This document shows positions 1 to 64,000 of a stretch of 64,000 nucleotides of DNA, piece by piece. How positions within the stretch are numbered: the first letter of the stretch is position 1; each line of letters begins with the position of its first letter. Source of the DNA: Terriglobia bacterium (GTDB taxonomy: Bacteria; Acidobacteriota; Terriglobia; Acidiferrales; UBA7541); the NCBI GenBank assembly GCA_020073485.1, contig JAIQFB010000007.1, forward strand, positions 124,001 to 188,000, read 5' to 3'. The position numbers and the translations under genes were made by a program. The notes beneath the pieces are model-generated. The model did no database searches. It saw only the letters and a list, made by a program, of their open reading frames with translations, and was not told where the DNA came from.

Positions 1-2
1 CT

Positions 3-623
3 CCGGACGATCACATGCTCAGGACCTACTATCATTGGATCGATCGCGGCGTGGCGTTTTATTTTCTGGATAGCGCCAGCGGCGAGCAATTTGACGGCAA
101 TCAACTGGCTTGGTTTGAAAAAGTGCTGGAACAAGACCTGTCGAGTCCCGCTATCACCACGATCGTCGTGGGCATGCACAAGGCGCTTCCCGAAAGCATT
201 TCCGCGGGGCACAGCATGAACGAATCCCCGACGGGCATTAGCAGCGGGCGGCAAGTGTATGCGGATCTGCTGCGCGCGCAGAATGACAAGCACAAATACG
301 TCTACGTTCTTGCTAGCCATTCGCATTACTTCATGGATGGAATTTTCAATACGGACTACTGGCGCAAAAACGGCGGCGTGCTGCCCGGCTGGATCGTGGG
401 CACCGCGGGCGCGGTGCGCTACGCGCTGCCGCCGGGAGCTTCCGACGCGCACGGAGCGCTGGTCAACGTCTACGGATCGCTGCTGGCCACCGTGCATCCA
501 GGCGGCGAAATTAATTTTGAATTTGAACAGCTGGCCGAGTCCGACACGCCAGCGTCGGTGACATCCCGCTACGGCAAGGAGTTCGTGCACTGGTGCTTCG
601 CCGAGAACACGCAGGTGAAGTAG
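3..623 (+). CDS. Metallophosphoesterase, C-terminal part (cut by window edge)
   Basis: The reading frame is open to the left edge, so the N-terminus lies outside the window; an in-frame ATG at 15 is probably internal. Counting from that ATG, the GMHKALP segment (His55) and the SHSHYF segment (His102, His104) resemble the late metal-binding histidine motifs of calcineurin-like phosphoesterases (GNH...GHxH). The rest is compatible with the beta-sandwich end of a secreted or periplasmic phosphohydrolase. The first half of the metal site (D-x-H, GD) is not visible, so substrate cannot be assigned. A hairpin followed by a T-rich run lies just downstream (634-680). Confidence 0.6.
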   Translation, partial: PDDHMLRTYYHWIDRGVAFYFLDSASGEQFDGNQLAWFEKVLEQDLSSPAITTIVVGMHKALPESISAGHSMNESPTGISSGRQVYADLLRAQNDKHKYVYVLASHSHYFMDGIFNTDYWRKNGGVLPGWIVGTAGAVRYALPPGASDAHGALVNVYGSLLATVHPGGEINFEFEQLAESDTPASVTSRYGKEFVHWCFAENTQVK

Positions 624-633
624 TACAAGTTAG

Positions 634-680
634 GACAGGCTTTTCACCCTGAGCGGGCGAAGGGCAGCCTGTCTGCTTTT
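634..680 (+). terminator. Candidate terminator after the phosphoesterase gene
   Basis: GACAGGCT (634-641) pairs with AGCCTGTC (666-673) and is followed by a T-rich stretch (TGCTTTTTG). A second hairpin with nearly the same stem, AGACAGGC-TGAA-GCCTGTCT, lies at 739-758 against the stop codon of the next, opposite-strand gene. The shared stem suggests one repeat family may serve as terminator for both converging genes. Confidence 0.45.
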
Positions 681-760
681 TGATTCTCTCAACACCGCGG
701 CTGCGGTAGGATATTCAATTTACTCTGAACCGTAGAAGAGACAGGCTGAAGCCTGTCTTA

Positions 761-1195
761 CTACGCCCTCATCCAGTCCGCCTGCCAGTCCTTGACCATT
801 TTTTTGATCGCTTTGCGGTCGGTGATCTTGTCGTCGAGGACTTTCCGCGCCAGGCCTGGCAATTCCGCGTCGCTCGCGAATCGCAATGAAACCAACTGAT
901 CCACGGTGAATTCCGATATGCGCGACTGCAAATCCGCGGGCAGCAAGCCCGCCAGGCGCAGCCTCATTTCCAGGCGGATTACTCGGTCCTGCACCATCAC
1001 GGTGGATTGGCGTGCTGTCACAAAAAGAGGAACCAGCACCAGGGCCACCAGCACGCCCATGATGGAAGCGTACGTGATTCCATAGCGCAGGACATACAGC
1101 CTGCCTCCCAGATTTACGAACAGCACCAGCATTCCGGCTACAAAAATGGGCACCTGACGGGTGTGGCTTTCAAAGCTCTGCGGTTTCTGGGCCAT
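761..1195 (-). CDS. DUF6526-type small membrane protein
   Basis: A 144-residue protein with two likely membrane helices (about residues 17-34 and 42-60) and a charged, helical C-terminal half rich in Arg, Asp and Lys. Size and layout, including the LRxAGLLP-like segment after the second helix, match what I know of DUF6526 proteins, a family of unknown function common in Acidobacteriota and Bacteroidota. It starts 35 nt downstream of the M49-like peptidase stop on the same strand, so the two are probably co-transcribed. No catalytic motif is visible. Confidence 0.7.
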   Translation of the reverse strand: MAQKPQSFESHTRQVPIFVAGMLVLFVNLGGRLYVLRYGITYASIMGVLVALVLVPLFVTARQSTVMVQDRVIRLEMRLRLAGLLPADLQSRISEFTVDQLVSLRFASDAELPGLARKVLDDKITDRKAIKKMVKDWQADWMRA

Positions 1196-1230
1196 GTTGA
1201 CCTACCTTCCTCTCGCGATCGAATGAAAAT

Positions 1231-3009
1231 CTAGCGCATGGGTTCGGGAATGGACGAAATCGGGTCGATATCCACGGGCACGTCGGAGGCGGCGCCGAGC
1301 GCCTTGGCCAGTTCCGGAGGCACCGTGCCGTACTTGGCAAACCACGCCTCCACGCGCGCGCGGTCTCCCGTGGCTTCCTGCTCGAGCAGTTCCTTGCCCA
1401 GGGCCGCGACGGCCGCGGGCATGCCGTTCAGATCGATCACGTAACGGCCTGAAGCGGTGTCGCGCGTGACGACTCCGCGTTCGGAGAAAAAGTTAAATTC
1501 CATGATTTCCGCGCGGCCATGCGCTTCGGCCACTCCGAAGCGGACCGTGCGGAAAATTCCCGCGACTTCCGACGCATAGTATCCGTTCAGTTTTTCCTTG
1601 GGCAGGTCGCCGTGGTCCACCAGCCATTTCAGTCCGTAGAGGCCGACGATGTCCGCCTTCGCTTCTTCCAGGCCCGCGTAGGTCGGCCCGATCGCGGCGC
1701 GAACGTCGACGCGACCCGCGGGAGTGCGCGCAAACGCGGGGCCCAAGCCGTGCGAAATTTCATGCATCATCGTGGTCGCAAGATAGCCCTCGGCGGATGC
1801 CAGCGCGGCTTGGTCGGGGCGCAGCAGCCGCTGGGCGACGGGAAGAATCACGTAGTTAACGCGCGCATCCATGTAATTCTTGAAGAAAATCTTCTTCGAT
1901 CCTTTTTGTTCGTGGATGCGGGGATCGTTGGGCAAATTATCGGCCACGGCCTGGTAGCCGTGCCGCAAATCGCCCGCGCGGTACGGCGTGTCCATCACTT
2001 CCATGGGCGACAGGAAGCCGTGCTTGGACGGGCGGTCTTCCGGCGCGAGCGGCAAGCTGTCCTGGATGTCGGGAACGTATTTCTGGAAGACGTCGAGTTT
2101 ACGGCTTTCGGCTTCGTTGCGGATCAGGATCGCGGCGCCATAGGAAGTTTTCACTCCCAGAAAATCGTCGAGGTACGTTTCGTAGGGCGCGAAGATGATG
2201 TCGAATTTCGGATTCTCCAGGCTCACCCAGGCAAGGTCGCTTTCGAAATAATTGTCGGTGAGCAGCGAATCCGCGCGCAGGCGCAGAAATTTCGCGAACG
2301 CCGGATCGTCCGATAGCGCCGCAGCGTCCCGCAGCGCCTTGACGGCGGGATCGAGCCACGCGCGATACGCCACGTGATAGGGAATCGCTTCGAGAGCATT
2401 GCCCTTGCGGCGAACCACGGCCCATGGATCGTACATCGCCGCCTTCTGTTCCGGATGCGCTGCGATGTAGCGGTCAAATTCTTCGTGGGTGAGGTCGGAA
2501 GGGAAGAGCGCGCGGCCCAGCGGCCACGGCGCAGTCCCGACAAACGGCGCATTGTTCTCGATCAGGTTGAAGCGGCTGCCGTTAATTCTGAGAAACCGGC
2601 GCAACTCCTGATCGCGCGGCGCGGTGCTCCCGGCCAGTTCGTTGTAAAGTTTCAAGCCTTCCGGATCGCTTTGCCGCCAGTAAATCGATTCCAGCGCTTG
2701 GCAGGCTTCCACAAGTTTTTGCACCAGTTGCCGCTCGCGGTCCGTAAGGTGCGCGGAATCGTAAGCCATTTTCACAGGCTTGAACTTAGCGACTTGCGCC
2801 GCAAGGTCCGGCGCGATCACCAGCTTTGAAGTGTCGATTTTGGCAGCGGGCTTTGCTCCGGACTTGCCGGACGATTGCGCCCGGACCAGGAATACTTTCG
2901 GTGAAAAAATAAACAGCGCCAGCAGGCCGGCGCACGCCGCCGAATACTTGCGCACGCGATTCGGCAGATGCAAACAGGCGCGGGCTTTGCGCGGGAGCAT
3001 GGCGGGCAT
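1231..3009 (-). CDS. M49-like (dipeptidyl-peptidase III / NUDX3-type) zinc peptidase, secreted
   Basis: About 590 residues. After a basic, hydrophobic N-terminus (a signal peptide or anchor ending near ARAQ), the protein carries HEISHG near residue 412, and EEAKAD about 32 residues later. This spacing of an HExxH and an EExxAD-type helix matches the zinc site of the dipeptidyl-peptidase III clan, especially the bacterial and plant NUDX3-like branch that uses HExxH rather than HELLGH. Start choice: the open frame continues to 3789, but that extension runs antisense to the VOC gene and has no protein character; ATGs at 3009 and 3000 precede the signal-like segment. It heads an apparent two-gene unit with the DUF6526 gene. 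Confidence 0.75.
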   Translation of the reverse strand: MPAMLPRKARACLHLPNRVRKYSAACAGLLALFIFSPKVFLVRAQSSGKSGAKPAAKIDTSKLVIAPDLAAQVAKFKPVKMAYDSAHLTDRERQLVQKLVEACQALESIYWRQSDPEGLKLYNELAGSTAPRDQELRRFLRINGSRFNLIENNAPFVGTAPWPLGRALFPSDLTHEEFDRYIAAHPEQKAAMYDPWAVVRRKGNALEAIPYHVAYRAWLDPAVKALRDAAALSDDPAFAKFLRLRADSLLTDNYFESDLAWVSLENPKFDIIFAPYETYLDDFLGVKTSYGAAILIRNEAESRKLDVFQKYVPDIQDSLPLAPEDRPSKHGFLSPMEVMDTPYRAGDLRHGYQAVADNLPNDPRIHEQKGSKKIFFKNYMDARVNYVILPVAQRLLRPDQAALASAEGYLATTMMHEISHGLGPAFARTPAGRVDVRAAIGPTYAGLEEAKADIVGLYGLKWLVDHGDLPKEKLNGYYASEVAGIFRTVRFGVAEAHGRAEIMEFNFFSERGVVTRDTASGRYVIDLNGMPAAVAALGKELLEQEATGDRARVEAWFAKYGTVPPELAKALGAASDVPVDIDPISSIPEPMR

Positions 3010-3186
3010 TCTATCAGAGCCAGGCAAACATTGATGAATGTGAATTCGCGCCCATTGCGGGCGATCCGACTCACGCGGGAAATCTGATTTCCTTCTCACC
3101 CTGCAGGAAAGGAAATTTCGATTGTAATTGGGTTCGCTGGGCGATAGCCTCTGCAAAAGCGGCGCATTTCCGCAAGCGTTCAAGAC

Positions 3187-4150
3187 ATGCAGAGGTTTTT
3201 CGTGAAAACAGGGCAGGTGTTGGGTGTCGGGATGTTTGCCGCCAGTTTGCTGGTCGCCCTCAGTTTCAGTTCCAACGCGAGGCCCTTGCCGCAGTCCACT
3301 CCATCGGCAATCAAATTCGATCATGCATTGATCTGCGTTTCCGATCTGGCTCCCATGCAGCAAGGGCTTGCAGACGTTGGCCTCGAGCCAGACTACGGAG
3401 GCCATCATGGCCATGCGACCACCCAGATGGCTCAACTGGGCTTTCCGGATGGCACCTAATATCGGCGTGGAAGCGCCGGTGGACGCATCGGTGGAAACCG
3501 GAACCCCGCAATCCAGCCTGATGAAAGCGAATGCAGGTCCGTGCGGTTGGTCGGTAACTTCGTTTGATCTCAAAGGCGATTTGGAACGCATCTCCCGTCT
3601 GGGCGTTGCTGTCGGGGCGCCCGAGCCGCGCAGCAGGACCCGGCCCGACGGGACTTTCGCCGAATGGCAAAGTGCATCGTTGGGGCCTGGGGCTCCGGGA
3701 TCAAATCTGCCCTTCTTGATGGAAGACAAAACGCCGCGAAGCAACCGCGCGCCGCACTCCTCGGCAAGCATCGAAGGGACAACCCTCACGGGTGTCGGGA
3801 TTGTCGTTCTTGGGGTTCAAAATCTGGATGAAAATATAAATCTCTTCCGAAAGGTGTACGGCTGGCCGGCCCCCAAAGTGGAGGCTCATCCCGAATTTGG
3901 CGCGAAGCTTGCCTATTTCGCCGGGACGCCGGTAATGCTGGCAACTCCCGACGCGCCGGGCTCCTGGGTAGCGGAACGGATTGCCCGGCTGGGCCAGTGC
4001 CCGATTGCATTTTTGCTTCACTCCGGCGATTTCAAGGCGGCATCGAAGCATTTCTCTCTTCCGGAAGGGAAGAAGTGGTTCAATTTAGATGTTTCCTGGT
4101 TTGACGTGAAAAAGCTGCATGGAGTCAGGCTGGGCATTGTCGGCGGATAG
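3187..4150 (+). pseudogene. Two-module VOC (glyoxalase-like) secreted protein, broken by a one-base frameshift
   Basis: The first part (3187-3459) has a signal-like N-terminus and begins a glyoxalase/VOC domain (FDHALICVSDL ... LGFPDGT), then hits TAA at 3457-3459. The frame one base later continues with IGVEAPVD, a second module (GVGIVVLGVQNLDENINLFRKV), and ends at 4150. Dropping one A at 3458/3459 would read PDGTYIGVEAPVD, exactly the PDGTYxEL-like strand expected in this family. The break is therefore a single-base insertion or an assembly error in an otherwise intact gene of about 320 codons. VOC proteins bind a metal and act as lyases, isomerases or dioxygenases; the substrate is not predictable. 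It lies 94 nt upstream of a Tat-exported FAD oxidoreductase on the same strand. Confidence 0.7.
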
Positions 4151-4244
4151 AATTTGACTCCGGGGCGCGATTTCCCGAAGCAACAAATCGCGTTCCTCGC
4201 TGCGCGTGAGAAGGGTTGCAATCCATACGGAATGAGGAATTCAG

Positions 4245-5903
4245 ATGACCGAAATCACTCGACGAGGATTTGTGAAAGGGGCGGCGCTGGTGGCGCCCCT
4301 CGCCTTTACGCCGTTCTCCGTGGCGCAAACTACTTCCGCTTCTCGCTATGACGTGGTCGTGGTCGGGGCCGGGCACAACAGTCTGATCACTGCCTGCTAT
4401 CTGGCGAAGGCCGGTTTCAAGTGCCTCGTGCTCGAAGGACGCCCGATCATAGGCGGCGGCACAAAGACCGCGGAACTGACGCTGAGCGGCTTTCACCATG
4501 ATGTCTGCTCATCGATTCACGCGCGCATCCAGGCCAATCCCCTCATGAAAAACAACGAATTGAATTTGGGGGAATACGGACTGGAATATATCTATCCCGA
4601 TCCCATCTACCATATCGCCTTTCCCGATGGGAGCTACATCACCAAGTGGAGAGACTTCGACCGCACCTGCGAGGAGATCGCTAAATATTCCAAGAAGGAC
4701 GCGGAGACCTGGCGCCGCATGGCCACCGAGGCAGATGCAATTCGGCCGATCATCAATGAAGTGGAATATACGCCCATCGGGTTCGGGAAATCGCTTAACG
4801 AGCGCCTGGCCGAGCATCCGCAGGGCAAACTGTGGCAGCGCCGCATGGCCATGTCGAAGTGGGACGTGCTGCACCAGAATTTCGAGGATGAGCGCACCAT
4901 GGTGGCGATGATGCCACCGTTTCCGAAAGAGTTGACCGGTCCGTATTCCGGATTTGCCGCGTATCCCAGCAAGAAAGAGGAAGTTCCGCAACCCAAGGGA
5001 GGATCGGGAATGATCGCGCTGGCGCTTCAGCGTTTCCTCGAAGCGCATGGCGGAGAGATCCTGGTGAACAAGCCCGCGGAACGCTTTATCGTGGAAAACG
5101 GCAGATGCGTGGGCGTGGAATGCGCGGACGGAACCTCTTATCGCGCGCAGAAGGCCGTGCTTTCCACGGTTCATATCAAACAGCTAGTTAAAATGGCGCC
5201 GCGCGACCTGTGGCCCGGAGATTTTCTCGAAGGCGTGAAGACGTTCAATACCGGAAATGCTTCGTTCAACTCTCATTTCGCCACCACGGAGCCTTTGAAA
5301 TTCCCGGTCAAGAGCGGCACGCTCGTGCCCGTCCACATCTCGAATATCCAGAGCTGCAAGCGCGCGCTGCGTTATGAATCCGAGTTGACCGCGGGCGAGT
5401 TCCACGTGGAGGAGCCGGTGCTGCATATCGTACAGACCAGCGTGGCCGATCCCACGCGCGCTCCCGCGGGCATGCACACCATCCGGGTTCTCTGCGAGCA
5501 AGCCGTCTACAATTTGCCGGACGGAGGCCCGGGGCGCTGGGAGGAAATCAAGGCGGATGTCGCCCTGGCGCACCTCAGGGCCTTGCAGAAAATTGCTCCC
5601 AATCTGACCGACGACAAGATCCTCGCACGGTTTTCCACTTCTCCCGTCGATATCGAGCAGATGAACGCGGCGATGTGGCACGGCTCCTGCCACAGCGGCA
5701 CCGATGGACCAGCACAGGCAGGCGCCATGCGTCCGGTGCCCGGCTGGGCGCAACACCGCATGCCAATCCCCGGTTTGTATCAAACCGGCGGAACGACTCA
5801 TCCGGGAGGCGGCGTATCTGGAGGGCCCGGTCGAAATGCGGCGGTGGTCATGCTCAAGGATTTTGGAACGAGCATGGAAGAAACGCTTGCCAAGAAGGGA
5901 TAG
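4245..5903 (+). CDS. Tat-exported FAD-dependent oxidoreductase (phytoene desaturase / PYROXD2-like)
   Basis: 552 residues. The N-terminus has a twin-arginine signal (TRRGFVKGA, residues 5-13, then a hydrophobic stretch and an Ala-rich cleavage region). A Rossmann FAD motif follows (VVVVGAGHNS near residues 36-45, glutamate at the end of the second strand), and the C-terminus has the GGTTHPGGGVSGGPGRNAA motif typical of the carotenoid desaturase/PYROXD2 group. A GAGGA ribosome site precedes the ATG. Export through Tat implies folding with FAD in the cytoplasm and action in the periplasm. The next gene encodes a pentaheme cytochrome c that could accept its electrons; that link is inference. The substrate is unknown; no carotenoid genes are nearby. 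Confidence 0.85.
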   Translation: MTEITRRGFVKGAALVAPLAFTPFSVAQTTSASRYDVVVVGAGHNSLITACYLAKAGFKCLVLEGRPIIGGGTKTAELTLSGFHHDVCSSIHARIQANPLMKNNELNLGEYGLEYIYPDPIYHIAFPDGSYITKWRDFDRTCEEIAKYSKKDAETWRRMATEADAIRPIINEVEYTPIGFGKSLNERLAEHPQGKLWQRRMAMSKWDVLHQNFEDERTMVAMMPPFPKELTGPYSGFAAYPSKKEEVPQPKGGSGMIALALQRFLEAHGGEILVNKPAERFIVENGRCVGVECADGTSYRAQKAVLSTVHIKQLVKMAPRDLWPGDFLEGVKTFNTGNASFNSHFATTEPLKFPVKSGTLVPVHISNIQSCKRALRYESELTAGEFHVEEPVLHIVQTSVADPTRAPAGMHTIRVLCEQAVYNLPDGGPGRWEEIKADVALAHLRALQKIAPNLTDDKILARFSTSPVDIEQMNAAMWHGSCHSGTDGPAQAGAMRPVPGWAQHRMPIPGLYQTGGTTHPGGGVSGGPGRNAAVVMLKDFGTSMEETLAKKG

Positions 5904-5980
5904 CGGCCGCGGGGTTTTCTCGTTGGTATATGAGAATCGGGAAAATGCAGTTCTTGGGGAATTCTTACGGAGGCGAGCGC

Positions 5981-6580
5981 GTGAAACGAATTGACCGAAA
6001 GTTTGTGTCGCCGGTCTTAATCGCTCTAGGCTTGGCGATATTCCATTTCGGAGGCGCGCCCGCGGCCCTCGCGGCACAATCCGCAAATTTGCAAGGTTCC
6101 GCCCAAGACGTGCATGACACTCCCGTGCCTCTTCCCGCGCCCGAGCAGCCGATTCCGTACAGCCACAAGACTCATCTGGCGCTGGGCCTGGAGTGCCAGA
6201 TGTGCCACACCAACCCCGATGCCGGAAGGATGATGACTTTCCCGGTTACCGCCACCTGCATGAATTGCCACAGTTCCCTGGCGAAGAATAAGCCGAGCAT
6301 TCAGAAGCTCGCGGCCTTCGACAGTTCAAAAACGCCCGTGCCCTGGGTGAGGGTCTACACCGTCCTCCCGGGAGTCAAATGGAGCCATCGCAGGCATTTG
6401 GACGCCGGCATGAAATGCGAGATGTGCCACGGGGACGTCAGCCAGATGCAAGTCATGACCAATGTGAAAAGCGTGACCTCCATGGTTGGGTGCCTGGACT
6501 GCCATAAATTGCACAATGCCAAAACCACGTGCGTCACCTGTCATGCAGCCTGGTCTCCTGAAATGGTGGTCGCAAAATAA
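5981..6580 (+). CDS. Pentaheme c-type cytochrome (cytochrome c3/c7-like), periplasmic
   Basis: 199 residues from a GTG start chosen because GGAGG (5969-5973) lies 7 nt upstream; an ATG at 5945 is an alternative. A signal peptide (about residues 10-32) precedes five CxxCH heme sites at about 72-76, 93-97, 146-150, 171-175 and 184-188. Extra histidines in YSHKTH and WSHRRH are suited to bis-His ligation, as in class III and c7 cytochromes. The two halves look duplicated (SHxxHLxxGxxCxMCH twice). It follows the FAD oxidoreductase by 77 nt and precedes an NHL protein, so a role as periplasmic electron acceptor for the neighbouring redox enzymes is likely but not proven. Confidence 0.88.
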   Translation: MKRIDRKFVSPVLIALGLAIFHFGGAPAALAAQSANLQGSAQDVHDTPVPLPAPEQPIPYSHKTHLALGLECQMCHTNPDAGRMMTFPVTATCMNCHSSLAKNKPSIQKLAAFDSSKTPVPWVRVYTVLPGVKWSHRRHLDAGMKCEMCHGDVSQMQVMTNVKSVTSMVGCLDCHKLHNAKTTCVTCHAAWSPEMVVAK

Positions 6581-6679
6581 AAGTGCTGCATACTTTCCGC
6601 GGAGAAATTTGCATCTTGGACAAATAAAGTCATTTTCGGCCGAAGCACCACACGAGTTCGTTGCGAGAGGATGAGCATC

Positions 6680-7777
6680 ATGCGTATAGTTCCACCAAGA
6701 ATCACCTTGTTGGCGGCGCTCATCGTCATTGCGGCGTTCCAAACAGCCGGGCGCGCCCAGCAAGCTGACTATCCCAAACAATCCGACCTTCCCAATCCGT
6801 ACCGGCTGGTCGAGAACTGGCCGACGCTTCCCGCGAGCATGAACGGAGGCCACTGGGGAGAATTAATCCGAGCCGATATCGATCCCAAAGGAAACATCTG
6901 GGTCTTTCACCGCTGCTTCAACACCGAGCCCGCCGGATACGCCACCTGCGTCGGCCGCACCGACCCGCCGATTCTGGAGTTTGATCCGTCTGGCAAACTC
7001 CTGGCCAGCTTCGGTTCGGGCATGTTTGCGTTTCCACATGGGTTCACGGTGGACCGGCAGGGAAACATCTGGGCCAGCGACGCGAATAAGGACGAGACCG
7101 TTCTTGGCAAATCCGCAAAGGACGCCTACGGCGTGGTCCGCGGCCACCAGGTCTTCAAGCTGAGTTCCACCGGGAAAGTCTTGATGACGATGGGCAAGGA
7201 AGGCGTGGCGGGAGACGGTCCGGACACGTTCGATCAGCCTTCCGGCGTCGCCATCGCTCCGAATGGAGATATTTTCGTGACCGACGGCCACGGAAAGAAC
7301 GACCGCGTGGTGAAATTTTCCAAGGATGGCAAGTTCATCAAAACCTGGGGCCGCCATGGATCCGGCCCCGGCGAATTCGATCAGCCGCATGACATTTCCA
7401 TCGGCGGATCGCAGGGCCGCGTGTACGTCGCCGATCGCAGCAACAGCCGCGTCCAGATCTTCGACCAGGACGGAAACTTCATCGCCGCGTGGAAGCAGTT
7501 TGGCCGCCCCAGCGCGTTATACGTTTCCAGTAGCGACATTCTGTACGTGAGCGACTCACAATCGAATTCAACGGTCAATCCCGGCTACCTGCGCGGCATC
7601 ACGATAGGCAGCGCGAAAGACGGTTCGCTCACCGCGTTTATACCGGACCCGGACCTGGCTCAGGCGGACGTCAACCGAATTTCCGGTGCGTCGGGAATCG
7701 TGGCGGACGCGCAAGGCACCATTTATGCCGCCGACGTCGGCCCGCACAGGTTGAGGAAGTACGTCAAGAATAAGTAG
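6680..7777 (+). CDS. Secreted NHL-repeat beta-propeller (peptidyl-hydroxyglycine lyase-like), paralog 1
   Basis: About 365 residues with a signal peptide ending near GRAQ. At least five NHL-type repeats are visible (FPHGFTVDRQGNIWASD, PSGVAIAPNGDIFVTDG, PHDISI...VYVADRSNSRVQIFD and so on), giving a six-bladed propeller of the size of the peptidyl-alpha-hydroxyglycine alpha-amidating lyase group. Start: ATG at 6671 sits directly against GAGAGG, so the ATG at 6680 with 9 nt spacing is preferred. It follows the cytochrome gene by 99 nt. It is closely similar along its length to the gene at 13212-14267 (shared GVAGDGPDTF, NGKFIKTWG/DGKFIKTWG, AAWKQFxRPS/DEWKQFxRPS). Enzyme activity is not shown by the sequence alone. 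Confidence 0.82.
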   Translation: MRIVPPRITLLAALIVIAAFQTAGRAQQADYPKQSDLPNPYRLVENWPTLPASMNGGHWGELIRADIDPKGNIWVFHRCFNTEPAGYATCVGRTDPPILEFDPSGKLLASFGSGMFAFPHGFTVDRQGNIWASDANKDETVLGKSAKDAYGVVRGHQVFKLSSTGKVLMTMGKEGVAGDGPDTFDQPSGVAIAPNGDIFVTDGHGKNDRVVKFSKDGKFIKTWGRHGSGPGEFDQPHDISIGGSQGRVYVADRSNSRVQIFDQDGNFIAAWKQFGRPSALYVSSSDILYVSDSQSNSTVNPGYLRGITIGSAKDGSLTAFIPDPDLAQADVNRISGASGIVADAQGTIYAADVGPHRLRKYVKNK

Positions 7778-7832
7778 GAATGTTCGAGCGCAGCGAATGC
7801 GCGCTTGCAGGCTTGGTCGCCGGGTTCGCTGG

Positions 7833-8795
7833 TTAGCGCTGAGTTGTTTTGGAAGCGTCAGGCGTGGAATTTGCCCGCGTTGCGGGGGATTTTGGCGCCG
7901 GTTGCGGGTGGAATCCTTCCCAAGCTTTTTCTCCCAAATAATAGAGCACATCTCCGGCCTGGCTTGTGGAGACGTAAGCAAAAATTCCGCTGCCAATGAC
8001 CGAGGCCAGGAAGATGGTCAACACCAGAGCGGCGATGGGATGCCTGGACGCGAAGGGCTCGCGCGGCGCGGCCAGCGCTCCCCGCACTTTGGTTGCAGCC
8101 TCGGGCGAAAACATCGAGAGATCGTAGGAGGGCGCGCTGTACACCGGAGGTCTCAAATTGTATAGAAGCGGCTGGCTGCTCGCCTCGGCGGACGCGCCTT
8201 CGGTTTCGGCCTCCGGGTCAGCCTCCGGGATTTCCCAGCTGGGAGTCCATCCGATATTGTCCATGGGCGCAGCTTCCGCATCGGCTGCTTCCTCAGCGGC
8301 CGCTGGTTCGGCATCCGGAAGATCCGCAATAGGCGCCAGGTCGATTCCATCGCCAAGCGCGGTTTCCGCGTCCACCGCAGGGTCCGGCATCGGAAGATCC
8401 ACGATCGGCGCCAGGGCGGCTTCGCTGCTCGGCGCCACCTCAGCATCGATCGCCGGTTCCGCCACCGGAACGTCGAGCACATTCGCTTTCGCCTGACCCG
8501 ACCATTCGCGAATGTATTCCCGCATCTCGTCCGGCAATTCCGTGAAACGCAAGCCGCCGGTTTTTCCCGTTTCGTCTTTCCAGGCCAGTTCGCCCACGGC
8601 TTTTATTCTTCTGGAGGAATCCACCGCAAACCGGAAATGGATCGGCCCATCGACTTCCACGGGAGCGATGGCGTGAAAAGCCAATCCTCCCTCGGAGACG
8701 TCGAGCACAATTCCGCCGTTATTAAACGGCAGGCTGATGTACGCGAGCCGTTCCAATGGTTTCCGAATGCTGAGCCGACGTTCGTTCTGCGACAT
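7833..8795 (-). CDS. PilZ-domain protein with acidic linker and C-terminal membrane helix
   Basis: 320 residues. Residues 1-100 form a PilZ domain with both expected cyclic-di-GMP motifs, RxxxR (RLSIR in ERRLSIRKP) and DxSxxG (DVSEGG). Residues about 105-215 are a low-complexity, Ala/Pro/Asp/Glu-rich linker with repeated DLPxPxP-like units. One strong membrane helix lies near 254-276, followed by a short Pro/Ser/Thr tail. The likely role is a membrane-anchored cyclic-di-GMP effector with a cytoplasmic sensor; its partner is unknown. Of the four PilZ proteins in this window this is the only one with an intact DxSxxG. Confidence 0.82.
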   Translation of the reverse strand: MSQNERRLSIRKPLERLAYISLPFNNGGIVLDVSEGGLAFHAIAPVEVDGPIHFRFAVDSSRRIKAVGELAWKDETGKTGGLRFTELPDEMREYIREWSGQAKANVLDVPVAEPAIDAEVAPSSEAALAPIVDLPMPDPAVDAETALGDGIDLAPIADLPDAEPAAAEEAADAEAAPMDNIGWTPSWEIPEADPEAETEGASAEASSQPLLYNLRPPVYSAPSYDLSMFSPEAATKVRGALAAPREPFASRHPIAALVLTIFLASVIGSGIFAYVSTSQAGDVLYYLGEKAWEGFHPQPAPKSPATRANSTPDASKTTQR

Positions 8796-9054
8796 GGCTT
8801 ATTTGCGCGGGATTTTTGAAACACCCTCAGGGCTGGAGAATGTTCGCGAAATCGCCTGGACCTGCGCTCCACGACGAATCGAATTACGATGCAAATGTAG
8901 GCCAGTCCTGGCAGGGAGACAAGCGGAAAACGCAATGCCGCGCTTGGCCTGTTTCACTGGGGCTCAATGGAGTGGAAAATTAAGGCGGCCTAATCTTTGA
9001 TCCGTTGCGGGAAGGCCCATTCCCGGAATGGGCTCCTGCAGCGCGGCTTCCGAC

Positions 9055-10449
9055 TTACTGATGGCTGGATTGGGCTGTTGTATTCCGCGGAATTTCCGCG
9101 ATCGATCTGCCGATCTGCTCAAAATAGTTACGCGTGTAAGTTTCGATTCCACTCGAGAACTCGCGGGAAATTTCCGCCGTCCGTTCTTCCAGGAGCTTGG
9201 TGACGTTACCTCCCAGCGAGGCCAGCAGGGAATTCAAATTGTCCTGCGCAGCTTTTTCAATGTTTTGCGAAAGCTGCTGCAAGGTTTCGGTGGTTTTCTC
9301 GGCAACGGAATTCGCGGTTTGAGCCAGTTCCTGCTGCACTTTGGCCATGCTAGTGTCGGCGCTGGTGGCGATCTGTTTTTCAATTCCCGCGCTGAAGGAC
9401 CGCGTCTCATTCTTGAATGCGGCCTCGGAAGCCGCCAGCGTTTGCAGGGCGTCGTTGGCTTCGGCCAGCAGAGGGGCGACCTGCTCCCTGAACCGCGACA
9501 CAAACCGCGTCATGGCTTCATCCCGCGTGGTCTCCATGTTTTTTTGCACGCGTTCAGTGGCCGCGGCGGCCAGGGTGTCGATGCGCTGCGTCACTTCCTT
9601 TATCTGCCGCAACATGTGCTGCCGCGCGGTCTCCAGATCCTGTTCTATTTTCTTGATCCAGCGGGCGTGATTGATCCGCGCACCGGCCTCATGCGCGTCC
9701 AGCAGCGATTTCAGCGCCTGTCGGGAAATGTCCTCTTTGGACGCGGCGATCACCGACTGCACCGTTTTTGCGGCTTCGTCCCGCAGTTGCGCGCGAAACT
9801 CTTCCATCTGCCGGCTTTTTTCATTCACCAGGGCATTGCGCGCCGCTTCCGCTGACATGATTTGAATCTGTTCCCCGAATCCGGCCATGAGTTGAGCCAG
9901 AGAGGCAAGCTGCGGCGCGACCGTGTTCTGCTTTTCGACGCCCGAAGACTTGACCAACCCCGCATCCTGCGCCGGAGCGATTTTTTGTTCCGTGCGGGAT
10001 ACCACGCGCAGTTCACGCGTGGCCGCAGGCAACTCATTCCCATTGGCCATCTGAACCGGAAACCAATCCTCCGGCGGCGAAGGGATCTCCCAGATGTTGC
10101 CGGCGTTCTCCAGCTCCACGGCGACCTGGTAGCCCCGGTCCGGAGCCGGCAGCCTGTGCACCCACTTCACGCGTGCGCGGCTGGAGCTGCCGGTGGTGCC
10201 GTCCTTGGAGGGCTTCACCTCCAGGAACACGATCTCGCCTTGCAGTACCTCATGCTTGGTCTGGTAGGTGCAGCCGTGGCAGCTGATGGTCAGCGTCGAG
10301 ACTTGCTCCTGATACGGCTCGCGTAGAGCGCCTACTCCCTGCACTGCGAGCGGCAAGGCACGATCGATTCGTGTGCTGCGGCGTTTATGCAAATATGCGG
10401 TTTGGTACGACGACACAGAAATCCTCCCAGGGGCTTGGAACAAAATCAT
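9055..10449 (-). CDS. PilZ-like domain fused to a long coiled coil
   Basis: 464 residues. An N-terminal PilZ-like domain (about 22-125) carries RxxxR (RRSTR in KRRSTRIDR), but the second motif reads TISCHG rather than DxSxxG, so cyclic-di-GMP binding is uncertain. From about residue 190 to 440 the chain is a long amphipathic helix rich in Ala, Glu, Gln and Arg without Pro, resembling the signalling coiled coils of chemoreceptors but without a recognisable receptor hairpin tip or membrane segment. It lies 259 nt upstream of the other PilZ gene on the same strand. Function unknown; possibly a cytoplasmic scaffold. Confidence 0.7.
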   Translation of the reverse strand: MILFQAPGRISVSSYQTAYLHKRRSTRIDRALPLAVQGVGALREPYQEQVSTLTISCHGCTYQTKHEVLQGEIVFLEVKPSKDGTTGSSSRARVKWVHRLPAPDRGYQVAVELENAGNIWEIPSPPEDWFPVQMANGNELPAATRELRVVSRTEQKIAPAQDAGLVKSSGVEKQNTVAPQLASLAQLMAGFGEQIQIMSAEAARNALVNEKSRQMEEFRAQLRDEAAKTVQSVIAASKEDISRQALKSLLDAHEAGARINHARWIKKIEQDLETARQHMLRQIKEVTQRIDTLAAAATERVQKNMETTRDEAMTRFVSRFREQVAPLLAEANDALQTLAASEAAFKNETRSFSAGIEKQIATSADTSMAKVQQELAQTANSVAEKTTETLQQLSQNIEKAAQDNLNSLLASLGGNVTKLLEERTAEISREFSSGIETYTRNYFEQIGRSIAEIPRNTTAQSSHQ

Positions 10450-10867
10450 ACGTGAAAATGCGACGGAAGCTCGATGCGGCGTGATTCGATTGTAGCGGAG
10501 AAGTTACCGCCCCAGATGGGTACGTTTAAGCCCGCTCAACATCCGGAAGAATCCGCAATGACAAACCCAGCATGCTGGAAAGGCTGCCGAAATACTCTCT
10601 CTCTTTTCCGTCATGCCGAGCGAAGCGAGGAATCCCTCTTTGATTGCGACCCAGGAGAGATTCCTCGCTTCGCTCGGAATGACAATGGTTCGAGTTTTCG
10701 GAGCCTGTAGAGTTTGTCCTACGTGGGAATACGTCACTGGGTGAACCCGGCATTGACACGGATCACTGGTGGCCATACGATTCCACGCAATCACGGAAAA
10801 AACTGTTTGGCCGGCGGCGGCCTGGATTCGCGGCCGTCCATTAGATTTTGGGGGCCGGAGGGGGAAC
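10450..10867. other. Intergenic region between divergent genes, holding a dispersed repeat
   Basis: A 418-nt gap separates the divergently read PilZ gene and the molybdenum oxidoreductase gene. It should hold both promoters. The only clear structure is the inverted repeat at 10610-10683. The open frame 10769-10867 in front of the oxidoreductase has no signal or domain character and is treated as noncoding, because a good ribosome site and a Tat signal start at 10868. Confidence 0.5.
10610..10683. repeat. Dispersed inverted repeat, copy A (GTCAT-CCGAGCGAAGCGAGGAATC type)
   Basis: A 74-nt near-perfect palindrome: the left arm GTCATGCCGAGCGAAGCGAG and its mirror CTCGCTTCGCTCGGAATGAC flank a short centre. 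Related copies lie at 13039-13136, 15222-15330, 49644-49732 and 60486-60573, all intergenic. Copies A and C also share a TCTCTTTTCC lead-in. This is the arrangement expected of a REP/MITE-like family. Confidence 0.85.
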
Positions 10868-13012
10868 ATGAGTCTCAACACAAATTTGGTCAATCGCCGC
10901 AATTTTCTGAAGTTGGGCGCCGCCGGAACTACGGGGCTGGTGATCGGATATTATTTTCCTGGCGGCGCGGAAACATTTGCCGCTGCTCCAACGTCGCCCG
11001 TTGCGCTCAATGCCTGGATCCACATCGGCACTGACGACCTCGTAACGATCTACATCGACAAATCCGAGATGGGCCAAAGCATCCTCACCGGGCTTGCGAT
11101 GATCGCCGCCGACGAACTCGATTGCGATTGGAAGAAAGTGCGCACTGAATTCGCGCCCGCTGACAAGGTCTACATCAATCCGCGATTCGGCGTGCAGGCC
11201 ACCGGAGGCAGTTCCGGGACGCCAACCTCCTGGACGCCGCTTCGCACTGCGAGCGCAACCGCCCGCGCGTTGCTGATCACGGCAGCGGCGCAGAAGTGGG
11301 GCATCCCTTCGTCGGAGTGCAGCGCGGAAAATGGCGCCGTCGTGCACACTTCCTCCAAGCGCCGCCTCAGCTACGGAAGCCTTGTGGAAGCCGCGGCAAA
11401 ACTCCCGGCACCTCAGGACGTGCCTCCCAAGCAGCCCGGCCAGTACCGCCTGATCGGAAAGCCCACCAAGCGGCTCGACACTTTGCTGAAGGTGAACGGC
11501 AGCGCGCAGTATGGGATTGACGTGCGCCAGCCGGGCATGCTCCACGCGGTGGTCGCACGCTGCCCGGTGTTCGGCGGGAAAGTCGCCGGCTTTGATGCCG
11601 CGAAAGCCAAAGCGATTCCCGGCATCAAGGATGTGATCCAGATTTCCACCGGCATTGCTGTGGTCGCCGACAACACGTGGACGGCAATGCAGGGCCGCCG
11701 CGCGCTCGATGTGCGCTGGGACGAAGGACCGAACGCAAGCCTCACGAGCGCCGCCATCAGCAAGGCCCTTGCGGACGCTTCCACCAAACCGGGGGCGGTC
11801 GCGCGGAAAGTGGGCGACGTCGACGCCGGACTCACCGCCGCAGCCACGAAATTTGTAGTGGATTACGAGGTCCCGTTCCTGGCGCATGCCACGATGGAAC
11901 CTCAAAATTGCACGGCCAGTGTGCGCGCGGACCGCTGCGACGTGTGGGCGCCGACGCAGGCGCAGACCAATTCGCAAGCCACGGCGGCAAAGATTACGGG
12001 CCTGGATCCGAAATCCGTTTTCATTCACACCACGTTTCTTGGCGGCGGTTTTGGACGCCGGTTCGAGACCGATTTCATCGGCGAAGCCGTGGAAGTTTCC
12101 AAGGCCATGAATGCCCCGGTGCAAGTGACCTGGTCGCGCGAAGACGATATGCAGCACGATTATTACCGCATGGTTTCCCATGCGCGGTGCGAGGCTGGGC
12201 TGGCCGCGGATGGATGGCCCGTCGTCTGGTCGGCCCGCGTCTCCTCGCCGTCGCTGCTGGCCCGCTTCGGGCCGCTCCAGGACAATTTCGATCACCGCAG
12301 TGTCGAAAGCCTGGACAACGTTCCCTACGACATTCCGAATATCCTTGTCGATTTTCAGCTGGTGAACACAGGCGTCCCGATCGGATTCTGGCGCTCGGTG
12401 GGGGCTTCGCAAAACGGTTTCTTCCTGGAAAGTTTCATCGATGAAATCGCGACGGCAGGGAAGAAAGACCCGTACGAATTGCGCCGCCGTCTCCTTGCGA
12501 AATCGCCTCGGCACCTCGCCGTCCTGGAGATGGCCGCGCAAAATGCTGGCTGGGGCAAGCCACTACCGGCGGGCCGGTCTCGTGGCATTGCCATCGTGAC
12601 TTCCTACGAAGGCTACGTGGCCCACGTGATCGAAATTTCCGTCAATCGCAGCGAGCGCACGCTGAAGGTTCACCGCGTGGTCTGCGCATTGGATTGCGGG
12701 CGCATCATCAACCCCTCCAGCATCGACGCGCAGGCGCGCGGCTCCATCGTCTACGGCTTGACGGCCGCGCTGCATGGCGCGATCACCATCGATCGCGGGC
12801 GCGTGCAGCAAAACAGCTTCAACGACTACCAGATGCTGCGCCTGCCGGAAATGCCGGAAATGGAAGTGCACCTCATTCAAAACGAAGAGACGCCCACCGG
12901 CGCCGGAGAATTTGTGGTACCGCCGGTCGCTCCCGCGCTGTGCAACGCGATTTTCGCGGCCACCGGCAAGCGCGTCCGGCGCCTGCCGATCCAGCCGGAG
13001 GATTTGGCGTGA
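10868..13012 (+). CDS. Tat-exported molybdopterin-binding oxidoreductase subunit (xanthine dehydrogenase family, IorB-like)
   Basis: 714 residues from the ATG at 10868, which has GGAGGGG just upstream and starts a Tat signal ([12 protein letters not shown], residues 9-20). The body matches the large molybdenum subunit of the xanthine oxidase family in its isoquinoline 1-oxidoreductase beta branch: [13 protein letters not shown] substrate-loop region, GGGFGRR molybdopterin motif, and GAGE near residue 678 whose Glu (about 681) is the expected catalytic base. It hydroxylates a substrate with water and passes electrons to a 2Fe-2S partner. No 2Fe-2S (IorA) gene lies beside it or anywhere in the window, so it is an orphan here; the pentaheme cytochrome 4.3 kb away is a possible acceptor. 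A secreted NHL propeller follows it. Confidence 0.88.
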
Positions 13013-13038
13013 CGCTGGCGCGAAAGAATTAAAAAGTT

Positions 13039-13136
13039 GTCATTCCGAGGCATGCCTTTCGCCGAGGAATCCCTCTTGCTTTGTATCTAAACCGAAGAGG
13101 GATTCCTCACCAGGAATACCAGGTTCTGAATGGCAC
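13039..13136. repeat. Dispersed inverted repeat, copy B (degenerate)
   Basis: Begins GTCATTCCGAGG, centre carries GAGGAATCCCTCTT and its mirror AAGAGGGATTCCTC, and ends in a decayed GAATGGCAC. It lies between the molybdenum oxidoreductase stop and the next NHL gene, so it may sit in their shared transcript. Confidence 0.75.
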
Positions 13137-13211
13137 GAAAGAACTTTTTGCCACAGTGATAGAGCGACGCATTCGATCTTCGCATTCAGCGCGCAGGAAG
13201 GAGGGCAGCCG

Positions 13212-14267
13212 ATGTTTTCATTGCTGATCCGAGCGAGCACCACGCCGCCAAGATCCCGCGCCGCGCTTGCGGCGACAATCGTCCTTTGTCTTGCAGGCGT
13301 GACAGCATTGCACGCGCAGGCCCCGGACGATTCCGCGCGCAACTCCTACCCCAATCCCTATCGCACCATCGAGAATTGGGCCAAGCTCCCGGAAGGCCGG
13401 AGCTGGGGCGCCGCAGCCGGCGTCGACGTCGATCGCCACGGCAATATCTGGGTCGCCGAGCGGTGCGGCGCGAACACTTGCGCGGGGTCCAATCTCGCGC
13501 CCATCCTCGAATTTGATTCCTCGGGAAGACTGCTGAAAAGCTTTGGCGCAGGCATGTTTGTTTTTCCTCACGGCATCCATATCGACCGCGACGAAAATAT
13601 TTGGGTGACCGACGGACAGGGAATGGACGGAAAAGGCCAGCAGGTTTTTAAATTCAGCCCCGAAGGAAAAGTTTTAATGACGCTCGGCAAGGCCGGGGTC
13701 GCCGGAGACGGGCCGGACACGTTCAACAAGCCCTCCGCCGTGAACATCGCCCCCAACGGCGACATTTTTGTCGCCGACGGCCACGGCGTCGGCTCCAACG
13801 CGCGCATCGTGAAATTCGACAAGAACGGAAAATTCATCAAGACCTGGGGAAAGGGAGGCACCGCGCCCGGCGAATTCGACGTGCCTCATTGCCTGGTGTT
13901 CGATTCCAAAGGCCGCCTGTTCGTCTGCGACCGCAACAACAACCGCATCCAGATCTTCGACCAGGATGGGAACTTCCTCGACGAGTGGAAGCAGTTCAGC
14001 CGCCCCAGCGGAATATTCATCGATAAGCGCGGCATCATTTACGTCGCCGATTCCGAATCGGAGTCGGTCTCCAAAAATCATTACGGATGGAAACGCGGTA
14101 TCCGCGTCGGAAACGTGAAGGACGGTTCGGTGTTCGCGTTCATTCCAGACCCCGTCGAAGTCTCCGCCGGCACAAGCAGCGCGGAAGGTGTTGCGGTAGA
14201 CTCGCATGGCGTGATTTACGGCGCCGAAGTGGGCCAGAAGGATTTGAAAAAATACGTCAAAAAATAG
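13212..14267 (+). CDS. Secreted NHL-repeat beta-propeller (peptidyl-hydroxyglycine lyase-like), paralog 2
   Basis: 351 residues from the ATG at 13212 (GGAGGG upstream); the longer open frame back to 12774 overlaps the oxidoreductase and is not used. A signal peptide ends near LHAQA. NHL repeats run through the whole chain (FPHGIHIDRDENIWVTDG, PSAVNIAPNGDIFVADGHG, PHCLVFDSKGRLFVCDRNNNRIQIFD, PSGIFIDKRGIIYVADSES). It is close to paralog 1 but has a different insert before the last blade (SKNHYGWKRGIRVG). As with paralog 1 it stands directly downstream of a Tat-exported redox enzyme, suggesting the propeller works on the oxidised product or forms part of the same periplasmic complex; this is inference. 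Confidence 0.83.
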   Translation: MFSLLIRASTTPPRSRAALAATIVLCLAGVTALHAQAPDDSARNSYPNPYRTIENWAKLPEGRSWGAAAGVDVDRHGNIWVAERCGANTCAGSNLAPILEFDSSGRLLKSFGAGMFVFPHGIHIDRDENIWVTDGQGMDGKGQQVFKFSPEGKVLMTLGKAGVAGDGPDTFNKPSAVNIAPNGDIFVADGHGVGSNARIVKFDKNGKFIKTWGKGGTAPGEFDVPHCLVFDSKGRLFVCDRNNNRIQIFDQDGNFLDEWKQFSRPSGIFIDKRGIIYVADSESESVSKNHYGWKRGIRVGNVKDGSVFAFIPDPVEVSAGTSSAEGVAVDSHGVIYGAEVGQKDLKKYVKK

Positions 14268-14273
14268 CGGCCC

Positions 14274-14345
14274 GTGGTGCCGGCGTCTCGCCGGCGATTT
14301 TATGATCCTGGAACTCAGCAAACCCCGGCAAGATGCCGGCGCCAC
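14274..14345. repeat. Intergenic inverted repeat (GTGGTGCCGGCGTCTCGCCGG type)
   Basis: Two 21-nt arms (14274-14294 and 14325-14345) pair with three mismatches. It follows the NHL stop immediately and ends 36 nt before the ModA-like start, so it may act as a terminator or mRNA-stabilising hairpin. The sequence differs from the GTCATTCCGAG family. Confidence 0.7.
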
Positions 14346-14381
14346 GTAAGGCGGAACTTTTAGTAAAACTTGGAGGAAATA

Positions 14382-15170
14382 GTGAATCGGAATATCAAGA
14401 GCACACTCTCGATCGCCTCAGCCGTCCTCGCACTCGCCGCCGGATTCCTGATCCCGGCCGCGCGCCGGACCCCGGCGCAAACCGCCGAACTTCGCGTCAT
14501 GACCTCTGACGGCATGAAGCCGTCGGTTGAAGAAATGACACCTCAGATCGAGCACGCCACCGGACGCAAGCTCGTGGCGCAATTTGATTCCTCGAAAAAT
14601 TTACGGGACAAAATCCAGGCGGGTGAACCGTTCGACGCCGCCATCATCACCTCCGACGTCCTGGACAGCTTGATCCAGCAGGGCAAAATCAGCGCCCCCT
14701 CGCGCCGCGAAATTTCCCGCACCGGGATCGGCGTCGGCGTTCGCGCCGGAGCCGCGAAGCCCGACATTGGCACTGTCGAAGCCTTCAAGCGGACTTTGTT
14801 GAACGCCAAATCCATCAGCTTCAACCCTTCCGGCGCAAGCGCGGTGCATATCTATGACATGTTTGCGCGCATGGGGATCACCGACACCATGAAACCTAAA
14901 CTAATTCTGGATACGGAAGCGGGACGCCCGCAGCAAAATGTGGCCGAGGGCAAAGCGGACCTCGTCGTCACGCTAATTCCCGAAATTAAATTTTTCCCCG
15001 GCGTGGAATTGGTCGGCCCGGTGCCAGCGGAATTGCAAAGTTACGTCAATTTTGCCGCCGGCGTAGCCACGAATGCGCGTGACGCGGAGGGAGCCAAAGC
15101 GCTGATCCGGTTCCTCGCGGGCCCCGCCGCGCCCCCGGTTCTGAAAGCCAAGGGCATGGAGCCAAGGTGA
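14382..15170 (+). CDS. ModA-like periplasmic substrate-binding protein
   Basis: 262 residues from a GTG start; GGAGGA lies 4 nt upstream, while the TTG at 14370 would leave no ribosome site. A signal peptide ends near TPAQT. The fold resembles molybdate-type binding proteins: LRVMTSDGMKPSVEEM at the first strand, then FDAAIITSDVLDSLIQQGKI, GIGVGVRAGAAKPDIGTVEAF and the C-terminal ALIRFLAGPAAPPVLKAKGMEP. No ModB or ModC transporter genes follow. It stands 1.4 kb after a molybdenum enzyme, which makes molybdate a tempting ligand, but this subfamily is often orphaned in Acidobacteriota and ligand identity is not established. Confidence 0.75.
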   Translation: MNRNIKSTLSIASAVLALAAGFLIPAARRTPAQTAELRVMTSDGMKPSVEEMTPQIEHATGRKLVAQFDSSKNLRDKIQAGEPFDAAIITSDVLDSLIQQGKISAPSRREISRTGIGVGVRAGAAKPDIGTVEAFKRTLLNAKSISFNPSGASAVHIYDMFARMGITDTMKPKLILDTEAGRPQQNVAEGKADLVVTLIPEIKFFPGVELVGPVPAELQSYVNFAAGVATNARDAEGAKALIRFLAGPAAPPVLKAKGMEPR

Positions 15171-15221
15171 AACAAGTAGGGTGGCGCAGGCTTCACAGCT
15201 GCGGAAAACCTCTCTTTTCCC

Positions 15222-15330
15222 GTCATTCCGAGTCCCGGAAGAGACCAGGATAAACTCCGCGAGGAATCGCTCTTCGATTGAAACCCAGCAAGAGAGGGAT
15301 TCCTCGGCGAAAAGCGCGCCTCGGAATGAC
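15222..15330. repeat. Dispersed inverted repeat, copy C
   Basis: Starts GTCATTCCGAG and ends CTCGGAATGAC, with internal CGAGGAATCGCTCTT and AGAGGGATTCCTCGGCG. It lies between the ModA-like gene and the converging aminotransferase gene, a position where it could terminate both transcripts. Confidence 0.8.
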
Positions 15331-15391
15331 CGTTCTTTGGCTTTTTCCGGAGCCTATTCACCCTGTCTTGTTTGCCGGCGCAAAAAAAGTA

Positions 15392-16261
15392 TCAGCGCAC
15401 TCCTGCCGCTCGCGCCGCTACATATTCGCGCATCGCGGCATCGAACGCGCGCTCTAGCGTCTGCGCCAGCGGTCCCATCACCACGGAAAATTTGCGCCCC
15501 GCGATTTCGCTCACGCCCAGCAGCGTGCGGTTGGTCGAAGTAATAAAAACTTCCTCGGCGGAATAAAGATCATCGGGGAAAAGAGTCTGCTCAACGATGG
15601 CCACGCCCGCGCGCGGAGCGATTTCCAGCAGCACGCTGCGTGTCACACCTTCGAGGCACCCCGACGACAGCGGCGGCGTGAGCACCTTGCCGCCTCTCAC
15701 GCAAAAAATATTGGCGCTGGTGCACTCGGCCACTTCGCCGCGCTCGTTCAGTAGAATTACCTCTGTCCAGCCAGCCTTTTGCGCCTCAGCCAGATGCCAG
15801 ACGTTGTTCAGCCACGCCGTTGTTTTCACGCCCGCGAGCGGCGATGCCGCATGGCGTCCGTGTTCGGCCACGCCCAGCCGCGCCTCGCCCGCATGCGCCG
15901 GCAATCCTGCCGTAAACAAAATCAAATCGACTTGCGGCGTGGATTCGTCACTCTGCCAGAATCCAGTGTGGTTATGGATCATGTAAATCCGCGCCGTGCC
16001 TTCCACCACTTGATTGGCGGACAGCAATTCGCCCAATTGCCGCCGCACCTTCGCGGGATCGAACGGGAAGGGAAGCCGGATCTTCGCCGCGTCCTTTTCC
16101 AGACGCCGCCAGTGCCGCTCGTACGCGAACGGCTCGCCCTGAAAAATGCGCATCGTCGTGAACAGTCCCCAGCCGTTCAGCAGTCCTGCCTGCCCGGGAG
16201 ATAGACGCGCCTCGCCGATGGGAACAATCCGGTCGTTGTGAAAAATATTTCTATGAATCAA
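15392..16261 (-). CDS. Class IV PLP aminotransferase (branched-chain aminotransferase / aminodeoxychorismate lyase fold)
   Basis: 289 residues from a TTG at 16261, preceded by GAGG 5 nt away; the ATG at 16372 would add a 37-residue tail with no family match. The fold-type IV signature is clear: ARLSPGQAGLLNGWGLFTTMRIF near the N-terminus, PLP lysine in GVKTTAW (about Lys146), and GEVAECTSANIFCV (about Glu179). This group includes IlvE, D-amino acid transaminase and PabC, which share the fold; the sequence alone does not separate them. No folate or branched-chain genes are adjacent. Confidence 0.8.
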   Translation of the reverse strand: MIHRNIFHNDRIVPIGEARLSPGQAGLLNGWGLFTTMRIFQGEPFAYERHWRRLEKDAAKIRLPFPFDPAKVRRQLGELLSANQVVEGTARIYMIHNHTGFWQSDESTPQVDLILFTAGLPAHAGEARLGVAEHGRHAASPLAGVKTTAWLNNVWHLAEAQKAGWTEVILLNERGEVAECTSANIFCVRGGKVLTPPLSSGCLEGVTRSVLLEIAPRAGVAIVEQTLFPDDLYSAEEVFITSTNRTLLGVSEIAGRKFSVVMGPLAQTLERAFDAAMREYVAARAAGVR

Positions 16262-16415
16262 ATGAACCTCGTGCGCGGCCTGGCCGCGGTGCGTACGATA
16301 TTCTAACTCAGGCGGGCACGAATGGAATCGAAGTCGGAGCAATTCTTGGCAGGCCACATTCCGAGAAGCCAACTTATCAGGAGTTGCCAGAGCCGACCTA
16401 GTGGGACATAGAGCA

Positions 16416-16447
16416 GGGGCACTTACCCGGTGAGTATACAGTGCCCC
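16416..16447. repeat. Hairpin GGGGCACT ... AGTGCCCC
   Basis: An 8-bp perfect stem with a 16-nt loop lies between two minus-strand genes, 37 nt after the stop of the upstream one. No T-run follows on the minus strand, so it is not a standard terminator. Confidence 0.4.
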
Positions 16448-16483
16448 GTCTCATTTCCTACCACCTATGGCTAGACTCAGGCT

Positions 16484-17197
16484 TCATGACGCACTCCCTG
16501 TTGAGATTTGTCGGCCGAGTTGCAGTGCACTGTTTGCGGACGGCCTGAAGGTTGCCCGGCGCGCGAGAGTTCCAACGAACACCAAAGTGACGACAATCTG
16601 CACGAGTATGACCGTCACAAGAAGCAAGGGACGGCCGGCGAGGTAAGACTCAGGGCCTGGAATGGCCGCTGAAAAGAAAGATAGGTTCGCCAAATTGCAG
16701 ATGACGATGAGCGCGAGCAAACCTCGGCTGCCCCGATAGATGCCCCAGCAGAGCACCCCGTAAACGAACTCGACGATGAAAGCGGCGAACGGAGCGGCCT
16801 CATACAGACCCAAGCCCAACCTCGGTGATGCCAGCCCAGGCCACAGCACGATGTCATGGCCGTGAGTCAACAGATCGAGGATCAAATGCGACAAGATTCC
16901 GAGCCCGATGGCCCGGCCGAGTACGGGGCGGCGGAAACCTTTCTCGATGATGAGCCAGACGGCCAGAGCGGCGACAATGGCGGAGCCGACCGAATGCGAG
17001 TATGGCATGTACGCGAGGTGAATATCCGCGACACTGCGGACGATGGAGTTGGTAGTCGTTCGTTCGACACCGAGGTAGTTGAGCGCAACCCAGGCTAGCT
17101 CCATCGCCTGGACAGAAATAAGGATTGGCGCCATGGGGACCGCGTGGTAGCGGCGCTTGATTAGCAGAGCGGTTGCAGCGTGGTCGATAGCAAACAT
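16484..17197 (-). CDS. Multi-pass membrane protein, YdjM/DUF457-like (predicted metal-dependent hydrolase family)
   Basis: 237 residues with about six membrane helices. Conserved-looking His/Asp sites sit at helix ends: FAIDHAATALLIKRR, MPYSHSVGSA and LSHLILDLLTHGHD, the pattern seen in the YdjM/DUF457 group of membrane proteins annotated as putative metal-dependent hydrolases. A perfect 18-bp palindrome (17231-17248) lies 34 nt upstream of the start codon and matches a site in front of the adjacent tetR gene, so it is very probably the regulated target. Catalytic activity is unproven for the family. Confidence 0.65.
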   Translation of the reverse strand: MFAIDHAATALLIKRRYHAVPMAPILISVQAMELAWVALNYLGVERTTTNSIVRSVADIHLAYMPYSHSVGSAIVAALAVWLIIEKGFRRPVLGRAIGLGILSHLILDLLTHGHDIVLWPGLASPRLGLGLYEAAPFAAFIVEFVYGVLCWGIYRGSRGLLALIVICNLANLSFFSAAIPGPESYLAGRPLLLVTVILVQIVVTLVFVGTLARRATFRPSANSALQLGRQISTGSAS

Positions 17198-17230
17198 AGA
17201 GGACCTCCTTTGAGTCTAGTTTTTTGATGT

Positions 17231-17248
17231 AGTTAGCGGTCGCTAACT
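17231..17248. promoter_or_regulatory. TetR-type operator in front of the membrane gene
   Basis: Perfect palindrome AGTTAGCG-GT-CGCTAACT, located between the tetR stop codon and the start of the downstream membrane gene. The same GTTAGC-N4-GCTAAC core recurs at 17877-17892 upstream of tetR itself. Confidence 0.75.
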
Positions 17249-17264
17249 AACTAGGCCAAAAAAA

Positions 17265-17864
17265 TCACATAATCATCTTCCTGAACAGCGCGGCAACGTC
17301 AGCCTTCCAACGCGTGGCCGGGCCTTTGACCACTCCAACCTGCATCATGCGAATCAACTCGGCTAGAGTTCCCTGCAGGCTGGCAGCCGCCAGATGGGGA
17401 TTCACCGCTACCGCGTGACGCCATTTGTGAGGCGCGGCTGCAACCAGGGTGTAGGCCAAGCCAATCATGGTCTGCTGTCGCACCTTGGGGCTCGCCTTCG
17501 GCCAGAGCACGCGGGCACTGTCGGACAGAAACGCGAGAACCTCCGGATATGCATCCGCGAGCTCAAGCCATTGGCTGACGTATGCATCCACTTTCGCTTC
17601 GAAGTTCTTCGCGGAGCCCATGGCAGCCGAGCACCTTGTCCACAGGCGTCGATGGCACGTTTCGAACAGATGTAGCGCCAGCTCTTCCTTACTTGCGAAA
17701 TGCTTGTAGAGCGCGGGATTGGTATACCCGCTCTCTTTCGCGATGTCGCGGATGCTGGTGGCGGCCAAGCCTCCCTGGCTGAACAGCTTCATCGCCGAGC
17801 GGAGGATCTCGCGTTTAGCGGGAGGGTCATCCGCGCGAATGTAGAAAGCGAGTGAAGAAGCCAT
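17265..17864 (-). CDS. TetR/AcrR-family transcriptional regulator
   Basis: 199 residues from the ATG at 17864; a further in-frame start at 17903 would run through the operator. Residues about 15-60 form a TetR helix-turn-helix (REILRSAMKLFSQGGLAATSIRDIAKESGYTNPALYKHFASKEEL), followed by a helical ligand-binding domain. The palindrome GTTAGC-ATTC-GCTAAC lies 13 nt upstream of its start, and a matching site precedes the next gene on the strand, indicating autoregulation plus control of the membrane protein. The inducer cannot be read from the sequence. Confidence 0.88.
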   Translation of the reverse strand: MASSLAFYIRADDPPAKREILRSAMKLFSQGGLAATSIRDIAKESGYTNPALYKHFASKEELALHLFETCHRRLWTRCSAAMGSAKNFEAKVDAYVSQWLELADAYPEVLAFLSDSARVLWPKASPKVRQQTMIGLAYTLVAAAPHKWRHAVAVNPHLAAASLQGTLAELIRMMQVGVVKGPATRWKADVAALFRKMIM

Positions 17865-17876
17865 AATACAACTTAG

Positions 17877-17892
17877 GTTAGCATTCGCTAAC
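17877..17892. promoter_or_regulatory. TetR-type operator in front of tetR (autoregulation)
   Basis: GTTAGC-ATTC-GCTAAC, a 6-4-6 palindrome with the same half-sites and spacing as the one at 17232-17247. Its position immediately upstream of the regulator start fits repression of its own promoter. Confidence 0.72.
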
Positions 17893-18084
17893 TCACTTGG
17901 CAAGCACCTTTTGTGTTGTCAGTAAGAATTGTGAGAGTGGCTTAGCCCCACCCAACTCCTGAGAAACAATCGTATCGGTAACTGGCCGCTACCAGAATGC
18001 GGAGCGAGTTGTCACGACGACCGCAGCAAGCTAATATGCAGCGGCACGGCGCATCGCTTTCGCATCGTTCGGATGGAGGCGGCT

Positions 18085-19794
18085 ATGCAATCCAGGTGGA
18101 TCTCTCGTTCGTTGCGATTTATCGCGGTTACTGCGGTCCTAGCCGGCTTCGCCAGTTGTTCGCGCGGTCCGAGCGCCCCCACCGCCGCACTCGCCTCGTT
18201 CACCGGCGACCGCATCCTCAGCCACATCCGCACGCTTTCCTCCGATGAATTCGAGGGGCGCGGGCCGGGATCGAAAGGCGAGCAGCTCACCATCAAGTAT
18301 TTGCAAGACCAGTACAGTTCGGCGGGCCTGGAGCCCGGCAATCCCGACGGGACGTATCTGCAAAGCGTGCCCATGGTGGGGATCACTCCAGAGAAAAACA
18401 TGAAGCTCACGCTCGCGGGCCACGGCCAAACGCTGGTGCCGAAATTTGAGACCGATTTTGTCGCCTGGTCCAAACGCGTCACCGAAACTTCCTCGATCGA
18501 TGCGGACATGATCTTCGTGGGCTACGCCGTGCAAGCGCCGGAATTTCAGTGGGACGATTTCAAGGGTGTGGACGTCAAGGGCAAATATCTCGTCGTCCTG
18601 ATCAACGATCCGCCCGTGCCCGATCCCAATGACTCCACCAAGCTCGATCCTAGAACATTCGGCGGCACGGCCATGACCTACTACGGCCGCTGGACGTACA
18701 AATTTGAGAAAGCGGCGCAGATGGGCGCTGTCGGGGCGGTCATCATTCACCAGACCGACCGCGCCGGGTATCTCTGGGAGGTGGTGCGCAATAGCTGGAG
18801 TGGGACGCAGTTTGATCTGGCGACGCCCGACAAAAATATGGGCCGCCTCGCGGTGGAAAGCTGGATCACTTCGGATTTCGCGACGAAATTATTTCACGCT
18901 GCAGGACAGGATTTGGACAAACTAATCGCCGCGGCCGCCACGCGCGAATTCAAGCCCGTCCCGCTCGGCATCCGCGCCAAGCTGATTATTCATAATGACT
19001 TGCGGACCCTCGATTCCCACAACGTGATCGCCAAGCTGACCGGAAGCGATCCCGACCTGAAAAATTCCTATGTCATTTACACGGCGCACTGGGATCACTT
19101 TGGAATCGGACCTGAGGTCAACGGCGACAAAATTTATCACGGCGCGGTGGACAACGCGTCCGGCAGCGCCGCGCTTCTGGAAATGGCGCGCGCTTACAAA
19201 GCCCTGGCCACGCCGCCACGCCGCAGCATTTTGTTTCTCTCCGTGACCGGAGAAGAGCAGGGCCTGCTCGGCTCGGAATATTATGCGGAGCATCCGCTCT
19301 ATCCCCTGGCGCGCACCGCTGTGGATATCAACATGGACGGAATGAACGTCCACGGCCTTACGCGCGACATCGTCCAGATCGGCCGCGGCGCTTCCAATCT
19401 CGATGACGTGATCGACGCCGCCGCCCAGGCGCAGGGCCGCGTGGTGAAGACGGACCCGGAACCCGAGAAGGGTTTCTACTATCGATCCGATCACTTTGAA
19501 TTCGCCAAAGACGGAGTCCCTGCATTCGATCCCGACGAAGGAGTGGATTTTATCGGCAAGCCCAACGGGTGGGGGCTCGAACAGCGGCGGATCTATACCG
19601 CCGAGCGGTACCACAAACCCGCCGACAAGATCCAGCCGGACTGGGATATGAGCGGGGCCGTCCAGGACTGCCAGCTTTTCTTCATGGTTGGCTACCGGAT
19701 TGCCAACACCCCCCACGGGCCCGAATGGAAGCCGGGGGCGGAGTTCAAGGCCGCCCGGGATGCCTCCCTGCGGGCCGCCGGGATGGCCCCCTGA
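18085..19794 (+). CDS. M28-family zinc aminopeptidase with PA domain, lipoprotein
   Basis: 569 residues from the ATG at 18085, with GGAGG (18075-18079) 5 nt upstream. A lipobox-like AGFASC suggests outer-membrane or periplasmic lipoprotein anchoring. A PA-type insertion (about residues 120-310) precedes the M28 catalytic domain with all expected zinc ligands: AHWDHFG (about 335), GAVDNASG (about 355), GEEQGLLG (about 389), NMDGMN (about 415) and YRSDHFEF (about 468). Such enzymes release N-terminal residues from peptides outside the cytoplasm. The gene stands alone. Confidence 0.87.
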   Translation: MQSRWISRSLRFIAVTAVLAGFASCSRGPSAPTAALASFTGDRILSHIRTLSSDEFEGRGPGSKGEQLTIKYLQDQYSSAGLEPGNPDGTYLQSVPMVGITPEKNMKLTLAGHGQTLVPKFETDFVAWSKRVTETSSIDADMIFVGYAVQAPEFQWDDFKGVDVKGKYLVVLINDPPVPDPNDSTKLDPRTFGGTAMTYYGRWTYKFEKAAQMGAVGAVIIHQTDRAGYLWEVVRNSWSGTQFDLATPDKNMGRLAVESWITSDFATKLFHAAGQDLDKLIAAAATREFKPVPLGIRAKLIIHNDLRTLDSHNVIAKLTGSDPDLKNSYVIYTAHWDHFGIGPEVNGDKIYHGAVDNASGSAALLEMARAYKALATPPRRSILFLSVTGEEQGLLGSEYYAEHPLYPLARTAVDINMDGMNVHGLTRDIVQIGRGASNLDDVIDAAAQAQGRVVKTDPEPEKGFYYRSDHFEFAKDGVPAFDPDEGVDFIGKPNGWGLEQRRIYTAERYHKPADKIQPDWDMSGAVQDCQLFFMVGYRIANTPHGPEWKPGAEFKAARDASLRAAGMAP

Positions 19795-19914
19795 GGCAAT
19801 TCGGGCCGAAATCCAGCCCTGTATCAGCGAAAATTGGTACCTAAGTCCTAATGTTTTCTAGTGCCCCGGAGTAGTGCATTTTTGTATACATCGTCAATTC
19901 AGTGTTGACAGAAA

Positions 19915-19943
19915 GGCCGCATCTTCATAATCTTAGAACGTAA
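19915..19943 (+). promoter_or_regulatory. Sigma70-type promoter of the FecR-like gene
   Basis: TTGACA (19915-19920), a 17-nt spacer and TAATCT (19938-19943). The start codon of the gene lies 18 nt downstream of the -10 box, giving a very short leader that contains GGAGG. Confidence 0.6.
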
Positions 19944-19960
19944 TTTATTTGGAGGCTTTC

Positions 19961-20632
19961 GTGCACACATTACGTAACGCCGGTCTCATTATATTCCTTA
20001 GCGCTGCGCTGGCGGGAGCGCCTCTCATGGCTGCTCCGGCGAACCCCGCTTCGGCTCCCTTGGGAGTCGTGCTGCAGGCAGACGGCGCGAAAGTGGGCGC
20101 TGACGCTACTTCCGGCGGAGCGACCATTTATGACGGCGATCGCCTCCAGACCCAGGGCGGAGGAACAATGCGCGCGACGTTGGGCGGACCCCAATTGTAC
20201 TTGCGCAGCGGCACCTCCACCCAAGTGCACGGCCTCCCCAATGGTTTTTCAGCGGATTTGACCGAAGGAACGGTCGTCATTTCTTCGACCCAGGGACAGA
20301 CCTTCCAGTTGCTTGCCGACGGCGCGACGATTCGCCCGGTGGGCACGCAGCCTGTCGTTGCCCAGGTCACGCGGATCAGCGCCAGCGTCCTGCAACTTTC
20401 CAGCAATCGCGGAGCATTGGAAGTCACCATGGGCGATGAAGTCAAGACCGTGGAAGCGGGATCCTCTTACCGCATGGAAATCGCTCCTGACGCATCTTCC
20501 GATCCCGGCCCGCAAGGCAATGGACCGTATCACACGGCGCGCAATCACTTCATCTGGATCGCCATCATCGGCGTCTCCGCCGCTGCCGGCGTCGGCGTTT
20601 GGCGCGCTTTGGTCAGCCCCAGCGCTCCTTAA
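19961..20632 (+). CDS. Secreted FecR-like protein with C-terminal membrane helix
   Basis: 223 residues from a GTG start set by GGAGG (19951-19955). A signal peptide ends near PLMAAPA. The middle is beta-rich with a FecR-like pattern (DGDRLQTQGGGTMRATLGGPQLYLRSGTSTQVH ... LTEGTVVISS), and a membrane helix follows near the C-terminus (FIWIAIIGVSAAAGVGVWRAL). It would be anchored by its C-terminus with the beta domain in the periplasm. No sigma factor or TonB-dependent receptor gene is adjacent, so this is not a classic FecR signalling unit. Function unknown. A strong terminator follows. Confidence 0.6.
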   Translation: MHTLRNAGLIIFLSAALAGAPLMAAPANPASAPLGVVLQADGAKVGADATSGGATIYDGDRLQTQGGGTMRATLGGPQLYLRSGTSTQVHGLPNGFSADLTEGTVVISSTQGQTFQLLADGATIRPVGTQPVVAQVTRISASVLQLSSNRGALEVTMGDEVKTVEAGSSYRMEIAPDASSDPGPQGNGPYHTARNHFIWIAIIGVSAAAGVGVWRALVSPSAP

Positions 20633-20658
20633 TCCGTTTCGAACAAAGTTTCGAATCC

Positions 20659-20695
20659 AAGGGCGGCCCGCAACGGCCGCCCTTTTCTTTTTGGG
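20659..20695 (+). terminator. Rho-independent terminator
   Basis: A 10-bp GC-rich stem AAGGGCGGCC / GGCCGCCCTT with a 6-nt loop is followed by TTCTTTTTG. It ends the transcript of the FecR-like gene. Confidence 0.85.
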
Positions 20696-20764
20696 GGAGA
20701 GTCTATCTTCTGCGGTGAAATCTCGTTTGATGACTGACGGCGCCAGTGGCGCAGGGTCCAGCAA

Positions 20765-20857
20765 CACAGCCACTGTTGGCTGTGCGGTTTTCACCAGCGT
20801 TGTCGAATGGGCGGCGTGCGGGAAGTCTACAGAAGCGCACAGCCAAGAGTGGCTGTG
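20765..20857. repeat. Two tandem hairpins sharing the stem CACAGCCA / TGGCTGTG
   Basis: Hairpin 1 at 20765-20784 (loop CTGT) and hairpin 2 at 20838-20857 (loop AGAG) have the same 8-bp stem but different loops and lie 53 nt apart, downstream of the terminator and beside the 3' end of the M1 peptidase gene. They look like two copies of a short dispersed element. Confidence 0.7.
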
Positions 20858-20898
20858 CTACTCACACCCGAGCGACGAAATCGTGATTGGCGCTTCCA

Positions 20899-23397
20899 TT
20901 ATTCGCCGGGAAGCGCGGACGAGGCAGTCGAAGAAGCCGGCGGCACGCACAGCAGCGTCATCTGCGGATCGATCAGCAGTTTCTTCGGTGCGACGGCGGA
21001 CGCGAACTGAAAGGAAGTTTCCGCGCCGGACGTGACTACGCTTCCCAGCAGGACCGGTTTTCCGGTTTGCCCCTGGCTGTAAATCGGGACTCGCAGCACG
21101 AAGTCGTCTGGCACGTTGTTCTGGATCAATTTTCCGCGCACACGGAAACCCTTGGGCCCCGGCTTCACCGAATACTCCACCTCGTACTCGGGCACTCCGG
21201 TCGATCTCACGTACTGATCGAAAAACCAATCCATCGAGTGCCCGCCCTCGACGGCCATGGCCGGTGTCATCACACGTTCCACCGCTTTCTGCAATTCCTC
21301 CGTGGTCAGCGCGCGGTAGCGGTTGGATTCAAGCAGCGCATGCAGCAGGCCTATGAAACGTTCATCCGGATTTTTTGACGCCGAGTCCTGCAGCATCATT
21401 CGCAGCATGTGAAACACCCAGGTTCCCTTGCCGTACACGACCTTCCGGTAGGCGTCGGGATCGCGCGAGGAATTCAACCGGTAGCCGTGCACCAGCGGGC
21501 CCGCGTCGTCCGGCGTCGAATTCTGATTCGGAGGGGGGACGGTCAGCGTCTTGCGGTAAGAGTCGAGCCAGTGCTCCAGCAGGTGCGAGCCCGGCTTGTC
21601 CGCGTCCGCGCCCAGCAGCGCGATGTAATTCGCAAGGCCTTCGGTCAGCCACTGGTCGCGATAATTGTCCCAGCCGACCACGTTGCCCCACCACTGATGC
21701 GCGACTTCATGGTACGGGACAACCGCATTCAAGCTTTCCTGCGAAGTGTCGGTCATCCCGGCGCGCTGCTGGTCGACGGCCGGCAGGAAGGAAAGAGAAG
21801 GCAGGTAGAGAAGGCCGGGAAACCCTTGCCCTACTTCTCCCGGCACCTGAGAGACTTCTAGTTGGCGATAGGGAAGAGGTCCCATCCACTGTTCTTCGAA
21901 GCCGATGGCATCGGCGATTTCCTGGCCAACCTCCTTGAGAGCCGCGGCGATCGGAGTGGGCGACGCCTCCGTGAAAATCACAGGAACGCGCATGTGCCGT
22001 CCCGGCCGGATCACATTGGCGATGTCCGGCCCGGCAATCGACTGCGAGTGCAGGCGGCCCAGGATGGCGTCTTCCAGCGCCGCGCCGGCGGCCACTTCGA
22101 TCTTGATCCCGTCCGCTGTCTGCATATTCTCGAATTTGTACTGGCCCAGGTTGAATCCGGCGATCGCGGTCCGTTGCTGCGTGCGCCAGCGGCCTACGCG
22201 CACTTCGCCTTCGTCGTGCTCCTCGATTTTTTCCCCAGTAGCCACCAGCTGGAGTTTTCGCGGCCAGCGGAACGTGGTGTCATAGGTGGCGAATTGCCCC
22301 ATGCCGCCGAAGTGGGGATACCAGCTGCCGCGATCGCCCACGAAGTAAATGCCGTTTCCCGCATCGCTGATCACGTTGCCGCGATAGGCGATGCGCAGGT
22401 GGTAGGTTTCCCCCGCGCGCGACTGCTCGGGCAGGAACACGAGCACCAGGTCGTTGCCGCGTTCGGCCAGATCGCTTCTCTGGATCGCCTCGTTCTGGAA
22501 AAATTCGAGCGCATGGCCGTCGGCATCCTCCACCGATTGCACAGTCAGGTAGCGCGAGAGTTCCAGCATGATCCCGCGTTCTCCTCCGCGCTGGGCCCGC
22601 AATTCGATCGACGCCGCGCCGTCCACGGTGCGGTCCGCCGCAATTGTCGTGCTGATGGCGTAGGAATCCGGGGCGAATGCCGGAGGCGCGGGGGCGTCGC
22701 CTCCTTGATAGGAAGCCCACACGTCATAATAGCGATTTCCCTGGGCCCATCGTTCCTGTCCGAGCATGACGTTGTCGGACCTGCGGGCGTCGACCAGAAT
22801 ATCGAACGCGCCCCATTGCTCGTCGATCAGTTCCGCATAGAAATAGGGCGCCGCAGTTTGGGCGACCCAGTCCATCAAGAGCCTCGAGGACTGCTCGGGA
22901 TTCAGGTTGGCCAGCGGCTTGTTCCAGTTGCCGGTAAAAACGGCGTCGGCTTTGGGCGCCGCATTTTTGCGCCGCAATTGATCAAGGAGATCCTCCGCCG
23001 CTCCGTCGTCGAAGCGCAAATAGGCGCCGGAAAATTCGTGCTCCAGCAGCGGGACACCCAGAAAATGCGCCAGGGATTTTTTTTCCGCGGGATCGCGCAG
23101 ATTTGCGCTGACGTGCCCGCGCCCGGAGAACACCGCGCCAGTCACTCGCCCGTCGTAGGCTTGCAGAAAGGCGATGGTGCCTTCCGAAAACGTGAGGCTG
23201 ACCGCATCGCGGCGCAGGCGGATATCGTCGACGGGATAGATTTGCGTGGTGTCCACGCGCAGGGCGTTCAGCGCCTGGTAGATTTCATGCGGGCTCCCGG
23301 CGGGCGCCTGGTCCTCCGGGCGCGGCCCAGCGTAGGCGGCAAGGTTCGCCGCAACACTCAATAGCGCCGCGAGAAACGTCCGGGACCCGATTTCCAT
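20899..23397 (-). CDS. M1-family metallopeptidase (aminopeptidase N-like), secreted
   Basis: 832 residues from the ATG at 23397, chosen because it starts a signal peptide (FLAALLSVAANLAAYAGP); an upstream extension to 23499 would overlap the divergent gene. The gluzincin site is clear: HEVAHQWWGN near residue 562 and LTEGLANY about 23 residues later, giving HExxH-x18-E. A long N-terminal beta-rich region (about 1-400) is typical of M1 proteins. The usual GAMEN exopeptidase motif is not obvious (VPGEVGQGFPGL lies where it would be expected), so substrate specificity is uncertain. It is divergent from the TPR-gluzincin gene with 78 nt between them. Confidence 0.85.
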   Translation of the reverse strand: MEIGSRTFLAALLSVAANLAAYAGPRPEDQAPAGSPHEIYQALNALRVDTTQIYPVDDIRLRRDAVSLTFSEGTIAFLQAYDGRVTGAVFSGRGHVSANLRDPAEKKSLAHFLGVPLLEHEFSGAYLRFDDGAAEDLLDQLRRKNAAPKADAVFTGNWNKPLANLNPEQSSRLLMDWVAQTAAPYFYAELIDEQWGAFDILVDARRSDNVMLGQERWAQGNRYYDVWASYQGGDAPAPPAFAPDSYAISTTIAADRTVDGAASIELRAQRGGERGIMLELSRYLTVQSVEDADGHALEFFQNEAIQRSDLAERGNDLVLVFLPEQSRAGETYHLRIAYRGNVISDAGNGIYFVGDRGSWYPHFGGMGQFATYDTTFRWPRKLQLVATGEKIEEHDEGEVRVGRWRTQQRTAIAGFNLGQYKFENMQTADGIKIEVAAGAALEDAILGRLHSQSIAGPDIANVIRPGRHMRVPVIFTEASPTPIAAALKEVGQEIADAIGFEEQWMGPLPYRQLEVSQVPGEVGQGFPGLLYLPSLSFLPAVDQQRAGMTDTSQESLNAVVPYHEVAHQWWGNVVGWDNYRDQWLTEGLANYIALLGADADKPGSHLLEHWLDSYRKTLTVPPPNQNSTPDDAGPLVHGYRLNSSRDPDAYRKVVYGKGTWVFHMLRMMLQDSASKNPDERFIGLLHALLESNRYRALTTEELQKAVERVMTPAMAVEGGHSMDWFFDQYVRSTGVPEYEVEYSVKPGPKGFRVRGKLIQNNVPDDFVLRVPIYSQGQTGKPVLLGSVVTSGAETSFQFASAVAPKKLLIDPQMTLLCVPPASSTASSALPGE

Positions 23398-23478
23398 GAT
23401 GGGCCGACTGTAGCAAGATTGGGCATCAACCAGCAAGGTGCGGCGGGAGGCGCGGCGTCCCCTTGGTAAAATACAGTG

Positions 23479-24939
23479 ATGCAGCCTTCCGCGGCGCATT
23501 CCCTTCGGTGGTTTGTAATTCTATGCCTTACCGGCGCGCTAGCCGTAAGTGCGTCCGCCGATACCATTTACCTGAAAAACGGCCGGAAAATCACGGCCAC
23601 GCACGTGACGCAGGAAAACGGCCAGGTCACGTACGAGACCCAGGCAGGATTCCTCAGCTTGCCCGTTTCCATCGTGGATCACGTGGTGCGCGAGGCCGCG
23701 CCGCTGGATTCGACCGCCGGAACCGCCGCCGACCGAGCCGCGAACCTGCCCATCGCGCCTCCCAGCTCGGCCCTGGCGCCGGCTGCGGACCCAGCCGCAA
23801 GCTCCGCCGTGCGCGACGGCTCGATCGACCTGAACCTGCTCGCCAAACTCGAATCCGAGGCCAACGCGAACCCGACTCCCGCAGCCGTGCAGCGAGTGAT
23901 CGCGGCCGAGAGCGCCGCGGCGCAATTTGAGATCAGCGTCGGCGATTTCCAGCAGGCCGCCGCGCATTACGACGTCGGCCTTCGCTTCGATCCCGACAAT
24001 CTTCCCCTGCTCATGGAAACCGCGTACCTGCACCTGCGCCGCAGCGAATATTCCGCGGCGCTCAACCTGCTCGACCGCGCCCGCCGCATCGAACCGGATT
24101 CTCCCGATGCCGCGAAACTTTCCGGCTGGGCGTATTACGGATTGAACCGCGTCGCCGATGCCGTCACCGAGTGGAAGCGCGCCCTGTCGCTGAAGCCCGA
24201 CGCGGAAGTACAGCACGCCTTGGAAAAAGCCGAGCGCGACGCGGAGGAGGAAGCCGGTTACCGCGAGGGGGAAACCACGCATTTCCGCCTGCGCTATAAC
24301 GGCGATGCCGCTCCGGACCTCGCGCGCGAAGTTCTGCAAACCCTCGAAACCCAATTCGAGCAGATCTCTTCGACCTTGAACTACATTCCTCCCGAGCCCA
24401 TCGGCGTGGTCCTCTACACCAACCAGACGTTCACCGACATTACCCGGGCCCCTAGCTGGTCCGGAGCGCTCAATGACGGCCGGATCCGCGTGCCGGTTGA
24501 GGGCCTGACTTCGATGACGGACGAGCTGGCGCGCGTGCTGAAACACGAGCTGACGCACAGTTTCGTGACACAGAAGACGGACGGACATTGTCCCGTGTGG
24601 TTGCAGGAGGGCTTGGCGCAATACATGGAAGGCAAGCGCAGCCGCACAAATGCCGGGGCTCTGGTCTCGGCCTACGATCACCACATGGATTTTTCTCTCG
24701 CGTCGTATGAAACCTCGTGGCTGAACCTGCCGAGGGATGTCGCGGGCAACGCCTACTCCTGGTCGCTCGCCACGGTCGAAGCGATGCTGACCGCAGGCAC
24801 GATGGACGACATGAGCCAGATCCTGGACCGCCTGGCCGCCGGATCCACGGCCGAAGACGCGATTCACGCCACGCTGCACGATTCCTATGCGGACTTGTCT
24901 CAATTTACCGTCAATTATTTGCGGAAGGCGTATTTCTAA
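23479..24939 (+). CDS. Secreted TPR protein with gluzincin (peptidase MA-like) domain
   Basis: 486 residues from the ATG at 23479 (a GTG at 23476 is in frame). A signal peptide ends near SASADT, then a small beta domain (IYLKNGRKITATHVTQ), tetratricopeptide repeats (about residues 145-265), and a C-terminal zinc peptidase domain with KHELTHSF (about residue 355) and QEGLAQYMEG (about 377). The HExxH plus downstream Glu pattern fits the peptidase MA family. It is probably a periplasmic or outer-membrane-associated protease with TPR-mediated partners. Divergent from the M1 peptidase, possibly sharing regulation. Confidence 0.82.
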   Translation: MQPSAAHSLRWFVILCLTGALAVSASADTIYLKNGRKITATHVTQENGQVTYETQAGFLSLPVSIVDHVVREAAPLDSTAGTAADRAANLPIAPPSSALAPAADPAASSAVRDGSIDLNLLAKLESEANANPTPAAVQRVIAAESAAAQFEISVGDFQQAAAHYDVGLRFDPDNLPLLMETAYLHLRRSEYSAALNLLDRARRIEPDSPDAAKLSGWAYYGLNRVADAVTEWKRALSLKPDAEVQHALEKAERDAEEEAGYREGETTHFRLRYNGDAAPDLAREVLQTLETQFEQISSTLNYIPPEPIGVVLYTNQTFTDITRAPSWSGALNDGRIRVPVEGLTSMTDELARVLKHELTHSFVTQKTDGHCPVWLQEGLAQYMEGKRSRTNAGALVSAYDHHMDFSLASYETSWLNLPRDVAGNAYSWSLATVEAMLTAGTMDDMSQILDRLAAGSTAEDAIHATLHDSYADLSQFTVNYLRKAYF

Positions 24940-25384
24940 AAAGCCTTTTCATAAATGCCCTTTAGGTTTGGAATCCGAACTACCCAAAGAATGATTCTCT
25001 CAAAGCTTATCCACGTCAATATCTTCTGGCGCTGAAGGCGCTGGCGGTGACCAGCCCGGGGCAACGCCCCGGGAATCGTGCCAAATTTCATCGTTCGCCC
25101 TGAATGGGCGGAGGATACCTGCGCCCTTTGAGGGCGCACCACAAACAATGGGTTTGGAAACCTGGGGCGCTCCCCCGGGCTGGTCACCTTCGCGCCGATG
25201 GCGCGATAGCAAGTTTTCTTTAGTTGAAGGAAACAACCGCTAAACGATTTGTGAGATAACCTCTAGAAAGTGGCCGGAAAGGGAATTGATACTGGCGTAG
25301 GTTGGATCATCGGCGCATTATGGTCTCGGTTGGCCAAACCGGTCAGTTACTCATTCGGCTTAATAACACGGAGATGGCGCGGCG
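24940..25384. other. Noncoding stretch dominated by a structured repeat element
   Basis: 445 nt without a credible gene. Most of it is the multi-stem element at 25024-25210. The remaining part before 25385 should carry the promoter of the GGCT-like gene, but I cannot pick a convincing pair of boxes. Confidence 0.5.
25024..25210. repeat. Multi-stem intergenic element with 16-bp terminal inverted repeats
   Basis: GGTGACCAGCCCGGGG (25046-25061) and its exact complement (25173-25188) bracket three internal hairpins: CCCGGGGCAACGCCCCGGG, GCCCTGAATGGGC and TGCGCCCTTTGAGGGCGCA. GCGC-rich sequences outside the 16-bp arms also partly pair. No coding capacity. It resembles a nonautonomous mobile or REP-like element. 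Confidence 0.75.
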
Positions 25385-25753
25385 GTGAGCCAATCGTACA
25401 CTGAGTTTCTCTTCTCTTACGGCACGTTGCAGCTCGAGGCCGTGCAAATGGCGACGTTTGGCCGGCGATTGGCCGGAACCAGCGATGCCCTGGAAGGGTT
25501 CGAGCTGGTCTCGCTAAGAATCGAAGACCCGGCGGTCGTGGCCCTCAGCGGAAAGCCGGTCCACACCATGGCCAAATTCACCGGACGCGCTTCCGACGTC
25601 ATACCCGGAAAGGTGTTTGCCGTAACGCCGGAGGAAATTCAGAACGCCGACAAGTACGAAGTGCCGGCGGTCAAGCGAGTGATGGCGATCCTGCAATCGG
25701 GAAAGCGCGCGTGGGTGTACGTCGATGCCCGATACTCGCCTTCGGCTTCTTGA
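25385..25753 (+). CDS. Gamma-glutamylcyclotransferase-like (AIG2/YtfP family) protein
   Basis: 122 residues from a GTG. The signature YGTLQ sits near residue 12, followed by the family's GFELVSL, GKVFAVTPEEIQNADKYE segment, where the D-x-YE stretch carries the usual conserved acidic residue. Proteins of this fold cyclise gamma-glutamylamine or gamma-glutamyl peptides to 5-oxoproline, but many bacterial members are uncharacterised. Its stop codon overlaps a short ORF (TGATG) at 25753. Confidence 0.78.
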   Translation: MSQSYTEFLFSYGTLQLEAVQMATFGRRLAGTSDALEGFELVSLRIEDPAVVALSGKPVHTMAKFTGRASDVIPGKVFAVTPEEIQNADKYEVPAVKRVMAILQSGKRAWVYVDARYSPSAS

Positions 25754-25863
25754 TGCGCCCGGGCACGCTGCTCGACCTGCAGGTGTCGGGAAACGAAATG
25801 TCCGGCAGGCAGCTTCCGCACCACGCCACACTTTCCCTCGTGGAGCCGCCGGAATCGATGTAG
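25753..25863 (+). CDS. Possible 36-residue ORF coupled to the GGCT-like gene
   Basis: ATG overlaps the GGCT-like stop codon (TGATG). The predicted peptide begins MRPGTLLDLQVSG and has no recognised domain. The only support is the overlap and the lack of other content; it could equally be chance. The next ORF (25873) is in the same frame, after a TAG. Confidence 0.25.
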   Translation: MRPGTLLDLQVSGNEMSGRQLPHHATLSLVEPPESM

Positions 25864-25872
25864 GCTTTCCGC

Positions 25873-26058
25873 ATGCCGGACGAAAAAATCTGCCTCAGGG
25901 CCGTCATGACGAACAGGGAAGGCAGACGCGCCTGGTCCGGTGAGTATGCCTGCTCGATTTGCGGCCTGCGCTTCCGTCCCGATCCAACCGATCCCGCCAG
26001 GCTTTCACTCGATTTCTCAAATCACAAGGACCAGCACCATGCCACTTCGCGCAAGTAA
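25873..26058 (+). CDS. Small protein with a C2H2-like zinc-binding pattern
   Basis: 61 residues. It contains CSIC, GLRF, then a basic-polar stretch ending FSNHKDQHH, giving Cys-x2-Cys and two or three histidines at zinc-finger-like spacing. It may bind zinc or nucleic acid. It lies 120 nt after the GGCT-like gene on the same strand and 27 nt before the converging apaG stop. No ribosome site stands out. The pattern could arise by chance in a short ORF, so confidence is moderate. Confidence 0.45.
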   Translation: MPDEKICLRAVMTNREGRRAWSGEYACSICGLRFRPDPTDPARLSLDFSNHKDQHHATSRK

Positions 26059-26084
26059 GAGGATGTCCAACAAGTGGCTCCCCC

Positions 26085-26549
26085 TTAATTCACGGTGGTG
26101 TAAGGTTCCGACAGCGTAAAGGGCGCGATCTCGATATCAAATTTCTCGGCAGCTTGATTGACCATCTGGTAGGTGCCATGCATGGATCCGAATGGAGTGG
26201 TGAGGGGACACCCTGAGGTGTATTCAAAGCTCTGGCCCGGCGCCAGCACCGGTTGTTTGCCGACGACGCCCGGGCCCTCGACCTCTTCCACTTTTCCCAT
26301 CCCGTCGGTGATGATCCAGTGGCGAGTCATGAGCTGCACGGTTTCCCGGCCTTCGTTGGCAATGCGAACAGTGTAGAGAAAAAACCACTGGCTGTTCTGC
26401 GGGCTGGACCGGCTGGGGTCGTATTGCGATTCGACATGCACTCGGATGTCTCGGGTTGTGGCTTCGGAGGAGAACATTTGTTCGGCCGTCATATGATACC
26501 GCACTCTGGGCTGTCCCTGCGGCGTTGCCGCTACATACGGAAATAGCAT
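26085..26549 (-). CDS. apaG: ApaG-domain protein
   Basis: 154 residues; later in-frame starts at 26492 or 26477 would give the more usual length of about 125-135. The ApaG fold is recognisable along its length: RDIRVHVESQYDPSRSSP, FFLYTVRIANEGRETVQLMTRHWIITDG, VEGPGVVGKQPVLAPGQSFEYTSGCPLTTPFGSMHGTYQM. ApaG is a fibronectin type III-like protein linked genetically to Co2+/Mg2+ resistance; its biochemical role is unclear. It starts 15 nt after the DUF922-like gene on the same strand, so they are probably co-transcribed. Confidence 0.9.
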   Translation of the reverse strand: MLFPYVAATPQGQPRVRYHMTAEQMFSSEATTRDIRVHVESQYDPSRSSPQNSQWFFLYTVRIANEGRETVQLMTRHWIITDGMGKVEEVEGPGVVGKQPVLAPGQSFEYTSGCPLTTPFGSMHGTYQMVNQAAEKFDIEIAPFTLSEPYTTVN

Positions 26550-26564
26550 GAAAGTCGGGTGCCG

Positions 26565-27254
26565 CTAATTTGCCTCGATCGCCACATTCTTAATAGCGTG
26601 ATCGACCGCTTCCTTGGCGACAACCTCATTTCGGCTATGGTCGGTGATGGAGTCGTACAGCAGTTGCGCCGGTTCCGGGTTCAATTCCTTGATGTACTCG
26701 TCGGTGATCTCGGCGCCCATTTGCTGCAGCGCTTTGCTGGATTCGGCGTGCAGATCGGCGCCGCTGATGATCACTTGTTTTCCGATGTAGGACGCGGCAA
26801 TTCGTTCGGCGGTTTTGCCGGCGGTCTGGTAATAGTATTCCGAAATCTGGCGATGGCCGTCTTCGTGTTCGATCACATGCTGGCTTGCGTCCATGGGCAC
26901 CCAAACGGTGACGATCAGATCCAGTGTGACTTTAACCTGCGTGATGGTGAGGGTCGCGTGCGTGGCATCGGTTTGGACAGACTGCCCGCTGACGCTGGCG
27001 TTGGATTGGAAATCGGTATCGCACTCCGCGGTTTCTCCGGAAGGCAGCGGCGGCATGTCGGCTGGCGGGCTGGCCGGATCGAACGTGCGGGTCGAGAAAT
27101 TGACCGGCTGCTTCACGATGATCGGCTTGGCCGTTTCCTCAGCTTGCCTGAACGAAGATTGGCCCGGCAACTTGCATCCGGCGAGAATTAACACTCCCGG
27201 CAGCACGCAAAGAAAAATGGAGCGGCGCAGGATCAATACAGCCTCCGCTCCCAT
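26565..27254 (-). CDS. DUF922-like lipoprotein with HExxH (predicted zinc protease)
   Basis: 229 residues from the ATG at 27254; the frame extends to 27320 without signal character. A lipobox LILAGC near residue 25 indicates a lipoprotein. The mature part includes CDTDFQSNASVSG, then IEHEDGHRQISEYY, an HExxH helix as in DUF922 proteins, which are predicted secreted zinc-dependent proteases. Helical regions at the C-terminus complete it. It is the first gene of a unit with apaG. Protease activity is predicted only. Confidence 0.6.
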   Translation of the reverse strand: MGAEAVLILRRSIFLCVLPGVLILAGCKLPGQSSFRQAEETAKPIIVKQPVNFSTRTFDPASPPADMPPLPSGETAECDTDFQSNASVSGQSVQTDATHATLTITQVKVTLDLIVTVWVPMDASQHVIEHEDGHRQISEYYYQTAGKTAERIAASYIGKQVIISGADLHAESSKALQQMGAEITDEYIKELNPEPAQLLYDSITDHSRNEVVAKEAVDHAIKNVAIEAN

Positions 27255-27510
27255 TTTCCGGACAAGATAGAGGCGGAACCATGAGTTTGTAGCGCCGGAT
27301 GACGCGAAAGGCACTCTCACCGGCCAGCCGGATAAAATCCCGATGAACGGAATTGCTCGAAGGTGGCCTCTATCACAACGAAGCAGGAAGCCAGTTTCCG
27401 GGATTTGGGCTTATCCGGGGTTATCAGGCTCCAACGTTGCGTGGCGCTTGAATTGATGATAGAAAGCCATGACGCGGATCCCGTTGAAACTATCAATGCA
27501 GGAGGAATTC

Positions 27511-27804
27511 ATGGCAACCGTAATGAATATGCATTGGCCTGAGGTAAGCATGAAGCAGTATGAGGAGACACGCCGCCAGGTTGCGTGGGAGACCGACGTT
27601 CCCAAGGGCGCAAAGTTTCATGTGGCGTGGTTCGCCGGCGATGGGCTCCATGTTATGGATATATGGGAGTCACAAGCCGATTTCGAGGGGTTCGTTAAAG
27701 ACCGGCTGATGCCAGCGGTCATGCGCCTGGGCATTCAAGGTCAACCTAAAGTTCAATTTGAATCGGCACATGCGATCTTTGCGCCCAATATCGCCACGAA
27801 ATAG
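27511..27804 (+). CDS. Dimeric alpha/beta-barrel-like small protein
   Basis: 97 residues from the ATG at 27511, set by a strong AGGAGGA site (27500-27506); the frame extends back to 27469. The sequence starts MATVMNMHWPEV and carries KGAKFHVAWFAGDGLHVMDIWESQADFEGFVKDRLMPAVM, a pattern typical of dimeric alpha/beta-barrel (ABM- or EthD-like) proteins of Acidobacteriota. Such proteins can be small monooxygenases or binding proteins; no catalytic residue is diagnostic here. It lies 132 nt upstream of the DUF1326 gene. Confidence 0.6.
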   Translation: MATVMNMHWPEVSMKQYEETRRQVAWETDVPKGAKFHVAWFAGDGLHVMDIWESQADFEGFVKDRLMPAVMRLGIQGQPKVQFESAHAIFAPNIATK

Positions 27805-27936
27805 GTTGAACTTGCCACGACTGCTGACCTCGCGCTGAATGCGGTTTTCAGAGCGTGGCTTTGCGGCTGCACATTTCCCGCAATCCGAAAATCGGAAGCG
27901 AGTGGAAATACGGCATAGATTAAATGAGGAGGGCAC

Positions 27937-28563
27937 ATGGCAACGACTGAGACGGCAACACGGTGGGCGCTCCAGGGGCGTGGATATGAGTTCTGCAACT
28001 GTGACTTCGGTTGCGGCTGCAATTTCGGCGGCTTTCCGAACTCGAAAGATGGAAGCTGCCGGGCATTCGTGGGCATGGAAATTGCGAGCGGCTCGTGCGG
28101 TGGTCTCAACCTCTCTGGATTGAAGTGCGCGGCGATTCTCGACTGGCCGAAGGCCATTCACGAGGGCCACGGGCAATGCGTTTTTATCGTGGAGCCAACC
28201 ACGACCGACAAGCAGATCGACGCGCTCGGCCAAATCTTCGCCGGCAAGCTCGGCGGCATGCCTTGGGAACTGTTGGGCCCGACCTTCGAAATTAAAGGCC
28301 TGGTGAAGGCCAAGATCACGATCGAGGGGCATGGGCCCAAGAGCGTGTTCCGGGCCGAGGGCGTGGGAGAGGGGCGCGGCGACACGTTCAAGAATCCCGT
28401 CACCGGCGAAGACCACCTGGCCAATGTCGATCTTCCTGATGGATTTATCTGGAAGAAAGGGGAATGCGGTCAGGGAACGTTCCATGCGAAGGCTGCCGGT
28501 TTGGAGATCGGGGCGGAGACGTCCAACTGGATTTTGTACAACTTCAACTGGGCGAACGGATAG
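27937..28563 (+). CDS. DUF1326 protein (Cys-rich N-terminus)
   Basis: 208 residues; GAGGAGG lies upstream of the ATG. The N-terminal motif CNCDFGCGCNF (Cys20, 22, 26, 28) is the hallmark of DUF1326, and further family features follow (GGLNLSGLKCAAILDWPKAIHEGHG, EPTTTDKQIDALGQIFAGKLGG). The Cys cluster suggests metal binding. The stop is 6 nt from the start of a DUF2182 membrane protein gene, the common partner of DUF1326. The pair has no established function; metal handling is a reasonable guess. Confidence 0.88.
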   Translation: MATTETATRWALQGRGYEFCNCDFGCGCNFGGFPNSKDGSCRAFVGMEIASGSCGGLNLSGLKCAAILDWPKAIHEGHGQCVFIVEPTTTDKQIDALGQIFAGKLGGMPWELLGPTFEIKGLVKAKITIEGHGPKSVFRAEGVGEGRGDTFKNPVTGEDHLANVDLPDGFIWKKGECGQGTFHAKAAGLEIGAETSNWILYNFNWANG

Positions 28564-28569
28564 AATCCG

Positions 28570-29340
28570 TTGGAATCGATTCTTCGCCGCGAACGGCTGA
28601 TCGTCTGTGGCTGTCTTGCCGCCATGGTGGTCCTTTCCTGGTTATATCTGATCCATTTGAATACGGCCATGGATATGTCCGGCATGAACATGCCCGGCAT
28701 GGTCATGCTGGATACTCAGCCATGGGGAGCGGTCACTGTACTGCTTCTTTTCGTGATGTGGGCCGTGATGATGGTCGCCATGATGGTGCCGTCTGCGGCG
28801 CCCATGGTCCTCGCTTTTCTCACCGTGAACCAGAACCGCAGCGCCTCCAACCGGCCGCTGGTGCCGGTGGGAATTTTTCTCCTGGGATACCTCGCGGTCT
28901 GGATCGCGTACTCGGCCGCGGCCACGCTGGCCGAGTGGGGATTGCATCAGGCCACGCTCTTATCCACGACGATGGCGGCGACCAGCCCGGCGCTGAATGG
29001 CGGCCTGCTCATCGCGGCAGGATTGTTTCAATTGACGCCTCTCAAGCGGGCATGTCTGAAGAGTTGCCGGTCACCCCTCTCCTTCCTCATGAGCCAATGG
29101 TGCGACGGTGAGGCGGGAGCTTTCGTTATGGGATTCCGGCATGGCGCATACTGCATGGGATGCTGCTGGATTCTGATGGCGCTGCTGTTCGTTGCAGGGG
29201 TTATGAATTTGTTCTGGGTGGCGGTGATTGCGCTCCTCGTGATGGCCGAAAAGACTCTGCCCAAAGGAGAAATTCTCGGTCAAATTGCCGGGATAGCGCT
29301 GGTTGCCGCCGGAGTCGTGAGCTTCGCAAAGCTCTGGTAG
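28570..29340 (+). CDS. DUF2182 multi-pass membrane protein (putative metal-binding)
   Basis: 256 residues from a TTG 6 nt after the DUF1326 stop. About seven membrane helices are visible, with Met-rich segments facing outward (MDMSGMNMPGMVMLDTQPW) and MMVAMMVPSAAPMVL in the first core helix, both family features. The later CLKSCRSPLSFL and GFRHGAYCMGCCWILM segments carry paired cysteines and a histidine inside or next to helices. Together with its partner it may form a metal-related membrane complex; the Met/His/Cys pattern fits copper-like soft metals but this is inference. Confidence 0.87.
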   Translation: MESILRRERLIVCGCLAAMVVLSWLYLIHLNTAMDMSGMNMPGMVMLDTQPWGAVTVLLLFVMWAVMMVAMMVPSAAPMVLAFLTVNQNRSASNRPLVPVGIFLLGYLAVWIAYSAAATLAEWGLHQATLLSTTMAATSPALNGGLLIAAGLFQLTPLKRACLKSCRSPLSFLMSQWCDGEAGAFVMGFRHGAYCMGCCWILMALLFVAGVMNLFWVAVIALLVMAEKTLPKGEILGQIAGIALVAAGVVSFAKLW

Positions 29341-29556
29341 GAGGCGCATCGCCCTCGCGGAATTTTTGCCGTCCAGTCTCAATTCCATTTCCGCGTTTCC
29401 ATCTTCCGTTTGAGGGCAGGGCTTGGAGTGTGCGTGAGAACATCGGACTCTTTGTGGGTCGTGGCTTTAGCCACGGCATAGACGCGGGCAAATCAATGCG
29501 GCTTTATCCGCTGGCGCCCATCAATTGTAGTTCTTCCACACGCTCTTTGGAGGCGA

Positions 29557-31062
29557 TCAATCGCAGAAATGGTCGCGTCTCGGTTGGTACCCGCTCTGCA
29601 GCGCGTCACCCTGGGTCATGAAGCTTCCGGGCTGCAGCCTCTTATAAAACGGGCTGTCGGCGCAGTAATAATATCCGCTTCTCTTGGAGGCCCACACCTG
29701 CACGCCGATTTGATCGTCATCGATCTCGTTCTTTGCGTCCGGATCGCTTCCCATAATGTACTCCTTAAGGCTTGCCAGCAGAGAAGTCGGCGGTTGAGGA
29801 GACTTTGGCCGGGGAGTCGCGGGCGCTGCGGCACCAGTCTGGGCCATTGCAATTTGAGGAGGGTCAACGCTGCCGCCAGAGGCCGCCACAGGCGCCTTGG
29901 ATTGTGGAATGGATACCGCGGGCGCCGCAGGCTGTTTCAACGATGCGTTCCGCGCGGGACGTCCCACGCGGCCATCGACGCCAGCCACGGCCAGCCCCAG
30001 GATCAGGACGAAAATCACAATACAAACTCCCGCCGCACCCGCAAGCAACATCTTCCGCCGGCGGTTTCCGAGCCGCCAGGCAGCGAGCAGCGCTGGCGGA
30101 ATCCATCTCTCCGCCGCCGTGGCCCCGAGCACATCACCCGGCGACCCGGAGACGTGGCCCCCGGATTTTGGCGCAACTTCGGCTGACGAAACTTCTTCCG
30201 GTTTTAGAATTCCGCTTTGAACCGGAGATTCCGCCGATTCCCGCGGCAGTTTCTGGGGCATCGCCGAAGCGGCAGCTTCGGAAACATCCATTCGGCACGA
30301 AGCTTCCACCGGAAATTGTTGCGGTAGCTCGATGGGTGATTTTTCTTGAAGCGGCTGGTCATGCAAAGCCTGCCCCACCTGGTTTTGCTCCGGCGGCATG
30401 ACGGTTTCGGCGTCGCGATGCTGAGGGCTGCCGCCCAAGCCGACCGAAAAAGTATCGCCACTCTCATTGGGGGGAACGATCTCAGGCAGCGGCGCGGGGC
30501 CGGGCTGTACGGCCCCGAAATCCAAAGCTGCGGGAAAAGACGAACTGCCTGCATCCAGACCCGCCCTCGCCACAGGGTCCGCGGACATCGCTCGCGACAT
30601 TGCCATCGCACCAGAAAGCGAATGGGCGGCAGGTTTTTCTCGTGTCGCGGTGATCCCCGGCATTGCGGACATCGCCTTCGTCCGCAGCCCGTCCCCGGGT
30701 GCCGAAGTCTGGCAAACGCGCACCTCACGCTCAATCCAATCCGCAATTTCCTGCTGCACGCCTGCGGAGACATTCTGGAAACAAATTCCGGCTTCCTTCC
30801 CCGTCGCGCTCAGCCAGACAATTTCCCCGGCGAGTTCCGCGTTCAATCCGGAGCCGCGAAGCCGCAGGCCGAGGAATGAGTTCTTTTCGACGTTGAGTTC
30901 TCTCGCGGCCTGAAATGCAACGCCATTCCTTCCGAGGTTGACGACAATTCCGCCGTTTTCCGGGCCGAGTTGGACATACATCAGGGAGATCGTCCGGTGC
31001 CGCGCATAGCTGCGGCGCTCATCCGGACGCGAGGCAATCTGAGAGGAACCGACTGGGTACAC
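29557..31062 (-). CDS. PilZ-domain protein with membrane helix and C-terminal Cys-motif domain
   Basis: 501 residues from a GTG at 31062; the open frame reaches 31278 but the extra part is Arg/Ser-rich and has no family match, so the start is uncertain. A PilZ-like domain (about 14-120) has RxxxR (RSYAR) but NLGRNG in place of DxSxxG. A long Pro/Glu/Ala-rich linker leads to a membrane helix (about 338-361). The C-terminus (about 450-501) reads YYYCADSPFYKRLQPGSFMT..ALQSGYQPRRDHFC, resembling the small Cys/His motif found at the ends of some nucleases and Ada-like domains. It would lie outside the cytoplasm if PilZ is inside. Confidence 0.72.
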   Translation of the reverse strand: MYPVGSSQIASRPDERRSYARHRTISLMYVQLGPENGGIVVNLGRNGVAFQAARELNVEKNSFLGLRLRGSGLNAELAGEIVWLSATGKEAGICFQNVSAGVQQEIADWIEREVRVCQTSAPGDGLRTKAMSAMPGITATREKPAAHSLSGAMAMSRAMSADPVARAGLDAGSSSFPAALDFGAVQPGPAPLPEIVPPNESGDTFSVGLGGSPQHRDAETVMPPEQNQVGQALHDQPLQEKSPIELPQQFPVEASCRMDVSEAAASAMPQKLPRESAESPVQSGILKPEEVSSAEVAPKSGGHVSGSPGDVLGATAAERWIPPALLAAWRLGNRRRKMLLAGAAGVCIVIFVLILGLAVAGVDGRVGRPARNASLKQPAAPAVSIPQSKAPVAASGGSVDPPQIAMAQTGAAAPATPRPKSPQPPTSLLASLKEYIMGSDPDAKNEIDDDQIGVQVWASKRSGYYYCADSPFYKRLQPGSFMTQGDALQSGYQPRRDHFCD

Positions 31063-31405
31063 AACCACCTTCGACGCGCCAGCCGGGGACGAAGGTATTG
31101 CTGCCTGGGACCGCGTATTTCGCCGTGATTCTAGCACTGCTGCCCCGCCGCGACAATGGCTGGTGAATTGTGGGAGGGCGCAAGCCTGCTTATTTCTTGT
31201 GCGCCTCGGACCAGGAGCCTGTTTGGACTTTGACCCTGGTTCTGTTTTCTGTTTGCTGACCGTATGGTGCGAATGCAACCTGATTATTACATGCCCTACT
31301 CAAAGCTATGCTTTCTGTCGGGTAGGCACGCCTCGTTCTTGAGTCGAAACAGATTTCAATTTCCACCACGGCGCGGTTCTTCGTGCCGCCCGGTCGCATT
31401 CCGCA
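31063..31405. other. Intergenic region upstream of the PilZ gene
   Basis: 343 nt between divergent genes. Open frames here are short and Arg/Ser-rich with no protein-like pattern. It must contain both promoters; I see no convincing boxes, repeat or RNA structure. Confidence 0.35.
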
Positions 31406-31678
31406 ATGGCCCATGCGCGGCATGCAGCTGATGGTTCTGGTTTGACCTATTGGGGAATAAAACTGGGCGCGTCGACCACACGCGTGCGAAGGTTTGCTTC
31501 GCAATTCTTACTCGGCATGTTGCTGGTGATGACGGCGAGCCTGGTTGCTTGCGGGACCGGCTCGGGGCAGCAAGGTGGATCAGCGGGAGGAACTCCCGCC
31601 GGAATGTATCCGGTGGTCGTGACGGCAACTTCCGGAACCGACGTGCATACCACGACGCTCACGTTGACAGTAATGTAA
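31406..31678 (+). CDS. Small lipoprotein-like ORF ending in an Ig-like strand repeat
   Basis: Up to 90 residues; the true start is unclear. A hydrophobic segment ends in a lipobox-like LVAC, followed by a Gly/Ser-rich linker and GTPAGMYPVVVTATSGTDVHTTTLTLTV. That ending is the terminal strand pair commonly found in large Acidobacteriota repeat proteins with Ig-like or quinoprotein-like modules. This ORF therefore looks like a large protein reduced to its signal and last strands, either a real short lipoprotein or a deletion remnant. Confidence 0.45.
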   Translation: MAHARHAADGSGLTYWGIKLGASTTRVRRFASQFLLGMLLVMTASLVACGTGSGQQGGSAGGTPAGMYPVVVTATSGTDVHTTTLTLTVM

Positions 31679-31717
31679 GCGAAGCCATGCAACCTGCGTT
31701 GCGCGGGCCCGCGAAAC

Positions 31718-32599
31718 TTATTTCTGTCCCGCGTCAAACCGTGAAATTTCGGTGAGAACGGACCAATCAAGCTGGCTCAAGCCTCGCGCCTGCGCGGCCA
31801 GGCACTTGTCGCGCAGCAAGCTCGCGTACGGCAGCGGCGTGTGCACTTCGGCCGCGGCCGCGAGAATCAGTGTGACGTCCTTCAGTCCGCCGTCGAGTGT
31901 GAAACCCGCGTTTCCGAAATTGCGCGTGCTGATTCGGTCGGCATATTCCGACGCCGCGGGCATGAATTGCTTGATCATGCCGGTGATAATCGCGGGGTCG
32001 ACCCCGCGCTGTTCCGCGAACACGATCACCTGGCCGATCAGTTCGATCAGGCTGGCGACCATGAAATTCCCGACCAGTTTCATGCTGCTCGCGACCGCGT
32101 GATCTTCTCCCATGGGAATGATCCGGTCGGCGTAGGCGCTGATCACCGGGCGGCTGCGCTCGATCGCTTCGGCCTTTCCCGCCACGAACGAAAAAAGTTT
32201 TCCCGCCGCCGCCGCTTCGGGGCGCCCGGCGACGGGGCCTGCGATGTAATGGCTGCCGTGCGCGGCGTGCAGCGCGGCGAGGCGCGTGCTGAGGCTTGGC
32301 GAAATCGTGGTGGTGCCGATGTGAATCGCGTCCGGGCGCATCCCTGCCAGGAGGCCGTTTTCTCCGGTCACCGTGTCGAGAACGGAATCGTCGTCCATCA
32401 GATTGGTGACGACAATATCGGCCGCTGCAGCCGCTTCGCGGGCCGTGCGCGCAGCCACGGCCCCGGCCGAAACAAACGGGGCGGTTTTCTCCGATGTCCG
32501 GTTGTAAACGGCCAGCGGGAATCCCCTCTTCTGGATATTGCCGGCAATGCCGGAGCCCATGTGGCCCAGGCCAATGCATGCAACGGATAGTGTGGTCAC
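31718..32599 (-). CDS. NAD(P)-dependent beta-hydroxyacid dehydrogenase (3-hydroxyisobutyrate dehydrogenase-like)
   Basis: 293 residues from a GTG; AGGAGA lies 6 nt upstream. The N-terminal Rossmann motif is GLGHMGSGIAGN, and the catalytic lysine sits in ASSMKLVGNFM (K-x3-N), with GPVAGRPEAAAAGKL matching the substrate-binding GxxxGG-like signature of the family. The enzyme oxidises or reduces a 3-hydroxy carboxylate or succinic semialdehyde-type compound in the cytoplasm. Its substrate cannot be narrowed: no valine-degradation or glyoxylate genes are adjacent. It is divergent from the PuuD-like gene. Confidence 0.85.
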   Translation of the reverse strand: MTTLSVACIGLGHMGSGIAGNIQKRGFPLAVYNRTSEKTAPFVSAGAVAARTAREAAAAADIVVTNLMDDDSVLDTVTGENGLLAGMRPDAIHIGTTTISPSLSTRLAALHAAHGSHYIAGPVAGRPEAAAAGKLFSFVAGKAEAIERSRPVISAYADRIIPMGEDHAVASSMKLVGNFMVASLIELIGQVIVFAEQRGVDPAIITGMIKQFMPAASEYADRISTRNFGNAGFTLDGGLKDVTLILAAAAEVHTPLPYASLLRDKCLAAQARGLSQLDWSVLTEISRFDAGQK

Positions 32600-32952
32600 C
32601 GAATTTCTCCTGTCGAAATTTCGCGTGTCGGCATACAGGTTCCTACGCCCGGGCCCGATAAAAATTGCGAAAATAATTTAGATTTTATTTCCCATACCGC
32701 TTTGCCGCGGTGTTCTCCGGTTTCGGCTTTGGAAGGAGTCATCCTATACCCGAAATGGAGTTGCCGCACATGCGACCGAAGAGGGCGAAGGATTTGGCGT
32801 CGGATGCAGGATTCCCGACGCGGACTTTTGCCCTTGAGATAGCAGGGTCCGGCCAGTACCATCTTTCTTCGGTTTGGCCCATGTAGCGCCCACACCCGAT
32901 CCCAGTCGCGATGTCATTTGCGGCTGAGCCCAGTTCAGGAGAAGACATCCCT
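32600..32952. other. Divergent intergenic region
   Basis: About 353 nt between the dehydrogenase and the PuuD-like gene. An AT-rich patch near 32658-32700 could hold the minus-strand promoter. The 99-residue minus ORF across it is basic, low in hydrophobics and lacks a ribosome site; I do not call it. Confidence 0.4.
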
Positions 32953-33771
32953 ATGCCGCCTGCAGTCAGTGAATGGTCAAACCTTATTCTTCGCTGGATT
33001 CACGTCCTCGCCGGCATTTACTGGATCGGACAGACCTACTATTTCACCAAGCTCGACGCGCGCATGGCGGTGGACGAAGACGCGGCGCGCGCGGCCGGGC
33101 GCGCCCCTCAGGTGTGGATGGTGCACAGTGGAAGCTTCTCCGTTGTCGACAAGCACACATCGCCAAGCTCGGTGCCGGAAAAATTCTACTGGTTTCGCTG
33201 GGAAGCGCTGACCACCTGGATTTCTGGTTTTCTGCTGCTCGGGCTGCTGTATTACTCCGGCGGCCTGCTGCTGGACGACAGCGTCTCGAGCATCGGCCTG
33301 GGCACTGGCGTGGCCATCGGCCTGGGCACGCTGCTGGTCGGATTTTCCGTGTACGAAGGGATTTGGATGTCGCCGCTAGGCCGCTCGCCGCGCCTGGCTG
33401 CTACGATTTGCTATCTCCTCGTGGTCGCGCTGGCCTACGGCCTGACGCACGTCATCAGCGGCCGCGCCGCCTACATCCACGTCGGCGCATTGTTCGGCAC
33501 GATCATGGCCGCGAACGTGTGGATGCGCATCCTGCCCGCCACACGCAAAATGCTGAACGCCATCCGCGAGGGAAGGCCGCACGACTCGGTGCTGGCCGAA
33601 CGCGCAAAAGGCCGCACCATCCACAACACGTACATGACGATTCCGCTGATCTTCCTGATGATCAGCAATCATTTTCCCACGGCCACCTACGGCGCGGATT
33701 ACAACTGGCTGATTCTTTCCGCGCTCGTGCTCGTTGGCGCCATTGCCGCAAAATTCGTCTACAGGCCCTGA
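32953..33771 (+). CDS. PuuD-like membrane protein (urate oxidase N-terminal domain family)
   Basis: 272 residues from the ATG at 32953; an ATG at 32911 is possible but has no ribosome site. About seven membrane helices are seen with conserved histidines in LRWIHVLAGIYWIGQTYYF, GLTHVISGRAAYIHVGALFGTIMAANVW and IPLIFLMISNHFP. This matches the membrane domain of PuuD, a urate hydroxylase that normally has a C-terminal cytochrome c domain. That domain is absent here, and no purine genes are nearby, so urate oxidation should not be assumed. Confidence 0.8.
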   Translation: MPPAVSEWSNLILRWIHVLAGIYWIGQTYYFTKLDARMAVDEDAARAAGRAPQVWMVHSGSFSVVDKHTSPSSVPEKFYWFRWEALTTWISGFLLLGLLYYSGGLLLDDSVSSIGLGTGVAIGLGTLLVGFSVYEGIWMSPLGRSPRLAATICYLLVVALAYGLTHVISGRAAYIHVGALFGTIMAANVWMRILPATRKMLNAIREGRPHDSVLAERAKGRTIHNTYMTIPLIFLMISNHFPTATYGADYNWLILSALVLVGAIAAKFVYRP

Positions 33772-33929
33772 TTACCCTTCACGGACTCACATGGATGAAG
33801 CCGGAAACGGGAAATGGCGCCGGCTGGAATCTATTTCCACCCGGCGCCATCGCCCTGCTTATCAGCCCTTACCTACTCGACAACGAACGTTCGCACCAGC
33901 AAGCGGTGGTTTTGCTCATCCACCGCCCG

Positions 33930-36044
33930 TTAGTGTCCGCCGTCGTGGTCACCGTCATGGTGGCCGAAGTTGAACAGATCCATCAGGTCGCCGATCGCCG
34001 GACTGTTCTTCGGCACGTATGGGTTGTCGTCGTCCACTTTCGGATTCGGATAATTGTCCCGGCTCCGGTGAGAGATGGGTTTCAGGTCCCAGTTTTTCTC
34101 GATGAACTTCAGGATGGACACGTGGTCGGAGTAGTCGTGCGAGATTCTGCCGCCAACGCTGTAGGGTGAAACCACGATCATCGGGATGCGCGTGCCGTCT
34201 CCGAAGAAATCGAGCGGCTGGACGTAGCCTGAATCGTAGTAGCCGCCGCCTTCATCCACCGTAACGAAGATGGCCGTGCTCTCCCACAATTCCGGGTTCG
34301 CCTTCACCGCGTCGACGATTTTCTTCGTGAATCCCTCGAACAAATCGAACTTGGACGATGCCGGATGCCCGTCCACCCATCCGCTCGGCTTGACGTAGGA
34401 AACCGCCGGCAGCGTGCCGTTCTGGATGTCCGTGTACAGTTCGGTGGTGTCCACGATATTCGCCCGGGCGGCAGGGTTGGTCATGATCGAAGTCTCGTAC
34501 TGGAACGGGTTGCAGATGTTGCAGTACTGGTCGCTGTTCGGGCCGACCGTTCCGTAGTTGAGCTGGTATTTGTCGGTGAGGTACGGCGTCCACTGATCGT
34601 TGTACGACTTCCAGGAGACGCCCGCGTCCATCAAAACGTCGGCGATGCTCCGCTGGTTGGTCGGAGGAATCGTGAACGGAGTATTGTAGATGAAGTGATC
34701 GGTATAGGCGTTGGAGCCGTCGCCGAAATACCCGGGGTTGTAGTTGTTCAGCAGGTAGTAGTGGCCTTCCTCGCAGTTGGGCTTTATGGGTGGTTTCAGC
34801 GACGCGAGGTAATCGCGAATCTGGTCCACGCCGGGCTGATTCGGATCGGCGCATTCGCTGTAACTTCCGCCGCCATACACGTGTGAGCCGAAGCCTCCGC
34901 CTCCGTACCCATCCTCGATCCACCAGTTGTTGGTACCGGGCTGCGGGTCGGGATTTTCGATTTCGTCCACGATTCCGGAATCGGCCGGCTGGTCGGCCCA
35001 GACCAGTTCTTTGTGCGGCGGCCTGGCCGGATTGCCCTCGGCGTCGCTGAACCAGATCGCGTCGCCAAAGCCCAGCATGATGCTGTTGGCGCCCGTGCCC
35101 CCCATCACCGGCTGGTGATAGTTATCGCTCATGGAGTAGGTGTCGGCGAGTTCCTTGAAGTACGGCATATCGCCCGCCTGCACATTGTAAAAGCCCATGG
35201 TCGTCGCGCCTTCGCCCGTGGTCACCTTACCGGGCGCGTAATCCGTGCTGAAGTTCGACGGCTGCGCCACGCCATTGACGTTCGAGCCCACGGTCACTTC
35301 CGTCCAGGTGAACAAATCCGCCTTGCAGCCGCTAGGATTGCGTTCGGTGGCGTGAGAGACGTTGCAATCTTCCTGCTGCCACATCTCGTAGAAGCGGTGC
35401 ACTGGGCTGGCAGCGTAATCGTCATACGAATTCGTGGTGGAGTTGGTGATCTGGAAAGGGCCCGGGGGGAGCGTCGAATAGGGCGCTGAGCCGTGGACGC
35501 CGGTAATGCGCGTGTCCGGAACCTTGCCCGTCAGTCCAGTTCCGCCCGTTGTTAGGAAGTTGTAGTAGTCAACAGGACTTTCGGAAAGCCCGTCCTCCGA
35601 CGACATGGCGTCGGCGAGTGTGCAGATGCCGTTATTCGTGCAGACGTTCGTGGGGCCGCCGTTCAGGGGCGCCGGGAGCGCGGAGTAGAGCGTCTTATGC
35701 CTTGGGCTCAACTTGTATCTGGAGCTGCCGGTCACGTCCGCCGAATACTGGTAAGCCCGCGAATAATTCGGACCAGGGGTGCCGTCCGCGTTGATAATTT
35801 TCTCCGAAAGAAGATTGTGGATGTGCTCGCCGTCTTTCGGTTTGTATGTGGCGAAGAGGTGGTCGAACGTGCGATTTTCGCCGACGATAATAATCACGTG
35901 CTTGATGGGCGTCCGGGTCGAGCGGTGTTCCTCTCCTGCCAGGGCGGGAACGGCGAACAGCGCGCCAATGCTGAGCTGTAACGCCACGATCGAAGCCAGG
36001 CTGATGCGCAGGCAACGCAACGATTTTGCAAGAATTCGTTTCAT
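33930..36044 (-). CDS. Secreted phosphoesterase (phospholipase C / acid phosphatase family) with His-rich tail
   Basis: 704 residues. A signal peptide ends near ALAGEE. The family signature is clear: KHVIIIVGENRTFDHLFATY at the N-terminus (metal/nucleophile region), DMPYFKELADTYSMSDNYHQPVMGGTGAN, and near the end TVDEGGGYYD and DHVSILKFIEKNW. Members are non-specific phospholipases C or acid phosphatases. The chain ends in FGHHDGDHDGGH, a His/Asp-rich tail that may bind metal. It is on the same strand as hpnI but 221 nt downstream, so it is probably a separate transcript. Confidence 0.87.
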   Translation of the reverse strand: MKRILAKSLRCLRISLASIVALQLSIGALFAVPALAGEEHRSTRTPIKHVIIIVGENRTFDHLFATYKPKDGEHIHNLLSEKIINADGTPGPNYSRAYQYSADVTGSSRYKLSPRHKTLYSALPAPLNGGPTNVCTNNGICTLADAMSSEDGLSESPVDYYNFLTTGGTGLTGKVPDTRITGVHGSAPYSTLPPGPFQITNSTTNSYDDYAASPVHRFYEMWQQEDCNVSHATERNPSGCKADLFTWTEVTVGSNVNGVAQPSNFSTDYAPGKVTTGEGATTMGFYNVQAGDMPYFKELADTYSMSDNYHQPVMGGTGANSIMLGFGDAIWFSDAEGNPARPPHKELVWADQPADSGIVDEIENPDPQPGTNNWWIEDGYGGGGFGSHVYGGGSYSECADPNQPGVDQIRDYLASLKPPIKPNCEEGHYYLLNNYNPGYFGDGSNAYTDHFIYNTPFTIPPTNQRSIADVLMDAGVSWKSYNDQWTPYLTDKYQLNYGTVGPNSDQYCNICNPFQYETSIMTNPAARANIVDTTELYTDIQNGTLPAVSYVKPSGWVDGHPASSKFDLFEGFTKKIVDAVKANPELWESTAIFVTVDEGGGYYDSGYVQPLDFFGDGTRIPMIVVSPYSVGGRISHDYSDHVSILKFIEKNWDLKPISHRSRDNYPNPKVDDDNPYVPKNSPAIGDLMDLFNFGHHDGDHDGGH

Positions 36045-36265
36045 GGAAATCGCGTCTCCGTCTGCCGGTGGGAGTTTGGGATACGTTTCCGGCGAGCGGA
36101 ATATGCGCCGCCCGTATTACGGAGTGGTTTTGGGTTGGTAAATTAGTGTGAATTGAGTGTAACGATTCCTCCAATTCACGAGAACGGAAATTCACAATTA
36201 TTGTTATTTCGAAAACGGCGGCTTAGTGTTTGTAACGCGCGTTGGGAGAGACGGCAACGATTAAA

Positions 36266-37843
36266 TCAGCCGCGCCCTGAACGCGGTGCCACGGGAACCA
36301 TCCGGCCTTTGTCCAGCGTAAACGCCATTCCCCGCCACTCGATCCTGTTCATCCCGAAACTGGCGAGCCACACGAAGAACGAAAGCAGATCGCGCACCGG
36401 CAGCAGCCAGAACCGGCGGCGCAGAATCGGGTCGCGCAATCCCCACACCCCAACGACCCACGCCATCGCGAATCGCAAAACGAAACATGCGGCGAGATAC
36501 GCCGCGGCAATTGACGCAGACGGCGCAACGCACGCCGCCGCGATCGCCCAGGGAAGACCGTGCGTGAACAGCATGCCGAAATGGCCGCCGGGGCGGATGT
36601 TGCGGATGCCGATGGCCCAGCGCAGCTCATGCCGCAGATATTGTCCCAGCGTTTGCGACGGAAACGCCATCCACACCGGCTCGGGCAGCAGCTCGACGCG
36701 GTAGCCGCTATCGGCGATGCGGCGGCCCAGTTCGTAATCGTCCGAATGTAGATCGACCATGGCCTCGAAGCCGCCGATTTCGGCCAGGCGCTGCTTGGTG
36801 GTGGCCATGGTCGAGCCCATCATGAATTTCACGCCTTCCAGTTCGCGCGCCACCAGCGCCGCGCCGCAAAATGCCGCCGAAGAGCCCACACAATCCATCG
36901 CCGCCACGAATTCGAGATTGTCGTGCCCGCGATACAGCGCGGTCACGCCGCCGACCTGGGGATCGCGAAACATCTCTGCCACGCTGCGCAGGTATCCCGG
37001 CTCGACGCGCACATCGCTGTCGGTGATCACCAGCAAATCGTGCCGCGCCTCGCGCGCCATGCGACACAGATTGGAAACTTTTCCGTTGGCCCCCAGCTGC
37101 TCGGACACAACAACCAAGCGGATGGACCGCTCGGGAAGATCGGCGATCAGTTTTTGAACGACCGGCACGCACGGATCCGTGGGATCCGAGACGCCGAACA
37201 GAATTTCAAAATCGGGATAATCTTGGCGGCAAAAGCTGGCGAAATTCTCGTAGGCGTTGGGATCAAGGCCGCGCAAGGGTTTTAATACGCTGATTGGAGC
37301 GACAGGGCCTGCACCATCAACAACAGCATTCCCCGGGTAACGGTGCGCCATGCGGAAAAAACGCCACGCGGAATACATTCCCAGCAAATAATAAAACAGC
37401 GGGCCCAGCGCCAGCGCCAGAATCGCCCAGCGGAACACCGTTAATACCGATGGAGTGTGCAGTCCCGCGGGCAGGTCATCCACCCACGCCATGCTCACGC
37501 CGAAGCAAATCAGTAGGATGCCAGCCCAGCGCGTGGCGTTGAGCCGCTCGCCGAGAAAAAGTTTCGCGCCGAACGCCCCGGTCACGTACGCAAGCGATGT
37601 CGCCGGAATCACAAAGCTTACGGGGAACCAGGACAGCATTGCCAAGAACGAAAAGAACGAAGCCGCCATCAGCAGCACGGCGATCCACAGCCAGCTCACG
37701 CGCATCGCGCGACACACAAAAGACAAAATCGCGCGCGGGCGCATATCGTGCACCTCGCCCAGTAGTTTCATGGCATGGGCCAGGCAGAGTTCTCCGCCGG
37801 TGCCGGTAACGACGACGATCGTAAGAATTACCGCGGTGCGCAT
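36266..37843 (-). CDS. hpnI: HpnI-like hopanoid glycosyltransferase with N-terminal EamA-type membrane domain
   Basis: 525 residues. Residues 1-125 form four helices of the EamA/SMR type (SFVIPATSLAYVTGAFGAKLFLGERLNATRWAGILLICFGVSMA). Residues about 150-520 are a GT21 (ceramide glucosyltransferase-like) enzyme: ISVLKPLRGLDPNAYEN, ITDSDVRVEPGYL (DxD-type site), SDDYELGRRI, and RHELRWA as the (Q/R)xxRW-type motif, then C-terminal helices. In the characterised pathway HpnI adds N-acetylglucosamine to bacteriohopanetetrol. The gene is 1 nt downstream of a second EamA-like gene and near hpnJ, supporting the hopanoid role. The N-terminal fusion is unusual to my knowledge. Confidence 0.85.
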   Translation of the reverse strand: MRTAVILTIVVVTGTGGELCLAHAMKLLGEVHDMRPRAILSFVCRAMRVSWLWIAVLLMAASFFSFLAMLSWFPVSFVIPATSLAYVTGAFGAKLFLGERLNATRWAGILLICFGVSMAWVDDLPAGLHTPSVLTVFRWAILALALGPLFYYLLGMYSAWRFFRMAHRYPGNAVVDGAGPVAPISVLKPLRGLDPNAYENFASFCRQDYPDFEILFGVSDPTDPCVPVVQKLIADLPERSIRLVVVSEQLGANGKVSNLCRMAREARHDLLVITDSDVRVEPGYLRSVAEMFRDPQVGGVTALYRGHDNLEFVAAMDCVGSSAAFCGAALVARELEGVKFMMGSTMATTKQRLAEIGGFEAMVDLHSDDYELGRRIADSGYRVELLPEPVWMAFPSQTLGQYLRHELRWAIGIRNIRPGGHFGMLFTHGLPWAIAAACVAPSASIAAAYLAACFVLRFAMAWVVGVWGLRDPILRRRFWLLPVRDLLSFFVWLASFGMNRIEWRGMAFTLDKGRMVPVAPRSGRG

Positions 37844-37844
37844 G

Positions 37845-38294
37845 TCAGGAGGCCGCGCCCGGCCGGGCCGGAGCCTGCGTTGTGCTGGGCGTCGTGCGGG
37901 GCGGCGTGGAATTCACCAGCAGCACGCCGAGAAAAATCAGGACGATGCCCGTCCAGCGCGCCGCGGAAACCTGCTCGCCAAGGAATAAATATCCCAGCAG
38001 CGGCACCAGAGCGTAAGCAATCGCGGAAAACGGCATCACGAAACTAAAGTCGACCCGCGAAAGCACCAGCATGTGACACACCATGAACATTAGCATCAGC
38101 GCGATTCCCAGCCAGATCGTGCCGCTGGTCAGCACGTGCACCGCGCCCGCTTCGATCGTGGACAGCCGTGAAATATCCAGATCCCCGGCATCCTTCATCC
38201 CTTTGCTCAGAAGGGTGTTTCCCACCGATCCCAGCAGGACCAGCAGGAACAACAGGACATACGTTTTCGTCTCGCGAGTTTTGCGGGCGGTCAT
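37845..38294 (-). CDS. EamA/SMR-type four-helix membrane protein
   Basis: 149 residues from the ATG at 38294 (a TTG at 38339 is possible). Four membrane helices, the last two with the EamA pattern FVMPFSAIAYALVPLLGYLFLGEQVSAARWTGIVLIFLGVLL. It aligns by eye with residues 1-125 of the following EamA-HpnI protein, so the two could form a heterodimer like ArnE/ArnF or paired SMR proteins, which flip lipid-linked sugars or small cations. It lies 69 nt from hpnJ. A flippase for a glycosylated hopanoid is a testable guess. Confidence 0.78.
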   Translation of the reverse strand: MTARKTRETKTYVLLFLLVLLGSVGNTLLSKGMKDAGDLDISRLSTIEAGAVHVLTSGTIWLGIALMLMFMVCHMLVLSRVDFSFVMPFSAIAYALVPLLGYLFLGEQVSAARWTGIVLIFLGVLLVNSTPPRTTPSTTQAPARPGAAS

Positions 38295-38363
38295 TTCAGG
38301 TGCAATTCGAGCAGGGAGAGATCGAAATTCGTTGCGCAATATTTAGAATTTCCACTGCGCTCA

Positions 38364-39851
38364 TTAATCGCCGGCGCTTGTCGCGGGAGGCGCCGCGGCC
38401 GCCGCCTGCGCCATCTCGCGCGCCGTGGCCTTGCGTTCGTGCAGGAACTTGAAAAACTCGACGCCCTCCCGCAGCCGCCGCTTCATCACTTCAGGATCGC
38501 GCAGCATTCCGCCGAACAGCGAAAACATTTTTCGCGGGCGGAAATAGAATTTGCGGTAAAACTCCTCGACCGAATTGAAAATTACCGGCGAACTCAGCCC
38601 CGGATAATTCATCGCGGCGGTCTGAATGCCGTGCGTATCCACCAGATCGCCGGTCTGAATCTGCAGCCAGCCCTGCTCCTGCGCCTGGCGGTAAAGTTCC
38701 GTGCCCGGATACGGCGCGGCCAGCGAAACCTGAATCGTTTCCGGATCGGTATCGCACGCAAACTGGATGGTCTTCTGAATCGTTTGCGGGGTTTCGCCCG
38801 GCAGGCCCAGAATGAACGTGCCGTGAATCTTGATGCCCAGGTCGCGGCAATTGCGCGAAAATTCCCGCGCAATATCCAGGCGCACGCCCTTTTTGATATT
38901 GATCAGGATCTGATCGTCGCCCGATTCGTACCCCACCAGCAGCAGGCGCAGCCCGTTGTCTTTCAGGATTTCAAGCGTTTTTCTGGGCACGTTGGCTTTC
39001 GCATTGCAAGACCAGTTCAGCCCGAGCTTTCCGAGTTTCCGCGCGATTTCTTCCGCGCGCGGCAAATCGTCGGTGAACGTATCGTCATCGAAGAAAAATT
39101 CACGCACCTGCGGGAAGTATTTCTTCGCCAGGGCCATCTCCGCTGCCACATTGTCCGCGCTGCGCACGCGATAGCGGTGCCCGCCCAGCGTCTGCGGCCA
39201 CAAACAGAACGTGCACTTGGAGCGGCATCCCCGGCCCGTGTACAGCGACACGTAGGGATGCTGCAAATATCCGATGAAATAATTTTCGATAGTCAGGTCG
39301 CGCTTATAGACGTCCACCACGTACGGGAGCTCGTCCATGTTCTCAATCGTGGGCCGCGGCGGCGTGAACGACACGCGCCCGTTGTCGCGGTAAGCGATCC
39401 CGCCAACGTCCTTCAGCGGCTTCCGCGCGGCAATGTCCGCGCAAATGTAATCGAATTCACCGACGGCCACCCAATCCACGGCCGGCGCGCCGTTCATCGA
39501 CTGCAGCGGCAGCACGCCCACGTGCGCCCCCACCATGCCGATCATGATCTTGGGATTCACTTCCTTCAGGTGCGCGGCGAATTTCGCGTCATTGGCAAAC
39601 GACGGCGTGCTGGTGTGCAGCACAGCCAATTCGTAATCCTTCGCCAGCGGAGCGACCTGGTCCACGGTCAGCCCGTCCGGCGGCGCGTCGATCAGGCGGC
39701 TGCCGGGAACCATGGCGGCCGGCTGCGCCAGCCAGGTGGGATACCAGAACGATTTAATCTCGCGCCGCGCCTGGTAGCGCGCGCCGGCCCCGCCGTCAAA
39801 GCCTTCATAGCTCGGCGGATTCAAAAACAATGTTTTCATTACTTCGGGCAT
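38364..39851 (-). CDS. hpnJ: HpnJ-like B12-binding radical SAM hopanoid enzyme
   Basis: 495 residues. It starts MPEVMKTLFLNPPSYEGFDGGAG, the usual HpnJ opening, followed by a B12-binding-type domain (about 40-160) and a radical SAM core with GCRSKCTFC (Cys209, 213, 216, the CX3CX2C cluster). In the pathway worked out in other hopanoid producers, HpnJ converts glucosaminyl bacteriohopanetetrol to the cyclitol ether. HpnI is in the same operon here, but the HpnK deacetylase needed between them is not in this window, nor are shc or hpnH. GGGGAAG lies upstream of the ATG at 39851. Confidence 0.9.
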   Translation of the reverse strand: MPEVMKTLFLNPPSYEGFDGGAGARYQARREIKSFWYPTWLAQPAAMVPGSRLIDAPPDGLTVDQVAPLAKDYELAVLHTSTPSFANDAKFAAHLKEVNPKIMIGMVGAHVGVLPLQSMNGAPAVDWVAVGEFDYICADIAARKPLKDVGGIAYRDNGRVSFTPPRPTIENMDELPYVVDVYKRDLTIENYFIGYLQHPYVSLYTGRGCRSKCTFCLWPQTLGGHRYRVRSADNVAAEMALAKKYFPQVREFFFDDDTFTDDLPRAEEIARKLGKLGLNWSCNAKANVPRKTLEILKDNGLRLLLVGYESGDDQILINIKKGVRLDIAREFSRNCRDLGIKIHGTFILGLPGETPQTIQKTIQFACDTDPETIQVSLAAPYPGTELYRQAQEQGWLQIQTGDLVDTHGIQTAAMNYPGLSSPVIFNSVEEFYRKFYFRPRKMFSLFGGMLRDPEVMKRRLREGVEFFKFLHERKATAREMAQAAAAAPPATSAGD

Positions 39852-40010
39852 TCTGTTCTTCCCCTGATGCCGGACGCCAAATCACGATCCCACGCGGACT
39901 GGAGCCACTATCTTAACCGAAACCGGGCGCGGCCCGCGAGAAAAGTCTGTCCGCGTGTTAACTTACCAAGAGTGCATTTGCCCCGGCGGATTCCAGCCGC
40001 AAATGGGCAC

Positions 40011-41171
40011 TTAAATCGTCGCCAGCAGGCCGGCAAGGAGCGCGGCTCGCTCCGGCATTTTGCCGATCACCAGGTTTTCCCCGGGACTGTGCGCGCCCTC
40101 GCCCACCGCGCCCAGGCCATCGAGCGTCGGCACGCCCAGCGCCGCCGTAAAATTCCCATCCGATCCGCCGCCCACGAAAGCGTCCCCGAGCGTGACGCCC
40201 ATTTCCTTTGCCAGGGCCCGCGCCTGGCCGTAAAGCGCGCGGCCGGTTCCCCGCTCCATGGGCGGGCGGTTGAACCCGCCGCGAACTTGCAATTTCGCGC
40301 CTGCCAAGATCGGTCGCATCGCGAGAAACTTCCGCTCGAGCGCGCGCATATCCTCCGCTCGCGATGCGCGGACATCAATCACCACTCGCGCGTGGTCGGG
40401 AATCACGTTGGTGCGCGTGCCGCCCTCGATCACTCCGGCATTCACCGTAATCCCCCGGCGCGGCTGGTTCCAATGGGCCATGCGCGCAATCTGCCGCGCA
40501 ATCTCTTCGATGGCGTTGACGCCATCCTCGGGATTGAGCCCCGCATGCGCGGCGCGCCCGGTGACGACGATCTCGAATTCCCCAACCCCCTTGCGCCCCG
40601 TTTTCACGCGGCCTTCCGGCCCCAGCGCAGGTTCCAGGACCAGCACGGTGTCGCTGCGCCGCGCTTCGCGCTCGATGATGCGCCGCGAAGTTCCGCTGCC
40701 GATTTCTTCGTCGCTGGTCCACAGGAACACGACGCGTTGTTCCGGCCAGCAGCCCGCGGCAGCCAGCGCGTCCAACGCATACAGGGCAATCACTAGCCCG
40801 CCCTTCATGTCAAACGTTCCCGGGCCCCACGCGCGCCCTCGCGACACCCGGAACGGCATCCGCTCAATCGTTCCCGTTTCGTACACTGTGTCCAGATGGC
40901 CCAGAACAAGGATCTGGCTGCTGGAGAGTCCCCCTCGCGCAGGCCACTCCGCCCGGACATGATCCCCGCGTTCACGTTGGCGCAGCATGCTGACTCTGGC
41001 CCCGCGGCGTTTCCACTCCGCCGCGACCATCCGGCCAAACCGGTCCACAGCGGCCTTATCAAAGCTGGGCGATTCGGCGCGCACGAACCGGCCCAGCAGG
41101 CGTGCCATCGCGTCCTCGCGAGGTTTTAGCCAGGCAAGACTCCGCTCCACGGAATAGGATTTCTTTTTCAT
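40011..41171 (-). CDS. M20-family metallopeptidase (carboxypeptidase G2 / ArgE-like)
   Basis: 386 residues. Zinc and catalytic residues are readable: GHLDTVYE (His92, Asp94), GPGTFDMKGG (Asp121), TSDEEIGS (Glu155/156), VLEPAL, GRAAHAG in the dimerisation lid and GAHSPGE near the C-terminus. No signal peptide is seen, so it is likely cytoplasmic. M20 enzymes of this branch cleave C-terminal glutamate or similar residues from peptides or acylated amino acids; the exact substrate is unknown. The gene is separated from hpnJ by 159 nt and is not obviously part of the hopanoid unit. Confidence 0.88.
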   Translation of the reverse strand: MKKKSYSVERSLAWLKPREDAMARLLGRFVRAESPSFDKAAVDRFGRMVAAEWKRRGARVSMLRQRERGDHVRAEWPARGGLSSSQILVLGHLDTVYETGTIERMPFRVSRGRAWGPGTFDMKGGLVIALYALDALAAAGCWPEQRVVFLWTSDEEIGSGTSRRIIEREARRSDTVLVLEPALGPEGRVKTGRKGVGEFEIVVTGRAAHAGLNPEDGVNAIEEIARQIARMAHWNQPRRGITVNAGVIEGGTRTNVIPDHARVVIDVRASRAEDMRALERKFLAMRPILAGAKLQVRGGFNRPPMERGTGRALYGQARALAKEMGVTLGDAFVGGGSDGNFTAALGVPTLDGLGAVGEGAHSPGENLVIGKMPERAALLAGLLATI

Positions 41172-41362
41172 CGCGCCGCTATGCTAACAACGTGTTATCC
41201 GGCGAGCAACCCGGTGCAGGTCCAGGCGGGAAGAATTCACAAAACAAATTTATCTGCTATCGAAACAAGCACCCGAGGATTACAATTCTGTTACAGGCAG
41301 ATTAAAATTCTGCAAAATCAGGGAAGTTTCGGGCGAATCATTCTGCCGCTGGTCTCGATACT

Positions 41363-42097
41363 ATGAGAACCTGGGTCCCGACAACTTGGTTCCTCTTCGC
41401 ATGCATGTGCTTGCCGTTTGCTTTGGCCGCTCAGTCGCAACCGTCCACGTATTCCGTTTCCGTCAGGGAACTGATTATTCCAGCCAAGGCCATGCACGCC
41501 TATCAGCAGGGGGTCGAGTGCCTGGCAAGGAAAGACGCGGAAGCTAGCTTGGCGCACTTCCAACGCGCGGCCGCGGAATTTGCGGGCTATTACGAGGCCT
41601 ATGACGCCATCGGCACCGCCTACCTGAAATTATGGCGCATCCCCGAAGCCGAGCAGGCGTTTCGGAAATCCATTGAACTGAGCGGGGGCCGGTATGCGCA
41701 CCCGCTAATCGCGCTGGGCGCGATTCTCGACGACTGCAAACAATTCGCCGAGGCCGAAAGCGTTACCCGCAAAGGTCTGGATCTGAACCCGGATTCCTGG
41801 AGAGGCCAGTATTACCTGGGTTTGGCGCTTTCCGGCTTGGACCGCTTGCAGGAAGCGGAGAAAAATATTCGCGAAGCGCTGCGCCAGAAGACGGATTTCC
41901 CCGAAGCTAGGCTACTGCTTGCGGACATCCATAGCCGCGAAAAGGATTACCGCGCGCTGATAAACGACCTTGACGAATATCTCCAGATCGCTCCCGACGG
42001 ACCGGCCAGCGCGCGTGCCAAAGCCCTTCGCGAGTCTGCTTTGCGCATTCTGTTTGAATCCCAGAGCGCCACAGCTCTCACACAGCCTCTGCCCTGA
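41363..42097 (+). CDS. Secreted TPR protein
   Basis: 244 residues with a signal peptide (FLFACMCLPFALAAQ). From about residue 40 to 215 there are roughly five tetratricopeptide-type repeats, including AHFQRAAAEFAGYYEAYDAIGTAYLKLWRIPEAEQAFRKSIEL and WRGQYYLGLALSGLDRLQEAEKNIREAL. TPR arrays mediate protein-protein contacts; no enzyme domain is present. It is transcribed toward the converging crp-type gene. Confidence 0.72.
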   Translation: MRTWVPTTWFLFACMCLPFALAAQSQPSTYSVSVRELIIPAKAMHAYQQGVECLARKDAEASLAHFQRAAAEFAGYYEAYDAIGTAYLKLWRIPEAEQAFRKSIELSGGRYAHPLIALGAILDDCKQFAEAESVTRKGLDLNPDSWRGQYYLGLALSGLDRLQEAEKNIREALRQKTDFPEARLLLADIHSREKDYRALINDLDEYLQIAPDGPASARAKALRESALRILFESQSATALTQPLP

Positions 42098-42229
42098 TCC
42101 CTCGCTGGAATGGAATTCCCTTCGTTTCGCCACACTTTTAGAGACGCGGCCCGTGGATTGAATTTTGCAGGAACCTGCCTTCGCCAGACTTTGATTTAAA
42201 ACGAGGATAGGGGCAACGCCGTGGGTTTG

Positions 42230-43027
42230 TTAATCCTGCGCGATCCGTTCCAGGGCCGTCCGGTCGTTTATGGTGAGCGTGGATCCCTTCACAGTCAGCA
42301 AATTCTTCTTCTTCAGGTCCGCAAAGGCGCGCGTCACCGTCTCCCTGGTTGTGCCGATATTCTGCGCGATCTCTTCGTGCGTGAAATTAAGAGTAACTTT
42401 GATGGGGCTCTTTTCCGATTTGTGGTCCGCGATCAGGTCCAGCAGGAACCCGGCAAGTTTTTCCTCCGCGGAATGCGATAGCCCGATGGCGCGGATTTCA
42501 GAGATCGCCGAGTGGTAGGTCTTGCCGAGTTGCTCGGCCACGCGCACAGCGACTTCCCCGAATTCGCGGAGGAAGCTCAGGAAATCCGCGGTGGAAATAA
42601 AATTCACCTGGGCGGGCTCGACCACTTCGGCCATGAGCTCATAGGACGTGCCGGTAACCGTGGCGGGCAGGCCCAGGACTTCTCCGGGCTCGGAGAGCCG
42701 GACGATGAGTGTTTTTCCGTCGATCGAGGAAGTCGAAAGTTTGACTCGCCCCGTGCACACGATGTAAACGCCTCGCGCTGCCTGCCCTTCCACGAAGAGC
42801 GTCGCGCCCTTGGGATAAGAGGATGGGGACGTGATTGTGGACAGCCGCTGCACCGCCGCCGGCGGGAGATTGCAGAATAGCCTTTCCTCCCGGTGCGGGC
42901 AGGTCAGGCAGCTTTCAATGATTTCGATGCCATAGGGCGCGCGTACCGAACTTACTCCCTGCACGCGCTCCTTGCTGAGCGGTACCAGACGAAAGCGGCC
43001 AACCGATGCTGAGGGTTCCTTTGCCAT
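42230..43027 (-). CDS. Crp/Fnr-family transcriptional regulator with N-terminal cysteines
   Basis: 265 residues. A short N-terminal extension carries Cys40, Cys43 and Cys52 (CLTCPHREERLFC), as in Fnr, but the fourth Fnr ligand (Cys122 in E. coli) is missing; the only other cysteine is Cys91. A cyclic nucleotide-type beta-roll follows (YPKGATLFVEGQAARGVYIVCTGRVKL ...) and a winged helix with THEEIAQNIGTTRETVTRAFADLKKK. The recognition helix RETVTR matches Crp (RETVGR), not Fnr, predicting TGTGA half-sites. Such a site lies 66 nt upstream of the start. Confidence 0.88.
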   Translation of the reverse strand: MAKEPSASVGRFRLVPLSKERVQGVSSVRAPYGIEIIESCLTCPHREERLFCNLPPAAVQRLSTITSPSSYPKGATLFVEGQAARGVYIVCTGRVKLSTSSIDGKTLIVRLSEPGEVLGLPATVTGTSYELMAEVVEPAQVNFISTADFLSFLREFGEVAVRVAEQLGKTYHSAISEIRAIGLSHSAEEKLAGFLLDLIADHKSEKSPIKVTLNFTHEEIAQNIGTTRETVTRAFADLKKKNLLTVKGSTLTINDRTALERIAQD

Positions 43028-43092
43028 TGCACACCGATAGTTAATTTAACCGGGAAACCCGGTGGGCGGATGTGAGCGCCATCACCGTAAAC

Positions 43093-43108
43093 TGTGACGC
43101 CTGTCACG
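43093..43108. promoter_or_regulatory. Crp-type binding site upstream of the crp/fnr-like gene
   Basis: TGTGA-CGCCTG-TCACG, a near-perfect TGTGA-N6-TCACA palindrome (9 of 10 half-site bases), placed between the regulator and the divergent PilZ gene. Position and sequence fit control of the regulator, the PilZ gene or both. Confidence 0.65.
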
Positions 43109-43246
43109 ACATTAGCCTCTCCTTCCCATAACGACATCTACCTGAATAAATGTGGGTTAGGAGTTCGACATCGTCCCGCTGGCGCATCCTCCGGGAAGAT
43201 GTTGAAATATATCTGAGGATGCGGCGCGCTTAAGGAGCCTCGACTC

Positions 43247-43771
43247 ATGACAAAGCATGGCGATCAGGATTTGACGCAATCGGCAAATGCTAAGAATGAA
43301 CGCCGTCGCAATCTCCGCTTTCCCGTCATTGCCATGGTGGAAGTCATCGAAATTAAGTCCCAGGCGAAGATCTTGGGCCGCACCAACGACCTGGGTTTAG
43401 GGGGCTGCTATGTGGATACCCTAAGCCCTTTTCCCGTCGGCGCCTCGGTGAAGCTGGTCATCGAAAGAGATGCCAAGTCTTTCGCGGCCGAAGGAAAGAT
43501 CATCTTCTCCCAGCATGGAATGGGCATGGGGATCGCGTTTACTTCCGCGACGCGTGGGGATGTCCGACTGTTTCAGCAATGGATCCTGGACCTGAGCGGG
43601 AAGGCCACGATGCAACCAGCCGCGCCGGAACAAGAAGACCCCGTCGGGACCGCAACCGCTTCTGGACGGGAACTTCATGACGTCTTGAACGAACTGATCC
43701 AGGTGCTAATGCGCAAGAATCTGCTGAGCATCGCCGAAGGCAAAGCGCTGCTAAAAGACCTTTCCCGGTAA
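43247..43771 (+). CDS. PilZ-domain protein
   Basis: 174 residues with AAGGAG upstream of the ATG. PilZ domain at about 15-115: ERRRNLRFPV supplies RxxxR, but the second motif is DLGLGG (Ser to Gly) rather than DxSxxG, so cyclic-di-GMP binding is plausible but weakened. A C-terminal helical tail (about 140-174, ELHDVLNELIQVLMRKNLLSIAEGKALLKDL) may dimerise. Divergent from the Crp-type regulator gene with the Crp-like site between them, suggesting linked control. Confidence 0.78.
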   Translation: MTKHGDQDLTQSANAKNERRRNLRFPVIAMVEVIEIKSQAKILGRTNDLGLGGCYVDTLSPFPVGASVKLVIERDAKSFAAEGKIIFSQHGMGMGIAFTSATRGDVRLFQQWILDLSGKATMQPAAPEQEDPVGTATASGRELHDVLNELIQVLMRKNLLSIAEGKALLKDLSR

Positions 43772-43857
43772 TCCTTCTTTCCCTACGAATCTCCCGGCAT
43801 ATCATTCGGGAAATGGCTCCGGAAGCGAACCGCGTTTGCTGCGCGCAGCGTTTCGCA

Positions 43858-43863
43858 TATAAT
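43858..43863 (+). promoter_or_regulatory. Candidate -10 box (TATAAT) for the fabZ-lpxA-miaA operon
   Basis: Perfect TATAAT about 142 nt upstream of fabZ; the -35 region 17 nt before it (TTTGCT, 43835-43840) is weak. If real, the operon has a long leader of about 130 nt. Confidence 0.45.
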
Positions 43864-44004
43864 CGAAATCTAAACTTGTTCCGCCTGGCTCCCTCGTGCG
43901 TCCCCGGACGAGCCGGGCGCGGGCCATGCGCTTTCGGCGAATGCTTTACCCCGCCGGGGATGAGCGGCAAGCTCATAGCCCGCCGGGAAAATTGAGGCGA
44001 TGAA

Positions 44005-44499
44005 ATGATTCTTGACAGTGTGGGCATCCAGAAAATTCTGCCGCACCGCTATCCGTTCCTGATGGTGGACGCCATTCTCGAAATCGACCGGTTGAAGCGC
44101 ATTGTCGGCCTGAAAAGCGTTTCCATCAACGAAAGCTATTTCCAGGGACATTTTCCCGGAAAGCCGGTGATGCCGGGCGTGCTGATTATCGAGGGCATGG
44201 CGCAGACCGGCGGCCTTTTGCTGCTGCTGGAAATCCCCGACCGGGAGAAAAAACTTTTGTATTTCGCCGCGGTGGACGAGGCGCGCTTCCGGCGCCCGGT
44301 CGTGCCCGGCGATCAGTTACGCATGGAAGTGACCGTGTTGAAATACCGGCCTGCGTATTGCAAGCTGCACGCCGTGGCCACGGTGAACGGGGAAGTGGCC
44401 GCCGAAGCGACCCTGAAATGCATGCTGGTGGACCGCGATGCGGTGAGCGAGCCCAGCGAAGCCACCGCGGACGCCGCCGTAGGTACTCGCGATGAGTGA
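44005..44499 (+). CDS. fabZ: 3-hydroxyacyl-ACP dehydratase FabZ
   Basis: 164 residues, the usual FabZ size. Hot-dog fold motifs are complete: LPHRYPFLMVD near residues 12-22, GHFPGKPVMPGVLIIEGMAQ with catalytic His49 and Glu63. FabZ dehydrates 3-hydroxyacyl-ACP in fatty acid synthesis and competes with LpxA for 3-hydroxyacyl-ACP, explaining the conserved fabZ-lpxA pairing. The gene overlaps lpxA by 8 nt and opens the lipid A operon. The C-terminal tail (DAVSEPSEATADAAVGTRDE) is a short extra acidic extension. Confidence 0.95.
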   Translation: MILDSVGIQKILPHRYPFLMVDAILEIDRLKRIVGLKSVSINESYFQGHFPGKPVMPGVLIIEGMAQTGGLLLLLEIPDREKKLLYFAAVDEARFRRPVVPGDQLRMEVTVLKYRPAYCKLHAVATVNGEVAAEATLKCMLVDRDAVSEPSEATADAAVGTRDE

Positions 44500-45271
44500 A
44501 GTCGATTCCCGTGCGATTATTTCTCCGAGTGCGCGCCTGGGCAGCGGAGTCCGAATCGCAGCCTTCGCCGTGGTCGGCGATGAAGTGGAATTGGGCGACG
44601 AGTGTGTGCTGGCGCCGCACGCCGTGGTCAGGGGCCCGGCGCGGATCGGCCCCAAGAATCTGTTCGATTCATTCTGCTCGGTGGGCGGCGATCCCCAGGA
44701 CTTGAAATTCCACGGGGAGCGGACCGAACTGGTCGTCGGCGAGGGAAACCATTTTCGCGAATTCTGCACTGTGAGCCGCGGCACCACGCAAGGCGGCGGC
44801 GTCACGCGCATCGGCGACGGCAATCTTTTCATGGCCTATTCCCACGTGGCCCACGATTGCATCGTCGGCAGCCACACCGTGTTCGCCAACGGCGCGACGC
44901 TCGCGGGCCATGTTGCCGTGGGCGACCACGCCAGCGTCGGCGCGTTCAGTCCGGTGCACCAGTTCTGCCGCGTCGGCCGATTTGCCTACATCGGTGCCTG
45001 CACGGTCATCACCCAGGACGTGCCGCCGTTTTCACGCGTAGTCACCGAGCGCGAAACTCATTGCTACGGCGTGAACACCGTCGGCCTCGAACGCCGCGGC
45101 TTCGACCGCCAGCGTCTGGAAACGATCGAGCGCGCCTTCCGCCTGCTGCTGCGCTCCAAGCTCAATACGTCGCAGGCGGTGGAACAAATGCGCGCGCAAC
45201 TCAACGGCTCGCCGGATATCCGCGAGCTCGTGGAATTTATCGAATCGGCCCAGCGCGGCCTGCACAAGTGA
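44492..45271 (+). CDS. lpxA: UDP-GlcNAc O-acyltransferase LpxA
   Basis: 259 residues, a left-handed beta-helix with hexapeptide repeats, the Lpx-type FCSVGGDPQDLKF loop and AYSHVAHDCIVG carrying the catalytic His (about 121). C-terminal helices follow (RQRLETIERAFRLLLRS). LpxA transfers a 3-hydroxyacyl group from ACP to UDP-GlcNAc, the first lipid A step, in the cytoplasm. It overlaps fabZ and is followed 8 nt later by lpxI. The presence of a GnnA-like gene two genes on raises the question of an amino-sugar acceptor. Confidence 0.95.
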   Translation: MSEVDSRAIISPSARLGSGVRIAAFAVVGDEVELGDECVLAPHAVVRGPARIGPKNLFDSFCSVGGDPQDLKFHGERTELVVGEGNHFREFCTVSRGTTQGGGVTRIGDGNLFMAYSHVAHDCIVGSHTVFANGATLAGHVAVGDHASVGAFSPVHQFCRVGRFAYIGACTVITQDVPPFSRVVTERETHCYGVNTVGLERRGFDRQRLETIERAFRLLLRSKLNTSQAVEQMRAQLNGSPDIRELVEFIESAQRGLHK

Positions 45272-45279
45272 ATTCCTCC

Positions 45280-46167
45280 ATGCCCACGCCTGCTACAACC
45301 GCAGCGGACCCTTCCGTCCGATGGGGCCTCATCGCCGGGAACGGCCAGTTTCCGTTCCTGGTGCTGGAGGCGGCGCGCAGCCAGGGTATCGATCTTGCCG
45401 TCATCGCCATTCGCGAAGAAGCCTCCCCGGATCTGGAAAAAATCGCGACACGGCTGCATTGGGTCAGCCTCGGCGAGTTATCACGCACGCTCGAATTGCT
45501 GCATCAGGAGGGCGTGACCCGCGCGGTGATGGCCGGACAGGTGAAGCACAATAAAATTTTCAGCTCGATTCGCCCGGACTGGAAACTAGCGAAACTTTTG
45601 CTCTCGCTGCCGATGAAAAATACCGATTCGCTGATCGGCGCGGTCGCGCGCGTGCTGGAATCCGAAGGCATCCAACTGGTGGACTCGACCACGTTTCTGA
45701 AGCCGCTGATCCCCGCTCCGGGAGTGCTCACCAAGCGCGCGCCCGATGCGCGCGAGGCGGCGGACATCGCCTACGGCCGCGAGATTGCCCGGCAGATTGC
45801 CGGACTCGATCTTGGCCAGACCGTCGTGATCCGGGACCTGGCCTGCGTGGCCGTCGAAGCCATGGAAGGCACGGACGAAACCATGGAGCGCGCCGCGCGC
45901 ATCGCCGGCGGCGCCTCGCTCGTTCTGGTGAAGGTCAGCAAGCCCAAGCAGGATATGCGATTCGATGTACCCGTCGTGGGCCTCAAAACCGTCGAAATAA
46001 TGCGCCGGTGCCATGTTTCCGCGCTGGGGATGGACGCGGGGCGCACACTTCTGTTTGATCGTGAGCGTGTGATCGGCGCAGCCGACGCCGCGGGCGTTGC
46101 CATTGAGGCATTTCCGCTGGACGCCATCGGGGTGGCCCAGCTACCGGCGACACAGGGGAAGCGTTGA
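45280..46167 (+). CDS. lpxI: UDP-2,3-diacylglucosamine pyrophosphatase LpxI
   Basis: 295 residues from ATG 45280; a GTG at 45268 overlapping the lpxA stop is also possible. The opening WGLIAGNGQFPFLVLEAARSQG and later MAGQVKHNKIF, STTFLKPLIPAPGVLTKRAPD and GMDAGRTLLFD are typical of LpxI (DUF1009), which replaces LpxH and hydrolyses UDP-2,3-diacylglucosamine to lipid X. The operon position directly after lpxA supports it. No lpxH, lpxB, lpxC or lpxD is in the window. Confidence 0.92.
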   Translation: MPTPATTAADPSVRWGLIAGNGQFPFLVLEAARSQGIDLAVIAIREEASPDLEKIATRLHWVSLGELSRTLELLHQEGVTRAVMAGQVKHNKIFSSIRPDWKLAKLLLSLPMKNTDSLIGAVARVLESEGIQLVDSTTFLKPLIPAPGVLTKRAPDAREAADIAYGREIARQIAGLDLGQTVVIRDLACVAVEAMEGTDETMERAARIAGGASLVLVKVSKPKQDMRFDVPVVGLKTVEIMRRCHVSALGMDAGRTLLFDRERVIGAADAAGVAIEAFPLDAIGVAQLPATQGKR

Positions 46168-46212
46168 GTTCCGAAATTCAGACGAATAAGCAGGTTCTAC
46201 TTGGAGCCCGCC

Positions 46213-47190
46213 GTGGATAAAGTTCGCGTGGCCGTTGTCGGCGCGGGGGATTTTGGGCGCAACCACGCCCGCGTGTACCGCGAACTCCCCGGCGCCGAAC
46301 TGGTCGGCATCGTGGACGCGAACGCCGAGCGTGCGGCGAAAATCGCGCAGGAATTTTCCACGGATGTGATCCCCGACTTGGAATTGCTGGCCGGACGCGT
46401 GGACGCCGCAAGCGTGGTGGTCCCAACGGTCGTGCATTCGCGCGTCGGTTGCCGCCTCATGCAGCTCGGAATTGACGTCATTGTCGAAAAACCGATGGCC
46501 GCCTCTCAGGCCGAAGCCGACGAACTGATTTCCACGGCCGCACGAGGCGGGCGCATCCTGCAAGTGGGGCACCTGGAGCGGTTCAATCCCGGGACCGTCG
46601 CGGTGATGCCCGTGGTAAACCACCCCTTGTATTTTGAAGTTCATCGCCTCGGCGTTTTTACGCCGCGCAGCCTCGATATTGACGTCGTGTATGACGTCAT
46701 GATCCACGACCTGGACATCCTGCTGGCGATCGTCAACGCGCCCGTGGTGGACGTCAAAGCGATCGGCGTCCCAGTTCTCACCGAAAAAGTGGATATCGCC
46801 CACGCGCGCCTCGATTTCGCTTCGGGGGCGGTCGCGAACGTCACGGCCAGCCGCGTCTCCACCGAGCGTGTGCGCAAAATGCGTTTTTTCCAGCAGCACG
46901 AATATATTTCCGTGGATTTCACCCGCCAGGACGCGCTGCGCGTGCGCGTCGTCGAGCCCGGCCCGCAACCCAAATTCGATTTCACGACGCTGCCGGCCGA
47001 GAAGGAAGAGCCGCTGCGCGCCGAGCTGCGCGCGTTTTTGGAAAGCGTGCGCACGCGCCGCGCGCCGCTGGTTGACGGCCCGGCGGGCCGCCGCGCGCTG
47101 GAATTGGCAGACCAGGTGATGGCAGGCATCCTCGAGCACGGGCGGCGCGTCCAATTGGGTGCTTTTGTGTCCCCACAGGCAAATAAATGA
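46213..47190 (+). CDS. Gfo/Idh/MocA-family oxidoreductase, GnnA-like by context
   Basis: 325 residues from a GTG preceded by GGAG; a TTG at 46201 is in frame. A Rossmann domain with VAVVGAGDFGRNH opens the protein, EKPMA sits near residue 95, and HLERFNP and VYDVMIHDLDILL follow, placing it in the Gfo/Idh/MocA family. Some members, GnnA, oxidise the 3-OH of UDP-GlcNAc and work with the aminotransferase GnnB to make UDP-GlcNAc3N for amide-linked lipid A; gnnA often sits in lpx clusters. Here it follows lpxI and overlaps tonB, but no GnnB is present in the window, so the role is inferred. Confidence 0.8.
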   Translation: MDKVRVAVVGAGDFGRNHARVYRELPGAELVGIVDANAERAAKIAQEFSTDVIPDLELLAGRVDAASVVVPTVVHSRVGCRLMQLGIDVIVEKPMAASQAEADELISTAARGGRILQVGHLERFNPGTVAVMPVVNHPLYFEVHRLGVFTPRSLDIDVVYDVMIHDLDILLAIVNAPVVDVKAIGVPVLTEKVDIAHARLDFASGAVANVTASRVSTERVRKMRFFQQHEYISVDFTRQDALRVRVVEPGPQPKFDFTTLPAEKEEPLRAELRAFLESVRTRRAPLVDGPAGRRALELADQVMAGILEHGRRVQLGAFVSPQANK

Positions 47191-48524
47191 TTCCGCGGAT
47201 ACTGGTCCCGAAAAATGCCCGGCCGGTCGCGTCCGCCTCGGACGCGCCGCCGCGCCGTGTGAGTTCCGAACTCGACGCGCGCACGCTCGTCCCTTCGGAC
47301 ATGCCGCATTTCGAACTCGATCCGCGGTCTTCGATTCCGTCTTATTTCAAGCTGGAAGTGCTCGGCGCGGCCACGGTCGTCCCGCGGGACAACATGCCGA
47401 ACACTCCGCTCGATGCGGTCAGCAAGATGCCCGCCTATGTGCCGCTGACCATTCTCGACTCGCGCGTGGCAGTGCCCAAGGACGCGCACGTCACGAAGAT
47501 CGAGCCCAAGCAGCTCGTCGCCATTCAGGATTTGCCCGACGTCCTCGATCCGGACGTCCTCACCACGGGCGAAGTGAATCTGATGGCCCAGCCGGTCGAG
47601 GAGCGCACGTCAGCCTGGAACACCGTCGCGCGGTTTGCCTCGATTGCGGTTCACTTTGCGGTGATCCTGCTGATCCTGTTGGGACCGAAAGTTTTCCCCG
47701 AGCGGCAATCGACCACGGCGGAGATCGCCCGGGACAACGTTACCGACCTGTATTTGCCCAACGATATCAAGAACATCCCGAAAGTTCCTTCGCCACCGCA
47801 GCCCAAAAGCCCGGTGATGCGCATCGATCCGCGCCTGTTGCGGAGGCTTGCTCCGCCTCGCGAAGCGCCGCCCACGCCTACGCCCGCGCCTCCCGAGCCG
47901 GAGCGCGCCACCCACGATAACCCCGTGCCGAAATCCGACCTCACAGCGCCCATGCCGCACCCGCAGGACAGCCCCATACGCGCGCCGCAGCCGCTTCCCG
48001 ATAACCCGACGCCGAGCCTCGCGCTGCCCCGATTTTCTCCCGGAAAAGCCCTGCAAGATTCCCTGCACGAGGCGCTGAAGGATGGCGGCACGTCGAGCGC
48101 CGAATTCGGAGGGCCAGTGCCAGGGGGCGGAGGAGGCATCGGGGGAGGTGGTGGTGGAGGAGGGCAAGGGTATCTGGGCGGCGGTTTGACCATGCTCACT
48201 CCCACCGAGGGAGTGGATTTCACCAATTATCTGGCCCGCGTGTTGGCCAGCGTGAAGCGGAACTGGTACGCCGTGATGCCGGAATCGGCGCGCCTGGGTG
48301 ATCGCGGCAAAGTGGCCCTGCAATTCCGCATCATGCGCAATGGCGTGGTGCCCGATGCCGAGCCCGTCATGGTTGGCGGTTCCGGAAAAGATCCCCTGGA
48401 CCGCGCCGCCGTGTCCTCGATCCGCGCATCGACCCCGTTCGAGCCGCTGCCGCCCGCCTTCAGTGGCCCCTATATCGAGCTTCGCTTCATTTTCCTGTAT
48501 AATGTTCCGCAGAACCTCCAGTGA
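47187..48524 (+). CDS. TonB-family energy transducer with long N-terminal cytoplasmic region
   Basis: 445 residues; ATG overlaps the previous stop (ATGA). Instead of a short cytoplasmic tail, about 145 residues precede the single membrane helix (about 148-168) and contain repeated LDxRxxVPxD-like units (ELDARTLVPSD, ELDPRSSIPSYFK, LDSRVAVPKD). After the helix comes a Pro-rich spacer (about 195-290), a Gly-rich stretch (about 308-330), and a TonB C-terminal domain (about 345-445; VKRNWYAVMPESARLGDRGKVALQFRIMRNGVV). TonB domains contact outer-membrane receptors; no ExbB/ExbD or receptor gene is in the window. Confidence 0.87.
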   Translation: MIPRILVPKNARPVASASDAPPRRVSSELDARTLVPSDMPHFELDPRSSIPSYFKLEVLGAATVVPRDNMPNTPLDAVSKMPAYVPLTILDSRVAVPKDAHVTKIEPKQLVAIQDLPDVLDPDVLTTGEVNLMAQPVEERTSAWNTVARFASIAVHFAVILLILLGPKVFPERQSTTAEIARDNVTDLYLPNDIKNIPKVPSPPQPKSPVMRIDPRLLRRLAPPREAPPTPTPAPPEPERATHDNPVPKSDLTAPMPHPQDSPIRAPQPLPDNPTPSLALPRFSPGKALQDSLHEALKDGGTSSAEFGGPVPGGGGGIGGGGGGGGQGYLGGGLTMLTPTEGVDFTNYLARVLASVKRNWYAVMPESARLGDRGKVALQFRIMRNGVVPDAEPVMVGGSGKDPLDRAAVSSIRASTPFEPLPPAFSGPYIELRFIFLYNVPQNLQ

Positions 48525-48616
48525 AGCCGGCGCGTACACAAGTCTCGGGCTTCCTCTTGCTGGCTTTGTTGTGCCTGGTCTATCTCGTGATCCGGTACTG
48601 GAAATTCCTAAAATGA
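48521..48616 (+). CDS. 31-residue single-helix membrane peptide between tonB and miaA
   Basis: GTG at 48521 overlaps the tonB stop (GTGA), and its TGA stop at 48614-48616 overlaps the miaA start (ATGA). The peptide begins VKPARTQVSG, has a hydrophobic core FLLLALLCLVYLVIRY and ends WKFLK, i.e. one membrane helix with basic ends by the positive-inside rule. Stop and start overlaps on both sides indicate translational coupling and argue that it is translated. It is too short for usual gene finders. Function unknown; it may be an accessory of the TonB protein. Confidence 0.7.
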   Translation: MKPARTQVSGFLLLALLCLVYLVIRYWKFLK

Positions 48617-49617
48617 GCACCGCCCCAAAACTCAGCCAGGACCCAAGCAATGGTTCGGCGCGCCCCGGCCCCGGCCCTCTTCCATTGGTGGCCATCGTGG
48701 GACCCACGGCCTCCGGAAAATCCTCGCTGGGAGTGCAGCTTGCGCGGAGATTTGGCGGGGAGGTGCTGGCGTGCGATTCCACGCAAGTCTATCGCGGGTT
48801 CGATATCGGCACGGCCAAGCCCACGGTAGTCGAGCGCGCCGGCGTCCCGCATCACTTGCTCGATCTTGTGGACCCCGATTTTCCGTTCACCGCTGGGGAA
48901 TACCGCTCGCGGGCGGTTGGCGTGCTTGAGGATTTACGCCAGCGCGTGCGGCTTCCGGTTCTTACGGTAGGAACCGGCCTCTATCTGCGGGCGCTGCTCG
49001 AAGGCCTTGCCGACGCCCCGGCGCGCTCCGAGGAGTTGCGCGCCCGCCTGGAATCTCGCGCCGACGCGCACAGCCTGCAATATCTGCACCGCGTCCTGCG
49101 CCGACTCGATCCCGAGGCCGCGGTGCGCATCGGCTCGCGCGACCGTCCCAAGATGATTCGCGCCATCGAGGTTTGCCTGCTGACTGGACGTCCGCTCAGC
49201 GAAATTCATCAGGCCGGCCGCACTCCCCTCGAAGGCTACCACCCCATCAAGATCGGCCTGCATCCCCCGCGCGCCGCGCTCTACGAGCGCATCGAGCGCC
49301 GCGTCCACGAAATGCTCGATCGCGGCTGGCTCGACGAAGTCTCGCGCCTGGTCCGCGGCGGCGTCGCGGAAAATACCAAGCCGTTCGACTTCATCGGCTA
49401 TAGCGAGTTGCACGCGCATCTCGAGGGCACGGTCACCCTCGCGGCCGCCACGAAAGCGATTTCCCAGGCCACGCGCCGCTACGCCAAGCGCCAGATGACC
49501 TGGTTCCGCAAGGAGCCCTTGGTGCACTGGCTGCCTGGATTTGGAGATGATCCTGCCGTGGCTGCCGCAGCCGAGCATTTGGTGGCGGGGCAGATGCAAG
49601 CCGGCGCGGCGAATTGA
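48613..49617 (+). CDS. miaA: tRNA dimethylallyltransferase MiaA
   Basis: 334 residues from the ATG at 48613, which overlaps the peptide stop. MiaA motifs are complete: GPTASGKSS P-loop (about 30-38), DSTQVYRGFDIGTAKP, HHLLDLVDPDFPFTAGEY, GTGLYLRALLEGL and a C-terminal TRRYAKRQMTWFR helix. It prenylates A37 of tRNAs reading UNN codons using dimethylallyl diphosphate. Upstream frame extensions overlap tonB and are not used. The operon ends here; a dispersed repeat lies downstream. Confidence 0.95.
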   Translation: MSTAPKLSQDPSNGSARPGPGPLPLVAIVGPTASGKSSLGVQLARRFGGEVLACDSTQVYRGFDIGTAKPTVVERAGVPHHLLDLVDPDFPFTAGEYRSRAVGVLEDLRQRVRLPVLTVGTGLYLRALLEGLADAPARSEELRARLESRADAHSLQYLHRVLRRLDPEAAVRIGSRDRPKMIRAIEVCLLTGRPLSEIHQAGRTPLEGYHPIKIGLHPPRAALYERIERRVHEMLDRGWLDEVSRLVRGGVAENTKPFDFIGYSELHAHLEGTVTLAAATKAISQATRRYAKRQMTWFRKEPLVHWLPGFGDDPAVAAAAEHLVAGQMQAGAAN

Positions 49618-49643
49618 CGGTCTTCGGCACCCTCCCTTCTGAC

Positions 49644-49732
49644 GTCATTCCGAACGAAGTGAGGATTCCCTCTTTGATTGCCACCCGAAAAGAAAGAGGG
49701 ATTCCTCGGCGAAAAACTTGCCTCTGAATGAC
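49644..49732. repeat. Dispersed inverted repeat, copy D
   Basis: Starts GTCATTCCGAACGAAGTGAG and ends in TGCCTCTGAATGAC, with central CCCTCTTTGATT and AAAGAGGGATTCCTCGGCG. It lies between miaA and hflX, upstream of the candidate hflX -10 box. Confidence 0.8.
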
Positions 49733-49793
49733 GGTGCTTTTTGGTTTGCCACAACCTGGAAGAATGCGCCGATCGTACTTTCTCCGATAGGTG

Positions 49794-49799
49794 TATAAT
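49794..49799 (+). promoter_or_regulatory. Candidate -10 box (TATAAT) for hflX
   Basis: Perfect TATAAT 68 nt upstream of the hflX ATG; no good -35 box is visible 16-18 nt before it. Confidence 0.4.
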
Positions 49800-49867
49800 G
49801 CGCTTGTGAAATTGCACCGAGCACCGCATATCCCCCGCCTACGCACCTTTTCTTGCGTTACCGCCGA

Positions 49868-51166
49868 ATGAAGACCACACGACCGACAGAAAGCCACGAG
49901 CGCGTTTTCCTGGTAGGCGTTGGCCTGAAGCGGGCCTCGCATGTGCCGGGGATCGATGCGGGGGAAGCCGAGCGCGCCTCGCTGCTGGAACTTGCGGAGC
50001 TGGCGCGCAGCGCGGGCGCGCAGGTCGCTGGCAGCATTTTCCAGATGCGCGACAAAATCGATCCCGCGACCATGATCGGGCGAGGCAAGATCGAGGAATT
50101 GAAGATCGAGGCGCATCTTCACAAGGCTCCGCTGATTGTTTTCGACCGCAATCTTTCGCCGACGCAGCTGCGCAATCTCGAGCGCGGCACCGAATGCCGC
50201 GTGATCGACCGCACGCAGTTGATTCTCGATATTTTTGCGCGACACGCGCGCAGCCGCGAAGGGCAGCTGCAGGTGGAGCTCGCGCAGCTCAATTACATGC
50301 TGCCGCGCCTGGCCGGCAGCGCGAAGGAACTCTCGCGGCAGGCCGGCGGCATTGGCACGCGCGGCCCTGGCGAACAGAAACTCGAGACCGACCGGCGGCG
50401 CATCCGCGAACGGCTCAGCAAAATCACCAAGGCCATCGAAGCGATCCGCAAGCAGCGTTCGCTGCGGCGGCAGACGCGGCAATCCGTGCCGCTCGGCACA
50501 GTGGCCCTGGTGGGCTACACGAACGCGGGAAAGTCGACGCTATTCAACGCTCTGAGTAAGGCGGGCGTGTTGGTCTCCTCGAAAATGTTTGCCACGCTCG
50601 ATCCCACCGTTCGCGCTGTGCGGCTCCCCTCAAACCGCCGCGTGCTACTTTCCGATACTGTCGGGTTTATTCGCGATCTGCCGCCGGGGCTAATCGCCGC
50701 GTTTCGCGCCACACTCGAGGAAGTGCAGGAGTCGGCGCTGATTCTGCTGGTCACGGACATTTCCAATCCGCACCACACCGAACAGGACGAGGAAGTCGGA
50801 AAAATTCTGAAGGAACTCGGCGTCGGCGACCGGCCGCGCCTCCACGTGTTCAACAAGATCGACCGGCTCACTCCCGAGGAAGCCGCCGCGCGAAATGGAA
50901 ATCATTCTTCGGTGCGCGTTTCGGCCATCACCGGCGCGGGACTGGACGAGCTTTTGATCCGGATCGACGCCGCCATGCCTGTTGATCCTATTTTGCATCT
51001 GCACTTCACGCTTCCGCTCGAGGACGGCCGTGCCATCGCCCTGGTGCACGCCCTGGGCCGCGTGCTGCATTCGGAAGTGCGGGATTCGACCATGGCCATG
51101 GAAGCGGAATTGCCCGAATCAGTGGCCCGCCGGCTGAAAATTTATCCTGTCCCTGCGCTGGGCTGA
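49868..51166 (+). CDS. hflX: GTPase HflX
   Basis: 432 residues from the ATG at 49868 (a TTG at 49853 is in frame). HflX N-terminal domain includes AGAQVAGSIFQMRDKIDPATMIGRGKIEEL and the LSPTQLRNLER segment, then a Gly-rich helical hinge (GGIGTRGPGEQKLETDRR). The GTPase domain has G1 GYTNAGKST (about 215-223), G3 DTVGF and G4 NKID. HflX binds the 50S subunit and helps rescue stalled or heat-damaged ribosomes. A C-terminal region of about 80 residues completes it. Confidence 0.95.
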   Translation: MKTTRPTESHERVFLVGVGLKRASHVPGIDAGEAERASLLELAELARSAGAQVAGSIFQMRDKIDPATMIGRGKIEELKIEAHLHKAPLIVFDRNLSPTQLRNLERGTECRVIDRTQLILDIFARHARSREGQLQVELAQLNYMLPRLAGSAKELSRQAGGIGTRGPGEQKLETDRRRIRERLSKITKAIEAIRKQRSLRRQTRQSVPLGTVALVGYTNAGKSTLFNALSKAGVLVSSKMFATLDPTVRAVRLPSNRRVLLSDTVGFIRDLPPGLIAAFRATLEEVQESALILLVTDISNPHHTEQDEEVGKILKELGVGDRPRLHVFNKIDRLTPEEAAARNGNHSSVRVSAITGAGLDELLIRIDAAMPVDPILHLHFTLPLEDGRAIALVHALGRVLHSEVRDSTMAMEAELPESVARRLKIYPVPALG

Positions 51167-51687
51167 TTTTTTCCGATTGGGCGGTGGCGTCCCCTCCGAT
51201 CTTGACGTTCCCGGCAAATCAGACAAGCATTGTCCTCTCGGAACTCCTGCAACAATGTCCCATTTTCGGATGCACGGTCCGGTGTTAGGAATGGCGCACG
51301 CTGTGGAAAACATTGTGGAAATTGAAGATAGCAGAATTAGCAGTTAGGACAAATCCTGGGCCGTTGGAGCTTTGCCCGCGCCTCGAAAACGCGCAAGTAC
51401 AGCAAATTCAATTAGTTGTAGGTAGAATTGCTGAATTGTGCGGCATTTTGCGGTAGTCTGATGCTCAAGACTGTAAACTCTCTTTTTGCACAGGTTTGCA
51501 GATCGGCGTTGACAATGAGTAACCACTGCAAATTCGAGCACCAAAATGGGAAAGTGGCCATCCGGCCCCTCCGGCAACTCATTCTTAGGAATCGTTGACT
51601 GCCCGCAAGTGTGCGTCTATAGTGGGGAACGCCTCGCGACTGGGCGGGTACTTGCAAAGGGATCCAGGGAGCCCCCCCGGGTGCGTC
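51167..51687. other. Long intergenic region between hflX and pgsA
   Basis: 521 nt, AT-richer than its surroundings. Open frames on the minus strand here (51119-51313, 51344-51577, 51412-51657) have atypical composition and no ribosome sites; I do not call them. A strong promoter for pgsA lies at 51595-51623, giving a leader of about 60 nt. No clear RNA structure is seen in the first 400 nt, which would suit an undetected small RNA or degraded gene. Confidence 0.45.
51595..51623 (+). promoter_or_regulatory. Sigma70-type promoter of pgsA
   Basis: TTGACT (51595-51600), a 17-nt spacer and TATAGT (51618-51623), one mismatch from consensus in each box. The pgsA ATG lies 65 nt downstream. Confidence 0.7.
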
Positions 51688-52317
51688 ATGAACCTGCCGA
51701 ATAGCCTGACGATATTACGAATCTTCTTTATTCCGGTGCTGGTCGTTGTCCTGTTGACCCGCGAACCCAATGTTGTGTTTTTTGGAGTGCCCACAAATTT
51801 CGCGGAGTGGGGTGTGCTCATCCTTCTGGCGGCGGCGGCCACGGACTGGGCGGACGGATATTACGCGCGGCGGCGCAGCGAAGTCACCACGCTCGGGATT
51901 TTGCTGGATCCGATCGCGGATAAGCTGCTGATGACGGCGGCGTTTATTTCGCTGGTGGAAATGCATCTGGTGCAAGGCTGGATGGCCGTGATTATCATTG
52001 GCCGCGAAATCGTGGTCCTGGGATTGCGCAACATCGCGTCGGCGGAAGGTTTCACGATTCCGGCCTCGGCGCTGGGAAAAACAAAAATGGTGTTGCAGGT
52101 GATCGCGGTGTGCGCGGTGATCCTGGCGGACAAGCACGCCATCATCCGCCCGCTGGGCGTGGTGCTGCTGTGGCTGGTGGTGGGCAGCGCTGTGGTTTCC
52201 GCGTTTCAATATTTTCAGAAGTTCTGGGGGCGCGTGGATGGAAGCGTGAAGCAGCGCCGCCATCTGAGAATTCTGGAACGCCGCAAGAACGCTCAGGATG
52301 TTCCCACTATCCAGTGA
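51688..52317 (+). CDS. pgsA: CDP-diacylglycerol--glycerol-3-phosphate 3-phosphatidyltransferase
   Basis: 209 residues from the ATG at 51688. The CDP-alcohol phosphatidyltransferase motif D-x2-DG-x2-AR-x8-G-x3-D-x3-D is complete: Asp53, Asp56, Gly57, Ala60, Arg61, Gly70, Asp74, Asp78. About five to six membrane helices surround it. It makes phosphatidylglycerolphosphate on the inner face of the cytoplasmic membrane. Upstream frame extension to 51595 overlaps its own promoter. It overlaps the AMMECR1 gene by 20 nt. Confidence 0.94.
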   Translation: MNLPNSLTILRIFFIPVLVVVLLTREPNVVFFGVPTNFAEWGVLILLAAAATDWADGYYARRRSEVTTLGILLDPIADKLLMTAAFISLVEMHLVQGWMAVIIIGREIVVLGLRNIASAEGFTIPASALGKTKMVLQVIAVCAVILADKHAIIRPLGVVLLWLVVGSAVVSAFQYFQKFWGRVDGSVKQRRHLRILERRKNAQDVPTIQ

Positions 52318-52867
52318 CGATTGGCTGGCTTTAATGGAGATTGCCCGGCGCGCGATTTCCAGCGCCGTCCTCGAAAGGTGCATCCCCGATCTTCCTCCTT
52401 ACTCGACTGCTCTGAATATTTCCCGAGGCGCGTTTGTGACCCTGTACCGTGCGGGCAAGCTGCGCGGGTGTGTGGGGCAAGTCGAGGATTTGGGGCCCTT
52501 GGCCGAAGTAGTCGCGCGCGCCGCCATCAGCGCGGCCTTGCATGATCCGCGGTTTCCGCCTGTCGCTTCCGAAGAAATCGCTACATTGGATATCGAGCTC
52601 TCCGTGTTGTCTCCGCTTGCACCCATCGCTCCAGAATCGATTGTGGCGGGGCAGCACGGTTTGATGGTAATGCGTGAACGGCGCAGGGGAGTTCTGCTTC
52701 CGCAGGTAGCCACCGAAAGGGGATGGTCGGGCCAGAGATTGCTTGAGGAAACCTGCGAGAAAGCCGGTCTGGCCACGGACGCCTGGCGCCATCCCGCAAC
52801 GCGAATCTTCGGATTCACCGTGGAACTGTATCGGGAAACCGGATTTCGAGCGATTGCCGATTCTTAA
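52298..52867 (+). CDS. AMMECR1-domain protein
   Basis: 189 residues. The family signature LRGCVG lies at 55-60, followed by DLGPLAEVVARAAISAALHDPRFPPV, DIELSVLSPL and LLPQVATERGWSGQRLLEETCEKAGL. The conserved cysteine in LRGCVG suggests catalysis or metal binding, but no reaction is established. In many prokaryotes it joins Memo and a radical SAM protein (AmmeMemoRadiSam); neither partner is in this window. It overlaps pgsA by 20 nt, so it is co-translated with it. Confidence 0.9.
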   Translation: MFPLSSDDWLALMEIARRAISSAVLERCIPDLPPYSTALNISRGAFVTLYRAGKLRGCVGQVEDLGPLAEVVARAAISAALHDPRFPPVASEEIATLDIELSVLSPLAPIAPESIVAGQHGLMVMRERRRGVLLPQVATERGWSGQRLLEETCEKAGLATDAWRHPATRIFGFTVELYRETGFRAIADS

Positions 52868-52927
52868 GAGCACAACGCCGCGGCTGAAGTTTCCGCCAGG
52901 GTAGCCCGATGTTTACGCGGAAAAACA

Positions 52928-52964
52928 AAAAGGCCCCGTTCCGGAAAACGGAACAGGGCCTTTT
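52928..52964. terminator. Bidirectional rho-independent terminator
   Basis: AAAAGGCCCCGTTCCG pairs with CGGAACAGGGCCTTTT (one G-U/mismatch) around a short GAAAA loop. It lies between two converging genes (AMMECR1 and the minus-strand secreted protein) and has A/T runs on both sides, so it can stop transcription in both directions. Confidence 0.9.
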
Positions 52965-53004
52965 GTCTTCGTCTGCGGATTGCGTGAAGAAGCTCGTTTG
53001 GTTG

Positions 53005-53883
53005 CTATTCCAGTTCGACGTAATCGCCGGCAAAAATTTCTTCGCGCGCGGTGGTCAGCAGCACGGTGGAGGAATTGGCGCTGGTGCGCAGCACAATTCC
53101 TTCTCCCAGGACTTGCCGCGGCAGGTCATCCCATTGGTACTTCACTGGTGTGCTCCCGAAGCCGTAAACTTTATAGGCCGTATCCGTGATCTGGTAGAGT
53201 GTTTCGCTGTGCGCTCCCTGATACCGGAACACGCGAAAATAACTTCCCACCTGGACGCCTTGCGAGCTGCCGAGATTCACATACACGATTTTGCTGGCGC
53301 CGGTTGCCATCGTATAGCCCTTGCCATACACAATCATGGCCGTCTTTTTTCCCGAAGGAGGCGCGAACATATCGAGTTTGACGCTGTGGAATTGAGGCAC
53401 AGGGCGGGCCACGAATGGACGGACGATGTCGCCGCGCTGCATCATGTCGCAAGCGAGTTTTAGTTCCGCAGTGGCCGTTTTCGGCTGAACGTGCACCACG
53501 CGGAGAATGCCGACGTCCTCATACATCGTGCCCATGGCTTTGCTCAACTGCTCCTGCCATTTGAACCATCTGTTAGGCATCAAGTCGTGTATCGGGCGGA
53601 CCACTTCGAACTCATCCCCGATCTTGATCCCCTGAGCTTCCCCGTGATTCAGGTAGACAAAGTCCCCGGGGTGGAATGTGTTCTTGTATCGTGAGTTCTC
53701 ACCGGAGATGATATAGGTGTCGTTCGGGATGCCCTGGTCGGTTGCGGCACCCGAGCAATACAGGTCCGCTTCCGTGGGGGTGGAGTGCGAAGTCTGCGCG
53801 GCGGCCACTCCAGCGCACATGGCCAGGCTTAGTCCGACTTTAAGTCCCAAAGATAGAATACGATAGCTCATTTTTTCAGGCAT
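53005..53883 (-). CDS. Secreted protein with repeated SH3-like (FlgT-C-like) modules
   Basis: 292 residues (start at 53871 also possible) with a signal peptide ending near GVAAAQT. Two beta-rich stretches each carry a G-x-Vx-x-G-x-xFxVxR-like pattern (HGEAQGIKIGDEFEVVRP and LGSSQGVQVGSYFRVFRY) typical of flagella-related FlgT C-terminal or similar secreted SH3-like domains. A late stretch AREEIFAGDYVELE repeats the theme. No enzymatic motif. Monocistronic between a terminator and the aroDE region. Homologues appear common in Acidobacteriota in my recollection; function unknown. Confidence 0.6.
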   Translation of the reverse strand: MPEKMSYRILSLGLKVGLSLAMCAGVAAAQTSHSTPTEADLYCSGAATDQGIPNDTYIISGENSRYKNTFHPGDFVYLNHGEAQGIKIGDEFEVVRPIHDLMPNRWFKWQEQLSKAMGTMYEDVGILRVVHVQPKTATAELKLACDMMQRGDIVRPFVARPVPQFHSVKLDMFAPPSGKKTAMIVYGKGYTMATGASKIVYVNLGSSQGVQVGSYFRVFRYQGAHSETLYQITDTAYKVYGFGSTPVKYQWDDLPRQVLGEGIVLRTSANSSTVLLTTAREEIFAGDYVELE

Positions 53884-54095
53884 GGAGACTGCTCCTCAAT
53901 TCTCGATGCGAAACACGTCCCTGTGCTGGCATAGCGTTCCTGTTCAAACTAGCACCGGGTCCCGGACCGGTCAAGAAATCGTCAGGGCAGACTTTACACA
54001 CTCGTTACCCACCGAGTGCGGGCTTTACGCGCCGTCCCGCCTCGGCAGGTAGGCTTTGGCGCGTCGGCGACTTGAAGCTCGCGATGAACTCGGGT

Positions 54096-54117
54096 GCGGG
54101 CTCTACTTGGAGCCCGC
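54096..54117. repeat. Hairpin GCGGGCTC-TACTTG-GAGCCCGC
   Basis: Perfect 8-bp stem with loop TACTTG, 52 nt upstream of the aroDE start. A second hairpin with the same loop and a compensated base pair lies at 63217-63238, upstream of sucC. Confidence 0.75.
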
Positions 54118-54168
54118 GATGAACTATGGTAGAAGCCTTAGGTTCGGGTTTTGGGGTGGAGGGACGCC

Positions 54169-55701
54169 TTGGAAGGGCCATTCGGTAAAGATCGCGTTTG
54201 CGGTGTAATTGCCGCCGAGACCGCGGTCAAAATGAAGTCTCAGGTACGGCTCGGGCTGCGAAAAACCCGAACGCTGGAGTTGCGCCTCGATTATTTGCGC
54301 GATGACGGGCAGCGGGCTGCGTTTCTGTCGTGGCTGGGACGGGAACGTCCCCGCGCCGTGCTGATCGCGACTTGCCGAAGCCGCCGGGGAGGAGGGCTGT
54401 TCCGGGGCGGCGTCAAGGAGCAAATCGAAATCCTGCAACACGCGGTGCGCGCGGGCTGCGGCTGGTGCGACGTCGAAATCGAAACGGCAAACAATATTGC
54501 GGCGGGCGAACTGCGGCGGGCGCTTTCGCCGGCGCGCGTCATGATTTCCCATCACGATTTTCGCAAGACTCCCCGAAATCCAGCGAGCATCGTTCGTGAA
54601 CTTTCCCGGGCCGGGGGACATGCGGTCAAGATCGCGGCGCAGTGCCATTCGATTTCGGACAGCGCGAGAATTTGCCGGCTGGCTCGCGGCCGCCGGAACG
54701 TCGTGGCCATTCCCATGGGCGAAATCGGATTGGCGGCACGCATCTTGTCGTTGCGGGCGGGAAGCGCCCTTGCCTACGCCGCCATCGAGCAGGCCACCGC
54801 GCCCGGCCAGCTTTCGCTTGAGGCGATGCTGGATCTCTATGGCGCGGGGAAGATTACGCGACGCACGCGCGTGTACGCGGTGATCGGCGACCCGATCGGC
54901 CATTCGCTCTCTCCGTTGCTGCACAACACCGCGTATGCAGCGCGAAAAATCGATGCCGTGTTTGTGCCGTTCCTGGTTCGCGATCTGCGGGATTTTCTGC
55001 GCTGCCTCGAACCGTTTGGCGTCGCCGGATTCGCGGTTACGATTCCGCATAAGGAAGAAATCCTGCGGCATCTGGACGAATGCGATCCGCTGGCGGCGCG
55101 CATCGGAGCGGTCAATACCGTCGTGATTCGCGGCCAGGGGCGCTTGTACGGGTACAATACGGATTACGTGGGCGTGCTGCGGAGTCTCGAGAGCCGCATG
55201 CAGCTTGCGGGCAGCCGCGTCCTGCTGATTGGAGCCGGAGGCGCGGCGCGAGCAGCCGCTTTTGCGCTGGCACAAGCCGGGTCGATTGTGTGTCTCTGTT
55301 CGCGACGTCCGGAACGCGTGCGCAGCCTGGCGCGGGCCGCAGGCGCTCAAGTTGTGGAGCGCGCGGATTTGCGGCGGGAATATTTCGATGCCATCGTAAA
55401 CTGCACGCCCGTGGGCATGCACCCGCGGGGCGGCACGCCACTGGCGAATGCGGAGCTCAACTGCCGAATCGTCATGGATATGGTGTACCGTCCGCGCGAA
55501 ACCGAATTGTTGCGCAACGCGCGGAAGAAAGGCATCGCGACGATCTCCGGTGTGGAAATGTTTCTCGCGCAAGGGTACGCGCAGCATGAAATCTGGATGG
55601 GCGAGCGTGCGCCGGAAGCGGCCATGCGCCGCGCGATTGAGGGCGTGCTGGAGCGCGAGGAAAAATCTCAAGGGAAGGGCCACAGCAACGGGCCCCGCTA
55701 A
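54169..55701 (+). CDS. aroDE: Bifunctional 3-dehydroquinate dehydratase / shikimate dehydrogenase
   Basis: 510 residues from a TTG at 54169, preceded by GGAGGG at 5 nt; no ATG fits. Residues 1-215 are a type I dehydroquinate dehydratase with ISHHDF (catalytic His about 129) and HAVKIAAQC (Schiff-base Lys about 154). Residues about 228-510 are shikimate dehydrogenase: GDPIGHSLSPLLHN, TIPHKEEI (Lys), NTDYVG (Asp) and GAGGAARAA for NADP. Together they turn dehydroquinate into shikimate in the aromatic pathway. Fused AroDE is known from plants and some bacteria. trpE follows 36 nt later. Confidence 0.93.
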   Translation: MEGPFGKDRVCGVIAAETAVKMKSQVRLGLRKTRTLELRLDYLRDDGQRAAFLSWLGRERPRAVLIATCRSRRGGGLFRGGVKEQIEILQHAVRAGCGWCDVEIETANNIAAGELRRALSPARVMISHHDFRKTPRNPASIVRELSRAGGHAVKIAAQCHSISDSARICRLARGRRNVVAIPMGEIGLAARILSLRAGSALAYAAIEQATAPGQLSLEAMLDLYGAGKITRRTRVYAVIGDPIGHSLSPLLHNTAYAARKIDAVFVPFLVRDLRDFLRCLEPFGVAGFAVTIPHKEEILRHLDECDPLAARIGAVNTVVIRGQGRLYGYNTDYVGVLRSLESRMQLAGSRVLLIGAGGAARAAAFALAQAGSIVCLCSRRPERVRSLARAAGAQVVERADLRREYFDAIVNCTPVGMHPRGGTPLANAELNCRIVMDMVYRPRETELLRNARKKGIATISGVEMFLAQGYAQHEIWMGERAPEAAMRRAIEGVLEREEKSQGKGHSNGPR

Positions 55702-55710
55702 GACAGGAAG

Positions 55711-55729
55711 AGGCCGCGCTAAGCGGCCT
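55711..55729 (+). other. Hairpin between aroDE and trpE
   Basis: AGGCCGC-GCTAA-GCGGCCT, a 7-bp stem ending 8 nt before the trpE ATG. It occupies the place where a ribosome site should be, so it may lower or time trpE translation, or serve as partial terminator (only TTA follows). Confidence 0.5.
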
Positions 55730-55737
55730 TACTCATA

Positions 55738-57261
55738 ATGATCCAACCGGACTTCAAAACGTTTTGCAAGCTGGCGCGGCAGGGCAACCTGGTACCCGTC
55801 TACGACACGTTCACCGCGGACACGCTCACGCCGGTTTCCGCTTACCAGCGCCTCGCGCATGACGCGCGCTACGCTTGTCTGCTCGAAAGCGTCGAGGGCG
55901 GCGAAAAGATTGCCCGCTACACGTTCTTGGGCGCGAACCCCAGCGAAGTTTTTCGCTATGTGAACGGCGCGTGCGTGCTGGAAAGCGATAGCCGCACGTC
56001 TTGGACGCAGGCGAGCCCTCTCGATTATTTGCGCAACCGCGTGGAGCGCTATCGCCCGGTGCGCGTGCCGGGCCTGCCGCCGCTGGTGGCGGGCGCCATC
56101 GGCTATTTCGCGTACGACATGGTGCGGCTGGTCGAGAAAATTCCCGATACCGGGCGCGACGACGTGGGCATGGACGACGCCGTGATGATGTTTTTTCTGG
56201 GCCTGGTGGTGTTTGACCACGTCCGGCACTGCGTGTGGATTGTGCGCAATGTTTTCACCGACGAACCGGGAAGCCTGCGCGCCAAATACAATCGCGCGGT
56301 GCGCGAAATTCGCGCCACGCGGCGCCGTCTGGACGTTCCCGTCGCCGCCGAGCATCCCAAGCCGCGCAAGGACCGCCCGCTGAAGGTGACGTCCAATTTC
56401 ACGCGCGCGAAATTTCTCGATGCCGTGCGCAAGTCCAAGGAATACATTCGCGCCGGCGACATTTTTCAGGTGGCCATCAGCCAGCGCTTCGCGGCCAAAA
56501 CCGACGCCGATCCGTTTGAGATTTATCGAGCGTTGCGCGTGGTGAATCCCTCGCCCTACATGTATTTCCTGAAGATCAACGACCTTGCCGTGGTGGGCAG
56601 TTCTCCGGAAATGCTGGTGAAAGTCCAGGGCCGCGAAGCGACGTACCGGCCCATCGCCGGAACGCGCCGGCGCGGGGACGATGAAAAAGAAGACGTGGCA
56701 CTCGAGACCGAACTCGCAGCCGATCCCAAGGAACGCGCCGAGCACATCATGCTGGTGGACCTGGGCCGCAATGATTTGGGCCGCGTTTCCGAATACGGTT
56801 CGGTGACCGTGGAAAAATTGATGTTCGTCGAGCGCTACTCGCACGTCATGCATCTGGTGTCGAGCCTGCGCGGGCGCCTGCGCGAGGATGTGGATTGCTT
56901 TGACGCGCTCGCGGCGTGCTTTCCCGGCGGCACGCTTTCGGGCGCGCCGAAAGTCCGCGCCATGGAAATCATCGACGAACTCGAACCCACGCGCCGCGGC
57001 ATCTACGCGGGGGCAATTCTGTATCTCGATTTTTCGGGGAATCTCGATTCCTGCATTGCCATCCGCACCATGGTCGTGAAGAAGGGCGTGGCCTACGTGC
57101 AGGCCGGCGCCGGCCTGGTTGCGGATTCCGTGCCGGAAACGGAATACACCGAGACCGTGAACAAGGCGCGCGCGCTGCTTGCGGCTCTCGAAATCGCGCA
57201 CCGCGGACTCGACCCTGCGCCCGGCGGATTCACCAAGGCGAAACGGCGGAAAGGGAAGTAG
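55738..57261 (+). CDS. trpE: Anthranilate synthase component I
   Basis: 507 residues. Chorismate-binding domain motifs are all present: GDIFQVAISQRF, PSPYMYFL, GSSPEMLVKV, PIAGTRRRG, LVDLGRNDLGRVS, CFPGGTLSGAPKVRAMEII, and AGAGLVADSVPETEYTET. With the TrpG glutaminase it converts chorismate to anthranilate. Unlike the usual trpEGDC order, trpG is 2.6 kb away on the same strand and trpD further off on the other strand. No leader peptide or T-box structure is evident in the short gap after aroDE. Confidence 0.95.
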   Translation: MIQPDFKTFCKLARQGNLVPVYDTFTADTLTPVSAYQRLAHDARYACLLESVEGGEKIARYTFLGANPSEVFRYVNGACVLESDSRTSWTQASPLDYLRNRVERYRPVRVPGLPPLVAGAIGYFAYDMVRLVEKIPDTGRDDVGMDDAVMMFFLGLVVFDHVRHCVWIVRNVFTDEPGSLRAKYNRAVREIRATRRRLDVPVAAEHPKPRKDRPLKVTSNFTRAKFLDAVRKSKEYIRAGDIFQVAISQRFAAKTDADPFEIYRALRVVNPSPYMYFLKINDLAVVGSSPEMLVKVQGREATYRPIAGTRRRGDDEKEDVALETELAADPKERAEHIMLVDLGRNDLGRVSEYGSVTVEKLMFVERYSHVMHLVSSLRGRLREDVDCFDALAACFPGGTLSGAPKVRAMEIIDELEPTRRGIYAGAILYLDFSGNLDSCIAIRTMVVKKGVAYVQAGAGLVADSVPETEYTETVNKARALLAALEIAHRGLDPAPGGFTKAKRRKGK

Positions 57262-57365
57262 GTGCGGATTTCTAGCGCACCGATCCACTCACCAAACATT
57301 TTCACGCTCGTCGTAGCGCCCATCCGCCGCGGCAGACGGGCGCTGCATTTTCTGTCCTTCGATTG

Positions 57366-58433
57366 CTAGTGAATAATCAGCTTCTGCACGCGCCAATTTG
57401 CCGTTTCCGCGCCATACACCTCGGTCTCCGAAGGGCACGCGAGCTGATGAATGCCGGAGAACTGCTTGAGCTGTCGTCCCGACTTGCCGATCACTCCGAG
57501 CACTTTTCCGTCGAGCGAAACTTTGAACAGGCGGCCGGGGAAGGTGAGTTCTCCGACGAACAGCACCTGGTTGGGGCCGGGCGTGATGCACAGGGAATTG
57601 GGAGAACCGATCAGCGCCGCGAGCGCCGCGCCGGTGGGCGTTGGGCCGTAGACGGCGTGCGTTCCGGGGGCCGGCGGCACGTCAATCGTGAACTGGCGCA
57701 GATATTTTCCATCGGTGTCGAACACCTGAATGCGCCGGTTGGACCGGTCCGCGACGTAGACGTTGTTGTTGCGGTCGATCACGATGGCATGCGGCAGGCG
57801 GAATTGGCCCGGCCCGGTGCCTTTTTCGCCCCAGGATTTCACCCAGTCCCCGTTCTTGTCGTACTTCGCCACACGCGAATTGACGTATCCGTCGGTAATG
57901 TAGATGTTACCGTCCGAGTCCCAGGCCACGTCGGTGGGCTGGCGGAAAAGTCCGTCGACCGGAGGCAGGGGAGGATTGGGATGCTCCCAGGGTTTGGTAT
58001 CTTCATCAGCGCTTTCCTTGCGCCGTCCGAAGACCATGGTCACGTGGCCCGCTTGGTTGAACTTGATCACCATGTCGGAGCCTTTGTCGATGGCCCAGAT
58101 GTTGTCATCCTTATCGATGCGCACGGTGTGGGCTTCGGACCAGGCGTAGAGCCCCTTGCCGATTTCGCGAACGAACACGCCATTCGCGTCGAACTCCAGC
58201 AATTGCGCGGCGGCGGGGGCGTAAGCCGGGCCTCCGGCGCTGTTGGACCTGGTGAACACGAACACATGGCCCTTGGAGTTCACGGCCACGCCGGGAACTT
58301 CGCCGAAATTCATTCCGGGCGGAAGCTTAAGGAAGTTGGGAACCGAATCGAAGGCAAGTTCGGGCGCGCTTTGCTGCGCAAACAGGGGCGAAGCAATCAG
58401 CACCAAAACAAAGAGGAGCAGGCAATTTTTCAT
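57366..58433 (-). CDS. Secreted NHL-repeat beta-propeller (peptidyl-hydroxyglycine lyase-like), paralog 3
   Basis: 355 residues from the ATG at 58433, with GGGAGA upstream. A signal peptide ends near PLFAQQ. NHL blades: MNFGEVPGVAVNSKGHVFVFTRSN, SEAHTVRIDKDDNIWAIDKGSDMVIKFN, QPTDVAWDSDGNIYITDGYVNSRVAKYD, LPHAIVIDRNNNVYVADRSNRRIQVFD. It is more diverged from the two early paralogs and, unlike them, is not beside a redox enzyme. It interrupts the trp gene set between trpE and trpG. Confidence 0.82.
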   Translation of the reverse strand: MKNCLLLFVLVLIASPLFAQQSAPELAFDSVPNFLKLPPGMNFGEVPGVAVNSKGHVFVFTRSNSAGGPAYAPAAAQLLEFDANGVFVREIGKGLYAWSEAHTVRIDKDDNIWAIDKGSDMVIKFNQAGHVTMVFGRRKESADEDTKPWEHPNPPLPPVDGLFRQPTDVAWDSDGNIYITDGYVNSRVAKYDKNGDWVKSWGEKGTGPGQFRLPHAIVIDRNNNVYVADRSNRRIQVFDTDGKYLRQFTIDVPPAPGTHAVYGPTPTGAALAALIGSPNSLCITPGPNQVLFVGELTFPGRLFKVSLDGKVLGVIGKSGRQLKQFSGIHQLACPSETEVYGAETANWRVQKLIIH

Positions 58434-58604
58434 GGAAATCTCCCGGTGGATTTGAGCATCTAATTTGTTCATGCGTGTGCCGCGAGACTACGCTGGCATC
58501 GCGCATGTGTCAATCGAGACCGGACTGGCCCGCGGGGTCCGTTGCGATGTAGACTCCGCACACCACGAGTGGAACGCTGTTAATAATCAGCATTGTGGGT
58601 GGCT

Positions 58605-59048
58605 ATGCTCGCCGATCAGACTCCCGAACCCGGCAAAGGAATCCAGATTTACCTCATCGTGTCTATTTTGGCGTTCGCATTTGTCGCGGCGTATCTGGGA
58701 TGGGTTTTTTATTCACGCCGCGAGGCGAATCAAGCCATCGAAAATCGAGCCGCCGAGAAGCAGCGGGTTCAGGACCAGCAAACATTCGAGATGATGGGCG
58801 GAAACCGTTTCGACATTCTCGGCTTCTATGCGAATCCCGGCACGATCGCCGCGGGAGACAGGGTATCGCTATGCTACAGCGTCTCGAACGCCAAATCCGT
58901 GAAGCTGGAACCGGAAGCCGAACCGGTCTGGCCGGCGTTCAGCCGTTGCGTCAACGCTTCGCCGCGCAAGACAACGAAGTACACGCTTACCATCGAGGAT
59001 GGCGCGGGCCACACGAAGTCGGCCGTCGTTGAGGTCAAAGTCCGCTGA
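58605..59048 (+). CDS. Membrane-anchored protein with Ig-like domain
   Basis: 147 residues from the ATG at 58605. One membrane helix near the N-terminus (IQIYLIVSILAFAFVAAYLGWVFYSRR), a short charged stretch, then a beta-sandwich-like domain (FDILGFYANPGTIAAGDRVSLCYSVSNAKSVKLEPE ... TTKYTLTIEDGAGHTKSAVVEVKV) with Ig/Big-like strand pattern. Two cysteines could form a disulfide. Topology suggests the domain faces the periplasm. Function unknown; it is divergent from NHL paralog 3. Confidence 0.6.
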   Translation: MLADQTPEPGKGIQIYLIVSILAFAFVAAYLGWVFYSRREANQAIENRAAEKQRVQDQQTFEMMGGNRFDILGFYANPGTIAAGDRVSLCYSVSNAKSVKLEPEAEPVWPAFSRCVNASPRKTTKYTLTIEDGAGHTKSAVVEVKVR

Positions 59049-59247
59049 TTCCCGATCCTGATCAGGGCATCTCAAGACTCCACTGCGGGAGCTGCCGGCC
59101 AGGCGGGGAAAGTGCGAGACATGGCCGGAAAATGATAGCGCATGGCCCTTTGGCTGCGCCCATGGCGCCCGCGCAATACTTGAAAATCATGACCGCGCAG
59201 AATGAAGCCAACGCTAGTGGGCCCGCCGCACAGGGGATTTCGTGTAC

Positions 59248-59253
59248 TATAAT
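59248..59253 (+). promoter_or_regulatory. Candidate -10 box for the 59307-trpG unit
   Basis: TATAAT 54 nt upstream of the first start codon; the -35 position is poor (GCCGCA). Confidence 0.35.
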
Positions 59254-59306
59254 ATTTGTAGGGGAAACTTGGGGAATCGTAGGATTGCCGTTCGCGGGAG
59301 CAGAAC

Positions 59307-59900
59307 ATGAAGGCGCATTCCATTCGAGCCATTGCCGGTACAGCGTTATTGCTTGGGTTGTTTTTCGCCCAGGCGGGGCGCGCGCAGGAGCGCGGGCCGT
59401 CGACGCCGGAGGAGCGCGCGCGCGCGGTGAAGGTTTCGCATAATCTCGAATCCGATCCCCTGGCCAAGGATGCCAAGGACCAGCGCACCTGGGTGCTCGA
59501 CTGGATCGAAAAGATTCCGGATATTGCCGTGAACGTGTGCTTCGATTTCTTCGGCAAGGTGCCGGACCCGCCGCGCGGCCACTCCAGGGAAATTGTCATG
59601 CAGATGATCATTTCCAGCGCCGCGTTCATGGTCGAGCATCCCGACAAAGTGAAGGACGAACAATCCATCGCAACCGCCGGCCTGCTGGGTTCGCTCAAGG
59701 CGTATGAAGCGATTCTCAAGCAGGACTCCTCCGCGCGCTGGCCCTACTTGGACAAGATTGTCCAGATGCGCGAGCAAAACAAGCTCGACGACTACATCGG
59801 GGAAACCCGCAGAAAATGCGCGCACGAGGACGACGATCAGGACCCCGACACATTGCACGCGCGGCTTGCTCCGCCTCCGGTCTGGAACTCCATTCGATGA
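59307..59900 (+). CDS. Secreted hypothetical protein, translationally coupled to trpG
   Basis: 197 residues with GGGAG upstream of the ATG. A signal peptide ends near GRAQE. The mature chain is helical and polar (EERARAVKVSHNLESDPLAKDAKDQRTWVLDWIEKIPDIAVNVCFDFF ... RREQNKLDDYIGET-like C-terminus) with one Cys pair. No domain recognised. Its TGA overlaps the trpG ATG (ATGA), so the two are translated from one message, which is odd for an exported protein and a cytoplasmic glutaminase subunit. Confidence 0.65.
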   Translation: MKAHSIRAIAGTALLLGLFFAQAGRAQERGPSTPEERARAVKVSHNLESDPLAKDAKDQRTWVLDWIEKIPDIAVNVCFDFFGKVPDPPRGHSREIVMQMIISSAAFMVEHPDKVKDEQSIATAGLLGSLKAYEAILKQDSSARWPYLDKIVQMREQNKLDDYIGETRRKCAHEDDDQDPDTLHARLAPPPVWNSIR

Positions 59901-60457
59901 TTCTGCTTCTCGACAACTACGATTCGTTTACCTACAACCTTGCCCAGTTTCTCGGGCAACTGGGCGAGAAGCTTGAGGTGCACCGCAACGACAAGATTAC
60001 ACTCGCGCAGATCGCCCAGAAAGACCCCGAGCGCATCGTGATTTCACCGGGCCCCGGCACGCCGGACGATTCCGGCATTTGCCTGGACGTGATCCGCGAG
60101 TTTGCGGGAAAAATTCCGATACTGGGCGTGTGCCTCGGCCATCAGGCGATCGGACAGGCCTTCGGGGGCAAGGTGATCCGCGCGCCGGAAATCATGCACG
60201 GCAAGACCAGCCGCATCCATCATGACAATAAGACGATTTTCAAGGATTTGCCGCAGGATTTCGTGGCCACGCGCTACCACTCGCTGATCGTCGAGGAAAA
60301 ATCGTTTCCCGCCGACCTCGAAATTTCCGCCCGGACCGGCGACATCATCATGGGCCTGCGCCACCGCAAGCTGCAAGTCGAAGGCGTGCAGTTTCACCCG
60401 GAATCGGTGCTCACCGAGGTAGGGATGCAGCTGCTGAAGAATTTCCTGACGCTGTAA
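59897..60457 (+). CDS. trpG: Anthranilate synthase component II (glutamine amidotransferase)
   Basis: 186 residues from the ATG at 59897. Class I glutaminase triad: GVCLGHQAIG (Cys79), QFHPESV (His167, Glu169); ISPGPGTPDDSG and LLLDNYDSFTYNL are TrpG/PabA landmarks. It supplies ammonia to TrpE; TrpG and PabA cannot be told apart by motif, and one protein may serve both. It overlaps the secreted hypothetical gene. A dispersed repeat follows. Confidence 0.93.
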   Translation: MILLLDNYDSFTYNLAQFLGQLGEKLEVHRNDKITLAQIAQKDPERIVISPGPGTPDDSGICLDVIREFAGKIPILGVCLGHQAIGQAFGGKVIRAPEIMHGKTSRIHHDNKTIFKDLPQDFVATRYHSLIVEEKSFPADLEISARTGDIIMGLRHRKLQVEGVQFHPESVLTEVGMQLLKNFLTL

Positions 60458-60485
60458 CTCTTCTAAAGAAAAAACAATTAGCGTC

Positions 60486-60573
60486 GTCATCCCGAGCGAA
60501 GCGAGGAATCCCTCCTCAGATTTCTCGCTCAATGGAGAAAGAAAGAGGGATTCCTTGCTTCGCTCGGAATGAC
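60486..60573. repeat. Dispersed inverted repeat, copy E
   Basis: GTCATCCCGAGCGAAGCGAG (left) mirrors CTTGCTTCGCTCGGAATGAC (right), with centre CCCTCCTCAGATTTCTC and AAGAGGGATTCC. It lies between trpG and the converging nuclease gene. Confidence 0.85.
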
Positions 60574-60596
60574 GGGTTTGGGGTGGGTAGCGATTG

Positions 60597-61352
60597 CTAC
60601 CTTTTCATCGCCGGGCAAATTTCCTTGTACTCGCACCAATTGCACAGCGCCGTCACTTGAACGGGGAAAGACGTCGCCGCCTCGATCCGCCGGATCTGCC
60701 CCAGCGTATTTTGTTTGACAGTTTCCAGTTGCTCGGATGTTTTGGTGATCTTGATTTCCTTGTCGAAAGCCAGGTAATGCCAGATCAGGGAAATGCCGCC
60801 GGTCTCGGGCCAGCGGTGCCGGATGGCGATTTCGTACAAGGCGAGCTGCGCGTCATTAGCCACTTGTTCGGCGTTCGGCAGGCGGCGGGACGTTTTGTAG
60901 TCATGAATTTCCAGCGTTCCATCCGTGCTTTTTGCCAGCCGATCGATGATTCCGCGCATCTCCTGGCCTTCGCCGAGCGGGAATACGAATTTTTCTTCCA
61001 ATTCGAGCGTCGCGGATTGCGTGAATGGATGAAAGGTCCAGTGATAATCCTTCAACATTTGCCGGCCCAGATCGAAGTAGGTGCGCGCAGTCGTTTTCGC
61101 TCGCACAATCCGCAGTTCCGGCGAGTAGCTTTCGTCCCATTTGTCCCGGAAGAAAACCAGCAGATCATCGAGTGACGTGACTTGTCCCTGCCTGGCCTCG
61201 GCATACAATTTTTCCAGAGCGAAGTGCACGGTGGTTCCCAGATGCAGCTCGATGCTGCGGATCGGAGGCGGAATTTCGTCGATGTAGCGGAATTTGTATT
61301 TCTGCGGGCACTGCTGGTAGCTGGTGAGTTTGCTGTGGGAATAGCTGGGCAC
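60597..61352 (-). CDS. PD-(D/E)XK nuclease, Cas4/RecB-like with Fe-S cysteines
   Basis: About 251 residues from a GTG at 61352; an ATG at 61427 would add 25 residues and the start is uncertain. N-terminal YQQCPQKYKFRY and C-terminal ALCNWCEYKEICPAMK supply the four cysteines of the Fe-S type nucleases. The nuclease core reads GIIDRLAK..LEIHDYKTSR (Asp, Glu-x-Lys-like positions). This is the RecB/Cas4/AddB nuclease fold, but no CRISPR array, cas genes or helicase is nearby. Role in DNA repair or recombination is likely. Confidence 0.82.
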   Translation of the reverse strand: MPSYSHSKLTSYQQCPQKYKFRYIDEIPPPIRSIELHLGTTVHFALEKLYAEARQGQVTSLDDLLVFFRDKWDESYSPELRIVRAKTTARTYFDLGRQMLKDYHWTFHPFTQSATLELEEKFVFPLGEGQEMRGIIDRLAKSTDGTLEIHDYKTSRRLPNAEQVANDAQLALYEIAIRHRWPETGGISLIWHYLAFDKEIKITKTSEQLETVKQNTLGQIRRIEAATSFPVQVTALCNWCEYKEICPAMKR

Positions 61353-61435
61353 GGTTTTTTCGTTTCGTAAGAGGCCGCAATTATTCGCTGGATTGCATGC
61401 CGGGTCAAGCAATCGTGGTGGCCGCAACTTTTTAA

Positions 61436-61957
61436 TTAGCCTCGATCATCTTTTGTCTTCTTCCAGACGCGCAAACCCGAGAAAGTACGCCAAACAAGCG
61501 TTGGTAAAGAGACAAATAATTCGCGGTCACCAGGGTCCTTCTTCCTTGGCGGACGGACCCATGGGCTAACTTCGGGTACTTCACCGCGTCGAAGAGCCGT
61601 GATTATGGCTTTCAATTCATCCTTGTCCTCTTGCAGTTTGAGGGAATCGAACCTAGGAAGGGCGCGGCGTAGTTGTTCCAACTGTTCATCTGCAACGGCA
61701 ATTGACGTTGTGTCATCCCAGTCCCACCCTCCCGCTGTTCCAAGCAAATGTCCCTCAAGCTCGTCTGCAAATTGCTCGGGCGTAACCTTTCGATTGAGTG
61801 GCAATGCGGCGATAATCAGCGCCAGGACAACGATTCCGGCCGGGACCACAAATAGCCAGATTGGGGAATGTAGGAAAAAAGCACTCACGATTGCGGGGGC
61901 GAATAAGAACAACAATACTACTGCGCAACCCTTGCCGCCCTCGAGATGAATGGACAC
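61436..61957 (-). CDS. Membrane protein of unknown function
   Basis: 173 residues from a GTG at 61957, which has AAGGA 7 nt upstream; the frame reaches 62041 and would overlap trpD. Two close membrane helices (AVVLLFLFAPAIVSAFFLH and IWLFVVPAGIVVLALIIAALPL) are followed by a polar domain with WDWDD, LPRFDSLKLQEDKDELKAIITALRRGE and a basic C-terminus. No recognised family. It is transcribed after trpD. Confidence 0.6.
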   Translation of the reverse strand: MSIHLEGGKGCAVVLLFLFAPAIVSAFFLHSPIWLFVVPAGIVVLALIIAALPLNRKVTPEQFADELEGHLLGTAGGWDWDDTTSIAVADEQLEQLRRALPRFDSLKLQEDKDELKAIITALRRGEVPEVSPWVRPPRKKDPGDRELFVSLPTLVWRTFSGLRVWKKTKDDRG

Positions 61958-62018
61958 TATCGATTCCTTATAATGCGCTGCCAATCTTGCAGTCACAGCC
62001 AGCAAGGTTGTGATTGCT

Positions 62019-63038
62019 TTACGATTTCGGCGTAAAGGCAATCAACGCCTCAAGTTTCTTCCGAGCATCGCCGGAATCGATCGACGCGGCGGCGACTTGC
62101 GTGCCTTCCAGGAAATCGCTGGCTCGCCCGGCGGCCACAATCGCGGCGGCGGCGTTGGCGACAACGATATCGCGGCACGGACCTTTCTCGCCCGCCAGCA
62201 CCGCGCGAATGATTTCCGCATTTTGCGCCGCATCGCCGCCGGAGATTGCCTCAACGGGGGCGCGCTCCAGGCCGAAATCTTCCGGCGTCACTTGGTAGAG
62301 CCGGACCGTATCCAGGCGCACTTCTCCGATGGACGTCTCTCCAGCGAGGGAAATTTCATCCAAGCCTCCGGCGCCGTGCACGACAAAGGCATGCTCGACG
62401 CCGAGTTCGCTGAGCACGAGCGCTACTTTTTCCACCACTTTGTCCGAAAAAACGCCCACGACCTGCGCGCGCGCCCCCGCTGGATTGGTGAGCGGGCCGA
62501 GAAGATTGAACGCGGTGCGCCCCAGTCGATGCCGCGCGGGCATGGCGTGGCGCATGGCCGTGTGCATGGCCGGGGCAAAAAGAAATCCGATGCCAATCTC
62601 GCGAATCGCGGCGCCGATCCGGTCCGGGGGAACGTCGATCGAAACTCCCAACGCTTCCAGCACGTCGGCGGAGCCGCACTTGGATGAGATCGAGCGGTTG
62701 CCGTGCTTGGCCACGTGCACGCCCGCGCCCGCCGCGACAAACGCCGCCGCCGTGGAGATGTTGAACGTGCCCGACGCGTCGCCGCCGGTCCCGCAGGTAT
62801 CCACCAGCAACTCGTCCGGGCGCGACGCATCGTCAAAAATCGGCGTGGCGTGGCTGCGCATGGCGCGCGCGAAGCCGACCAGTTCACCCACCGTTTCGCC
62901 CTTGGCGCGCAAGGCCGCTAGCAGCGCAACGATGGAATCCTCCGTGGCGCGGCCGGAAAGGATTTCCTCCATCGCCGCTTCCGATTCCTGGCGCGAAAGA
63001 TCGCTGCCCGCTTCCACTTTCTTGATGAAGGATTGCAT
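62019..63038 (-). CDS. trpD: Anthranilate phosphoribosyltransferase
   Basis: 339 residues from the ATG at 63038; a TTG at 63062 (with GGAAG upstream) is an alternative. PRPP-binding GTGGDASGTFNIST and KHGNRSISSKCGSADVLEALGV are typical of TrpD, as are LLGPLTNPAGARAQVVGV and HGAGGLDEISL. It adds phosphoribose to anthranilate. It is convergent to the trpE/trpG strand and not linked to trpC, trpB or trpA, none of which is in the window. Confidence 0.93.
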   Translation of the reverse strand: MQSFIKKVEAGSDLSRQESEAAMEEILSGRATEDSIVALLAALRAKGETVGELVGFARAMRSHATPIFDDASRPDELLVDTCGTGGDASGTFNISTAAAFVAAGAGVHVAKHGNRSISSKCGSADVLEALGVSIDVPPDRIGAAIREIGIGFLFAPAMHTAMRHAMPARHRLGRTAFNLLGPLTNPAGARAQVVGVFSDKVVEKVALVLSELGVEHAFVVHGAGGLDEISLAGETSIGEVRLDTVRLYQVTPEDFGLERAPVEAISGGDAAQNAEIIRAVLAGEKGPCRDIVVANAAAAIVAAGRASDFLEGTQVAAASIDSGDARKKLEALIAFTPKS

Positions 63039-63216
63039 TAAGGGCACAGGGTCCTCGCGCAATCACGTTCTTCCGCTAACAGCTGAAAGCGCCCCGCCGC
63101 GCTGCTCCTAATTGGCATCGGTACCAAATTCATACGTTTCCTTTCACTTGCCGGAGTCGCGCGTTCCCGCTAAACTCTGTAGTTTCGATTGCACGTAAAT
63201 TCTAGCACTGATGGGT

Positions 63217-63238
63217 GCGGGCTGTACTTGCAGCCCGC
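63217..63238. repeat. Hairpin GCGGGCTG-TACTTG-CAGCCCGC
   Basis: Perfect 8-bp stem with loop TACTTG, 19 nt upstream of sucC. It differs from the one at 54096-54117 only in the closing pair (C-G in place of G-C), a compensatory change. Confidence 0.75.
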
Positions 63239-63256
63239 CTCCTCACTGGACGGACG

Positions 63257-64000
63257 ATGAAGATACACGAATATCAGGCAAAGGAAATCTTCCGGCGCTT
63301 CGGCGTGCCGACTCCCCGCGGAGAGATGGTGACCACGCCGGATCAGGCGCGCGCGGTCGCCGAGCGGTTGGGAACGAAGATCGTCGTCGTGAAAGCGCAA
63401 ATCCATGCCGGAGGCCGCGGGAAAGCCGGCGGCGTGAAGCTGGCGAAATCGCCGGCGGAAGCAGCTGAACTCGCGAAGTCCATCATGGGCATGACGCTGG
63501 TGACGCCGCAGACGGGGCCGGGCGGGCGCGTCGTGAAGCGCCTCTTGATCGAGGAAGGACTCGACATCAAGCGCGAACTTTACCTGAGCATTCTGGTGGA
63601 CCGCGCCGTGGCCGCGCCCGTGATCATGGCGAGCACCGCGGGCGGCATGGAAATCGAGGAAGTGGCGCACACGAATCCGGAATTGATTCTGCGCGAGACA
63701 ATTTCTCCCGCCACCGGATTGCAGCCCTACCACGCGCGCAAGCTGGCCTTCGGACTGGGGCTTTCCGGCGACGCGGCCAGCGCCATGGGACCGTTCCTGC
63801 AGGGGCTCTACCGCACGTTTCTGGAAACCGACGCTTCGCTGGCGGAAATCAATCCGCTGATCGTGACCGGCGACGGCAAGCTGGTGGCGCTCGACGCGAA
63901 GATGACGTTCGACGACAACGCGCTCTTCCGGCACAAGGACCTGGCCGAGCTGCGCGACCTGAACGAGGAAGATCCGCTCGAAGTGGAAGCGTCCAATTAC
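63257..64000 (+). CDS. sucC: Succinyl-CoA ligase, beta subunit (cut by window edge)
   Basis: 248 residues from ATG to the right edge; the C-terminal third is outside. Opening KIHEYQAKEIFRRFGVPTPRG is diagnostic, followed by the ATP-grasp residues (VVKAQIHAGGRGKAGGVKLAKS, LLIEEGLDIKRELYLSILVDRA, SLAEINPLIVTGDGKLVALDAKMTFDDNALFRH). SucC binds nucleotide in the TCA cycle reaction with SucD, which normally follows. Its 5' leader holds the TACTTG-loop hairpin, 19 nt before the start. Confidence 0.95.
   Translation, partial: MKIHEYQAKEIFRRFGVPTPRGEMVTTPDQARAVAERLGTKIVVVKAQIHAGGRGKAGGVKLAKSPAEAAELAKSIMGMTLVTPQTGPGGRVVKRLLIEEGLDIKRELYLSILVDRAVAAPVIMASTAGGMEIEEVAHTNPELILRETISPATGLQPYHARKLAFGLGLSGDAASAMGPFLQGLYRTFLETDASLAEINPLIVTGDGKLVALDAKMTFDDNALFRHKDLAELRDLNEEDPLEVEASNY

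Follow-up and report, generated by a model that had tools for sequence, protein, structure and literature searches.

Half-size EamA proteins encoded beside hopanoid head-group genes in Acidobacteriota, one of them fused to HpnI, as a candidate hopanoid flippase

The window (the whole 64,000 nt stretch of Terriglobia bacterium DNA that was analysed, from a genome of 5.05 Mb) carries on its minus strand three co-directional genes in the order hpnJ, EamA1 and EamA2-HpnI, the last being a fusion, with gaps of 69 and 1 nt between them (Table 1). A profile search placed the first gene above the equivalog cut-off for HpnJ (TIGR03471, 772.1 bits against 577.6), so that hpnJ indeed lies nearby, upstream of EamA1; the proximity of hpnJ had been pointed out in an earlier reading made from the DNA letters alone (the sequence-only reading). 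Residues 141-513 of the fusion pass the HpnI equivalog cut-off (TIGR03472, 331.3 bits against 310), while residues 49-118 match Pfam EamA (PF00892) with an E-value of 8.7e-6 and 26.5 bits, just below the gathering score of 28.2; EamA1 matches the same family above that score (35.1 bits, E 2e-8). The AlphaFold2 model of the fusion, built from a 58-row alignment, has a mean pLDDT of 92 and shows four TM helices (2-28, 50-72, 78-97 and 103-120) and an extra helix (36-47), followed by a short loop (121-129), the HpnI membrane helix (130-168) and the glycosyltransferase (GT) domain. The EamA1 model (pLDDT 86) has the same helix plan as the EamA2 half. The equivalog match and the four modelled TM helices bear out the description of an HpnI-like protein with an N-terminal four-helix EamA domain, and the claimed similarity of that domain to the product of the preceding gene was also confirmed, with 32% identity in the window (E 6e-12) and approximately 34% over 115 aa (E ~1e-13) in orthologous genomes.

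Table 1. Features of the hopanoid head-group locus in the window.
Feature	Coordinates	Strand	Description	Evidence
hpnJ	38364..39851	-	Radical SAM enzyme of hopanoid head-group synthesis	TIGR03471 match
EamA1	37845..38294	-	Separate half-size partner, 149 aa, four TM helices, predicted N-in/C-in	Pfam EamA, AlphaFold2, EmrE fold, conserved neighbour
EamA2-HpnI fused gene	36266..37843	-	EamA2 plus HpnI glycosyltransferase, 525 aa, one ORF	Pfam, TIGR03472, AlphaFold2
EamA2 domain	37469..37843	-	Residues 1-125, four TM helices plus extra helix between TM1 and TM2, predicted N-out/C-out, Glu18 in TM1	Pfam EamA, AlphaFold2, charge bias, TM1 census
HpnI part	36266..37456	-	Residues 130-525: membrane helix 130-168, GT domain, C-terminal membrane helices	TIGR03472, AlphaFold2 model

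Two side observations concern the genes that precede the fusion. In the window's family the C-terminus of EamA1 is a short conserved tail, in most cases TPPRTTE or TKPRTTE, that is predicted to be cytosolic (37845-37905 in the window; loci L064-L091). The hpnJ genes of the window's genus and of genus g221 are 82-98% identical among themselves and only about 47-49% identical to the hpnJ found at the same position in sister genera, while they share 65% identity with hpnJ of G029, a genome of another family; judged by these identities, the window-type hpnJ looks like an in-place replacement by a foreign hpnJ.

An assembly or start artefact at the fusion point would have refuted the sequence-only reading. 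The fused ORF is unbroken in all other genomes of the window's genus whose locus is complete (G484-G487; in G483 it is cut by a contig end), and the same fusion was found in three further genera. The dN/dS ratio of the EamA2 part (0.09-0.19) was similar to that of the HpnI part (0.08-0.13), so that purifying selection acts on the fusion wherever the genus has a whole locus. Conservation in relatives and this selection rule out chance as well as a frame or start artefact. Among the fetched loci there are 14 EamA2-HpnI fusion ORFs: 11 from the window's family, to which the window adds a 12th, one from G291 of another family (locus L160), and two from MAGs labelled Deltaproteobacteria (L208 and L253). 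The fused half is EamA2 in every case, and no ORF joining EamA1 to EamA2 was present among the fetched loci. The remaining members of the window's family encode EamA2 as a small gene of its own immediately ahead of hpnI, and a fusion query therefore often aligns end to end across the stop codon; in one genome of this family, L082, EamA1, EamA2 and HpnI all lie in one frame across TGA stops. HpnI ORFs of approximately 680 aa elsewhere in the phylum were considered as further fusions and set aside, as in the two that were inspected the N-terminal extension contains no EamA. The fusion state changes at least four times on a maximum-likelihood tree of HpnI domains, the tree being a quick one with several weak forks, so that the figure of about four origins is approximate. 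The fusion is a late and recurrent event; in the survey of hpnI fusions in Acidobacteriota suggested by the sequence-only reading, what proved to be conserved is the tandem pair in its unfused form.

The gene order hpnJ-EamA1-EamA2-hpnI is found across the window's family, and in other classes of Acidobacteriota the order is hpnJ-hpnK-EamA1-EamA2-hpnI; the pair lies beside hpnJ, hpnK or hpnI in most of the sampled hopanoid-making members of the phylum. An HpnJ profile scan of named genomes found the pair in 69 of the best 80 hpnJ loci, which, being those nearest to an acidobacterial query, are not a sample of all bacteria. EamA1 and EamA2 are annotated separately in 64 of the 80, and five more were added by counting fused or differently labelled halves (L208, L210, L233, L250 and L253). 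The loci with the pair include those of Silvibacterium, Granulicella, Bryobacterales, Blastocatellia, a Nitrospirota MAG and Deltaproteobacteria MAGs, and those without it an Omnitrophota MAG, a Scytonema-labelled MAG and one Deltaproteobacterium. A lack of conservation of EamA1 in hopanoid producers, which by the sequence-only reading would have refuted it, was not seen. Hopanoid clusters without the pair do occur (G029, L195, L213, L186, L227 and L258). Some others, in families f30 and f41 among them, have a single EamA half by hpnI and hpnK; L168, L169, L251 and L263 are hopanoid clusters in which a single half adjoins hpnI or hpnK and no pair is present. Such a single half may possibly act as a dual-topology homodimer.

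All 43 genomes of family f2, which by gene content and neighbours includes Acidobacteriaceae, match the EamA2 profile. In nearly all f2/Acidobacteriaceae loci that were read the pair follows hpnJ and hpnI is located elsewhere; in L149 the pair faces apparent squalene-synthesis genes. The link of the EamA proteins to hpnI stands as far as fusion and adjacency are concerned, but their tie to hpnJ is at least as strong. This distribution also bears on whether EamA1 and EamA2 could be accessory membrane subunits of HpnI or HpnJ, serving as a substrate channel or scaffold with no transport of their own. Repeated fusion of EamA2 to HpnI would suit such a role, which we nevertheless consider quite improbable, given the many HpnI and HpnJ loci without the pair, the Acidobacteriaceae pair beside hpnJ with hpnI elsewhere, and a fold and paired opposite charge biases that are typical of a transporter family.

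Across a sample of the phylum, an EamA2-like match with E<1e-20 was found in 64 of 74 genomes having HpnI over the cut-off and in 6 of 322 genomes without it (Fisher p 1e-55, from a hand tally of two tables in which the genomes are not independent and kinship is uncorrected). Squalene-hopene cyclase is present in nearly all genomes with the pair. Related tandem pairs in G169, G201, G215 and G074, where no squalene-hopene cyclase over the cut-off was found, indicate that this family of pairs is not strictly bound to hopanoids; L162, L163 and L166 are loci with such tandem pairs in Acidobacteriota that have no cyclase over the cut-off.

HpnI is a GT2-type enzyme that uses a nucleotide sugar donor, and its GT domain is expected to be cytosolic. 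Since one TM helix stands before this domain and four more before that helix, EamA2 is predicted to be N-out/C-out. The Arg/Lys bias of EamA2 fits this orientation in 125 of 125 adjacent pairs, with a mean of -7.2, and that of EamA1 has the opposite sign in 95 of them, is zero in 19 and has the same sign in 11. The biases of the window pair are opposite; the EamA1 bias is weak in many genomes. This is roughly the pattern of paired SMRs, although more than 95% of those are oppositely biased (PMC9574504) and the bias of EamA1 is thus below the typical level. The best PDB matches of the EamA1 model were EmrE and Gdx-Clo, with EmrE at the top in Foldseek (E 0.006) and first in VIA-align (Z 11.6, rmsd 3.4, 109 residues), although a Z of about 11.6 can reflect a common helical arrangement. 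The top structural ranks were filled by SMR and DMT entries and sequence profiles agree weakly; as modelled, EamA1 has the EmrE fold. One position in TM1 is D or E in 117 of approximately 127 EamA2 sequences and D or N in 106 of approximately 121 EamA1 sequences, while the alignment gives Gln for ArnE and ArnF. The position may correspond to EmrE Glu14 or lie one turn away from it.

An EmrE-like fold and an acidic residue in TM1, together with the pairs in a few genomes without a cyclase, could also be read as signs of an exporter of a small soluble metabolite or drug, whose position in the cluster would reflect membrane stress and not the pathway. We regard this as very unlikely in view of the repeated fusion to HpnI and the very tight and wide linkage to hpnJ, hpnK and hpnI.

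Among known systems, the closest parallel is ArnE/ArnF, the SMR-family flippase of Und-P-Ara4N from the E. coli arn operon. Both systems comprise tandem half-size membrane proteins, and the arn operon resembles the hopanoid cluster in having a GT2 enzyme and a deacylase followed by a paired SMR flippase. ArnE and ArnF were the best NCBIfam matches of EamA1, although at 27.5 and 29.2 bits (NF011625 and NF002816) these fall far below the cut-offs of 92 and 99; EamA2 reached 19.3 bits against a cut-off of 92. The EamA pair differs in its TM1 residue (D/E in EamA2 and D/N in EamA1, Gln in ArnE/ArnF), in an operon that makes hopanoid head groups, and in the fusion of EamA2 to a glycosyltransferase. 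With paired SMRs such as EmrE/EbrAB/MdtIJ it shares the predicted EmrE/Gdx-Clo fold and mostly opposite biases, but it has an extra helix between TM1 and TM2, little sequence similarity, a hopanoid context and an enzyme fusion.

In genus g212 (L089, L090 and L091) each genome has several HpnI paralogues, and at L089 and L091 PMT_2/GT39 glycosyltransferase genes lie between EamA2 and hpnI. By analogy with Arn, the pair might flip an undecaprenyl-phosphate-linked sugar, with a periplasmic GT39/ArnT-like enzyme then glycosylating hopanoids or other envelope lipids outside. The g212 arrangement is in keeping with this, as are more distant single EamA halves that adjoin GT39-like genes in family f25. 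We think it unlikely, however, as no GT39 is found at the window locus or in most loci, the pair tracks hpnJ, and HpnI and HpnJ are equivalog matches to enzymes whose reviewed substrates are hopanoids (PMC12583986).

The remainder of the pathway was located in part in the window's genome, where squalene-hopene cyclase is encoded on another contig, next to hpnH, hpnA and an hpnG-like gene. In the described route to bacteriohopanetetrol cyclitol ether, HpnI glycosylates bacteriohopanetetrol, HpnK deacetylates the product and HpnJ makes the cyclitol ether (PMC12583986). The window has equivalog matches to HpnI and HpnJ, but HpnK had no match in its genus, and the described pathway has no EamA pair. 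It has been reported that Acidobacteriota of subdivisions 1 and 3 have hpnI and hpnJ but lack hpnK (PMC5462960). A search for the HpnN equivalog (TIGR03480) found none in any of the Acidobacteriota tested; the genome of the window, which was among them, gave partial matches only (best E 1.8e-5). HpnN, an RND transporter, serves hopanoid transfer to the outer membrane in Proteobacteria; it shares with the EamA pair a connection with hopanoids and the same envelope, but is an unrelated protein. Onward transport to the outer membrane in these organisms would therefore have to differ from that of Proteobacteria or use an unrecognised protein. HpnL was considered as an alternative flippase excluding the pair and gave no clean pattern, HpnL-like proteins occurring both with and without the pair and none of them over the cut-off.

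HpnI and HpnJ are expected to work on the cytosolic side of the membrane, and we know of no protein that turns hopanoids over between leaflets. That the pair adjoins hpnJ when hpnI is elsewhere, and is also fused to hpnI, suggests that its substrate is the product of both enzymes. The heterodimeric flippase of glycosylated hopanoid put forward in the sequence-only reading is supported by the fold, by the mostly opposite biases, by placement beside hpnJ, hpnK and hpnI, and by co-occurrence with the cyclase. Our main reading, to which we assign a probability of roughly 60%, is that EamA1 and EamA2 together make up an antiparallel flippase similar to ArnE/ArnF, which takes the decorated hopanoid to the periplasmic leaflet. 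From the evidence above we infer dimer formation, transport, its direction, its substrate and the handover, as follows. EamA1 and EamA2 would assemble into an antiparallel heterodimer of the SMR/ArnEF kind. HpnI would add GlcNAc at the cytosolic face, and the heterodimer would flip the decorated hopanoid across the inner membrane, from its cytoplasmic leaflet to the periplasmic one; the lipid would be bacteriohopanetetrol bearing a sugar or cyclitol made by HpnI, HpnJ and, in clusters that have it, HpnK. Fusion of EamA2 to the first membrane helix of HpnI would keep one half of the flippase where its lipid is made. The chances appear about even that in Acidobacteriota and a few other phyla the pair serves composite hopanoids as their inner-membrane flippase, and that several lineages have joined it in a single polypeptide to the glycosyltransferase that makes its substrate, giving a synthase-flippase.

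No description of an EamA-type flippase for hopanoids was found in the open-licence literature searched, and one may have appeared elsewhere. An EamA-like protein appears, without further remark, in the domain list for a hopanoid cluster of Leptospirillum (PMC12654047), and a 2017 survey of acidobacterial hopanoid genes mentions, for strain KBS 83, two unnamed additional genes between its clusters and hpnJ (PMC5462960). In our data the EamA pair of strain KBS 83 (L231) directly follows hpnJ.

Hopanoids are major lipids of bacterial membranes and serve as biomarkers in geology, and Acidobacteriota are dominant soil bacteria. If the main reading is true, the pair would be an undescribed machine for moving finished hopanoids across the membrane. 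As a two-gene candidate with predicted topology, located beside hpnJ in cultivated Granulicella and Silvibacterium, it would open the question of how hopanoids change leaflets to gene deletion.
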